Shown here piece by piece: positions 1 through 36,770 of a DNA stretch of 36,770 nucleotides (positions are counted from its first letter, which is position 1; the number at the start of each line of letters is the position of its first letter). The stretch comes from a virus, in IMG/VR virus record IMGVR_UViG_3300036766_000203, positions 1-36,770 of that record; one strand, 5' to 3'. Made by a program: the position numbers and the translations under genes. The notes below the pieces were generated by a model. It made no database searches. It was not told where the DNA came from and saw only the letters and a program-made list of their open reading frames with translations.

Positions 1-125
1 AGAAACATATTAACCTCTCTAAGGGTTAACGACATGAATTGATCTAAGGTCCAACCGTACTCACTACAGATGAGGTCGCAGATATATCCCCAGTCGTTTG
101 GCTCTGGGTCAGGTCCTCGCTTTTT
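1..125. repeat. Terminal overlap, left copy (circular genome)
   Basis: This stretch is identical to the last 125 bases of the window. It lies inside the tail chaperone gene, and the reading frame is open across the join, so the two copies are most simply the same locus seen twice in a circular assembly. It need not be a biological direct terminal repeat. Confidence 0.95.
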
Positions 126-538
126 TTTTGAGCATCAGCAGCCACCTTTGCCTGGAGTGGTCTACTTAAACCAATGGCCTCGATAAGGGCTTCGAAGATT
201 TTTATTTTCTCTTCCATTCCAGAAATGATGTCGAAGAATAGTTGATACCCACCACGTTGTTCGGTTATCTCATCGCCATCTTCATTCTGATAAACCACAC
301 TTTGTTTCTTGAAAAGCTTTTTAGATTCTTCATCCAACTGATGATAAATAATTCTAGAGATCTCTCTGAAATTAATGTCTCTAAATATCTGTTGAAGATC
401 ATTCTTAAATGTATCTTGAAGCCAAACCTCATCACGAAGGGTTAACTTTTTAATTGTAAACACATGATCTTTAAAGCCCTCATGCTTTACGGTGAATGTT
501 GCGTCCGTCGGTTTTAGATCTTCAAGTTTTAATGCCAT
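44..538 (-). CDS. Tail assembly chaperone, short form (lambda G-like)
   Basis: About 164 residues from ATG 538; in-frame ATG 544 and TTG 556 are alternatives, and none has a strong Shine-Dalgarno. It is acidic and helical after an N-terminal part of the kind seen in siphophage tail chaperones (residues resembling LTLRDEVWLQ). It is called from position: directly after the tail tube region and directly before the tape measure gene. Chaperones of this class coat the tape measure protein and recruit tail tube subunits. Near its 3' end the mRNA carries nine consecutive A residues, and a -1 shift there fuses it to the next frame (see the frameshift site). The gene runs up to the circle junction. 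The family is not recognised by sequence alone; the frameshift and the order carry the call. Confidence 0.75.
   Translation of the reverse strand: MALKLEDLKPTDATFTVKHEGFKDHVFTIKKLTLRDEVWLQDTFKNDLQQIFRDINFREISRIIYHQLDEESKKLFKKQSVVYQNEDGDEITEQRGGYQLFFDIISGMEEKIKIFEALIEAIGLSRPLQAKVAADAQKKSEDLTQSQTTGDISATSSVVSTVGP
122..128 (-). promoter_or_regulatory. -1 programmed ribosomal frameshift site (A AAA AAA)
   Basis: In the chaperone frame the mRNA reads CAA AAA AAA AGC, which contains the canonical X XXY YYZ heptamer A AAA AAA, followed by AG. After a -1 slip the frame continues without a stop through 29 codons to ATG 35 and on to 36444. About 13 nt downstream a small hairpin is possible (CCCAG at 108-104 with CTGGG at 93-89, loop about 10 nt). 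The position just before the tape measure gene is where lambda-like phages place this shift. Confidence 0.8.
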
Positions 539-556
539 GAACATATTTCGGCACAA

Positions 557-614
557 GCTGTTAAATCTTACAATAAATATTGTATCTATTTTATATTATG
601 TATACACATTAAAT
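557..614. promoter_or_regulatory. Divergent AT-rich promoter region with palindrome
   Basis: 58 bp separate the leftward chaperone gene from the rightward small-gene cassette. A perfect inverted repeat ACAATA-AA-TATTGT lies at 570-583. A TACAAT -10-like hexamer for leftward transcription (584-579) overlaps its right arm. A TATATT at 592-597 could serve rightward transcription. No -35 box is convincing on either strand. The palindrome is a plausible operator for the ribbon-helix-helix protein encoded just downstream (inference). Confidence 0.45.
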
Positions 615-794
615 ATGGGTAAAAGAGGAAGACCTAAAAAGAAAGAAAATGCCGCGACTGAGGTCGTGCATTTTAGAGTCACTATTAGAGAGAAAAATAG
701 ACTCAGAGGACTAGCAAAGACTTTCTCTAATGGAAACATGAAGAGGTTTATAATCGAACACACTATAAACGCAGAGGTTTATAAACACTCATGA
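615..794 (+). CDS. Small ribbon-helix-helix-like DNA-binding protein
   Basis: 59 residues from ATG 615, with a basic N-terminus (MGKRGRPKKK), a predicted short strand (VVHFRVTI) and two helices (REKNRLRGLAKTF and MKRFIIEHTINA), the layout of CopG/Arc-type repressors. An upstream in-frame start at 492 would run back into the chaperone coding region and is not favoured. It is the first gene of a plus-strand cassette whose genes are joined by ATGA overlaps. The palindrome 30 bp upstream may be its own operator. The fold is inferred from pattern only. Confidence 0.6.
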   Translation: MGKRGRPKKKENAATEVVHFRVTIREKNRLRGLAKTFSNGNMKRFIIEHTINAEVYKHS

Positions 795-1027
795 ACGTAG
801 CTCCACTCTACAAAACAAACACTATTGTACTATGCCCATGTTGTGATGATGAGATAGCTATCGTTGCATTTGATATATATCCTTATGAACAATTAGATGA
901 GCGATCTCTTGGCGGTCTTCAGAGACCTATTAAGAATGGAATGGAAACAAAATGTATTGAGTGTGGTGAGTATTGGTTTGGAGGTGGTAAGTTTTTAAAG
1001 ATTAAACTTCCACCATTGTTATCATGA
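791..1027 (+). CDS. Small zinc-ribbon-like protein
   Basis: 78 residues with two cysteine pairs, CPCC near residues 15-18 and CIEC near 55-58, fitting one four-cysteine zinc site. The start ATG overlaps the stop of the previous gene (ATGA), and the stop overlaps the next start in the same way, so translation is probably coupled. The function is unknown; such proteins often bind nucleic acid or hold a larger complex together. Confidence 0.6.
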   Translation: MNVAPLYKTNTIVLCPCCDDEIAIVAFDIYPYEQLDERSLGGLQRPIKNGMETKCIECGEYWFGGGKFLKIKLPPLLS

Positions 1028-1188
1028 GCGTTTGGTATTGGCCAGATAGAGATGTTTTAATTTTGCATGATAATGATGATGATCTATTTAAAGAATATAT
1101 ATGCCAAGGAATTTATAGGGTTTACACAGCGATCAGAAATAAAAAAGTAAAGTCTTTTGAACGCTTAATTTACATAGGAGAATTATGA
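1024..1188 (+). CDS. 54-residue acidic hypothetical protein
   Basis: Starts MSVWYWPDRDVLILHDNDDD and ends YIGEL. Its start overlaps the upstream stop and its stop overlaps the downstream start, both as ATGA, which is the main support for it being real. No motif is recognised. It fills what would otherwise be a gap in a tightly packed cassette. Confidence 0.6.
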   Translation: MSVWYWPDRDVLILHDNDDDLFKEYICQGIYRVYTAIRNKKVKSFERLIYIGEL

Positions 1189-1496
1189 CACTAGAAAAAT
1201 TCTTAAGACAATATGCAGCTCTTGGAAGATGTCACTTCGATGTGGTGGCAAAGGATCTAGATGATGGTGGAATAAGACTTACAATTAATCCTCAAGGAAC
1301 ATCTGAAGAACAACATGTGTTTCTATTCAGAGACCAACTAATGCCAAAGAGTGGGACATTTAAAAAAGAAGCAAACGCAGCAATGCAAGTTCTAGATGCT
1401 TGTCGTGATAGAGACACTAAGATCTTGGCTCTTCAAAAAGGCATAGAAGATCTATGGGTCGAAGCACGCTCTGAACACATAACAAAGATAGGATGA
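1185..1496 (+). CDS. Hypothetical phage protein (103 aa)
   Basis: Preceded by a good ribosome binding site (ATAGGAGAATT). A mixed alpha/beta composition suggests a small soluble domain: strands around FDVVAKDLDD and GGIRLTINPQG, then helices from about residue 60 to the end. The sequence is not recognised. It is the largest gene of the plus-strand cassette and lies between a 54-residue protein and a Cys-rich protein. Confidence 0.6.
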   Translation: MTLEKFLRQYAALGRCHFDVVAKDLDDGGIRLTINPQGTSEEQHVFLFRDQLMPKSGTFKKEANAAMQVLDACRDRDTKILALQKGIEDLWVEARSEHITKIG

Positions 1497-1497
1497 T

Positions 1498-1731
1498 ATG
1501 GCTAACGCAAATCATCTAGCAAGATTGGGACTTACAAATCAGGTTGTTAACTATCAGGAACTAATAACAACAAAGATAAGATATGAAGAGGTCTCTGTCT
1601 GTACATCATATACATGCGCAGGACCAAATCTAAGTGGAGCAATTAAGACAAGAGTGGTTTACAAGGACGGATGGTATGTATGTCCTGACTGTAGTTACCC
1701 TGTAAAAATAAGAAGGATAAACAACGTATGA
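1498..1731 (+). CDS. Small Cys-containing protein (possible zinc ribbon)
   Basis: 77 residues. Cysteines lie in CTSYTC (about residues 35-40) and CPDC (about residues 65-68), compatible with one metal site. The start follows the previous stop by one base with AGGATGAT upstream; the stop overlaps the next start (ATGA). The function is unknown. It is the second zinc-ribbon-like protein in the cassette. Confidence 0.6.
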   Translation: MANANHLARLGLTNQVVNYQELITTKIRYEEVSVCTSYTCAGPNLSGAIKTRVVYKDGWYVCPDCSYPVKIRRINNV

Positions 1732-1850
1732 CTAAGAAGAAATTGGCTCGTGCTAAGAAGCTTAAGAAGAAAAGAAATATGAAGATAAACAACACTAAGC
1801 ATTCAAAACTAAAAAAGAAGAAGTATCAGACATCACACATTGATAGATAA
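1728..1850 (+). CDS. 40-residue lysine/arginine-rich peptide
   Basis: Starts MTKKKLARAKKLKKKR and ends SHIDR. Nearly half of its residues are Lys or Arg, so it is probably a nucleic-acid-binding or charge-neutralising peptide. The ATGA overlap with the upstream gene supports translation. It is directly followed by the strong RNA hairpin at 1854-1919, which it could contact or which could end or protect its message (inference). Confidence 0.55.
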   Translation: MTKKKLARAKKLKKKRNMKINNTKHSKLKKKKYQTSHIDR

Positions 1851-1853
1851 GGC

Positions 1854-1919
1854 GAGACCCTGAGAGCAACTTAGTACGTTGGAAAGGGAGTCCTAGGTTG
1901 ATGATCATCTCAGGGCCTC
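1854..1919 (+). ncRNA. Long two-stem RNA hairpin of unknown function
   Basis: The plus-strand RNA can form an outer stem CCCTGAGA (1858-1865) with TCTCAGGG (1908-1915), extended by GAG/CTC after one mismatch. It can also form an inner stem CAACTTAG (1867-1874) with CTAGGTTG (1893-1900), which has one G-U pair. The apical loop is 18 nt. It has no U tract, so it is not an ordinary terminator. It sits between the Lys-rich gene and a TTG-start gene in the same cassette. It could be a processing or stability element, a protein-binding site or a small RNA. Confidence 0.5.
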
Positions 1920-1949
1920 AACAAATGTATCGGACGATTTGGAGATAGC

Positions 1950-2123
1950 TTGAAGAAGAGACAAAGAAAAAAGGTAATTAAAAAAGAAGGTGACGGATAT
2001 TTAAAACTTCTAAGAGCCGGCCACAAGCTTCTAAGACAAGGTAGTGCTCCTGAAACATCTTTTCTTGTCGATTACCAAACCTATCAAAATCTTGAGAGAC
2101 TTATAAAAAATAAAGCCCCGTGA
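1950..2123 (+). CDS. 57-residue basic hypothetical protein, TTG start
   Basis: The TTG start is chosen because GGAG lies five bases upstream and an in-frame stop lies further up with no ATG between. The N-terminus is strongly basic (LKKRQRKKVIKK, first residue read as Met), followed by a helical part ending in ERLIKNKAP. The stop lies inside the left arm of the bidirectional terminator. It is the last gene of the plus-strand cassette. No family is recognised. Confidence 0.55.
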   Translation: MKKRQRKKVIKKEGDGYLKLLRAGHKLLRQGSAPETSFLVDYQTYQNLERLIKNKAP

Positions 2124-2146
2124 TTTTAAATATCAATCGGGGCTTT
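2112..2146. terminator. Bidirectional intrinsic terminator
   Basis: A perfect stem AAAGCCCCG (2112-2120) / CGGGGCTTT (2138-2146) with a 17-nt loop lies where the plus-strand cassette and the leftward head/tail tube operon converge. On the minus strand it is followed by a U-rich stretch (ATTTTTTAT), typical of an intrinsic terminator. On the plus strand only the short CTTT follows, so it is probably weaker in that direction. Confidence 0.8.
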
Positions 2147-2194
2147 GCGGACCTCCGAAGAGACCCAAATGCTATCTGTTCAGACAGCGTTGAC

Positions 2195-3091
2195 TTATGT
2201 GCCTGTAGGCTTAATGTGTGTAAACTTAAATACAGCATCTACCGCTGAATCATACAACAACTTAACCTTCACATCTGCTTCTGACCAAGCGTTCTGATCG
2301 AAACTGATTGGCATCCCTGCACCTTTACATCGATAAGCCTCAATAGAAGCCATCTCTTGATTGCCTCTTTTTTGAGTCATGATGATGCAACCGAACTCTG
2401 GGAACGTGCTGTTAGCAGAAGCTCCGATAAGAACCTCACTTGATGCTGAGTTAGGTGGTCTTACTGTGAATGTCGCAGTTGTACCAGCGGTTAACCCGAT
2501 CGTTCCAGATCCACCAACTAAATCAATACCGAAGTTAGTGATCGTAGTAAGTGTTGCACCTGTGGTGATAGTAAGAGGTGTTGCTGTGATCTTTAAAAGA
2601 TCGTTCTGATAAGTGCCGTTAGTACCACGAGCAATATCTACGTCTGATCCGTAGAACACATCAACCGTAGTGGCAGAAGCATAGGCAACAACATAGCTAC
2701 CGAACTTTAGATCAGCAGAAGATCCTGACTTTAAAGCTACAGAAGCAATACCTGTAGTTGCATGTTTTAAAGTTGATCCTGATACGTTAGTCAATGTTGT
2801 CACTGATCCTGACGCCTCAGCACCGTTCGCTGTAGGGGCAAGGCCTAAGAAAAGAGTGAACAAGAAATCAGGATATTCACTAAACTTCAAACTCATCTCA
2901 GCCTGAATCTGACCGTCTTCAGCTGCCCATGAATACTTAGAAGATCCACCCATTAATTCAATGAGTTGACCAGCCAAACTAATCGACGAACTCTTAAGAA
3001 CCTTTAGTTCTCCGTAGAAAGACCCGTCAGTTCTTGAATAAGGTGTCACTGAGTGAACTCCGAAAATCGCTCTTGGATTTGATAATGCCAT
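2195..3091 (-). CDS. Major tail tube protein
   Basis: 298 residues, rich in Thr, Ser, Gly and Val, with strand-forming sequence throughout. It begins MALSNPRAIFGVHSVTPYSR, a typical opening for phage tail tube subunits, and ends in a strand-rich segment. It lies after the tail terminator-type genes and ends just before the bidirectional terminator, where tail tube genes are expected. An inserted middle section (about residues 95-215), rich in Thr and Ser, may be an extra surface domain. It would form the hollow tube through which DNA passes. The call rests on order and composition. Confidence 0.7.
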   Translation of the reverse strand: MALSNPRAIFGVHSVTPYSRTDGSFYGELKVLKSSSISLAGQLIELMGGSSKYSWAAEDGQIQAEMSLKFSEYPDFLFTLFLGLAPTANGAEASGSVTTLTNVSGSTLKHATTGIASVALKSGSSADLKFGSYVVAYASATTVDVFYGSDVDIARGTNGTYQNDLLKITATPLTITTGATLTTITNFGIDLVGGSGTIGLTAGTTATFTVRPPNSASSEVLIGASANSTFPEFGCIIMTQKRGNQEMASIEAYRCKGAGMPISFDQNAWSEADVKVKLLYDSAVDAVFKFTHIKPTGT

Positions 3092-3112
3092 TTTTGTTTC
3101 CCCTTTTTAAGG

Positions 3113-3310
3113 TTAAATTACTTCTTCTGTTTTTAAGTTCGCATGAAACTGTTTCGGTATATCGGAAACATCGTCTCCCTTTTTAATTTCATAATGGTGT
3201 TCGTTCTGGTGAATCACAAAGTCCTTCTTTGCAATCATGTCTTCATTCCTAGCAATAGGATAAGGCTTAGAGAAATTAGCTTCAGTTTTAAGATCCGATA
3301 ATTTCTTCAT
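3113..3310 (-). CDS. Small tail-region protein (65 aa)
   Basis: The start is set at ATG 3310, which overlaps the upstream stop (ATGA) and has GGGGAT before it. The longer frame to 3343 runs into the neighbour. It is a charged small protein (MKKLSDLKTEANF; FHANLKTEEVI) with no recognised motif, between the tail terminator and tail tube genes. Confidence 0.6.
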   Translation of the reverse strand: MKKLSDLKTEANFSKPYPIARNEDMIAKKDFVIHQNEHHYEIKKGDDVSDIPKQFHANLKTEEVI

Positions 3311-3795
3311 GTCATCCCCACTGTTAAAAGAACACCGACACACTTATATGTTGCCGCTGAATTCTCTAATTGCCAAGAGACAGGAGTAAGGCTTTTCACA
3401 CCTATCTTGATTGCTCCATTATTGTCACAATCGGACCAATGTTCTTCAAATATTTCTTCTAGTGCTCTCCAATATCTAAAAAGTCTAGTAGCTGGAGAGG
3501 ATGCTTGACCAACGTCAGATAGAACCATAATGACTGGAATAGAAACTTGCTTAGATGTGTGGCCACCGATTGAGACTGTAGCAACATCCTCAACGCCATA
3601 ATAAATAAACGGATCATAAACTATGCCGCTATTTTGATTCATGTCTTGTAAGAAATAAGCATTTGAATCAATCGCAGTAAGAAGAGAGTCCCCCTTCTCA
3701 GTATTGATTGCAGTGATCTTAGTATTAAGATTAGTAGTCATGATCGACTTTATATCGGCAAGGAGTAGCTCAACATCGTATCTTGCTACAGCCAT
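3307..3795 (-). CDS. Probable tail terminator/tail completion protein
   Basis: 162 residues starting MAVARYDVELLLADIKSIM. The pattern is an N-terminal helix, a central strand-rich part (VSIGGHTSKQVSIPVIMVLS) and a C-terminal strand pair. Length and position, between a gpG/HK97 gp10-type protein and the tail tube gene, match the proteins that cap the tail tube and join it to the head. The start codon overlaps the stop of the upstream gene by one base (TAATG). Assigned by synteny, not by a diagnostic motif. Confidence 0.55.
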   Translation of the reverse strand: MAVARYDVELLLADIKSIMTTNLNTKITAINTEKGDSLLTAIDSNAYFLQDMNQNSGIVYDPFIYYGVEDVATVSIGGHTSKQVSIPVIMVLSDVGQASSPATRLFRYWRALEEIFEEHWSDCDNNGAIKIGVKSLTPVSWQLENSAATYKCVGVLLTVGMT

Positions 3796-4301
3796 TACGA
3801 CCGCCTAGCCATGCGTTCGGCAACTTGCTTAACATAGTCCCCGATAATGTTTATCCAGGCTTCTTTTCTTCGATTAATCTCTGATGGCGAAACTTGTTCA
3901 GCGCCTAGTAATATAAACGGTCTTGCTGGCATCTTGTTGGTGCCCATCTGAAGATAAGGACCGTAAGGTGTAGAGGTACCAAGAACAAGACTTCTTTTAT
4001 TTAAAATTACAGCAATAGAATCACGACTTGTCGGATCTGTTATAGAGCTCTCAAGTCTACCAGTCATACCTCTTAAAATCGGATATGCAGAACCAAGCAC
4101 GCTTGCTTTTCTAGCTTTATATTTTGGGCTTAGATCTTCGTATTTACCCTTGCCACTAAGTGAGAAGATAGATTTATTACCCTTGAACCAGCTTTTAGTT
4201 ATTAAATTAAATGGAATGGTTAGATCAGATACTTGTTTAAGAGCATCCTGTACAGATTTTTGAAACCTCTTGTCCTGATCTACAACGAACTCGATTACCA
4301 T
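3795..4301 (-). CDS. Phage virion morphogenesis protein (Mu gpG / HK97 gp10 type)
   Basis: 168 residues. The central part contains GKGKYEDLSPKYKARKA, LRGMTGRLESSITDP and then LVLGTSTPYGPYLQMGT followed by MPARPFILLG. The order L..TG.L..S, Y..YLQ.GT and MPARPF is the familiar signature of this minor tail/head-completion family, needed for correct head-tail joining. It overlaps the upstream connector gene by 7 bases. Confidence in the family is high. Confidence 0.85.
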   Translation of the reverse strand: MVIEFVVDQDKRFQKSVQDALKQVSDLTIPFNLITKSWFKGNKSIFSLSGKGKYEDLSPKYKARKASVLGSAYPILRGMTGRLESSITDPTSRDSIAVILNKRSLVLGTSTPYGPYLQMGTNKMPARPFILLGAEQVSPSEINRRKEAWINIIGDYVKQVAERMARRS

Positions 4302-4729
4302 TGCTTTGTGTCCTTTAGAAACGTGGCCGGTATATCGTTCGAAGAAGCAAAGCTAGAAACGCCGTCACCAGAACTTGCTAGTTGAGCATCGTTAAGCTGT
4401 GCTCTATTCATTGAAATATCTAAGAGCATCTTCATTGGGTCAAAGGCCATAGCGCCCTTTGTCTCAGTATCAACTTCAGGCTTACCTGTCTTAACAGCTA
4501 TAATTTCTTTTATGCGTCTAGAGACGATAGTAACAACTATCATCTTAACAAGACTAAGTGACTCAGTCCCAGTGATAGGCGTTGTATATCTTGTAGATAG
4601 TTTTGAGTTTACTAGAGCTTCTGTTTGAGTAATGAATTCAGAAACAGCGGTAGATGTTGGCGTCGTAGACGAGCTAAAAGTTATATTCTTAAACTCATAT
4701 TGTATATCTCCGACGCTTGCATAACTCAT
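4295..4729 (-). CDS. Head-tail connector / adaptor protein (Mu gp36-like)
   Basis: 144 residues beginning MSYASVGDIQYEFKNITFS, with the region 'EFITQTEALVNSKLSTRYTT' and a following helix typical of small helical head-tail adaptors that dock under the portal. It lies between the capsid genes and the virion morphogenesis gene, as in Mu-like and HK97-like modules. Exact family (DUF1320-like) inferred from pattern and position. Confidence 0.65.
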   Translation of the reverse strand: MSYASVGDIQYEFKNITFSSSTTPTSTAVSEFITQTEALVNSKLSTRYTTPITGTESLSLVKMIVVTIVSRRIKEIIAVKTGKPEVDTETKGAMAFDPMKMLLDISMNRAQLNDAQLASSGDGVSSFASSNDIPATFLKDTKQW

Positions 4730-4732
4730 CCA

Positions 4733-4942
4733 TTACTTTCCTTTTTTCTTATCCTTCTTAGATTCAAACACAGGCTCCTCATAAGGAACGCTTCTTGATT
4801 CTTCAATGACCTTGGCTAGATTAATAATCGGTGAGAGAAGCCCCTGACTAAGGAGCTCCTCCGACTTGTCACCTTTGTAAATGTCACCGATAAGAAAATC
4901 GTCCTTATCGTGACTGAAATTACGAACTACTTTATATTCCAT
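4733..4942 (-). CDS. Small lysine-rich head-region protein (69 aa)
   Basis: Starts MEYKVVRNFSHDKDDFLIGD and ends with the basic tail KKDKKKGK. The N-terminal half resembles short SH3-like 'capsid region' proteins that some phages encode next to the connector (pattern only). It lies 10 bases from the exported protein upstream and 3 bases from the connector downstream. No certain function. Confidence 0.6.
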   Translation of the reverse strand: MEYKVVRNFSHDKDDFLIGDIYKGDKSEELLSQGLLSPIINLAKVIEESRSVPYEEPVFESKKDKKKGK

Positions 4943-4952
4943 TATCTACTCC

Positions 4953-5621
4953 TTAAGGAAAGCACCCAAAGTTTTGATAGAAAAGAATATCAAATAGATT
5001 TGATCCGTTCATTGTGCCGTTAAAGTCTGCAGTGTTCTTCTCAACTTCGTCAGAGTCAGATACAACCGTTGGGAAAGTTGTTTCTTTCGCTCCGCCTACG
5101 TTAGTTTGAACAATACTACCGTTATTAGCCATACAACGATTTAGACCTATCTTCTCACCGATACCGATAGTCCAACTTGCGTTGAAACCACCGCTCTCAC
5201 AGTTTGCAGGAAACACAACTGATGAAACGGTTTTGAACGCCTTCGCTCCAGTCTGAGCACTGCTTGCGTCTGCCGCAAAAGTGAAGTTCTCAGTAATAGC
5301 AGCATTGAAAATGTTCGTTCCGCTTACAACGATCACACAAGATTCAACATCGCCTGTTGTTGCGCCTGGAGTAATAACTATGTTTCTAGGAACATCGGGT
5401 TGAGCCAAGAAGCTAGTAAGAGTCACAACAGCCGCACTTGTTGGGCCTGCGTATGTGGCAGCTTTTACATAACTAGTTGAAGCAGCAACCGGAGTTACCG
5501 TCTGATGCTCTAACATTTCTTGGGTTGGTAACTTAACATCCTGGTAAAGTCTGCGAACAGGAGCTGCTTCAGCAACACCCATGAAGACTGTTATCAGGAG
5601 GAAACTAATTAGCATTTTCAT
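4953..5621 (-). CDS. Virion-region protein with Sec signal peptide
   Basis: 222 residues. The first 20 (MKMLISFLLITVFMGVAEAA) look like a cleavable Sec signal, with cleavage expected near AEA-AP. The rest is strand-rich with four cysteines (SCVIV, ANCESG, NRCMANN, FGCFP), compatible with two disulfides. A strong AGGAG lies six bases before the start. It sits between major capsid and connector genes, where capsid-associated or decoration proteins are common, so a secretion signal there is odd. It may be a surface-exported variant of a capsid accessory protein, or the signal may be used only by a fraction. Confidence 0.7.
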   Translation of the reverse strand: MKMLISFLLITVFMGVAEAAPVRRLYQDVKLPTQEMLEHQTVTPVAASTSYVKAATYAGPTSAAVVTLTSFLAQPDVPRNIVITPGATTGDVESCVIVVSGTNIFNAAITENFTFAADASSAQTGAKAFKTVSSVVFPANCESGGFNASWTIGIGEKIGLNRCMANNGSIVQTNVGGAKETTFPTVVSDSDEVEKNTADFNGTMNGSNLFDILFYQNFGCFP

Positions 5622-5682
5622 TTCATTCTCCTTTTATGCTCTGGCACCCAGGTTATTCTAGGCGCCTTAAGAGCGGTCTTCA

Positions 5683-6618
5683 TTAAGCAATCGCATTATA
5701 GATAAGGTATCCAGCAGCCACGTTTGAAATTAACATGTCATAGTTGTCTTCAACTAGGATGTACATTCCATCTGGTGGGTTTTGAGTTGGATATTTATAA
5801 ACTTTGCGAGGCTGTTCACCTTCGTACCGAACCATGTAACCAAGAGAAACTTGGTAAGTAACAGCTTTAGCAGGAGCTACTGCGAACACGATGTGCTTGC
5901 CCCAAGTAGGAGCAAGAACATCTGTCTGGCCTTCTTTAGCCGAGTTATACATTGCTTGTCCGATAAGAACTTGGTCAACGCCCATTGCTACTGCCATCTC
6001 GTCTTTAGACAAACCACCTGGGCGGTTTTGTTTAAATCCAAGAGCGTCTAACATTTGTGGGTGAAACCGAACTTGGTTCCATACTGCCCAGTCCATGATC
6101 GCCATGTTTGGAGGAAGACCACAACCGTCACGAACTGCTTTACGAGCTACGTTGAACTTGCTGATTGGATCAGAGTTCAAGTAATCGTTAAGTTGGCCAG
6201 TTCCTGAGAGAGTGGTATTTTGAGTCATGATTGCTGTGCTAGTTAAAGTGTCAGCAAGCAACTTTTCTTTCTCAACCCATAGAGAAGTTGAGAGCCCTAG
6301 AACTTCATCTTCTTCAGCTTTATAAGGAAGAATTACGTTTTTGTAATCTTCTTTGGTAACGATACCTTCTAGACCATGACCATCGATGGCGAAGCTTGTG
6401 TCTGAACGAGTAATCGTTTCAACACGTCTGTAGGCACCGCGACCGCCCTTAGTGCTATTTTCTGGTCTGATATGACTCAGTCCATACTTAGCAAGTTTAC
6501 CAGTAGAATTCTTTGATTGAATCTCTGGCAAGATCTGTTCTGACAAATAATCTTGCGGAACGTAAGCAGACGATGCTTGAGTCAGCAGCATGTCTACTAT
6601 TGCATTTAACTGAGCCAT
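5683..6618 (-). CDS. Major capsid protein (HK97-fold type)
   Basis: 311 residues with the features of a non-processed or scaffold-assisted major capsid protein. An N-terminal helix (QLNAIVDMLLTQASSAYVPQ) is followed by an E-loop-like region with GRGAYRRVETITRSDTSF, a helical P-domain (YLNSDPISKFNVARKAVRD) and an A-domain ending in DNYDMLISNVAAGYLI. It lies directly after the decoration protein and protease-scaffold genes. It should assemble into the icosahedral shell. The ribosome binding site is AGGGGA. The family call is based on organisation and length, and is secure at the level of role. Confidence 0.85.
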   Translation of the reverse strand: MAQLNAIVDMLLTQASSAYVPQDYLSEQILPEIQSKNSTGKLAKYGLSHIRPENSTKGGRGAYRRVETITRSDTSFAIDGHGLEGIVTKEDYKNVILPYKAEEDEVLGLSTSLWVEKEKLLADTLTSTAIMTQNTTLSGTGQLNDYLNSDPISKFNVARKAVRDGCGLPPNMAIMDWAVWNQVRFHPQMLDALGFKQNRPGGLSKDEMAVAMGVDQVLIGQAMYNSAKEGQTDVLAPTWGKHIVFAVAPAKAVTYQVSLGYMVRYEGEQPRKVYKYPTQNPPDGMYILVEDNYDMLISNVAAGYLIYNAIA

Positions 6619-6643
6619 ATTTTGTTTCCCCTTTATTTAGTTA

Positions 6644-7015
6644 TTAAATTAAACCTACGCAAACATCTACTCCGACGATATCACCAACGAGTCCGGTCTC
6701 GATCGCCATTGCAATCCATCTGTCTCCAGGTGTAGTGCTTGCGATTAGTCCGCCAGTTCCGTTAGAAACTAAAAGATCTCCTGGAATTGCTCCGCCAACA
6801 CCAAGAAGGGCCTTACCGCCACCGCCTGGGATTGCAACTTCAACTGATTGCTCAGCAACAGTTGTTGCGTTTTGAGTAATACCTAGAACTTTATCGGTAG
6901 CAGCAGTAGCGACAACAACGTGTTTATCGTCTGCTCCTACTTTTACAGCCACACCCTTTGCAAGGGCAGCGGCACAAAGGTAAGTCAGGACATTTGGTGC
7001 TAAAGATTGTGACAT
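6644..7015 (-). CDS. Capsid decoration/stabilising protein (DUF2190-like)
   Basis: 123 residues, Gly/Val/Ala-rich, with the pattern 'KVGADDKHVVVATAATDKVL GITQ' followed by 'EVAIPGGGGKALLGVGGAI' and 'GDLLVSNGTGGLIA'. This is the repeated beta-hairpin style of DUF2190-type proteins that sit on the outer capsid surface. It lies between protease-scaffold and capsid genes with an AGGAG ribosome binding site. It probably stabilises the expanded head. Confidence 0.75.
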   Translation of the reverse strand: MSQSLAPNVLTYLCAAALAKGVAVKVGADDKHVVVATAATDKVLGITQNATTVAEQSVEVAIPGGGGKALLGVGGAIPGDLLVSNGTGGLIASTTPGDRWIAMAIETGLVGDIVGVDVCVGLI

Positions 7016-7032
7016 TTTTTATTCTCCTTTAA

Positions 7033-7560
7033 TTATCGGTTACTGTGATGAGCGATGTACTTATCGTTCAATTCTTTTGATTCACTTAAAACAGTTCTAA
7101 TTCCTTGGCTGATGTCTTTAACTTTCTTTTCAGAAAGAAGGGCACTAGCTTTATTTAAAACTTCTTGCTCAACTGAGAGATCGCCGTCTTCTTTTGGATA
7201 TCCAGCGCCACCTTTTTCAGTAAGCTTAATAGGCATAGCGAGTTCAGTGAATTTCACCATGTCGCCAGAGAGGTATGATTCTTTTTGAGCAGCAACCACT
7301 TTGCCTTCTTTAAGCATAAGTTCGAAAGCTTCTTTCTTATCAGCAAGAACCTTTTCTTTATCCGCAACCAATTTATCGGCAGCAGCAGATTTTTCCTTAG
7401 CTTCGTACTCGGCTAGTTTTTCTTTCATAGCCTTTACGTCGTCAGCGCCATCAGCAGCAACGACTGGGGCAGGGGCTTTGTCATCAGGCTTAGCGCCTTT
7501 TAGATCAGCAATCTGTTTTTCAAGAGCTGCGATCTTTTCGTCTTTAGGATCAATAGCCAT
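7033..7560 (-). CDS. Nested scaffold protein from internal start (Mu gpZ-like)
   Basis: In-frame ATG at residue 162 of the protease gene (7560), preceded by AAAGGAGAT with five bases to the start, a better ribosome binding site than many true starts here. It would make a 175-residue protein starting MAIDPKDEKIAALEKQIADL. Mu gene Z and other scaffold genes are encoded this way inside the protease gene, so the design is known; its use here is inferred. Confidence 0.7.
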   Translation of the reverse strand: MAIDPKDEKIAALEKQIADLKGAKPDDKAPAPVVAADGADDVKAMKEKLAEYEAKEKSAAADKLVADKEKVLADKKEAFELMLKEGKVVAAQKESYLSGDMVKFTELAMPIKLTEKGGAGYPKEDGDLSVEQEVLNKASALLSEKKVKDISQGIRTVLSESKELNDKYIAHHSNR

Positions 7561-8043
7561 TTGGATCTCCTTTGTTTTTTCTTTTAAAGTAACCGGTGCC
7601 ATTTCTTTTATAAAAGGTCGATTGGTAAGAGCCGCTCCAAACAAGGTAGGACCATGATTCTCACCAGTCTCTGGGTCTATATATTCTGTGTTGAAGTCTG
7701 AAGATAAGTATCGGAATTCTTTAGAGAGAATCTTTGTCTGTCCCATTGGTGTCCAGTTAACTCGGGCCCACATTTCGCCCTCTTCTTCATTTAAGATAAT
7801 CTCTTCGATCCATGCAGCGGCTTCTCTATCGGAGTCATGTGCAAGATCAATAGCAAGATCAATCTTACGAACTTTCTTAACAAAGTTGTCTTGGAATTTT
7901 CTAAGAAGCTCTGAAGTAATATCAATCTCGCCGTAAACAGGATGATTGAATTTTCCAACCCTTAGTAATTGAACACGCTTAGGTGGAACATTATCCCCTG
8001 TAGCAATTGGATCGTTGAACGTAACTCTAATATTCCCCTGCAT
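7033..8043 (-). CDS. Prohead protease with scaffold domain (Mu gpI-like)
   Basis: 336 residues. Residues 1-155 match the organisation of Mu gpI-type proteases: DLAIDLAHD gives a candidate catalytic His69, and RYLSSDF gives candidate serines 114-115. From about residue 160 to 336 the protein is charged and helical, with coiled-coil-like sequence (EKQIADLKG; MKEKLAEYEAKEKS), typical of a scaffold. The start ATG has GGAG seven bases upstream. The protease would cleave scaffold and head proteins during maturation. An internal start at 7560 yields the scaffold alone. Confidence 0.85.
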   Translation of the reverse strand: MQGNIRVTFNDPIATGDNVPPKRVQLLRVGKFNHPVYGEIDITSELLRKFQDNFVKKVRKIDLAIDLAHDSDREAAAWIEEIILNEEEGEMWARVNWTPMGQTKILSKEFRYLSSDFNTEYIDPETGENHGPTLFGAALTNRPFIKEMAPVTLKEKTKEIQMAIDPKDEKIAALEKQIADLKGAKPDDKAPAPVVAADGADDVKAMKEKLAEYEAKEKSAAADKLVADKEKVLADKKEAFELMLKEGKVVAAQKESYLSGDMVKFTELAMPIKLTEKGGAGYPKEDGDLSVEQEVLNKASALLSEKKVKDISQGIRTVLSESKELNDKYIAHHSNR

Positions 8044-8155
8044 GATCTTGATGCTCCGTTGTCACATAAATAATGTCAATAGACATTTTGTGTCGATAGT
8101 TTCATCAAAGATCGGTCTTACAAAACAAAAGTTGAGTGTCAGAGAAACAACTGGA

Positions 8156-8449
8156 CTAAAATAAATAGTCCGGCTGTTGTGGTCGCAGAATGTTACATTG
8201 CTTGAGTAAATATTGGAGCGTTAGTTCCGAACAACTGACTTGAACTCTTTGTAGTGCGTGCTGCGTATGCGACTTAAGTTTAGCTAGTATCGATGTAAGT
8301 CTTGCAATTTCTGTAGTCTGATTTGCCGCTGTTGAGTCGGCGGTTCCTGCTCCGCCACCTCCACCAGAAGTTTGAACATTAATGGTGTTCGTATTAGCAT
8401 CAAAGATGAGCTGTAAGATCTGTTCTATGTTTCTTACTTGTTGGGGCAT
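8156..8449 (-). CDS. Small head-region protein, C-terminus possibly frameshifted
   Basis: 97 residues. The N-terminal part (MPQQVRNIEQILQLIFDANT, then TSGGGGGAGTADSTAANQTT) resembles small proteins with a Gly linker found beside Mu-like head genes. After about residue 58 the sequence turns into Gln/Leu-rich text of low quality. In the -1 frame the DNA instead reads AYAARTTKSSSQLF and then GTNAPIFTQAM before a stop at 8195-8193, a more protein-like ending. A one-base indel near 8272-8276 would join the two. The start overlaps the gpF-like stop by one base. The role is unknown. Confidence 0.5.
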   Translation of the reverse strand: MPQQVRNIEQILQLIFDANTNTINVQTSGGGGGAGTADSTAANQTTEIARLTSILAKLKSHTQHALQRVQVSCSELTLQYLLKQCNILRPQQPDYLF

Positions 8450-9303
8450 TATAAACTCATATTGCTAAAGTGTTCACAGAACTGTATCTGATCTTCTAGC
8501 TTTTTAGATGATGGCTTGAAGTCTTCGATCTCTCTGTCTCCAAGGTTTCCTTTTAGTATTGGAACGATGTAGCTCTTGCAATTAAAATGAAGCGGCGGTT
8601 GATAACGATCAATGTTTGGATCGTTTTTAGCAAACACAGTTCCGGCTAAGTCCTGACAAATATCTGAGACAGGGTCAGCGTTAACAAACTGAAAAGCATC
8701 TATCTCATCTAATGTATCATCGTTAAAGAAGAATGCAGACCGTGCTTCATTAATTACTTGAGCAGCACAGACCGATGAGCCAGAAGCAATGGCAGAACCT
8801 TCCGCATACTCAGCACCTGCATCAGTTAAATCTTTCTCTATCTGGTCATCACTATCGGTAGAGTCAACAGAGTGCCCGTACTGAAAGTAAAGAGTCTTTT
8901 CTACATCAGCTACTTGGGTTCCGATTAGCAATTGCATTTGATTATATATACGAGTCTTAACTTTAGAAGGAAGAGATTCAAACTCTCCCATCATTAGACT
9001 CTCTTCGCTCCAACCAGATAGTTTTACTTTAGAGGCCTTAGGAACTTCTTTTCTGGCTTGCTTAAGTCCATCAGCAGCAACTACTGCCATCGCGGCGAGT
9101 AGGTCATTCTTATATTGATTTATGCCCTTAGGCTTTATGTTCTTAATCGCGTTCATCTTCTGTGATTCAGGAAGTCCCTTAGACTTTCCCATGATCTGAG
9201 CAATCATAGAGCCTATGATATTGGCCAGACCATTCTGCATAACATCTTTGATACATGAACCAGAGTCTTTAATCTGAGCTTTGATGTTAGGTTTTTTAGT
9301 CAT
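8449..9303 (-). CDS. Minor head protein, Mu gpF / SPP1 gp7 type
   Basis: 284 residues. The C-terminal half has the family signature: NEARSAFFF near residue 185, then an alternating Cys/His site with DICQDL (C216) and PPLHFNCKSYIVP (H239, C242). Proteins of this family bind the portal, enter the head during assembly and are needed for infectivity. The gene lies downstream of portal, as usual, and overlaps the upstream small gene as ATGA. The N-terminal half is helical and less conserved. Confidence 0.8.
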   Translation of the reverse strand: MTKKPNIKAQIKDSGSCIKDVMQNGLANIIGSMIAQIMGKSKGLPESQKMNAIKNIKPKGINQYKNDLLAAMAVVAADGLKQARKEVPKASKVKLSGWSEESLMMGEFESLPSKVKTRIYNQMQLLIGTQVADVEKTLYFQYGHSVDSTDSDDQIEKDLTDAGAEYAEGSAIASGSSVCAAQVINEARSAFFFNDDTLDEIDAFQFVNADPVSDICQDLAGTVFAKNDPNIDRYQPPLHFNCKSYIVPILKGNLGDREIEDFKPSSKKLEDQIQFCEHFSNMSL

Positions 9304-9461
9304 CTGTGTACTCCGCCGAACACTCTGTCACATCTGTAGCAAATACTAAATTCTCTCAATATCCGCTCATTAGGTATAGCCGCATTGTGGATCAGCATGT
9401 GCCCATAGCGGTGGAATCCAAAGAAACATTTTATCTTTCTTAACATCTTAATTACGGCCAT
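9300..9461 (-). CDS. Small zinc-finger-like protein (53 aa)
   Basis: Start taken at ATG 9461, which lies inside the end of the 42-residue gene upstream. It contains CFFGFHRYGH and CYRCDR, so two to three cysteines and histidines are spaced like a small zinc finger. This CFFGFH...CxxC pattern recurs in short phage proteins of unknown role. A longer frame to 9539 exists but has no better start. Confidence 0.6.
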   Translation of the reverse strand: MAVIKMLRKIKCFFGFHRYGHMLIHNAAIPNERILREFSICYRCDRVFGGVHR

Positions 9462-9576
9462 GATGATACGTCGGCTTTCCAGGACAAGGTTTATTTGCCT
9501 TAACTGATTGTGATTTAGAATCCCTGAGCACAGCTCCACATGCAGAACAAACTTTAAACCTGAGCTTGTTATTCAT
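9448..9576 (-). CDS. 42-residue Cys-rich protein
   Basis: Begins MNNKLRFKVCSACGAVLRDS and ends PTYHHGRN. CSAC and a later CPG, plus paired His, could bind one metal ion. It fills the space between the two-helix membrane protein (starting 9820) and the zinc-finger gene, and overlaps the latter by 14 bases. The ribosome binding site is weak (GTGGG). Confidence 0.5.
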   Translation of the reverse strand: MNNKLRFKVCSACGAVLRDSKSQSVKANKPCPGKPTYHHGRN

Positions 9577-9586
9577 TTGAACCCAC

Positions 9587-9820
9587 TTATGCTCCACCTT
9601 TTCTACCCTTACTTAAATTTACTGACTCTTGAAATGCCTGTAGAGCTTTATCATTCTTAATAGCTCCGAACAAAATCAGGACGCAGATCACAGTCGATAC
9701 TAAATTAATAGTGGCAAGGCTTGACCATAAGAACGTGTGTGAAGAATGAATAGCTATATGGTGAAGACCAAAGCTTCCTAACATCTGTAGAACAAAATAA
9801 CTTAAAGCTCCGTATTTCAT
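9587..9820 (-). CDS. Small membrane protein with two or three hydrophobic segments
   Basis: 77 residues. Hydrophobic stretches at about residues 5-22 and 33-53 (a clear membrane helix, NLVSTVICVLILFGAI) are followed by a basic tail ending KGRKGGA. The start overlaps the portal stop (ATGA). Small membrane proteins at this spot between portal and gpF genes are seen in some phages. Holin activity cannot be claimed, since the lysis genes lie elsewhere. Confidence 0.55.
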   Translation of the reverse strand: MKYGALSYFVLQMLGSFGLHHIAIHSSHTFLWSSLATINLVSTVICVLILFGAIKNDKALQAFQESVNLSKGRKGGA

Positions 9821-11409
9821 AATTCAGCTTCCTTCATTGCTTTACGTTGTCGTTTGATCGCCTTCTTAATCTTGTCACTTAGTTTTACTGGCTCATTTGC
9901 TTTCGGTACTGGAAGTGGCCACTGATCGCCAATTTCTGGTTTTAATGGATCATTTGGTGGAACTTTAACAACTGGGTCGGCAACAATAGAATCATTATCA
10001 TCTTCGAAGTCATCATCTGGTTGTTCTATCGGTATGAGTCCTCCGACTGAAGCATAGGAAGATCCAGGCATTCCAGGCTGTCCCATTCCTGGTTGAGCTT
10101 GTTGTTGGCGAGCTGATGCAATGTCTGCGATCGGAAGATGATAACGCTTACGAAGATGATCTTCTAAAGGACTGTCTGCTCTGATTGCTCCGCTTGCCAC
10201 TAGAGTCTGAATAACTTGGGCTAAGATTAAATCTGCTTTATCAGAAACGTCTGAGTGACTGAACTTAGGGTAGTCTTCTTGAGGACCGAAGTTCATATCA
10301 ATATATCGTTTTATGATACGTTCGTTGATTACTGCCTCTATCTCTTCTGCGATGTAATCAAGACCAGATAGAAAGAATGTTGATAAGTCTGTTGATAACG
10401 CTTTAGATCCACCTGACTTAGCAGAGCTTGATAGCATCAAGAAGTTAGCAAGGAATGATCTCGCAATCTCTTCGTTCTCATTATGAATTGCTTCTATTAC
10501 TTTAGATGGGTCATATACGTTAGACTTAAGATCTACAGTCCAACCGTTAGGGAGAGTTAAATAGTTGGTCTCGTTAGATGTGTATAGTTCAAGTGCTTCT
10601 TTAAGTGCTCTATGTTGTTCTGTGTTCTGTTGTGCTGATGGGAATGTTGCGATTGGTGTAGGGACTGCGAACTTTTCAATACCTATCATGTTAAGCTTCT
10701 TCATCATGTTCTTACAGTACCAAGCCCCGTAACATGCTCTTAGAGGACTAATGCCTTCAAAGTTAGAACCTTCTTGATCTAAGTTAAATAGAACTAAGTT
10801 GTCTGCCGGTATCTCTACAAGACGCTGGAGATCTCCATAAGCGTATTGATGAACTGACAATAAGTCCCCATTGGGCTTCATGTTCCATCGTTCGATTGTT
10901 CTTTGACCTCTAAAGCCTAGAGACTCAACACCGTTATATGATCCCCACTTAGGATGATTAACAACGGCCTTGTCTGTTAGTTCAAAGAGAGAGTGACCGA
11001 ACACGTTCATAGATAGGATCTCTGACAGTATTTTAAGCCACGGTTTATTTAGATCTTCGAAGATAATAAACTTGGCGAACTCTGCGTGCTTCTCTGCTGA
11101 TTCTTTGTCTTTCATGTTAGCAGCAGGATGAACCTCCCATGTCGCAGACTTAAGTGCGTTGTTAACTGAGGAGATACACATCTTAATCGTAGAGTCAGAT
11201 CTTCTCATCTCATCAAACAGGTTGGCTCTGGATCTACCACGAAGACTTGTTAAGTATTCTTCACTAGCGTAACCGCGATAGCTTTCTGTACCAGTGGACC
11301 CGATAGCATTAGAATGAACTATGATTCTCTCTGCTTGCGAAGATGCTACTGCGCCGTCTGATAGTTGTCTTCCGAACATGCGCTGCCAGAAAGTTCTTTG
11401 CTTTACCAT
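9817..11409 (-). CDS. Portal protein (DUF935/Mu gp29-like)
   Basis: 530 residues. The N-terminal half has the expected features: 'LFDEMRRSDSTIKMCISSVN' and 'SATWEVHPA' (first strand), and later a helical stem region. The C-terminal part is acidic and proline-rich (IPIEQPDDDFEDDNDS), as often seen in portal tails that stay in the head. The gene starts 7 bases inside the end of the terminase gene with GGGGAT before it. The portal forms the dodecameric ring for DNA entry, and binds terminase and later the connector. Confidence 0.85.
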   Translation of the reverse strand: MVKQRTFWQRMFGRQLSDGAVASSQAERIIVHSNAIGSTGTESYRGYASEEYLTSLRGRSRANLFDEMRRSDSTIKMCISSVNNALKSATWEVHPAANMKDKESAEKHAEFAKFIIFEDLNKPWLKILSEILSMNVFGHSLFELTDKAVVNHPKWGSYNGVESLGFRGQRTIERWNMKPNGDLLSVHQYAYGDLQRLVEIPADNLVLFNLDQEGSNFEGISPLRACYGAWYCKNMMKKLNMIGIEKFAVPTPIATFPSAQQNTEQHRALKEALELYTSNETNYLTLPNGWTVDLKSNVYDPSKVIEAIHNENEEIARSFLANFLMLSSSAKSGGSKALSTDLSTFFLSGLDYIAEEIEAVINERIIKRYIDMNFGPQEDYPKFSHSDVSDKADLILAQVIQTLVASGAIRADSPLEDHLRKRYHLPIADIASARQQQAQPGMGQPGMPGSSYASVGGLIPIEQPDDDFEDDNDSIVADPVVKVPPNDPLKPEIGDQWPLPVPKANEPVKLSDKIKKAIKRQRKAMKEAEL

Positions 11410-12830
11410 TTCATATCCCCTTTTTTAACCATCGATCTTCTAGGCGGTACTAAGTCAGGAGTGAAGTGACCGGCTGAATCAGTCATCATGTTAAAGGCTC
11501 CTGATGCTGCGTCAACCTGATCTTTCTTTGGCCCTTCAGGAAAGTTCTCAAGCTCATCAAAGAAGTCTTTGTTCCACTTTCCTTGTACGACATAAACATT
11601 TCCTGCTTCTGCTTGTGACGATAATGGTTTAGCGTTCGTTATCTTATCTGTTGCTGATGATAGAATTCTGACATTATAGCCAGCGAGTTGTCTTGAATAA
11701 TATTGAGCTTCCATCTTTCCAGCACTACCTGGGTCCTGGAAGTTACCGATCTCAACGTGTCTTCCGTCCTCTGCTGCTGTGTTCACAACCATTGTTTCAA
11801 CATTGAACGGTGATACTCTGGCGCGCCTGACATCTTCGATATAGAATCTGTTGTCTGGAGTCTTTGTCATACGACAACCCGCTGTCCAGTCAGGATTATT
11901 ATTATCGGTCTTCTCTGTTCCTGCCTTGTCCCAACAACGAACAGTGATATTGCCCGGGTCTTGAGGAACAGCTTCTACTACTTTAAAGTAATGACGCTTG
12001 AAGTAAAGACCAGCGGCGGGTCTGATCTTCCAGTTACCGCCAAGTAGTCGTTCTCTATCGACACGAGACAGAGCCATGAGGTTGCCAAGGTATGAAGGAT
12101 CCTTCTCTAATAGGATCTTATTGTCATGAACTGATGCAGGAATAAAGGTCACAGACTTCGGTTGTTCTTGAGCTCCGTACTCTAGAATTAAAGCTTCTCT
12201 ACTGTCTCCCCATATTAGCTTATCTCCTTGTCTGATAAAGTATCTAAGCTTTCCAGCGCGTTCTGGTATTGCGAGTCCTGTCTCTTGATCTATCCACCAC
12301 TCAATGAATGTTGCAACCCAACTGTCAGCATCAGGGTTACAGGTAGCTCTGATATACCCGGGCACCCCGCAGGTAGATCTATTACGACCTATCAGATAAA
12401 AGAACTGAGACTCGGTGAAGTGAGTTAGCTCATCAAAGCCGATATAAGGAATTTGCGCGCCTTGCCAATTGTACTTAGTCTTCTCATGCTCTAGATGAGA
12501 GAACTTGATCTTATTACCGTTCTTAAACACCCAAGTCTTTTTAGACTCTAGAGGGATAGACCCGAACAAAGGAAAGATCGCGTTCGACTCATCCCATAGT
12601 CCTCCTTGAGCAACAATCTGAACACCGATACGCCTGAAGATAGTGCCACCAAAGCCCAACACTTGGATGTGTCTAAGGGGTTCTAATAAAAGAGCATAGG
12701 TCTTACCTCCACCGGCCGCACCTCCATAGATAGCAATGTCAGCCTTAGTAGACATGAAGTTGTCTTGCGGGCCAGCCTGAGGCCCTACAAGCATACTCTC
12801 TTCCATGTGATCAATGATCTTTGTTGTCAT
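11403..12830 (-). CDS. terL: Terminase large subunit
   Basis: 475 residues. Walker A is GGAAGGGKT at residues 36-44, Walker B is IGFDE at 130-134, and the coupling region follows. The C-terminal nuclease half shows acidic residues in an RNase H-like order (VRCWDKAG; FQDPGSAGK; a late Asp in PKDQVDAASGAF). It packages DNA into the prohead using ATP and cuts it. It overlaps terS by 20 bases. Confidence 0.95.
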   Translation of the reverse strand: MTTKIIDHMEESMLVGPQAGPQDNFMSTKADIAIYGGAAGGGKTYALLLEPLRHIQVLGFGGTIFRRIGVQIVAQGGLWDESNAIFPLFGSIPLESKKTWVFKNGNKIKFSHLEHEKTKYNWQGAQIPYIGFDELTHFTESQFFYLIGRNRSTCGVPGYIRATCNPDADSWVATFIEWWIDQETGLAIPERAGKLRYFIRQGDKLIWGDSREALILEYGAQEQPKSVTFIPASVHDNKILLEKDPSYLGNLMALSRVDRERLLGGNWKIRPAAGLYFKRHYFKVVEAVPQDPGNITVRCWDKAGTEKTDNNNPDWTAGCRMTKTPDNRFYIEDVRRARVSPFNVETMVVNTAAEDGRHVEIGNFQDPGSAGKMEAQYYSRQLAGYNVRILSSATDKITNAKPLSSQAEAGNVYVVQGKWNKDFFDELENFPEGPKKDQVDAASGAFNMMTDSAGHFTPDLVPPRRSMVKKGDMKW

Positions 12831-13158
12831 CGTCTTCTAACTCATAGACAGGCCTGCCGTTGTCAGGAAGATAGAGAATAACCTTGGCGCCGTTAAGAGC
12901 GTCACTACTGCCACTAATGTTTAAGTTAGATGGGACCTTGCCTAGCAATCTATCCAGGATGAATGACAGTCTTACTTGATCGCCTGTCTTGATGGCTTCT
13001 AAGCAGATCTTACCGACCATGAGTTCTAGAATAGTCGTAGTAGGGTCTTTGAGAATCATTGTCATCTTAGTGATGTCTAGACCTAGAAACTTATTTAAGA
13101 TTCTTTCGAAGTCGTCACGGTTAAGCTTTCTTATTTGTTTAATGTCTTCTGGAAGCAT
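12811..13158 (-). CDS. terS: Terminase small subunit; N-terminus probably longer
   Basis: 115 residues from ATG 13158, with MLPEDIKQIRKLNRDDFERI typical of small terminases. The same frame is open for 24 further codons upstream, giving KGFKSGGRNFKPGH and AKPGPGRP, the Gly/Lys-rich N-terminal tail usual in this family. That frame has no ATG, GTG or TTG. The nearest in-frame stop is 9 bases before an AUC at 13230-13228, which has GGGGG five bases upstream. The protein may start there (139 residues), or this copy may have lost its start when the HNH gene next door arrived. It recognises the packaging site. Confidence 0.8.
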   Translation of the reverse strand: MLPEDIKQIRKLNRDDFERILNKFLGLDITKMTMILKDPTTTILELMVGKICLEAIKTGDQVRLSFILDRLLGKVPSNLNISGSSDALNGAKVILYLPDNGRPVYELEDDDNKDH

Positions 13159-13231
13159 GGGTCTACCTGGACCAGGCTTAGCATGACCAGGTTTGAAGTT
13201 CCGTCCACCGGATTTAAAACCCTTTCCGATG

Positions 13232-13762
13232 CTAACCCCCTATTTCATTTAGGATAACAAACTTGCCAAAGATTTTAGAGGCCATCTCATTATACTTTAG
13301 AGCAGCCTCTTCTACTGTTTGGAATGAACCACCAGACACCCTAACCCCATCTGCATTTATGAATCTAACCGTATAGGTCCCATATCGTTTGTCTTTGGTT
13401 ACACCTTTATATCCAGTGGTATTATTCCGCTGGAGTCTTTTATTCATTTGATTCTCGGAGTTGGTACACATTCTTAGGTTCTCTCTACGATTATCTAGAC
13501 CATCAAAGTTGATATGATCAGCATACCTATTGGTCTGAATAACAAAGGCTGGGTCATTAAACATTCTTGCAAGGACAAGACGATGCATTCCCATTGCCAT
13601 CTGTTCTTTCTTAGATCCTCTGGTTATGGTCGTGAAGGCGTGCCTTAATTCATACGTTCTAAGTCCGGATGCATTTTGTAAATGCCAAGAGAACTTATTC
13701 AAATATTCATAGTCTTCTGGTGAAACAATCGTTACATTTCCATTTCCTAGTTCTATATTCAT
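13232..13762 (-). CDS. HNH homing endonuclease with C-terminal AP2 domain
   Basis: 176 residues. The HNH core includes MGMHRLVLARMF (H60), YADHINFDGLDNRRENLR (D82, H83, N91/N95) and MNKRLQ. Residues 117-172 form an AP2 DNA-binding domain (TGYKGVTKDKRYGTYTVRF, then GGSFQTVEEAALKYNE). It is wedged between a small early gene (ATGA overlap) and terS. Endonuclease genes beside terminases are frequent. It probably nicks or cuts DNA to promote its own spread; a packaging role is possible but not shown. Confidence 0.9.
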   Translation of the reverse strand: MNIELGNGNVTIVSPEDYEYLNKFSWHLQNASGLRTYELRHAFTTITRGSKKEQMAMGMHRLVLARMFNDPAFVIQTNRYADHINFDGLDNRRENLRMCTNSENQMNKRLQRNNTTGYKGVTKDKRYGTYTVRFINADGVRVSGGSFQTVEEAALKYNEMASKIFGKFVILNEIGG

Positions 13763-13899
13763 AACCTAGACCTCATGGCCTTTTCTTGGCCTTTTGCGTT
13801 ACCTAATCTTATGTGACACGTTGCATATGAAGGACCTTCCTTGGCCCACTGTTTGGAGACAGTCATCATCCTTGAATTTATTTGGAGTTCTTCAAGCAT
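13759..13899 (-). CDS. 46-residue small phage protein
   Basis: Starts MLEELQINSRMMTVSKQWAK and ends QEKAMRSRL. The start lies inside the end of the resolvase gene and the stop overlaps the HNH start (ATGA), so it is part of a coupled chain. Basic and helical; no function assigned. Confidence 0.6.
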   Translation of the reverse strand: MLEELQINSRMMTVSKQWAKEGPSYATCHIRLGNAKGQEKAMRSRL

Positions 13900-14260
13900 G
13901 AACTTCTATCTCCTCAATCTCAATGATTGTATGAGCTTCTTTGCGTTTGGCCTTAACATACTGGACCTTTAGATCTACAAACTGTGGAGCATCATCAAAG
14001 ATAATCCCGTTCTTAACTAGCGCATCCACCAACGGCTTCACTGATGCATAGATATTGTCTTTGTCAGGCTCTAATGAACCATGCCTTGTGATTGTGACTT
14101 TAGACTTCTGAAGTGGCTCAGGTGGACACTGTCCTATGAAGGACCTGTAGACTTTCATCTTCCAAGCCTTTACTTCATTATGACGTTTCCATTTGCTCCA
14201 GCCCAGTTGATTAGGAAGCTTTGCCAGATAGTCGATGCGAACTGTGATGCTATAACCCAA
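13892..14260 (-). CDS. rusA: RusA-like Holliday junction resolvase
   Basis: 122 residues. The diagnostic segment is LEPDKDNIYASVKPLVDALV with D66 and D68, followed by NGIIFDDAPQF (D89/D90), matching the metal-binding aspartates of RusA nucleases that resolve branched DNA before packaging. The start codon is TTG, with AGGAG seven bases upstream. That ribosome binding site lies within a stable hairpin (14266-14309). Confidence 0.85.
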   Translation of the reverse strand: MGYSITVRIDYLAKLPNQLGWSKWKRHNEVKAWKMKVYRSFIGQCPPEPLQKSKVTITRHGSLEPDKDNIYASVKPLVDALVKNGIIFDDAPQFVDLKVQYVKAKRKEAHTIIEIEEIEVHA

Positions 14261-14265
14261 GATGA

Positions 14266-14309
14266 GACTCCTATGTTCTGCAGAATTAATTTATTTTTCT
14301 GCAGGAGTC
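14266..14309 (-). promoter_or_regulatory. Hairpin sequestering the rusA ribosome binding site
   Basis: In the minus-strand RNA, GACUCCU (14309-14303) pairs with AGGAGUC (14272-14266), and inside it GCAGAA pairs with UUCUGC around a loop of about 11 nt, with a 7-nt bulge on the 3' side. AGGAG of the outer arm is the only Shine-Dalgarno for the rusA TTG start, so translation would be hidden unless the hairpin opens. Confidence 0.6.
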
Positions 14310-14531
14310 TTATGCTCGGTTGGTTTGTGGTCTCAATGCAACAACAATTTTAAGAGGATTCAATCGACACCCCATAACACATAGGGACTGACTACTGTTT
14401 CCGGTTTATAGGAATATAATGGTGGGTTTTTGATGCCTAATCTTCCTATTTTGTCTTCCCTCAAATAAGAAATATTACAAATGCCGGCTTATGTAATTTG
14501 CAGGAAAGGTAACATGAACCGGTTGTTGTTA
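14310..14531 (-). other. Non-coding leader upstream of rusA
   Basis: No frame of useful length on either strand fits here. The minus-strand RNA can form small hairpins, one CCCUAU/AUGGGG around GUGUU (near 14390-14374) and one AUUACA/UGUAAU (near 14490-14465). TATATT and TATAAA hexamers occur near 14420-14407, but no -35 is convincing. With the rusA hairpin this makes about 270 bp of probable leader or control sequence. Confidence 0.45.
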
Positions 14532-14726
14532 CTAAGAGGCTGCTAGAATGGCACGTTCGATAAGAACTTGAGGGATGTCAGGATACTCTTCAATGATCTC
14601 AATTGTATTTGCTGGGATATCTTTATCCTCGATCGGACACGACATGCCTAATCTACAGAGAACGCAGACTTCATGGTAAAGGCCCGACTGGGACCAAATT
14701 ATAAATAGGTGTCCAGGGCATTCCAT
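14532..14726 (-). CDS. Small Cys/His-containing protein (64 aa)
   Basis: MECPGHLFIIW at the start and HEVCVLCRLGMSC in the middle supply several Cys and His, suggestive of a small zinc site. The C-terminal half is acidic and aliphatic. No recognised family. Upstream there is a weak TTGATG-17-CACAAT promoter-like pair. It is the last gene of the replication-side chain before the rusA leader. Confidence 0.5.
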   Translation of the reverse strand: MECPGHLFIIWSQSGLYHEVCVLCRLGMSCPIEDKDIPANTIEIIEEYPDIPQVLIERAILAAS

Positions 14727-14843
14727 AAATACATTGTGTCAGAACTTTGACTTAACATCAAGCGTTTATTGTATGGCGTCAGGACCAGGTAAAAAGATGG
14801 CCCGAAGCCGGGGTCTAAACTGCAAGGTAAAGATGATCCCAAC

Positions 14844-14948
14844 TCAGGCCAAACAGAAATGTGTCATGTATACATTTAACCAAATAAGTATCAGAGCAAT
14901 TAAGTTAAGTAAAATTAAAAACCAAATTAGTTTAACTAAAGACTTCAT
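14844..14948 (-). CDS. 34-residue single-span membrane peptide
   Basis: MKSLVKLIWFLILLNLIALI followed by a short polar end. One strong membrane helix with a basic N-terminus. Its start lies 17 bases inside the end of the upstream gene. The ribosome binding site is weak. The function is unknown. Confidence 0.45.
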   Translation of the reverse strand: MKSLVKLIWFLILLNLIALILIWLNVYMTHFCLA

Positions 14949-15162
14949 ACGTTGGATTACTTTTATTCAAGATGCTTAAATTACTCTCATGAAGCGCTAC
15001 TCTTTTCCTACAGTGAGAACATGTAGTTCTATCTTTATAGATAGTGACGTACCTAGATTTTAATTCTCTACCACAGAAGGTCTTAGTTTTTTCATAGTTC
15101 ATCTTAATATTCACCCAAGGATCTTCTATATGAATCACTCTTCTCTCTTGTGCGGTTGTCAT
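14932..15162 (-). CDS. Small protein with CxxC motif (76 aa)
   Basis: The central part FCGRELKSRYVTIYKDRTTCSHC has the cysteine spacing of a small zinc site seen in phage-encoded 'TFCGR...TCxxC' proteins. The start overlaps the upstream stop (ATGA). Probably a soluble accessory protein of the early region; no known reaction. Confidence 0.6.
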   Translation of the reverse strand: MTTAQERRVIHIEDPWVNIKMNYEKTKTFCGRELKSRYVTIYKDRTTCSHCRKRVALHESNLSILNKSNPTYEVFS

Positions 15163-15491
15163 AGCTTTTCCTTTGGATATCTAGCGAGAACCTCAGAAAC
15201 AACAAGAGCCTGAGGAAACCAGTTTTCGCCTGGATGGTATTTTTGAATAAACTCTTTGTCGAAATACTCAAGCGCATCACGGTAATCATCACGCTCTAGT
15301 CCAATACTCGCAATCATTGCAGCTCCTTGAGCTGCATAAATAGCGATTTTACTTTTTAATTCATCACGCTCTTTGCGGAGGGCTTCTATTTCTACTTCTA
15401 GCTCTCCAATTTTTTTATCATCTGGCCACATGTCACCCGCGCACCATACCTTGCCGTCATTCACGCCTTCATCTTTTGGGTCTGGGCTCAC
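15159..15491 (-). CDS. Coiled-coil hypothetical protein (110 aa)
   Basis: A heptad-like segment at about residues 27-50 (KIGELEVEIEALRKERDELKS) is followed by a helical C-terminal domain containing FIQKYHPGENWFPQALV. The start and stop both overlap neighbours as ATGA. Such coiled-coil early proteins are common in phages; no function assigned. Confidence 0.6.
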   Translation of the reverse strand: MSPDPKDEGVNDGKVWCAGDMWPDDKKIGELEVEIEALRKERDELKSKIAIYAAQGAAMIASIGLERDDYRDALEYFDKEFIQKYHPGENWFPQALVVSEVLARYPKEKL

Positions 15492-15706
15492 AACTTCTCC
15501 GGGTCGATGTCGAGTGCTTCACAACTCTTGCATGTAAACTTATATTGATGTGAAAATGGTTTATATAGGCATTTACATTCAAAGCTTTCAAGCGCCTCTT
15601 TCAGCTTCTCGATAACTGCGATGGCTTGGTCTTTGCTCTCATAAAGTGATATCGCACTTCGTTCGTCTCTGATTTTCTCAAGCCAAGCTTCAAGTGGCGT
15701 GTTCAT
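15488..15706 (-). CDS. Small protein with paired cysteines (72 aa)
   Basis: The N-terminal half is a helix (EAWLEKIRDERSAISLYESK). The C-terminal half carries FECKCLY and FTCKSCEALD, four cysteines able to bind one zinc. ATGA overlaps on both sides place it in the coupled early chain. The function is unknown. Confidence 0.6.
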   Translation of the reverse strand: MNTPLEAWLEKIRDERSAISLYESKDQAIAVIEKLKEALESFECKCLYKPFSHQYKFTCKSCEALDIDPEKL

Positions 15707-15849
15707 GGTAAGTCCAATTCATCAATTAAATCTAACATTTCATTCACGGCTTCTTTTAGTCCGGCGTGTTCTTTTTTTTGACAATCCATATACGACCAAA
15801 TTTCTTCTTTAAGTTCTTCAGCTTTTTGTTTTAAATCAAATAGTGTCAT
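15703..15849 (-). CDS. 48-residue acidic helical protein
   Basis: MTLFDLKQKAEELKEEIWSY at the start and NEMLDLIDELDLP at the end; probably two helices. The stop overlaps the next start as ATGA, and the start overlaps the stop of a 22-codon frame in the same way. Confidence 0.55.
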   Translation of the reverse strand: MTLFDLKQKAEELKEEIWSYMDCQKKEHAGLKEAVNEMLDLIDELDLP

Positions 15850-15914
15850 TCTTCACCGTCTAAATCCCCAGCCCATGTCTTAGACACTATCAGCCCGTAA
15901 TTATCTATGTTCAT
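15846..15914 (-). CDS. 22-residue micro-ORF in the coupled chain
   Basis: [20 protein letters not shown] then EE and stop. It begins inside the stop of the repeat gene (ATGA) and ends inside the start of the 48-residue gene (ATGA). Its main value may be to carry ribosomes from the repeat gene to the next gene. A real peptide function is not shown. Confidence 0.4.
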   Translation of the reverse strand: MNIDNYGLIVSKTWAGDLDGEE

Positions 15915-16231
15915 AGCCTACTCCCACTCCTACTCCTACTCCTACTCCAACTCCTACTCCCACTCCTACTCCAACTCCCACTCCAACTCCCACTCCTACT
16001 CCTACTCCAGCTCCCACTCCTACTCCAACTCCAACTCCCACTCCAACTCCCACTCCAACTCCCACTCCCACTCCCACTCCCACTCCTACTCCAGCTCCCA
16101 CTCCTACTCCCACTCCAACTCAAACTCCCACTCCTACTCCTACTCCTACTCCAACTCCTACTCCCACTCCTACTCCCACTCCCACTCCAACAATTTTCAT
16201 AACCAACTCTACTTATAGTTTGGTTAATCAT
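15911..16231 (-). CDS. Ser-(Gly/Arg/Trp) dipeptide-repeat protein
   Basis: 106 residues: [15 protein letters not shown], then about 45 dipeptides of Ser followed by Gly, Arg or Trp (once Leu), ending SRL. Its start overlaps the upstream stop (ATGA), which selects this frame over the Gly-Val frame of the same strand; that frame is closed by TGA near 16120. The repeat encodes an unstructured, basic, aromatic chain resembling RS-type low-complexity segments. It might bind RNA or form condensates (inference). Alternatively the peptide is incidental and the RNA matters, since every unit carries GGAG. Confidence 0.5.
15918..16189. repeat. Tandem hexanucleotide array, about 45 copies
   Basis: Plus strand reads ACTCCN repeated, with N mostly T, C or A; a few units carry GCTCC or CTCAA variants. 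Minus strand, the transcribed sense, reads NGGAGT repeated, and short runs of GGG occur where N is G. The unit is two codons long, so copy-number change keeps the frame. The strand is almost pure pyrimidine on one side apart from a single A per unit. Confidence 0.95.
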
Positions 16232-16560
16232 TTTTGTCCTTTAAACAAACTATGCCCCCACTCAGTGACGTCAATAATTGATCCAAGTGGAATTTTTACG
16301 TCTGAAATAAATCCTTCGTATTCATTGCATTTTCCATCCTTCAAGAAATCATGAAATCTTCCCGTGTCAGCTATCCATGCTGCTTCGTCTAAAATCAACC
16401 ATTGTCCGACAATAGCTTTAATCTTGCCGGTATAGTAATGGGTTACCGTTCTGATGAACACTTTCTCTCCCACGATCAACGGTGCTTTTGATGAGACCGT
16501 TGGTCTCAGCAAGCCCTGTATTTCTTTAAGTTCTTTTACTGTCATACTATCTAGATCCAT
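16228..16560 (-). CDS. Hypothetical early protein (110 aa), SH3-like
   Basis: After an N-terminal helix ([18 protein letters not shown]), the middle reads [20 protein letters not shown], then [17 protein letters not shown], a strand pattern like small SH3/KOW-type barrels found in phage early proteins. The ribosome binding site GGAGTAAGAA precedes the start. It overlaps the upstream gene by 14 bases and the repeat gene downstream as ATGA. Confidence 0.65.
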
Positions 16561-16717
16561 TTCTTACTCCTCTAATAAGTTTAAATAAACTAATCATCTC
16601 TCCACCCTCGCCACCTTCACCTGATATCCAAATTGAGTCTTTCTCATATAGTTTTTCTAAACTACTATCGAACTCTTTTCTAATCTTTGCGGTTAGTTCT
16701 AACATTTGTTCTTTCAT
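16547..16717 (-). CDS. 56-residue hypothetical protein
   Basis: MKEQMLELTAKIRKEFDSSL, then a Gly-rich turn (SGEGGEGGEM) and a short basic end. The start shares a base with the stop of the upstream gene (TAATG), and it overlaps the next gene by 14 bases. Helical; function unknown. Confidence 0.55.
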   Translation of the reverse strand: MKEQMLELTAKIRKEFDSSLEKLYEKDSIWISGEGGEGGEMISLFKLIRGVRNGSR

Positions 16718-16893
16718 TATTCTCCCCTAGCCTCAACGCCAATAAGTTCTAATATTCTCTTTCTGATTTTAATAAGATCGCACCATAGTCTTTGTTTAAG
16801 TCTAGACTGGGTTAGTATTTGATTCATACACTCCTCATATTCTTTCTCTAGATCCTTTTCTACTTTCTTAAGAGCATCCATTTGTGTCTTCAT
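16717..16893 (-). CDS. 58-residue coiled-coil protein
   Basis: MKTQMDALKKVEKDLEKEYE followed by CMNQILTQSRLKQRLWCDLI, almost wholly helical and charged. The start overlaps the stop of the HNH gene (ATGA), with AAGG upstream. No function assigned. Confidence 0.55.
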   Translation of the reverse strand: MKTQMDALKKVEKDLEKEYEECMNQILTQSRLKQRLWCDLIKIRKRILELIGVEARGE

Positions 16894-17354
16894 TTGTTTT
16901 GCCTTTTATTATTTGCCTGCTCTGTTAAGGTTGCCCATCGGCAGTTCGATGGTTTGTAGTTACTATAAGGATTAATTCTATCAAGGCTTTTGTCTTTAGG
17001 TCGTGGGCCCATATCTTTGTAGAAGTTCTCAAATGAATTAACCCATCGACTACAAACCTTTACGCCTCTACCTCCATAATATTTCCAGTCCTTATGTTTT
17101 TTATCTTTGCATCTCGCCTTCATAGAAAGCCATGTTATATATTCTCTTGTTTTTGTCATGCCATGTGTTTTAAATATCTTAGAAAATCTCTCTGCTCTCC
17201 AACAACCACAACTATAACTAACCCCAGTTTTTAAATTACTAATCTTTGGAGTAGAATTCTTTCCGCAATCACAAAGACATAACCATTTTCTATGTGACGG
17301 CGTTTTGTGGCTATTTTTTATTTCTTTTATTAGAGTTAGTCTTCCGAACTTCAT
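16890..17354 (-). CDS. HNH endonuclease-like protein (154 aa)
   Basis: Start chosen at ATG 17354, giving MKFGRLTLIKEIKNSHK and overlapping the upstream stop as ATGA; a start 7 codons earlier is possible. Zinc-binding WLCLCDCG and SCGCWRAER lie N-terminal. The catalytic part has YYGGRGVKVCSRW, then MGPRPKDKSLDRINPYSNY and SNCRWATLTEQANNKRQ. This zinc-ribbon plus HNH arrangement is shared with two other genes here. It ends 16 residues after the HNH core, shorter than its relatives, and may lack the C-terminal DNA-binding part. Confidence 0.85.
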   Translation of the reverse strand: MKFGRLTLIKEIKNSHKTPSHRKWLCLCDCGKNSTPKISNLKTGVSYSCGCWRAERFSKIFKTHGMTKTREYITWLSMKARCKDKKHKDWKYYGGRGVKVCSRWVNSFENFYKDMGPRPKDKSLDRINPYSNYKPSNCRWATLTEQANNKRQNK

Positions 17355-18013
17355 TTGATTCTTTCTTGGAGCCATTTAAGTCCGCTAAGATAATACTGAG
17401 GAAGATCAGAATTCCCTGATCCTTCATGAAAGTAAATATTGAGCGCATGATTATAGTCCCTATACTTTAAATAGATTCTAGCAGCTAGCCTTGAGATAAA
17501 TGTTCCTCCAAATCTCTCAGCGTAGCAAAGAGAAATTATGTGGTTAAGATCATTAGCAACATACGAGTAGCCATTAAGGCAAATAATAATAGCGTTGAGA
17601 AGAGTGAACAAATCTGCAACCCAAACATACCACCTTGCTCTTTTGAAATGGCTTAGATGTTCTGGTGATGCTATGTCGTTGTTGGGATAGCGGTACATAC
17701 GATCACGACATTCAGCATAGGTCTTCTCCCTTAAATAATAAAGTGATGGATAGAATTGTATCGCCATCATGAGTGGATCAAGTTGATCTCTCGAGCAGTC
17801 AAGGGGATCGGTCCATTGTTGGGGTGATCTTATCCACTGGCCCTTATCATTTTGTAATAACTTAACAACATTTTCAAAAGGTTGAAGTTCTGTTTTAATA
17901 CTACAAAGATTTATTAAGAAATAGATACGACCCGACTCACTTGCGGAGTCCCCTCTGTCGATATCACCCGCCCAATCGAGACTTGAAATGAGTCCGTTGT
18001 TATCAATCAACAT
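17351..18013 (-). CDS. Hypothetical protein (220 aa)
   Basis: Begins MLIDNNGLISSLDWAGDIDR. The middle has WTDPLDCSRDQLDPLMMAI and a Tyr/Arg-rich part (YLREKTYAECRDRMYRYPN). Two hydrophobic stretches (YVWVADLFTLLNAIIICLNG; ISRLAARIYLKYRD) suggest peripheral membrane contact or a helical core. A similar 'SRDQ.DPL' block occurs in uncharacterised phage proteins (from memory). It is the largest non-HNH gene between the annealing-protein region and the repeat gene. Confidence 0.6.
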   Translation of the reverse strand: MLIDNNGLISSLDWAGDIDRGDSASESGRIYFLINLCSIKTELQPFENVVKLLQNDKGQWIRSPQQWTDPLDCSRDQLDPLMMAIQFYPSLYYLREKTYAECRDRMYRYPNNDIASPEHLSHFKRARWYVWVADLFTLLNAIIICLNGYSYVANDLNHIISLCYAERFGGTFISRLAARIYLKYRDYNHALNIYFHEGSGNSDLPQYYLSGLKWLQERIK

Positions 18014-18016
18014 GTA

Positions 18017-18202
18017 TCATCTCTCCACCAATTTCTTATAACTCTTCGGAAGCTGTCTATCTTTCTTCGGCTCTGGTTCATTGTCGTACCTGATATTCTT
18101 TGCAAGTTCTTTCTCCGGCGTCTTCATGTCACAACTATTACAGTACCGAAGATCCCTTGGCGTATAGCTGTAGCAGCGCTGACACTTGTACCAATTTTTC
18201 AT
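18017..18202 (-). CDS. Zinc-ribbon protein (61 aa)
   Basis: CQRC at residues 7-10 and CNSC at about 21-24 form a classical four-cysteine zinc ribbon; the rest is charged (EPKKDRQLPKSYKKLVER). Its start shares a base with the stop of the upstream gene. Probably nucleic-acid or protein binding. Confidence 0.65.
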   Translation of the reverse strand: MKNWYKCQRCYSYTPRDLRYCNSCDMKTPEKELAKNIRYDNEPEPKKDRQLPKSYKKLVER

Positions 18203-18510
18203 TACAACTTAAGCCTCATCGTTTCTCTGAATGCTATTCCCATTGCTCTTGCTGCCTCTTGATTCTTCTCAGTCCCAAGCTTGTTCTGATTGATGTCATC
18301 ACAGATGTAGAGGGCAACTTGTAATCTATCCCAAATGCTGAGTTGTGTTTCATGTCGCGCATCAATTGAATACATCGACATCTGTGGACTATCCTCAAAT
18401 GAGATCTTGGTGATGAATAACGCGTCACAAAGACTTGAATTATATTTTTCATCTTCTGTCTTTTCAAATTTTCCGATGTCTATTTTAAGAGTATGTCTGA
18501 GTGTTTTCAT
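18202..18510 (-). CDS. Hypothetical early protein (102 aa)
   Basis: Start at ATG 18510, which overlaps the HNH stop as ATGA. Starts MKTLRHTLKIDIGKFEKTED and continues with strand and helix sequence, ending in a helical RETMRLKL. No family recognised. Its coupling to the HNH gene suggests the endonuclease inserted just ahead of it. Confidence 0.6.
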   Translation of the reverse strand: MKTLRHTLKIDIGKFEKTEDEKYNSSLCDALFITKISFEDSPQMSMYSIDARHETQLSIWDRLQVALYICDDINQNKLGTEKNQEAARAMGIAFRETMRLKL

Positions 18511-19130
18511 GAGGCACCTAACATTCTTTCTGTGCTCCACCCATTGCTTCTTCTGTTTCTTAATGTTTTAAGATCTATTTTTTTAATTATAGACCATTCT
18601 TTTAGAGAATGTTTTTCACCTTTAAATATTATAAATACATTATTTCTTTTGTTATTCTGTTGCTGTTCAACTGAGCCCCAACGGCAGTTCGATGGAGAAT
18701 AGTTGCCGTTGTTGTTGATGCGGTCTAGAGAATGTTTTGGAGTTGGCTTTGAGCCCATATCTTTAAAGAAGTTCTCAAACTTATTCCAACGCTTGCAAAT
18801 TTTAATATTCTTATACCAATGTTTCCTTTTACATCTGTCGTGCATTGCTTTGAAAGCATTGTATTCTTTTGTGCCGTGCATCCCATGAGTAACATTCCAT
18901 GGCGGATGTGTTTCTTTTCTAAGACATCCACAACTTTTGGTATGAGAATTCTTTAAACTGCTGCATACAACTTTTGTTACGACGCCACAGTCACACTTAC
19001 ACAACCACTTCCTATGTGAAGGATAATCGCTGTTTTGGAGTTCTTTGATGGCAATAAGTCTGCCGATTCTTTGACCTGGTGTTATCTTCAGTTCGTGATG
19101 TAGCGCTTTTGTTTTTACTTTTGCTGACAT
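18507..19130 (-). CDS. HNH endonuclease-like protein (207 aa)
   Basis: Start at ATG 19130, chosen for AAGGAGAG eight bases upstream; an ATG at 19157 would add nine residues. The zinc part is WLCKCDCG and SCGCLRKET. The HNH part has NIKICKRWNKFENFFKDMG, then KHSLDRINNNGNYSPSNCRW. The C-terminal part (FKGEKHSLKEWSIIKK, RRSNGWSTERML) resembles helix-turn-helix ends of homing HNH proteins. Its 5' end overlaps the upstream gene by about 119 bases in another frame, a sign of insertion. Confidence 0.85.
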   Translation of the reverse strand: MSAKVKTKALHHELKITPGQRIGRLIAIKELQNSDYPSHRKWLCKCDCGVVTKVVCSSLKNSHTKSCGCLRKETHPPWNVTHGMHGTKEYNAFKAMHDRCKRKHWYKNIKICKRWNKFENFFKDMGSKPTPKHSLDRINNNGNYSPSNCRWGSVEQQQNNKRNNVFIIFKGEKHSLKEWSIIKKIDLKTLRNRRSNGWSTERMLGAS

Positions 19131-19425
19131 TTTTTGTTCTCTCCTTGTCTTCTTCATTAAGTCTTATCAATGTAGTAATAACTTTAACAAGTGAAAACAC
19201 ATTTACAACTTCACCGTTCGCAATACCAAAATCATCTATGGTCTTTTGTTTATGTTCTTGTTCTCTTACAGACAAAATCGTTCTTTTGGTTTGAAGATCT
19301 CCCTCTCTGTCTCTGTAAAGTTGATACATTTGTTCTAAGGTGTGTGGTCCTTTCTTTTGATCCTCTATTCTTTTCATGACACTAGCTTCTAGTTTGTTTC
19401 TCTCAATCCACTCATATGTTCCCAT
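19012..19425 (-). CDS. Hypothetical protein, C-terminus altered by HNH gene
   Basis: 137 residues. The first 100 or so look genuine: MGTYEWIERNKLEASVMKRI, a long charged helix, then DDFGIANGEVVNVFSLVKVI. The last 35 residues (from about KNVSKSKNK) coincide with the start of the HNH gene in a different frame and are low-complexity basic. The original 3' end has probably been replaced. The function is unknown; it follows the annealing protein with a good AAGGAG site. Confidence 0.6.
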   Translation of the reverse strand: MGTYEWIERNKLEASVMKRIEDQKKGPHTLEQMYQLYRDREGDLQTKRTILSVREQEHKQKTIDDFGIANGEVVNVFSLVKVITTLIRLNEEDKERTKNVSKSKNKSATSRTEDNTRSKNRQTYCHQRTPKQRLSFT

Positions 19426-19435
19426 TTATTTCTCC

Positions 19436-20401
19436 TTATTGTTTTTCATTTAACATTCCCCATAGTTCTGGCATTAGTTTCTGTGGTACATTACTCATCT
19501 TGAAACCTTTTACAGCTATATGGTTCATAATCTTGGGACTCATGGCCTTGTCGAACGCAGCATCCATTAGATCTTTCTTTTCTTTTGGAGATGCTTCAGG
19601 CTCTCTGGCCATTACTGGCTCAGGAGCAAACGCCTCACCCTTAAGGGGAGCTTCAAACTTTGGTTCTGGAGTTGCCTGTTGAACTTCTTTTACTTCTGTC
19701 TTTGGACCAGAGACATGTTCTAGAACTTCAGTTAGCTCTTCAGGACTTAATTCTTTAGAAGATTTAAAGTAGGTCGCCGTTATGTAGGATGTTACATCAC
19801 CTAACTGCCAACCATTCTTTTTTGCTGCTACTCCGATTAATTTAATTAACGACGTTGTTTTATTAACATCAGGTGATGATAGATTCTTGATATCAGCTCC
19901 AGGCTCGGAAATTTCTTTAATCTCTTGTTCTACGAACTTGGCATGTGGAATTGTTTCTACTTCAGTTTCATCAAGCATAGCTAGCCCACAGATAGAAAGT
20001 GTTACTCTCCTTTTGGCTTTTGTCTCAGCTTTCATGAAGGCATTTGCTAGCGCCTCGCCTTTTAGATTAGCAATGTTAACGGCTCCGGTTGACTCATCTT
20101 CTCTGCCGTCTTTAGTTTTGGCTCTAGCAGTTACGACATAGACATCATCGAACTTGTCTCTTGCCGAGATCTGTAGCGATATAGAATGAATCGATCTTAG
20201 TTGTTCAGTGCAACTCTTGCTTGCATAGAGCACCGTCTTGCCATTAAGGACCATGTATTCAAAAGGCTTAGTAAGTGGGTTAAGCCCCAGTGACTCACAT
20301 ACCTTTTTGTAATAAGTAATTCTCTCCTCAGATGTTAGTGATTGAAGATTGCCCTCAATCAAAGCTTTATCAAACGCTTCTGTTTTAACTATGTTACTCA
20401 C
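19436..20401 (-). CDS. Probable single-strand annealing/recombination protein
   Basis: 321 residues. The first 180 follow a pattern common in phage recombination modules: LGLNPLTKPFEYMVLNGKTV, then YASKSCTEQLRSIHSISL, VYVVTARAKTKDGR, KGEALANAFMKAETKAKRR and ICGLAMLDETEVE. Such proteins are thought to anneal single strands, in the Rad52/RecT sense, although I cannot fix the exact family. The C-terminal 100 residues are Pro/Glu-rich, a probable flexible tail for SSB contacts. It overlaps the Gp157-like gene by 8 bases. Confidence 0.7.
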   Translation of the reverse strand: MSNIVKTEAFDKALIEGNLQSLTSEERITYYKKVCESLGLNPLTKPFEYMVLNGKTVLYASKSCTEQLRSIHSISLQISARDKFDDVYVVTARAKTKDGREDESTGAVNIANLKGEALANAFMKAETKAKRRVTLSICGLAMLDETEVETIPHAKFVEQEIKEISEPGADIKNLSSPDVNKTTSLIKLIGVAAKKNGWQLGDVTSYITATYFKSSKELSPEELTEVLEHVSGPKTEVKEVQQATPEPKFEAPLKGEAFAPEPVMAREPEASPKEKKDLMDAAFDKAMSPKIMNHIAVKGFKMSNVPQKLMPELWGMLNEKQ

Positions 20402-20939
20402 TGATTGCCTTCTTTCCTGCTTTTTGTGTGTAGAATTTTACAGATCTTTTATAAACTAATTCAGCCCCTGGAACTGATTCAAAGTTCTCTAGAGCCGCTC
20501 TGATTTTAGTTTTGTCTGGTGGATGAGTTACGGTTATTATCTCTTTAAGATATTCTTTTGGTATTAACTTTTCTGACTCCTTGGTTGTAACAACAGCGCC
20601 TTTAGATGTGCTAAGTTTAACACGGGACATTTCTCCATCTAGCTCGTCAACACCAAGAGTCAGCATTGCATTAACAAGATTGTTTTTCAGAGCGTCTACC
20701 AACTTTTCACAAGCCTCTTTGGTCTTGTTAATTTTTTCTATTCTCTTTTCATAGAGAGGATATTGGCTTTCCAAGAAGTCGATAAAATAATCTATCTTAT
20801 CAACCTTAGTCCCTAACGACTTCATTCTCTCTATGAACTCAGGAGTATATTCACCACCAGAGTCGATGAGCATATCCATTAGCTCAATAACAATTCTAGG
20901 AACTGTATCTGAGTCTTTAACTTCTATTTCGTTTGTCAT
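20394..20939 (-). CDS. Siphovirus Gp157-like protein
   Basis: 181 residues. An N-terminal helical part with long coiled coil (DYFIDFLESQYPLYEKRIEK) is followed by SRVKLSTSKGAVVTTKESEK and IPKEYLKEIITVTHPPDKTK, then IRAALENFESVPGAELV. This arrangement is the Gp157 family, usually next to annealing proteins in phage recombination modules. The biochemical role is not settled. Confidence 0.8.
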   Translation of the reverse strand: MTNEIEVKDSDTVPRIVIELMDMLIDSGGEYTPEFIERMKSLGTKVDKIDYFIDFLESQYPLYEKRIEKINKTKEACEKLVDALKNNLVNAMLTLGVDELDGEMSRVKLSTSKGAVVTTKESEKLIPKEYLKEIITVTHPPDKTKIRAALENFESVPGAELVYKRSVKFYTQKAGKKAISE

Positions 20940-20992
20940 GTTTGTCCTTGCAGTTATTGGATATATTTATATGGGAGTTTTTAGAAAGTAAA

Positions 20993-21397
20993 CTACTTTG
21001 ATATAATCTCAGCATCCCATTCAGTGAATGTTCTTATTTGGTATGTCTGTCCATCGTGTCTAAAGCTCTTTGGTGCCATGTCTCCTGCTGCACAAGTGCA
21101 ACGCAGAGCGTAGGAGTATCCTTCCCTGAATCTTTGAACATGCCCTGTCCCAGCGCATAGATCACAGTCGATACGTTCGGCCACGGTATTATTATTTGAT
21201 CGATACGATAGTGAAATGAAGTCTTCAAGTCTTGGTGGATCTTTTTGCCAAACAGCTTTTGAAATGAAGAACATCAGCGACTCCGGAGAAACATGTTGGA
21301 CGTGGTCAAACACCTGTAGCTTCATTGACTCGGTATAGAATCTCGGCCATTTGTCGTTAAGTTTTTTAAAGTGTATCTCAAACATTTCATGGTTCAT
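20993..21397 (-). CDS. Cys-rich replication accessory protein
   Basis: 134 residues. The helical N-terminus (MNHEMFEIHFKKLNDKWPR) is followed by a zinc motif CDLCAGTGHV and, 18 residues later, CTCAAG, similar to DnaJ-type zinc clusters. Proteins with this motif often follow phage replication initiators and may aid helicase loading (inference). The start overlaps the initiator gene stop by 11 bases. Confidence 0.65.
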   Translation of the reverse strand: MNHEMFEIHFKKLNDKWPRFYTESMKLQVFDHVQHVSPESLMFFISKAVWQKDPPRLEDFISLSYRSNNNTVAERIDCDLCAGTGHVQRFREGYSYALRCTCAAGDMAPKSFRHDGQTYQIRTFTEWDAEIISK

Positions 21398-22085
21398 TGG
21401 ATCTTTGCCTTTCTCTCTCAGCTATAAGTTCTTTTATGGTTCTTGGCTTTGGTTCAAAGCTGTTAGTATTCCCTGTCGTTGGATCCAGCCAGTCTTCCCA
21501 TTGGTTTATGAAGGTATCAAAGTTTTTAATAAACTTAGCCTCGGTCTTATTTATTTTTAGATACGCCGTGTAATTATCAATGGCCTTTTCTAACTTAGAA
21601 ACATCCTCATCGCTCTTTAGAATTGTTTTTAGTTTAGCGAACGCTTTCTTCTTTCCAATCTTTTTTGGATAAATTGAATAAATATCTATCGCGCATTTTT
21701 CAAAATGAGCAATAGTGTTATGTAATGTTATGTCATGTAGTGTCTTGTTATGTAGTGTAGCGATCGTGTCCGTTACGTGTCCGTTACGTGCACGGGATAC
21801 TATTGATAACACTAGTAATTTTGAAATTGCAGACTCGATCGAACTAGCCTTAAATCTTCCAACTGATCTAGCGTGGTTGATCACTATTTTGATCGTCGGT
21901 GAGCTCTTCTTTGAGGCAAGGCAGAGTATATAAATCCAGACGCAAAGCTCCTCATGGGTGAAGTCATAGAACTCATGGTTCTCAAAAAGGTCGTGTTTTA
22001 GCCTAAACCAAGTGGGGGCCTTAACATCGTTCCTGGAGTTGTACTTGTCCCAATTATTAATTGTGATCTCAATGAAGCCGTCCAT
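21387..22085 (-). CDS. Probable replication initiator / primosomal protein
   Basis: 232 residues from ATG 22085, preceded by GGGGG four bases upstream; a longer frame to 22193 has no such site. The N-terminal part (FIEITINNWDKYNSRNDVKA, then WFRLKHDLFENHEFYDFTHE) is a winged-helix-like region typical of phage replisome organisers. The C-terminal part (FEKCAIDIYSIYPKKIGKKK; INQWEDWLD) resembles DnaT/initiator C-termini that contact helicase. It is the first gene of the leftward early operon. Confidence 0.7.
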   Translation of the reverse strand: MDGFIEITINNWDKYNSRNDVKAPTWFRLKHDLFENHEFYDFTHEELCVWIYILCLASKKSSPTIKIVINHARSVGRFKASSIESAISKLLVLSIVSRARNGHVTDTIATLHNKTLHDITLHNTIAHFEKCAIDIYSIYPKKIGKKKAFAKLKTILKSDEDVSKLEKAIDNYTAYLKINKTEAKFIKNFDTFINQWEDWLDPTTGNTNSFEPKPRTIKELIAERERQRSNEP

Positions 22086-22393
22086 GCTGCCCCCACAAGA
22101 AGAAAGTAAGGCCCAGCCGCAAACAGTTCTGGTGAAGGAGTTGCTGCGACTGAGCCCGCCCACAAGGGCCATTGATCTATTAAGTTTAACCACCAGAACA
22201 TATGAAAATTATTCAAGGCCATAGAGTTTGGCAACAACTTTGCTTTGCGCCATTTTAAAACCATGCCGCCACCAGACAATCTTACACGTTCTTACATTCT
22301 CAACATGGTGCTCTCAGATCGATTATAGACAGGCATGTCTTTTTACATTGTCTTTGATCATGCCGCATTGTATTATATATATATGAGGTGAAT
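22086..22393. promoter_or_regulatory. Divergent control region of the early operons
   Basis: No convincing gene lies between the initiator start and the rightward cluster. Features from left to right: a 14-codon frame MAQSKVVAKLYGLE (minus, near 22254), which may be a relic of a helix-turn-helix gene; a minus-strand TATAAT at 22327-22322; the inverted repeat AGACA-GGCA-TGTCT at 22327-22340; and a plus-strand TTGTCT (22348-22353) - 17 bp - TATTAT (22371-22376). GAGG lies five bases before ATG 22394. The inverted repeat is placed between the divergent promoters, as an operator would be. Confidence 0.55.
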
Positions 22394-22699
22394 ATGAAGA
22401 ACACTAGAGGGCCTTGGAGGCGTGCCGGTAACATTATCTGGGGGGCTGAAATTCAAAGCAAAGTGGCTCAGGTATATTCTCAAGCAGGGCTGGTGAGTGC
22501 TGAAGAAGAGAAAGCAAATTCCATCTTAATAGCAACCGCACCAGAATTGCTTGACGCTCTTAGATCTATAATTTCAGAACTTCACATGTCTGGTTGTATC
22601 AACTACATGAACGAGGCCAGCGCATACGCAGAAGCCTTTAATGAAAAACTGCATAATGCAGAAAGAGTAATAATCAAGGCTACTGGTGGTGAAAAATGA
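22394..22699 (+). CDS. Hypothetical phage protein (101 aa)
   Basis: Start ATG 22394 is chosen because the GTG two codons upstream lies in the Shine-Dalgarno GAGGTG. MKNTRGPWRRAGNIIWGAEI, then NSILIATAPELLDALRSIIS, match a widely seen phage protein of unknown role. The stop overlaps the next start as ATGA. Confidence 0.7.
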   Translation: MKNTRGPWRRAGNIIWGAEIQSKVAQVYSQAGLVSAEEEKANSILIATAPELLDALRSIISELHMSGCINYMNEASAYAEAFNEKLHNAERVIIKATGGEK

Positions 22700-22944
22700 A
22701 AACAATTGAACTTCCATTTGAATGTTATTTAGAAATCAAATATGAATCCAACAAAGGAACAGAGCCACACTACGACCACGCTCATGGAAACTGGCTTCCA
22801 GGTGAGGCGGCCTATGTGAAGATCGTTGACGTTTACATCGGACAGGGGAAATATCAGGCAAGCATTCTAGGACAGCTAACTGATAATGAAATAACTGATC
22901 TTGAGAATCAAATATTTGTACGTGAACAGAATGAGGATGAATAA
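22696..22944 (+). CDS. Hypothetical phage protein (82 aa)
   Basis: MKTIELPFECYLEIKYESNK, a His-containing PHYDHAHGNWLPGEAAYVKI and then a C-terminal LTDNEITDLENQIFV. This 'ELPF....PG..A.V.I..V' order is familiar from short phage proteins of unknown function. Translation is coupled by overlap with both neighbours. Confidence 0.65.
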   Translation: MKTIELPFECYLEIKYESNKGTEPHYDHAHGNWLPGEAAYVKIVDVYIGQGKYQASILGQLTDNEITDLENQIFVREQNEDE

Positions 22945-23135
22945 TGATTTTAAAAAAAGAAGAAGTGTTGCGGTTTATTATGGATATAAAGACAGAACTA
23001 CTTCTCATGAATGTGGACACAACATTTGTGGACAAAACACTTGAAAGCTTAATGGAAGTTGATAGCCCAGAGCTCAACACATCGTTAATAGTTTGTGCAC
23101 TTATCACCAAGGCACTTGCGATAAATACAAAATAA
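22944..23135 (+). CDS. Small helical hypothetical protein (63 aa)
   Basis: MILKKEEVLRFIMDIKTELL onward; helical and acidic, ending in ITKALAINTK. Its start shares a base with the upstream stop (TAATG). Nothing recognised. Confidence 0.55.
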   Translation: MILKKEEVLRFIMDIKTELLLMNVDTTFVDKTLESLMEVDSPELNTSLIVCALITKALAINTK

Positions 23136-23146
23136 CAGGAGAGAAA

Positions 23147-23359
23147 ATGGCCAAAAGAACGTTCAAACCTATGCAGAAATATATTACAAAGCCGAGAAAG
23201 AAATTTAACCTCCAAGCCAAAATTGACAAGGAACTTGTGCTAGCCGTATCTAAAATGCTAAAAAAGCACAACATCAAGTGGACAAAGCTTCTAACGGTAG
23301 CGCTTGTGAAATATTTAGATGAAGCTGGCGTTAGACATAATTTTGGCGATCTTCTTTGA
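23147..23359 (+). CDS. Ribbon-helix-helix-like DNA-binding protein (70 aa)
   Basis: Start ATG 23147 with AGGAGAG seven bases upstream. After a basic arm (MAKRTFKPMQKYITKPRKK), a strand (FNLQAKID) is followed by a helix (KELVLAVSKMLKKHN), a turn, and a second helix (KWTKLLTVALVKYLDEAG), the RHH pattern. It is the last gene of the rightward cluster and a candidate binder of the inverted repeat at 22327-22340. Its 3' end overlaps the end of the convergent membrane protein gene by 29 bases. Confidence 0.65.
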   Translation: MAKRTFKPMQKYITKPRKKFNLQAKIDKELVLAVSKMLKKHNIKWTKLLTVALVKYLDEAGVRHNFGDLL

Positions 23360-24347
23360 TAAGAGCCAGGTGAACGCAGCACATAAGATAGAAGCAGGAA
23401 ATCTCGAACCTGAAAGGGTAGTATGTCAGACAACCTGCATAGGCTCCCGCAAGACTCGCAAAGAGCCATGGTACGTTATATGATCGAACTAAAGTCACAA
23501 CTCCAACAGATAGAAATAATAAAAGTCCAACTATCCCCTGCTCAAAGAGACACTGCAGATATTCGTTGTGAAGAAATAAAAACAATTCTTGCCGACCTTG
23601 CTCCATATCTACAATTGGACCCACCCACAAAAAAGATCCTGTCCCACCACCAAAAAGATGACTCATGTTCGTCCACCAATAATCAGTCATAGCTATCCAC
23701 TCAGGAAACCTAGTCCCTGGATCAAATGGCTTTAAGTTCCAAAAGAAAATCATTGTAGCTATCATCGCCGGTGGAAATAAAAGCACCCACCACTTTTTTT
23801 CTGCTAGGGCCAACGCTAGTGCTTCAGCAGTTAGAACCATGAGAGCAGTCGAACCTCTTGCCCTGATGATCGCCATGAGAGGGAGAATCACTAGAAGAAA
23901 CCAAAAGCCTCTATGTTTAAACTCTTTCGCCTGAAGCCACATGAATGGTAAACACATAGCAATAAATGTTGAGTCACAAGATCTAGCGTTAAATATTCCA
24001 TACTCGTTATATAAAACTATACCGCTATCAACCACAGCAATCAGACATAGAACAGGCATTACTACTTCTCTGAATGTCCACTTGGTAATGTTCTGAAGTA
24101 TCGCGACCGTGATCGTTATTTGAGCAAAAGCAATGGCTGCAGACTCGTCCACCCTCGGACTAATCTTCCCATATAGATTGTCATCACCAAAAAAAAGATC
24201 AATTGCTGAAATACATGTATATCCTAATGTTACTCCTGCCAACCACCCATATTTTTTGCCTATCTGAAATGACCACAGAATAGTAAGAATAATGAATGAT
24301 ACATACATGTGGGTTCTGTAGATGTCCCCAAGAATCAAATGAAACAT
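23331..24347 (-). CDS. O-antigen ligase/polymerase-like membrane protein (Wzy/WaaL superfamily)
   Basis: 338 residues with about eight to ten hydrophobic spans. Near residues 233-278 it has GGGTGSFLWVGPIV, then a periplasmic-type loop and HNEYLQCLFEQGIVG, the hallmark of O-antigen ligases and polymerases (conserved G..GSF and HNxxL..L.E.G..G). A phage-encoded member could alter host surface sugar after infection, as some serotype-converting phages do. It is shorter than many relatives (around 400), and its first codons overlap the end of an HNH gene, so its N-terminus may be trimmed; M14 is an alternative start. Confidence 0.75.
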   Translation of the reverse strand: MFHLILGDIYRTHMYVSFIILTILWSFQIGKKYGWLAGVTLGYTCISAIDLFFGDDNLYGKISPRVDESAAIAFAQITITVAILQNITKWTFREVVMPVLCLIAVVDSGIVLYNEYGIFNARSCDSTFIAMCLPFMWLQAKEFKHRGFWFLLVILPLMAIIRARGSTALMVLTAEALALALAEKKWWVLLFPPAMIATMIFFWNLKPFDPGTRFPEWIAMTDYWWTNMSHLFGGGTGSFLWVGPIVDMEQGRQELFLFLHNEYLQCLFEQGIVGLLLFLSVGVVTLVRSYNVPWLFASLAGAYAGCLTYYPFRFEISCFYLMCCVHLALIKEDRQNYV

Positions 24348-24961
24348 TTTGGTTTTCTTTTTTGAATAGGAATTGAAATAGAGTCCTCAGTAGACCATCC
24401 GGCGTTTAACCTTTTCTGAAGAACGTCATGGCAAATATTATATTTCCTAGAAGCATTTTTTAAGGTTATTTTTTCTCCGGCTATCTTTAAAATTCTGTTT
24501 GATCTTCTGTTATTGCACTGTTCTCGTAGCGTGGCCCATCTGCAATTGCTAGGCTCATAGTTGCCGTTGTTGTTGATGCGGTCTATGGAATGTTTTGGAG
24601 ATGGTCTTGGCCCCATGTCAGCAAAGAAGTTTTTAAATGAGGACCAACGCTCACAAACCTTAATTCCTCTTCCACCATACCTATACCAATCTTTCCTATT
24701 TGGCTGACTACAACGAGCCTTTACTTTGCTCCACACATTATATTCCACTGACTCACTTCTGCCATGTGTGGTGTTTTTTAATTTTATGCGTTCTATTCTT
24801 AAGCATCCACAGCTGCGAGTGCCTCTTTTTTGGCGCTTGAGATCACACAATTGTGAAGACGTTTTATTCCCACAATCACATTGGCACAGCCAATGTCTTT
24901 GGGAGGGCTGGTTATGGCTTTCTACAATTTCTTTTATTAAGGTTAGTCTTCCGTATTTCAT
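24335..24961 (-). CDS. HNH endonuclease-like protein (208 aa)
   Basis: MKYGRLTLIKEIVESHN starts in an ATGA overlap with the upstream gene. Zinc part WLCQCDCG and SCGCLRIER. HNH part YGGRGIKVCERW, FFADMGPRPSPKHSIDRI, NYEPSNCRWATLREQ. The C-terminal ITLKNASRKYNICHDVLQKR followed by GWSTEDS looks like a DNA-binding repeat. It shares a 29-base identical stretch with the gene at 18507 (24557-24585). It separates lysis genes from the membrane protein gene. Confidence 0.88.
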   Translation of the reverse strand: MKYGRLTLIKEIVESHNQPSQRHWLCQCDCGNKTSSQLCDLKRQKRGTRSCGCLRIERIKLKNTTHGRSESVEYNVWSKVKARCSQPNRKDWYRYGGRGIKVCERWSSFKNFFADMGPRPSPKHSIDRINNNGNYEPSNCRWATLREQCNNRRSNRILKIAGEKITLKNASRKYNICHDVLQKRLNAGWSTEDSISIPIQKRKPKCFI

Positions 24962-25254
24962 CGACCAGAAGGTATATCAGTAACATAATCTCGTCCAGCC
25001 AATATCCGCTGATCTTTATCTTTATTAACGCGGCTTAGAATATTAACAGCAACTTGAGTTGGCAAGTTACCACACATTATTTTCCAGTAACCCATTAAGT
25101 TTTTACCTATGATGTTGTTCTCAATACACCAGGCCAGCATCTTATCACACTCTCTATAAGAGTCGAAGTGATACAGAAGCGGCCCAAGCTCATGAACACC
25201 GTCCGCAACGGATCTCATTAGTTGAACCCTGAATGGAGAAGCCTTCCATTTCAT
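24958..25254 (-). CDS. Hypothetical protein of the lysis region (98 aa)
   Basis: MKWKASPFRVQLMRSVADGV, then LLYHFDSYRECDKMLAWCIE and IIGKNLMGYWKIMCGNLPTQ. It has three cysteines and no clear membrane span. Coupled to both neighbours by ATGA overlap. The function is unknown. Confidence 0.6.
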   Translation of the reverse strand: MKWKASPFRVQLMRSVADGVHELGPLLYHFDSYRECDKMLAWCIENNIIGKNLMGYWKIMCGNLPTQVAVNILSRVNKDKDQRILAGRDYVTDIPSGR

Positions 25255-25571
25255 TTCTTTAACGATCTTCCAATAACTACGCCAGAGGCTAAAATAAAAA
25301 CTCCGCCGACGACCATTACTGAATTAGTTTTATACCACGGAACTGGTGGTTGAATATTGGACTCTGCTTTTTGAAGTGCCTCAGTTAGGGCTTCGTTGTC
25401 ACTTATTTTAAGTTCGCAGTCTCTAATGTAGAGATCCATTTGTTCATCGACTTCTTCATTGTAATTAATTTGGTCTTCGTTTTGCGCGTTCGCGATCAAC
25501 GATTGACTTGATAACATCATGACTAGACATATCTTTAAAACGTTTTTCAATTTCAAGCTCCGCTGTTGCAT
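25251..25571 (-). CDS. Exported protein with C-terminal membrane helix (spanin-like candidate)
   Basis: 106 residues from ATG 25571; a TTG at 25595 is an alternative. A signal-like start (KNVLKICLVMMLSSQSLIAN then AQ) leads into a short acidic helical linker and a C-terminal membrane span (VMVVGGVFILASGVVIG) with basic end. No lipobox is seen. Its 5' third overlaps the preceding gene by 107 bases in another frame, as Rz/Rz1 genes often do. It may therefore be one half of a spanin complex; the case is suggestive only. Confidence 0.5.
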   Translation of the reverse strand: MQQRSLKLKNVLKICLVMMLSSQSLIANAQNEDQINYNEEVDEQMDLYIRDCELKISDNEALTEALQKAESNIQPPVPWYKTNSVMVVGGVFILASGVVIGRSLKK

Positions 25572-25725
25572 GTTTTTCTTTAAGCGTGGCTTCAATGCTT
25601 TCGACTTGCAACTCTTTTGTTCTCTCTGTACCTAGCGCGTAACCAGCACCAAAAGTAACTAACCATCCAGGGAGCTTGTCTTTAAGATATTTTAAGAATT
25701 CTATGATAGCTGTTTGCAAGATCAT
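25465..25725 (-). CDS. Rz-like small membrane protein (86 aa)
   Basis: Start ATG 25725 (MILQTAIIEFLKYLKDKLPG). One membrane span near the N-terminus (WLVTFGAGYALG) is followed by a charged helix (ESIEATLKEKHATAELEIEK) and VIKSIVDRERAKRRP at the end. Small phage proteins with one span, a charged helix and a basic C-terminus commonly sit in lysis cassettes. The overlap with the exported protein gene supports a spanin pair. Confidence 0.5.
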   Translation of the reverse strand: MILQTAIIEFLKYLKDKLPGWLVTFGAGYALGTERTKELQVESIEATLKEKHATAELEIEKRFKDMSSHDVIKSIVDRERAKRRPN

Positions 25726-25745
25726 AGTGGTATATCGGTAGCTAT

Positions 25746-26174
25746 ATGACAAATATGAAGCAAGTAAAATATGAGAAGCCTGAGTATAGAGCATGGGTTG
25801 AGCTTATGAGAAGATGTAGAAGTAGCGACCCCAAGAGATCTAAGTACTACAGATCCGTAGTTGTTTGTAGGCGGTGGTCTGGACTTAATGGTTCAACAAA
25901 CTTTTTGAAAGATATGGGTCCGAAGCCAACATCAAAACACTCTATTGATAGAATTAATAATAAAAAAGGCTATAGCCCATCAAACTGTCGATGGGCTACG
26001 AGAACTGAACAATCAAATAATAGAAGAAATAATATTATAATAAATGTGTATGGGGAGAAAATAATTCTTGAGGAGCTTTCCAGGCTTTTAAGAATATCTC
26101 CGCAAACACTTTCCAACCGAGTAAAATCAAATTGGCCCATAGAACAACTTATGAGCCAACCCTACAATCGTTAA
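25746..26174 (+). CDS. HNH endonuclease-like protein, antisense to lysis genes
   Basis: 142 residues on the plus strand, the only HNH gene in that direction. VVVCRRWSGLNGSTNFLKDM, then KHSIDRINNKKGYSPSNCRW and TEQSNNRRNN, are the HNH core. The C-terminal EKIILEELSRLLRISPQTLS resembles a helix-turn-helix. It lacks the N-terminal zinc part of its relatives. Its stop codon overlaps the stop of the convergent exported protein gene. A start at 25755 is possible. Confidence 0.85.
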   Translation: MTNMKQVKYEKPEYRAWVELMRRCRSSDPKRSKYYRSVVVCRRWSGLNGSTNFLKDMGPKPTSKHSIDRINNKKGYSPSNCRWATRTEQSNNRRNNIIINVYGEKIILEELSRLLRISPQTLSNRVKSNWPIEQLMSQPYNR

Positions 26175-26566
26175 ACTTTAGGCGGTGGTGGCGGAAGATT
26201 GGCTCCAATAAGACTCGGGAGTGGATGCTTTACGTTATAGATGCTAAGGAACTTTAGCCATGGAGCAACCCTTTTGCCGAACGCCTCTACCTTGTCCGAT
26301 AGATCTGCTGCTCCGGCTAAGTTTAAAACCTGAGCTGTCATCTTACCAACAGCAACAAAGGCAGTAGAAAGAACTGTGAAGAAGGCTCCGATGAATGCGA
26401 TATATTTCATAAGTAAAATCAAATAGGTTCCAACCAAAGGAACACCGGATAACATATCCAGAACTGATACAAGCGCATCAGGAACAGCATAAGGCTCATC
26501 AACAACTTGAGCCGAAGCTCCAACGCTATAACCAACAATGAATGCTAGCAATAATATCTTTTTCAT
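26171..26566 (-). CDS. Exported membrane protein of the lysis region (131 aa)
   Basis: A signal peptide (MKKILLLAFIVGYSVGASAQ) is followed by a hydrophobic part (LVGTYLILLMKYIAFIGAFF and TVLSTAFVAVGKM) and a proline-rich end (NLPPPPPKV). It might be a membrane-anchored structural or lysis protein. No known holin motif. Its stop codon overlaps the stop of the opposing HNH gene. Confidence 0.55.
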   Translation of the reverse strand: MKKILLLAFIVGYSVGASAQVVDEPYAVPDALVSVLDMLSGVPLVGTYLILLMKYIAFIGAFFTVLSTAFVAVGKMTAQVLNLAGAADLSDKVEAFGKRVAPWLKFLSIYNVKHPLPSLIGANLPPPPPKV

Positions 26567-26596
26567 TATTTTCCCCTTTGTGTTTACCGTTATCGG

Positions 26597-26830
26597 TCAA
26601 TCCATTTTAAGCTTAACTTTATGTTTTTTTAGTGGGCCTCCGCAATTAAAATCGTCAAAGAACCATCCAGGCGTCCTACTTCCAGGCCTAAGACCTTTTG
26701 TCTCACAGATTGCATTTACGGCAACATTCGGATCTTGCTGACAACTTATTCTTGCTACCAATAAAAGTATGGCAAATAGAAGTGCTAATCCTTGAACAAG
26801 ACTCGGCGGTTTTTCTTGTCCCCAACTCAT
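26597..26830 (-). CDS. Small one-span protein with Cys-containing external part (77 aa)
   Basis: After MSWGQEKPPSLVQG there is a span (LALLFAILLLVARISC), then a polar region with CETKG and NCGGPL. Three cysteines after the span suggest an oxidised periplasmic part. Coupled to the upstream gene by ATGA overlap. No lipobox consensus; outer-membrane spanin is possible but unproven. Confidence 0.5.
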   Translation of the reverse strand: MSWGQEKPPSLVQGLALLFAILLLVARISCQQDPNVAVNAICETKGLRPGSRTPGWFFDDFNCGGPLKKHKVKLKMD

Positions 26831-27195
26831 CTTGCATCTCTATATTCAAGTTCAGACCTCACCAAATCTATTAGATCTTCTCTCTTAACCGTATGTTTTT
26901 CTAAGTAATCTGTTTTATATTCAATTCGTACAAGAGATTCCTTAACATATTCCTTGAAGTCTATATCCTTATCTTTACCCTTAAATATTCTAGTGACACC
27001 AAACATAATAAGCGCAGAGACAAGTGTTGCCAATATTCCAATCAGAGCACGCTCTATAACAACAATCTCAGGAGCAGCAGCATAATGACCATCACTTAAT
27101 TGGATAAGGGTCGGGCCGTCTGCCATAGATAATACAACAAAGAAAAATATTAAACAGAACGCCATAATAATTATAAACTCTTTAATTAAACCCAT
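26827..27195 (-). CDS. Two-span membrane protein, holin-like candidate (122 aa)
   Basis: Start at ATG 27195 (MGLIKEFIIIMAFCLIFFFV). The first span is residues 5-24, the second about 50-72 (ALIGILATLVSALIMFGVT), followed by a charged cytoplasmic-type tail. Position next to the amidase gene and two spans suggest a holin or antiholin. It overlaps the 62-65-residue gene upstream by 14 bases. Confidence 0.5.
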   Translation of the reverse strand: MGLIKEFIIIMAFCLIFFFVVLSMADGPTLIQLSDGHYAAAPEIVVIERALIGILATLVSALIMFGVTRIFKGKDKDIDFKEYVKESLVRIEYKTDYLEKHTVKREDLIDLVRSELEYRDAR

Positions 27196-27370
27196 CTTTT
27201 TTCTTCTTCGTAAACATAAACTTAATCCAGTGTGATTTCTCTTCTTCAACAGCAGCGCATACAATTTCTTTTAGTATTATTTCGGCAAGTTGTTCTATAG
27301 ATAGTGCTGGGCCTTTGACCAGAATCTCTTTTATGTTATCTATATAAGCCTGTCTTAATTCAGGACTCAT
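27182..27370 (-). CDS. Small helical protein after the endolysin (62 aa)
   Basis: ATG 27370 gives MSPELRQAYIDNIKEILVKG; ATG 27379 is three codons earlier. Mostly helical, ending in a basic stretch (FMFTKKKKDGFN). It overlaps the end of the endolysin gene by 11 bases. The function is unknown. Confidence 0.55.
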   Translation of the reverse strand: MSPELRQAYIDNIKEILVKGPALSIEQLAEIILKEIVCAAVEEEKSHWIKFMFTKKKKDGFN

Positions 27371-27914
27371 ACGCCTCAAGAGCGTCTAGAAGAGCGTTTG
27401 CGATATCTATCTCTCTCTTGAAAGCAAGCCTACATTCATCAGGATTTGAACCAAAGAACGGCTCGATCAGGGCTGAAGGACAGGGCAAGTTGTCGACAGA
27501 GAAATGTCCGTTAGCATTTACTTCAGGAATAAGAAGGCCCCTGTCGCCATGCCTAGAGGGTCTTAAGACTTCACAAAGGGAGTCTTGAATGCTTTGTCCG
27601 AACTTTCTATTTCTCTCAACCACAAGCACCTCAGTTCCGAACGCGGTTCTATTGGCTGAAGAGTTAAAATGTAGTTCAATACAGTAGTCAGGCTTAGCTT
27701 TTGCTATCTCGTGATACGTGCCCCTAAGACCAAGCTTATCTCTGAAGTACACAGTGACCCTGTACTTGTTATTCATAACAGCACAGATCACTTTTGCTAG
27801 ATTAGAGTTCCATGCGTATTCAGTTTGTGAGATCGGAGGAAGTGCAACCGCGCCTGGAGAGTTAAGCTCATGCCCGACAACGATTGCTAAGTTCTTCACT
27901 TGGGTCCCATACAC
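27360..27914 (-). CDS. Endolysin: N-acetylmuramoyl-L-alanine amidase (Amidase_3 type)
   Basis: 184 residues, a single domain. Zinc ligands and the catalytic acid are visible in order: GH-E at residues 14-16 (H15), SQTEY (E32), ELHFNSSAN (H82) and ALIEPFF (E150). It cleaves the bond between muramic acid and the stem peptide. It has no signal peptide, so a holin or other release route is needed; two-span and one-span proteins lie just downstream. It overlaps the fibre gene by a few bases. Confidence 0.9.
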   Translation of the reverse strand: MYGTQVKNLAIVVGHELNSPGAVALPPISQTEYAWNSNLAKVICAVMNNKYRVTVYFRDKLGLRGTYHEIAKAKPDYCIELHFNSSANRTAFGTEVLVVERNRKFGQSIQDSLCEVLRPSRHGDRGLLIPEVNANGHFSVDNLPCPSALIEPFFGSNPDECRLAFKREIDIANALLDALEAYES

Positions 27915-29902
27915 ATAATTCTTACATAGTCATCGGCATTAGCTCCAGCAGCGTTGTAGGTAACTATTCTCATAGTGCTTGTCGTCTGAGTTGTAACTTG
28001 ATCGTATGTAGCTGATCCATCTGAAGCAGCTCCACCTCCAGTTGCTACACACGTCGGAACAGCACTAAATGTGCTTGATGAAAAGTTAACTGTATAATCT
28101 CCGGCCCCAGCGCGTGTAACAGAAGAGACCCAAGATCCAGGATTAGCCCATATTGTACACGTGCCAGCCGTACAAACGTTTTGATATACTCCTCCACCAA
28201 ATTCAATTCTTGTTAATTTCTCAACTCCAGAGCTAGGAGTAATAACGGACCCAACAAATACTGGGGCAGGAATGTTTTGGTTCAAAGGCCTAGCTGTAAT
28301 ATGAATCTTTGCTTGCCCAAGATTGGCATCAATAATATCCCAAATATGGTTAATAGTAGAGGTACCAAACTTTGCAACTTTATTTTGCATTCTAATAGTT
28401 TTATTCCCAGAGCTTGTAAAATTACAGATTCCACAAACCCTTGTTGGATGATGTGATCCTTGAGTTCCACTATCCACACCACTGACAAGAGCCGGTCCAC
28501 AATCTTGAATTGATGTTTGTGATATAGACGATGTCTCTTGCCAAGAGAATAAAGTAGTATCGGCCCCAGCCCCTGTATCTATATAGTGATCAAACGAAGC
28601 ACATATTTCTACCGATCCAGAAGCAGGGAGATTAAAGTTAAGACCTGGCTCTTCAGTCCCAGCACCACAGGTAAGACCTGTTGGTGGATTTGTGGAATTA
28701 CACGTGATCTTTGCATCAAGAGATCCAGTATTAAGAACTAAGGACAAGTCACCTTGAGTTGGAGTTGTGAAGCTGGAGCTGCTTGACGTTCCAAGTGGTA
28801 AATATGTGCCACTCGCAGCATTTATAATATCAGCATTAATATTCCAATTATAAGTGTCAGGAGTATAGATAGTTTCATTAGCAGATGGGAATTTAAAGAT
28901 TGAGAAATACATATCACCACCACCATTAGCGGTGCCATCAACTTCAATTGAGACTGTTCCAGACCCAGTAGCACCAAACACTTCAAATGTGTGGTTGGCA
29001 GTAGTCGTATAGGTGAACGTTTGTTCTAGAGAAACAAAGCTCCCTCTGCCTGCAGCGGGTGAAGTAAACTGCCTGGGCGTTCCAGTCGTTACACCGTCGT
29101 TTATAGCGTAAGAATAAACTTGTCCAGATCCAGATCCATAACCATAAAAATCAATATGAATTTTATAGGACCCAGGAGGAAGACTATTTACAGTAAACCT
29201 AGGGAGATCAGTATCAGTAGTTTGAATTACACCAGGGCCTGGATTTGATATTACAACAGGTCCACCATAGGCGGACTGTGTAGAGAACGCATCGAGAGAT
29301 GATCCTGTGTTGTCCCAAACTCCAGAGCCTTGTCCCACGATCTTGGCATCGCCTATAAATATAGCCTGAGTTACTTGCTGAATATTTTGTGCATATCCAA
29401 GATAACAATCATCAACAGTAATCGACGGCTCGTCGCTTGCAACAGAAATTAGTCTTCCTCTAATAGAGCCAGACCCAGGGAATATAAAATTAATTGAATT
29501 CATAGTAGGCGTAGCGCTTGAGGTTATGCTTTGAGAAGCTATAATATTTGACCCATCAAACACTTGAATTAGATGTGTTGCTGCTCCACTTGGGACCATT
29601 GTTAAGCATTGAAACATACCGTTTCTTCCATAGAGTCCTTTAGGAATTGTAACCGCTGTAGAACTCATCGTCTGACTTGCGGAACCAGAGTCCCATGTGG
29701 CAGATCCTTTGCCTAAAAGAAGATTAGATCCAGAGCTTACAGCAGTAGATGAGCCACCAGAGAATGTCCAACCAGCAAGGCCGTTCTCAAACCCAGGACT
29801 ATACGGAGCTAGAATATTTTTATTTACAAACTCCTGTCTATCAACATCTGTGACAGCAAGGGCGATGAGTGGAAGTAATATTAAAAGTAATGTCTTAATC
29901 AT
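27896..29902 (-). CDS. Large fibre/adhesin-like protein with signal peptide (668 aa)
   Basis: Start at ATG 29902, supported by GGAGG nine bases upstream; it begins MIKTLLLILLPLIALAVTDV, a Sec signal. The mature part holds beta-sandwich modules: residues near 30-150 with GLAGWTFSGGSS and ending in DDCYLG, a second near 180-320 (VNSLPPGSYKIHIDFYGYG), then a C-terminal domain (GAGDYTVNFSSSTFSAVPTC). At least a dozen cysteines occur, some in close pairs (VCGIC; VCTAGTC), as in disulfide-bonded exported proteins. It lies last in the fibre block, just before the endolysin gene, as fibres do. Confidence 0.7.
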   Translation of the reverse strand: MIKTLLLILLPLIALAVTDVDRQEFVNKNILAPYSPGFENGLAGWTFSGGSSTAVSSGSNLLLGKGSATWDSGSASQTMSSTAVTIPKGLYGRNGMFQCLTMVPSGAATHLIQVFDGSNIIASQSITSSATPTMNSINFIFPGSGSIRGRLISVASDEPSITVDDCYLGYAQNIQQVTQAIFIGDAKIVGQGSGVWDNTGSSLDAFSTQSAYGGPVVISNPGPGVIQTTDTDLPRFTVNSLPPGSYKIHIDFYGYGSGSGQVYSYAINDGVTTGTPRQFTSPAAGRGSFVSLEQTFTYTTTANHTFEVFGATGSGTVSIEVDGTANGGGDMYFSIFKFPSANETIYTPDTYNWNINADIINAASGTYLPLGTSSSSSFTTPTQGDLSLVLNTGSLDAKITCNSTNPPTGLTCGAGTEEPGLNFNLPASGSVEICASFDHYIDTGAGADTTLFSWQETSSISQTSIQDCGPALVSGVDSGTQGSHHPTRVCGICNFTSSGNKTIRMQNKVAKFGTSTINHIWDIIDANLGQAKIHITARPLNQNIPAPVFVGSVITPSSGVEKLTRIEFGGGVYQNVCTAGTCTIWANPGSWVSSVTRAGAGDYTVNFSSSTFSAVPTCVATGGGAASDGSATYDQVTTQTTSTMRIVTYNAAGANADDYVRIMCMGPK

Positions 29903-30692
29903 TGAAAGTGACCTCCGCAGCATAAACTAATGCCGCAATATCTGACGTTGCCGTATCTGTACCTCTAGTTAAACTTACTAAGACCACATCCCCAGCAGCA
30001 AGCGAGACACTGTTTATCTGTCCAGTTGTTGAAGTGAGATCACATGAATGAGAGTTAACTTTATTAGCAAGTGCTCCAGTCGCAAGATTGATCGCAGCAT
30101 TGGTAGATGTTCTCTGGTTGGTTGTAGATGTGATAGCGTCCGTTGTTACTCGTATAAGAGTAGAAACACATGAGATAAGATTTGTGCCTGAGATGTCTGG
30201 TGAATAAGCTGGCATCTTTAAATGAAGCTGTTTACCAACTGTGTACCCAGATGGAACCCTGACTGCAGCAAATAGTTGTTGTCCAAGTCCTGATTGAAAT
30301 TTATAAACTCTGCCACTATTTTCTTCTACAGGAGTTGGCGAGTTACCACTTGCCTCAATCCATATAAGAGATCCACCTCCTCCACCAGAACTTCCAAGCG
30401 GACCCCAGCTAACGCCGTTGTAGAACTCGACGGCTGAGTTCGTAGTGTTATAGAGAATGAGGCCGTTTGTCGGACTAGATATTGCATCTCTTTGAGTTGT
30501 TGTGAGTCTTGGGAATAGAACTCCTTTGGTCGTAGACTGAGCATCGAAGACCGCCTTTGTGCTGATACCTGTAGACGCCCCTACAAGTAGAGACCCATAA
30601 TTAATGAAGTCGCCTTTATTTCTTGTCTCACCTGTCGCAAATGATATTGAGGGTGTGAGTAATAGCAATGTAAGATATTTTAAGATTTTCAT
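29895..30692 (-). CDS. Fibre-like protein with signal peptide (265 aa)
   Basis: MKILKYLTLLLLTPSISFAT is a Sec signal peptide. Next is LFPRLTTTQRDAISSPTNGL, then ILYNTTNSAVEFYNGVSWGP, a short repeat unit common in tail fibres and surface adhesins. After a Gly linker (SSGGGGGS) comes a beta-rich domain with CVSTLIR and SCDLTS. It overlaps the start of the larger fibre gene by 8 bases. It may be a surface-exported fibre rather than a virion part. Confidence 0.65.
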   Translation of the reverse strand: MKILKYLTLLLLTPSISFATGETRNKGDFINYGSLLVGASTGISTKAVFDAQSTTKGVLFPRLTTTQRDAISSPTNGLILYNTTNSAVEFYNGVSWGPLGSSGGGGGSLIWIEASGNSPTPVEENSGRVYKFQSGLGQQLFAAVRVPSGYTVGKQLHLKMPAYSPDISGTNLISCVSTLIRVTTDAITSTTNQRTSTNAAINLATGALANKVNSHSCDLTSTTGQINSVSLAAGDVVLVSLTRGTDTATSDIAALVYAAEVTFND

Positions 30693-31151
30693 TTATACCG
30701 CCATCGTTCTTGCTTTAAAGGTCATTTTAGATGTCGCAGGTGTTCCACTCTGACTGTCTGAAACGTATTTTACCTGACCACCGGATGTTATTGAAAAGGT
30801 AACTCCTGAATCTCCGACCGTAAGTCCTGAAGTAATTTCCCAAGAGGCAGCGACAGTTGAGTATGTTGCTATCAACATGCCTGCCTCTGATCTTTCTAAC
30901 GCGCCACCGCCAGTAGTGTTTCTATAGACCTGATAATCTATGAATGCTGATCTTACTGAGGCACCACTAAAAAGTAGGCCCGTAATCGTCGCAGCACTGC
31001 TCTGGTTGTTAGCAATCGTAAAGGTTGTCTCATCTATCATTCCAGCGCCGATGTAGGTCTCAACCAATATGCCAGCTGCACGAAGGCTATTAAACCAGTC
31101 CTGAACTATTTTTTGTCCGTTTGCTCGTAATGCTATTGTACTAAAGCTCAT
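30693..31151 (-). CDS. Tail fibre/tip protein A (152 aa)
   Basis: MSFSTIALRANGQKIVQDWF, then NSLRAAG, is nearly the same as the N-terminus of the gene at 31910. This suggests a shared tail-docking domain of about 35 residues. The rest is beta-rich (VYRNTTGGGALERSEAGMLI; SGLTVGDSGVTFSITSGG), as in trimeric fibre tips. It lies within the fibre block. Confidence 0.65.
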   Translation of the reverse strand: MSFSTIALRANGQKIVQDWFNSLRAAGILVETYIGAGMIDETTFTIANNQSSAATITGLLFSGASVRSAFIDYQVYRNTTGGGALERSEAGMLIATYSTVAASWEITSGLTVGDSGVTFSITSGGQVKYVSDSQSGTPATSKMTFKARTMAV

Positions 31152-31160
31152 GTTATCCCC

Positions 31161-31910
31161 TTATTTCTGATCATAATAAATGACAACACGACCTGAACCA
31201 CCAGCGCCACCGGTAGAACCACCACCAGCACCGGTACCGCCACCACCGCCACCACCAGATCCAGCAGATCCAGCTTGTCCATTTCCATTTGCCCCTCCTG
31301 GACCACCATTTGAGAAAAGACTTCTACCGCCTGCGCCCCCACCACCACCGTTACCTGATCCTGTTCCTCCAGCCGTTCCACCAGAAGATCCACCGGTATC
31401 GTTAGTAGTTCCGTCACCACCACCGCCCCCTCCGCCTATACCGTTAGGGCCGTTGTTAGCATTACCGGTATGTGTTCCATGTGGAGCAACCGGATCGTAC
31501 CTATACTGACCGCCATCACTACCTGCGCCACCTGAGCCAACAGCTGCCGCTCCGTTACCACCACCGCCACCACCGGCTACAGTTAGCTGAGAGGCTCCGC
31601 CATTGATTGTAAAATATGTGTCGCCACCATCAGCTCCGTAAGTCGCTCCAGATCCAGCTCCGCCTGCTCCTGGATAACATTCAATAGTGTTGCCTGCGAC
31701 AAGACCTGTTTGAAATAATCCTGCCCACTCTCCAGCGGCACCACCACCACCGCCCCCACCGGCAGACCCGCCACCGTTACCGCCACCACCACCGCCCCCA
31801 ACAAGTACGACGTAAACCTCAGTGGTACCTGCTGGAACAGTGAATGTTCCATTTCCTGAAAATGAGGTAGCAATCCTGGCCGATACTGATTTTGAAATTG
31901 TCTCGCTCAT
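31161..31910 (-). CDS. Glycine-rich tail adhesin (249 aa)
   Basis: After an N-terminal beta domain (TFTVPAGTTEVYVVLVGG) the chain is mostly poly-Gly runs with Ala, Ser and Asn, e.g. GGGGGGGNGGGSAGG. The end GSGRVVIYYDQK is the usual close of glycine-rich phage proteins. This resembles T-even gp38-type adhesins, in which polyglycine helices form a compact receptor-binding tip. It probably contacts the host receptor. Confidence 0.7.
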   Translation of the reverse strand: MSETISKSVSARIATSFSGNGTFTVPAGTTEVYVVLVGGGGGGGNGGGSAGGGGGGGAAGEWAGLFQTGLVAGNTIECYPGAGGAGSGATYGADGGDTYFTINGGASQLTVAGGGGGGNGAAAVGSGGAGSDGGQYRYDPVAPHGTHTGNANNGPNGIGGGGGGGDGTTNDTGGSSGGTAGGTGSGNGGGGGAGGRSLFSNGGPGGANGNGQAGSAGSGGGGGGGTGAGGGSTGGAGGSGRVVIYYDQK

Positions 31911-32425
31911 TACTGTGCTCCTGTAACTCTATAGCCTAGATTTAATATTACATTCTTTGGTGAACCGGTTTGAGCCAGAGTCATGTCGAACCTTAAAAGA
32001 TCTCCAGCGACAAGAAGTGTCTTTGTAGAATCAAGAACTCCAGCCGTAGCCCCGGCCCCAGTTGCCGACGTTGAATTGTCACCTGATGTGTATGGGATCT
32101 TTGGCTTCGTTGTGAACATAGTGGCGAAGGCGGCAACCCCATGTTTCATGTAGACATCTACTTCAGTGTTGCCACCAGTTCCGACAACTCCAACCATCAT
32201 GAGAGCAGTCATAATCTCTATGTCTTGAGTAACTCTGTAGAGCATCACATTTGTAGAAGCCGCGTAAGTAGAGTAGTAACCGTCTAGATAAAAGTTAAGA
32301 GATAACCCTGTCTTTAGAGCTGTGACATAGTCTTCTAAAGTAGTCCCAGCTGATTTTAATTGATTGAACCATGTCTCATCAATCGTCTGTCCATTTGTTC
32401 TTGTCGCTATGCTTGCGAAACTCAT
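31910..32425 (-). CDS. Tail fibre/tip protein B (171 aa)
   Basis: MSFASIATRTNGQTIDETWF, then NQLKSAGTTLEDYVT, is homologous to the start of the gene at 30693. The body (VMLYRVTQDIEIMTALMMVG; LRFDMTLAQTGSPKNVILNL) is beta-rich. The stop overlaps the start of the glycine-rich adhesin by one base, and they may act together in one tail tip. Confidence 0.65.
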   Translation of the reverse strand: MSFASIATRTNGQTIDETWFNQLKSAGTTLEDYVTALKTGLSLNFYLDGYYSTYAASTNVMLYRVTQDIEIMTALMMVGVVGTGGNTEVDVYMKHGVAAFATMFTTKPKIPYTSGDNSTSATGAGATAGVLDSTKTLLVAGDLLRFDMTLAQTGSPKNVILNLGYRVTGAQ

Positions 32426-33661
32426 TTAAACCTGCCTTAGTTTTAACGTCGTTGTAAATTTAACTAGATCATAATCAAGTCTTAAAATCTTAAATTCTCT
32501 GTCAGCAGGTATTGAGAAAGTCCAAATACCCTTAGGAAGAATGGCTTCGCCACAGATCGCGATCCCACATATAGGAAAAGGATAAGAACTTGATGGCGTG
32601 TAGATGGTCGGATAATCAATGCCTATTCTGTCAAGTAACTGTAAATCTAACTCTTCATAATCAAGAGTTGTTGTTATCTCCATCTCTTGTTTCTGATCTT
32701 TAAACTCACTCACAAGACCTGTGAGAAGCGCAATTTGTTTGGTGGAGTTAGTAAAAGCGTCAAGCTGGATATTGTTTGATACGATCCCGTATTTAACTAC
32801 AGAAGTATTATCTTGATAGGCTGCAACCGGAGCGGTGTCTCCAGTATTACTCCAAGACATATAGTTAAACATTCTCTGGAAACCATTTGAGACTTTCCCT
32901 AGTGTGTGAATGTTCTCAGCCCCACTGGCCGAAGCCTGACCATGATAAGTGGCAATTACGCTTGCCGTAGGGTCTCTGTTAGAAACATAAACAATCGCGT
33001 CTCTAATATATAAAACAGAGTTAGAAGCTAGAAGTAATGAGTCAAGCGCATCTCTTACTAAAGTATTTTCCATCCAATCGACGGCGTCTAGATTTTGATC
33101 TATGTCTGGATTTATATTTCCAATTACAACACTCAGGTAATCAGTAATTACAGTTTGATTTAATATCGCAAAGATCACATCTGTGATTGAATCACCTATA
33201 GAAACAACGCTTGTGTCCACATTTACTCTAGAGAAAAGAGTGTCGAAGCCAAGAACTGAAAACTTGCCCGTCTCTTTTGTTATGTCCTCATAGAAGTTTG
33301 TGTCATCTATTAGACCCTCAAAGACAGTGACCTCATCGGACAAATAATCAGATCCACAAATGGCAGTTCCACAAAGTGGTTGGTCTATCGTCGGCGCTTT
33401 CGTATAAGTAATTTTTATCTTTGAGTCGGCTCTTTTATATTTAAATAAACTTTGCGGCATTCCTACATCAGCGAAAAGACCCTCTCTGTTTACAAGATCA
33501 AGAGAGACGTTAGATGTTTTATAGACACCGATTTGAAAGTCTGATGAGTCAGTGTCGATAGAGATCTTCCCCATGTTGGCAACATACTTAGTTATGTCTG
33601 TCCAATCGGCGACATAATCTCCAGACTCATCAAATGTTTTTATATAAACAAAAGACTGCAT
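32426..33661 (-). CDS. Tail hub / tip protein (411 aa)
   Basis: The N-terminal half (FVYIKTFDESGDYVADWTDI; KYVANMGKISIDTDSSDFQI) and the central helical part are typical of siphophage hub proteins that sit below the distal tail protein. Two copies of a short motif occur, PLCGTAICGSDYL and PICGIAICGEAIL. It is placed between the distal tail gene and the fibre genes. Confidence 0.65.
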   Translation of the reverse strand: MQSFVYIKTFDESGDYVADWTDITKYVANMGKISIDTDSSDFQIGVYKTSNVSLDLVNREGLFADVGMPQSLFKYKRADSKIKITYTKAPTIDQPLCGTAICGSDYLSDEVTVFEGLIDDTNFYEDITKETGKFSVLGFDTLFSRVNVDTSVVSIGDSITDVIFAILNQTVITDYLSVVIGNINPDIDQNLDAVDWMENTLVRDALDSLLLASNSVLYIRDAIVYVSNRDPTASVIATYHGQASASGAENIHTLGKVSNGFQRMFNYMSWSNTGDTAPVAAYQDNTSVVKYGIVSNNIQLDAFTNSTKQIALLTGLVSEFKDQKQEMEITTTLDYEELDLQLLDRIGIDYPTIYTPSSSYPFPICGIAICGEAILPKGIWTFSIPADREFKILRLDYDLVKFTTTLKLRQV

Positions 33662-34459
33662 CTAATCAACTACCTCTGTTAGTGGGAGAAGCATGTGAAT
33701 ACCACAAGAATAAATACCGTTATAAAGCTCTGGCACATAATCTCCGGCAGACTTCATTAAATAAATATCTCTTTTTCTATATGACTGAGCCCCTGTTATG
33801 AACTGAGCCTCACTACCACCACAAGGCCAGAATAGAAAACCTTCGATGCTATCGAAGATAGTTTCTATGAGAGCAACGTCTGCCGTACTAGATAAGATTT
33901 TTATCTCTAAAGAAACCTTGTAACTACCTATCTGGTCTCTTACGGACTCTTTGCCGGATAACATTTTAGTTATGATCTTGTTCTTAGAAAGAGTTGGTTT
34001 TTTAAATACAGGCCACCCTGCGAACTGACCAATGGCTTTTGTAGCAATGAATTGATAAAGATATTTGTCATCATTAGCAACCATAGTGCCAGTGATAGTA
34101 ATTTTAATCTTAGTTGTGGCGACAGCAGTAAAAGAATAAAACGTATCAGCAGATGTGTTAACTGTTTGTGCTATCGGTGTTGAGAAGTCTTGATAGGCAG
34201 CCCCGTCCCAATACTTAACTGTGAACGCTTTGAAGTTATGTTGAACAAGAAGAATAGAATCAATCGTCTTCTGATCTGACCAGTCGACAACATATGTCGT
34301 ATTGTCTGCATCGACAGATCCACTAGTCACCCAAGCTGTTAGATTATTTCTGTTAAGAGTAAAGTAAGCGGTATCTTGTCCTTGGCTTGCTGTGACAGTA
34401 ACAGTATCAAGAGAGAAGTCGGCTTTATTTTTCTCAAAGAACCTTGGTTGATAACTCAT
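33662..34459 (-). CDS. Distal tail protein, discoidin-like middle (265 aa)
   Basis: A central part with WSDQKTIDSILLVQHNFKAF, VKYWDGAAYQDFS and TKIKITITGT resembles F5/8C (discoidin) beta-sandwich folds. The N-terminal SYQPRFFEKNKADFS fits tail-end proteins, and the C-terminal half (SVRDQIGSYKVSLEIKILSS) fits a tail-tube-type fold. It lies between the tape measure and the hub, as distal tail proteins do. Confidence 0.65.
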   Translation of the reverse strand: MSYQPRFFEKNKADFSLDTVTVTASQGQDTAYFTLNRNNLTAWVTSGSVDADNTTYVVDWSDQKTIDSILLVQHNFKAFTVKYWDGAAYQDFSTPIAQTVNTSADTFYSFTAVATTKIKITITGTMVANDDKYLYQFIATKAIGQFAGWPVFKKPTLSKNKIITKMLSGKESVRDQIGSYKVSLEIKILSSTADVALIETIFDSIEGFLFWPCGGSEAQFITGAQSYRKRDIYLMKSAGDYVPELYNGIYSCGIHMLLPLTEVVD

Positions 34460-36444
34460 TATGCCCTCTGAAGACTTACGTTCATGCGTCTTCTCTCAAC
34501 TGTTTTTAGATCAATGAAGTCCATCAAATTATCCTTAAGAGACATAACAAGTTCAATGCTTCCACCGCCACCACCATCTTCTCCACCTCTAGAGTTTCTA
34601 ACTGCTCCGACAACTTCTTCAAAGTTACTTCTAGGAACAACCAACTCACCAGGCATAGTAAGAGTTGGAATAGAATCGCGACCAGGAATTCCACCCTCCA
34701 TGAGACCACCATCGGCGGCGGCAGTTACAGCAGCAACTTTCTCCATACCAAACGCCACAGTCGCAGCCGCTCCAGCGATACCTAGAGCCATACCAATAGG
34801 ACCAGGAGCCATTGCGACAAAGCCTCTAAAGACATCGATCGCGGCTTGGTTAGTAGATATAATAATATTAGCAACAGCCGCAACCTTACCGATAGCCTTC
34901 ATAGTGCTATTATGTGATTGCTGAAGCTGTGCCAGGTTGCCGAACGCCAGAGCTGCGCCCTGATATTCTTCTGAGTGCATTGCTTTATTTATCTCTGCAT
35001 AAGCTGCGTTGTATTTTCTTTTGTCTGCTAAGAATTGATTATTAGTTTTTAATTGCGTTGTTAGTTTTTCTGTAGCAGCCTTTTGTAGTTCTGTTTTTTC
35101 GTTAAGATGTTCTTTAATAAACATCTCTCTGTTTATGTCTCTAAACGCTTCTTTTTGTCCAACCTCTAGAGCCTGGTATTCTTCGTTACTAGCCAAAAAA
35201 TCTTGAAACTCTTTCTCTCTTTGTGCTGCCAAAGAAGCGGCATGAGCATCGGCGGCGTTTTTGTTTCTCTCAATCTTTTCGGCTTCTGCGTCCCCTTCGA
35301 TTTTTGCAGCCTCTTTCAGCTTTTCTTTTAGTACAAGGTTGTAAGTGTCCATCCCGTTAGTGAGAGCGTCTTGAACCTCGTCCCAACCACGCTTTATTAA
35401 ATCTAGATCTAGTTTAAATGCTCCCATCAATATGGTTCCAAGACCGTCAGCAAGAGTAGTGATGCTTGAAACAAACCCAGCAAAAATAGCTTGCGCCTGA
35501 GGGAGAACATTAGCCCAATTTTCAAATAGATAAACAGCTGTTCCGGCAAGCAATGTTATTGCTGCAACTGCTATTCCGACAGGAAGTGCTATTGCTCCGA
35601 ACGCAATCCCAGCGGCACCAAGTAGAGCAGTAAGCCCTAAAAATGCTACGCCAAGACTTGCAACCGCCGTAGCAAGACCAGTCGCAACAACTCCGAAGAC
35701 TAACAGATCAGCTATGAACTTTGTTACAGCTGGATCTTGTAAATATTTTATAAACTTCTCAAGTTGCTTTCCAGCATACTCAACCATCGGAGCAAACTTC
35801 TTTCCTATTTCTTCTTGTAAGTTATCAAACTGTTGATCAACTAATTTAAATACACCAAGACCTTTTGTTGCTGCCTCAGCCATGCCACCATATTTTAAAG
35901 TAACTTGTTCTATGATGGCGGCCTGTCGTTGTTGCTTTGACATATTCTCTTCTATTTCTATGCCAAGCTTTTTAAGAGCCATTGTCTGACCGTTGATAGC
36001 CTTACCAATTAATTCAGCCGTTGAGTTCATGTCCATTTGCTTAGCAGCGGCCAAGTCAACAATTGTTTGAGTAAGCTCTTGGGTTACTTTCTTCTGCCCG
36101 ATCAATCCTTGAATAGTAGTCTGAGCACTCATGATGGCTTCATCAGACACACCTGTTAAATCAGAAATAGACTTTGCCTGTTTCTCATAACTTTCAACTA
36201 ATGTTTTAGAGTATATGCCTTGAGCAATTAGAGACTGAGTAAGCAAATTTGATGCCTTTTCGCTTTCGCCATACGCATGAACGGAAAGCCCTATCTCGGC
36301 AGTCAAGACAGCAAACGCGACGGCAGACACCTTAGCAATCTTCTCTAGACCGTCACCAAGATCTTCAGTTCTTTTTTGTGCCCTCTCAAGCGCGTCTTCG
36401 AAGTTCTTTACATCACCAGAGATTTTAATTACTAAATCAGACAC
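34459..36444 (-). CDS. Tape measure protein (661 aa)
   Basis: GTG start, with AGGAGG before it and the start codon touching the stop of the chaperone extension (TAGTG). Long helical segments are present at residues 60-230. A Gly/Ala/Leu-rich membrane-active region lies near 245-310 (LLVFGVVATGLATAVASLGV), and another hydrophobic block near 545-590 (MAPGPIGMALGIAGAAATVA). It sets tail length and is probably released into the host envelope at infection. Rather short for a siphophage, so the tail should be of modest length. Confidence 0.9.
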   Translation of the reverse strand: MSDLVIKISGDVKNFEDALERAQKRTEDLGDGLEKIAKVSAVAFAVLTAEIGLSVHAYGESEKASNLLTQSLIAQGIYSKTLVESYEKQAKSISDLTGVSDEAIMSAQTTIQGLIGQKKVTQELTQTIVDLAAAKQMDMNSTAELIGKAINGQTMALKKLGIEIEENMSKQQRQAAIIEQVTLKYGGMAEAATKGLGVFKLVDQQFDNLQEEIGKKFAPMVEYAGKQLEKFIKYLQDPAVTKFIADLLVFGVVATGLATAVASLGVAFLGLTALLGAAGIAFGAIALPVGIAVAAITLLAGTAVYLFENWANVLPQAQAIFAGFVSSITTLADGLGTILMGAFKLDLDLIKRGWDEVQDALTNGMDTYNLVLKEKLKEAAKIEGDAEAEKIERNKNAADAHAASLAAQREKEFQDFLASNEEYQALEVGQKEAFRDINREMFIKEHLNEKTELQKAATEKLTTQLKTNNQFLADKRKYNAAYAEINKAMHSEEYQGAALAFGNLAQLQQSHNSTMKAIGKVAAVANIIISTNQAAIDVFRGFVAMAPGPIGMALGIAGAAATVAFGMEKVAAVTAAADGGLMEGGIPGRDSIPTLTMPGELVVPRSNFEEVVGAVRNSRGGEDGGGGGSIELVMSLKDNLMDFIDLKTVERRRMNVSLQRA

Positions 36445-36680
36445 TAGACCTCCTGTTGATATCTTCTTTTAACTTCTTCTTGTTTACGGCTCATTGCTGA
36501 GTCAACCGCTAGTTGATCGGCAGGGCTTAGTTCGTCTGGAAGCTCCTGTTCCATCTCGTCTTCATCTAGTGGAACATTAACCTCAAGACCATGTATCTTG
36601 GCTTCAAACACGTTGTCGTTATTTCGTCTTTTCATAGAAGTCTTTAGAAACATATTAACCTCTCTAAGGGTTAACGACAT
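36444..36680 (-). CDS. Tail assembly chaperone, frameshift extension (lambda T-like)
   Basis: A 78-residue frame beginning at ATG 36680 (equal to base 35). The same frame is open further upstream, round the junction, to base 122, so this is best read as the 3' half of a -1 frameshift product rather than a separate gene. The shared upstream part reads GPDPEPNDWGYICDLICSEY and then GWTLDQFMSLTLREVNM, a tryptophan-rich segment of the sort found in T-frame extensions. A fusion would have about 246-252 residues. There is no good ribosome binding site before ATG 36680, which supports translation only through the shift. The frame stops at TAG 36446-36444, where the tape measure start codon begins. 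Confidence 0.75.
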   Translation of the reverse strand: MSLTLREVNMFLKTSMKRRNNDNVFEAKIHGLEVNVPLDEDEMEQELPDELSPADQLAVDSAMSRKQEEVKRRYQQEV

Positions 36681-36770
36681 GAATTGATCTAAGGTCCAAC
36701 CGTACTCACTACAGATGAGGTCGCAGATATATCCCCAGTCGTTTGGCTCTGGGTCAGGTCCTCGCTTTTT
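36646..36770. repeat. Terminal overlap, right copy (circular genome)
   Basis: Exact copy of bases 1-125. Base 36646 equals base 1, so the non-redundant circle is 36,645 bp. The overlap ends inside a run of nine Ts (121-129 in the left copy), an unlikely place for a natural terminus. Confidence 0.95.

Follow-up and report, generated by a model that had tools for sequence, protein, structure and literature searches.

The closest known arrangement to the locus described here is the 'ant moron' or immI region of phage P22 (Arc, Mnt, ant, sieA), which lies between genes 16 and 9. In P22-like phages the ant moron is thought to affect the amount of transcription that reaches the tailspike gene (PMC2629481, PMC8022706). 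A second point of comparison is provided by the ribbon-helix-helix (RHH) proteins MobC and NikA of conjugative plasmids, of which RA3 MobC represses its own promoter by way of an imperfect palindrome located between -35 and -10 (PMC4175270).

The present locus was analysed in a 36,770-base virus record, the whole of which is referred to as the window. A cassette of seven small genes (g1 to g7), the first encoding an RHH protein, lies between the genes for the tail tube and the tail assembly chaperone. The locus shares with the P22 ant moron its position in a late operon, the presence of an RHH protein, here a predicted repressor, the variable content and the suspected effect on a tail gene (PMC2629481). 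In contrast to P22, the phage group is different, the site is the tail tube/chaperone junction, there is a single RHH gene, the cargo is unrelated with no antirepressor family match in g2-g7, and the core of the candidate binding site follows the RHH residues across relatives. The likeness to MobC and NikA is that of the RHH proteins themselves, NikA-like being the commonest Pfam match of the gene 1 family, whereas this family consists of short stand-alone phage proteins encoded among tail genes, and the RA3 palindrome has no sequence relation to the TGT-N4-ACA site discussed below. Any resemblance in working to the P22 ant moron and to RA3 MobC would be one of comparison and not of membership.

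The acr-aca operons of B3-like Pseudomonas phages combine small genes with an autoregulator and form a moron among the late genes, an arrangement that the cassette resembles. In the cassette, however, the regulator is an RHH rather than a helix-turn-helix protein and comes first, not last; no Acr match was obtained in NCBIfam or PADLOC, and the pairing of a known Acr with a helix-turn-helix Aca was not found.

Phage, host and genome record

The window represents a tailed phage with genes for terminase, portal, tail completion protein and tape measure; its major head protein is B3-like, the head genes being only distantly so. The tail tube protein served as the landmark for finding relatives. 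Its homologues occur in 67 viral contigs and in three Bdellovibrionota genome bins (the Bdellovibrionales MAG L073, the Oligoflexia MAG L074, and L076, a third genome of the same phylum), and these bins suggest that the host is probably a member of the Bdellovibrionota. The tail tube protein has no match among the named phages in the collection searched, and DNA and protein searches of named phages gave no match to the cassette region, an RHH relative or the spacer hairpin.

The ends of the record (window 1-46 and 36680-36770) fall between the two chaperone frames, and joining them would restore the gene order of the relatives. The record that holds L080 and L081 is also cut near the tail tube. 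Both genomes are probably circular or permuted and were cut open at random positions.

Away from the junction, a second cluster of small rightward genes is present at window 22388-23359. Its last gene (23147-23359, 70 aa) matches phrog_33101 at 1.2e-4 and is RHH-like by eye. A 338-aa protein encoded at 23334-24347 matches the O-antigen ligase family Wzy_C (1.8e-9), a possible surface-modification gene, and adjoins an HNH endonuclease gene at 24338-24961. The small genome has three HNH-type endonuclease genes, the other two at 13235-13762 and 16893-17375, and one of the three carries an AP2 domain. The GC skew is -0.29 and -0.45 across window 15001-17000, far under most of the record.

Table 1 Features of the tail tube/chaperone junction in the window.
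Feature	Position	Strand	Description and evidence
Tail assembly chaperone, first part	47..538	-	divergent from cassette; homologues between tube and tape measure (L003, L011, L014, others)
Divergent control region, chaperone/gene 1	539..614	.	78% A+T; sequence, comparison with relatives
Inverted repeat TACAAT-AAAT-ATTGTA	569..584	.	present in sequence
TGTATACACA, window copy of TGT-N4-ACA, candidate RHH operator	599..608	.	dyad scan over 22 groups
Gene 1	615..794	+	59-aa RHH DNA-binding protein, basic GRPKKK N-terminus; family alignment A2
Gene 2	791..1027	+	78 aa; four-Cys zinc-ribbon candidate (CPCC ... CIEC); sequence
Gene 3	1024..1188	+	54 aa; frame without codon-usage preference
Gene 4	1185..1496	+	103 aa; low-confidence model, three strands, then long helix; pLDDT 62
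Gene 5	1498..1731	+	77 aa; four-Cys zinc-ribbon candidate; sequence
Gene 6	1728..1850	+	40 aa, 15 Lys; sequence
Spacer with long RNA hairpin	1852..1932	+	z -2.5; 2/200 shuffles as stable
Gene 7	1950..2123	+	57 aa; TTG start behind GGAG
Intrinsic terminator of leftward late transcript, after tail tube gene	2110..2148	-	weak in cassette direction
Major tail tube protein	2195..3091	-	67 viral contigs, 3 genome bins

Organization of the cassette

An earlier sequence-only reading had described seven small rightward genes between tail tube and chaperone, with an RHH-like gene in front, two four-Cys zinc-ribbon candidates, a Lys-rich 40-mer and ATGA overlaps at most junctions. This description stands. 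Seven plus-strand ORFs extend over 615-2123, g2 and g5 each have four Cys residues in ribbon spacing, g6 is the Lys-rich 40-mer, and overlaps join four of the six pairs of neighbours (g1/g2, g2/g3, g3/g4 and g5/g6), the g4/g5 gap being 1 nt and g6 and g7 being separated by 99 nt. By codon usage, six of these genes are supported in the frame given here, g3 being ambiguous.

The same reading had proposed a nucleoprotein or an anti-phage/anti-host system, a proposal not borne out by the family searches, as g2-g7 have no credible match in Pfam, PHROGs, PADLOC or NCBIfam. PADLOC matches of g3 (0.0018) and g5 (0.008), which cover just 29-38 residues of long profiles, were taken as chance, as was a match of g4 among named phages; the g4 structure model was too poor for use. 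Single-protein scans of viral contigs returned nothing for g4, g5 and g7, and one weak, motif-level match for g2 (L075). Gene 4 was absent from the records of 34 relatives in a search run without a positive control, and none of the relatives was found to have g2-g7 between tube and chaperone; in several of them a gap of 12-80 bp takes the place of the cassette. By this comparison, g2-g7 are additions that the relatives lack at this site, which is a mark of a moron in the sense of Hendrix. As to function, a role in counter-defence or host takeover would be a guess.

The spacer between g6 and g7 does contain the long RNA hairpin that had been noted, its stability being moderate on the plus strand and somewhat more marked (z -3.0) for a wider minus-strand stretch; nothing credible was found for it in Rfam, and no relative was found.

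An RHH gene resident at the junction

The identification of gene 1 as an RHH protein is upheld by the family alignment, Pfam, the AlphaFold model and the structural matches. Like the MetJ/Arc proteins, it has a strand with residues in an alternating pattern, a pair of helices behind the strand, and a G-N/S turn, and 21 of the 28 family members have a NikA-like Pfam match. In the AlphaFold model (pLDDT 85) helices are formed by residues 24-37 and 42-52, and the RHH strand pairs only in the dimer. The structural matches are headed by ArtA (Z 5.5) and Arc (Z 5.1), both with modest Z values, and also include AtaR, NikA and NikR.

Of 55 tail-tube rows that could be scored, 39 have an antisense RHH gene in the interval from tail tube to chaperone, mostly alone, and 16 are without one. 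The distribution is patchy, with at least seven changes of RHH presence forced by well-supported branches of the tail-tube tree. Searching 26 records whole gave an RHH match in 18, exactly one in each. At four loci that were found with an RHH query (L096, L101, L103 and L104) the gene is again found at the tube/chaperone junction. Upstream of the RHH gene of L002 and L008 there are other antisense ORFs, so that this gene need not be the first.

Judged by these comparisons, gene 1 is a resident of the tube/chaperone site across divergent relatives, and the cassette is not one inserted block. The proposal of a self-contained, regulated moron is thus retained in part. The cassette is moron-like and would be self-regulated, with an RHH regulator in front, but a single self-contained insertion is not supported, because the RHH gene is resident and usually alone, while g2-g7 were found only in the window record. 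Clean insertion borders relative to the relatives, which the proposal had called for, were not seen either: inspection by eye of three pairs with and without the RHH gene (L046/L052, L012/L015 and L063/L067) revealed no shared border.

A conserved dyad between the RHH and chaperone genes

The RHH/chaperone regions of 22 groups were scanned for all three-base dyads with spacers of 0-10 (n = 704). Of the 22 groups, 13 contain TGT-N4-ACA, compared with 0.88 expected by shuffling (z 10.6); over 200 shuffles the best of the 704 dyads had a mean z of 3.0 and a maximum of 4.8. The dyads that rank next represent sub-patterns of this one site. Copies of TGT-N4-ACA number 5.4 per kb inside the RHH/chaperone region versus 0.20 per kb in the rest of the same loci. 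A copy within 100 bp of the chaperone ATG was found in 13 of 23 RHH groups and in none of 13 RHH-less loci (Fisher 7e-4, uncorrected for relatedness). Two held-out loci carry the dyad (L101, and L103 with two perfect copies); the exact dyad is absent from about 40% of the RHH groups and also from the held-out L096 and L076. The window copy is not significant by itself, being expected by chance in 5% of shuffles.

The centre of the dyad is located 44-79 bp upstream of the chaperone ATG (median about 58; an outlier, L057, is at 13), and the distance from the dyad to the RHH start varies from -1 to 204. The window copy is centred 65 bp upstream of the chaperone start codon, with the ATG of gene 1 following 11 bp after the centre. 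A short intergenic region by itself imposes part of this spacing to the chaperone. In long intergenic regions the dyad stays near the chaperone, and for this reason the chaperone promoter is a probable target.

Two other candidates in the control region were rejected. The perfect inverted repeat pointed out earlier is indeed present, but dyads of equal length arise in 173 of 1000 shuffles of 539-614, so that it is not above chance as an operator. The likeness of TGTGATCACA to CRP half-sites joined together suggested a CRP-type site, but it lacks the 6-bp spacer, and its core varies with the RHH residues. A promoter scan of the cassette did not rise above shuffles; on the chaperone strand promoter matches are weak, the -10 element scoring barely over shuffles (4.9 versus 4.4).

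The position of the dyad also bears on a rival explanation, in which the RHH protein, acting like an Aca, represses only its own strong cassette promoter and so spares the tail genes antisense transcription, the chaperone being unregulated and g2-g7 constituting an Acr-like early burst. In its favour, many relatives (L003, L014, L009, L053, L054 and L103) have the dyad directly at the start codon of the RHH gene; g2-g7 share with acr genes their small size, their orphan status and their tight packing; and the head genes are distantly B3-like, B3-like phages being known to carry acr morons among their late genes. Against it, where the intergenic region is long the dyad remains 44-79 bp from the chaperone, with as many as 204 bp between it and the RHH start; neither NCBIfam nor PADLOC yields an Acr or Aca family match; and the known Aca proteins are helix-turn-helix rather than RHH proteins. 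We regard this explanation as a possible but rather doubtful one.

Correspondence between the dyad core and RHH strand residues

In Arc, residues Q9, N11 and R13 read the DNA, and the strand of the gene 1 family was placed on Arc to pick the DNA-reading residues. Proteins with K-x-E pair with the core CATG (L014, L103 and L009, the last with a mismatch at one position outside the core; in L046 the near match AGTCCTGACA is weaker), and those with R-x-E pair with CCGT/ACGG (L053, L054 and L024). Two R-x-E loci that are without the exact dyad also have the predicted core, L096 in the near match AGTACGGATA and L080, by eye, in TGTACGGCAA; the correspondence holds also in loci not used for finding the dyad. 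The three classes, which were set after inspecting the data, can be assigned to the six clades in 60 ways, and the true assignment fits better than each of the others. The R-x-N proteins (L003 and L033) have differing cores, so the rule is incomplete, and the F-x-Q protein of L026 shares CATG with the K-x-E class. The candidate operator and its apparent co-variation with the RHH protein, both read from sequence comparison, are what is new here. If the rule is true, changing K-x-E to R-x-E in the L014 protein would shift its site from TGTCATGACA to TGTCCGTACA.

Other genes at the junction

Further genes occupy the junction in some relatives. L048 and L053 have a Zn-ribbon-like gene along with a third gene, L070 has an amidase, and L023 has a free HNH endonuclease beside its RHH gene. 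Nuclease-RHH reading frames were also found. L048:7407-7928 is a GIY-YIG-RHH frame at the same tail locus (Pfam 8.8e-6) that aligns over much of its length with a weaker one, L084:2-496 (PHROGs 0.0097), on the same contig as L034, and L104:2635-3204 is an endonuclease VII/HNH-like-RHH frame (PHROGs 2.5e-10).

These fusions, together with the free endonuclease of L023 and the patchy RHH presence on the tail-tube tree, raise the idea of a homing system, in which the RHH domain targets the fusions to cut the tube/chaperone junction of competing phages at the RHH site and so spreads the locus, the stand-alone RHH genes being domesticated remains. Against this, most RHH members are short and stand-alone, and the cores differ between lineages, so that the nuclease would not cut most relatives; moreover, endonucleases land in many phage loci and may merely have fused to a resident gene. 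Homing is quite improbable as an account of the locus. It is very improbable indeed that the genes form a toxin-antitoxin or addiction cassette in which gene 1 supplies the RHH antitoxin and g2, g3 or g4 the toxin, for although RHH antitoxins autoregulate via palindromes, AtaR is among the structural matches and three family members touch the TacA1 profile, the family is mostly bare RHH of 55-90 residues, usually without a partner gene, no toxin family match was obtained for g2-g7, and the toxin gene that a type II system has beside its RHH gene was not found.

A terminator behind the tail tube gene

The terminator behind the tail tube gene had been described as bidirectional. It is strong for the leftward late strand, where its tail is U-rich (UUUAUUUUUUA), but weak rightward, where the tail is UUUGCGG. 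In 27 of 49 relatives a late-strand terminator follows the tail tube gene at a distance of no more than 110 nt, versus 4 of 549 random windows, and the opposite strand has one in 4 of the 49. The supposition that tube and chaperone elsewhere share one late transcript is not borne out by these counts. Nor does the cassette appear to be what splits late transcription: RHH-less relatives (L015, L041, L064, L067 and L070) also have the late-strand terminator, and the late transcript is therefore punctuated regardless of the cassette. Terminators inside late operons are known, their role being unsettled (PMC8022706).

Model for the regulation of the distal tail genes

The reading that we favour, and consider somewhat probable on the sequence evidence, is that gene 1 is an autoregulated RHH repressor that controls its own promoter and probably that of the tail chaperone too, with moron cargo behind it. 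In this phage group, the locus would form an integral regulatory site of the tail operon. We infer binding, repression and timing by gene 1 as follows. A dimer of this short repressor, read antisense to the late genes, would bind the TGT-N4-ACA dyad between its own gene and the divergent chaperone gene. In the window this site overlies the expected start of the cassette transcript, and its occupation would shut off the promoter of gene 1 itself. Repression of the distal tail gene promoter is also probable because the dyad keeps a near-fixed distance to the chaperone start, and the terminator behind the tail tube gene would separate the distal tail genes from the main late transcript. Six small genes may have accumulated in the lineage of the window as cargo behind gene 1 within its transcript, to be expressed early or from the prophage under the control of gene 1.

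A more far-reaching version, which we consider unlikely as a whole, would have a one-domain repressor family fixed at the tube/chaperone junction of Bdellovibrionota phages time the distal tail genes by way of a single operator, the 4-bp core of which would evolve together with two RHH strand residues as a readable recognition code, with nuclease-fused members homing to the junction by the same code.

If our reading is right, the diversity of RHH proteins and of their sites that occurs naturally at this one locus would constitute a ready data set on how two strand residues choose a 4-bp core. The tube/chaperone junction would be an entry point for accessory genes and endonucleases, and a place to seek new counter-defence genes in phages of predatory bacteria. 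The late tail genes of an uncultured phage group would then be under a local antisense repressor, beyond the global late switch.
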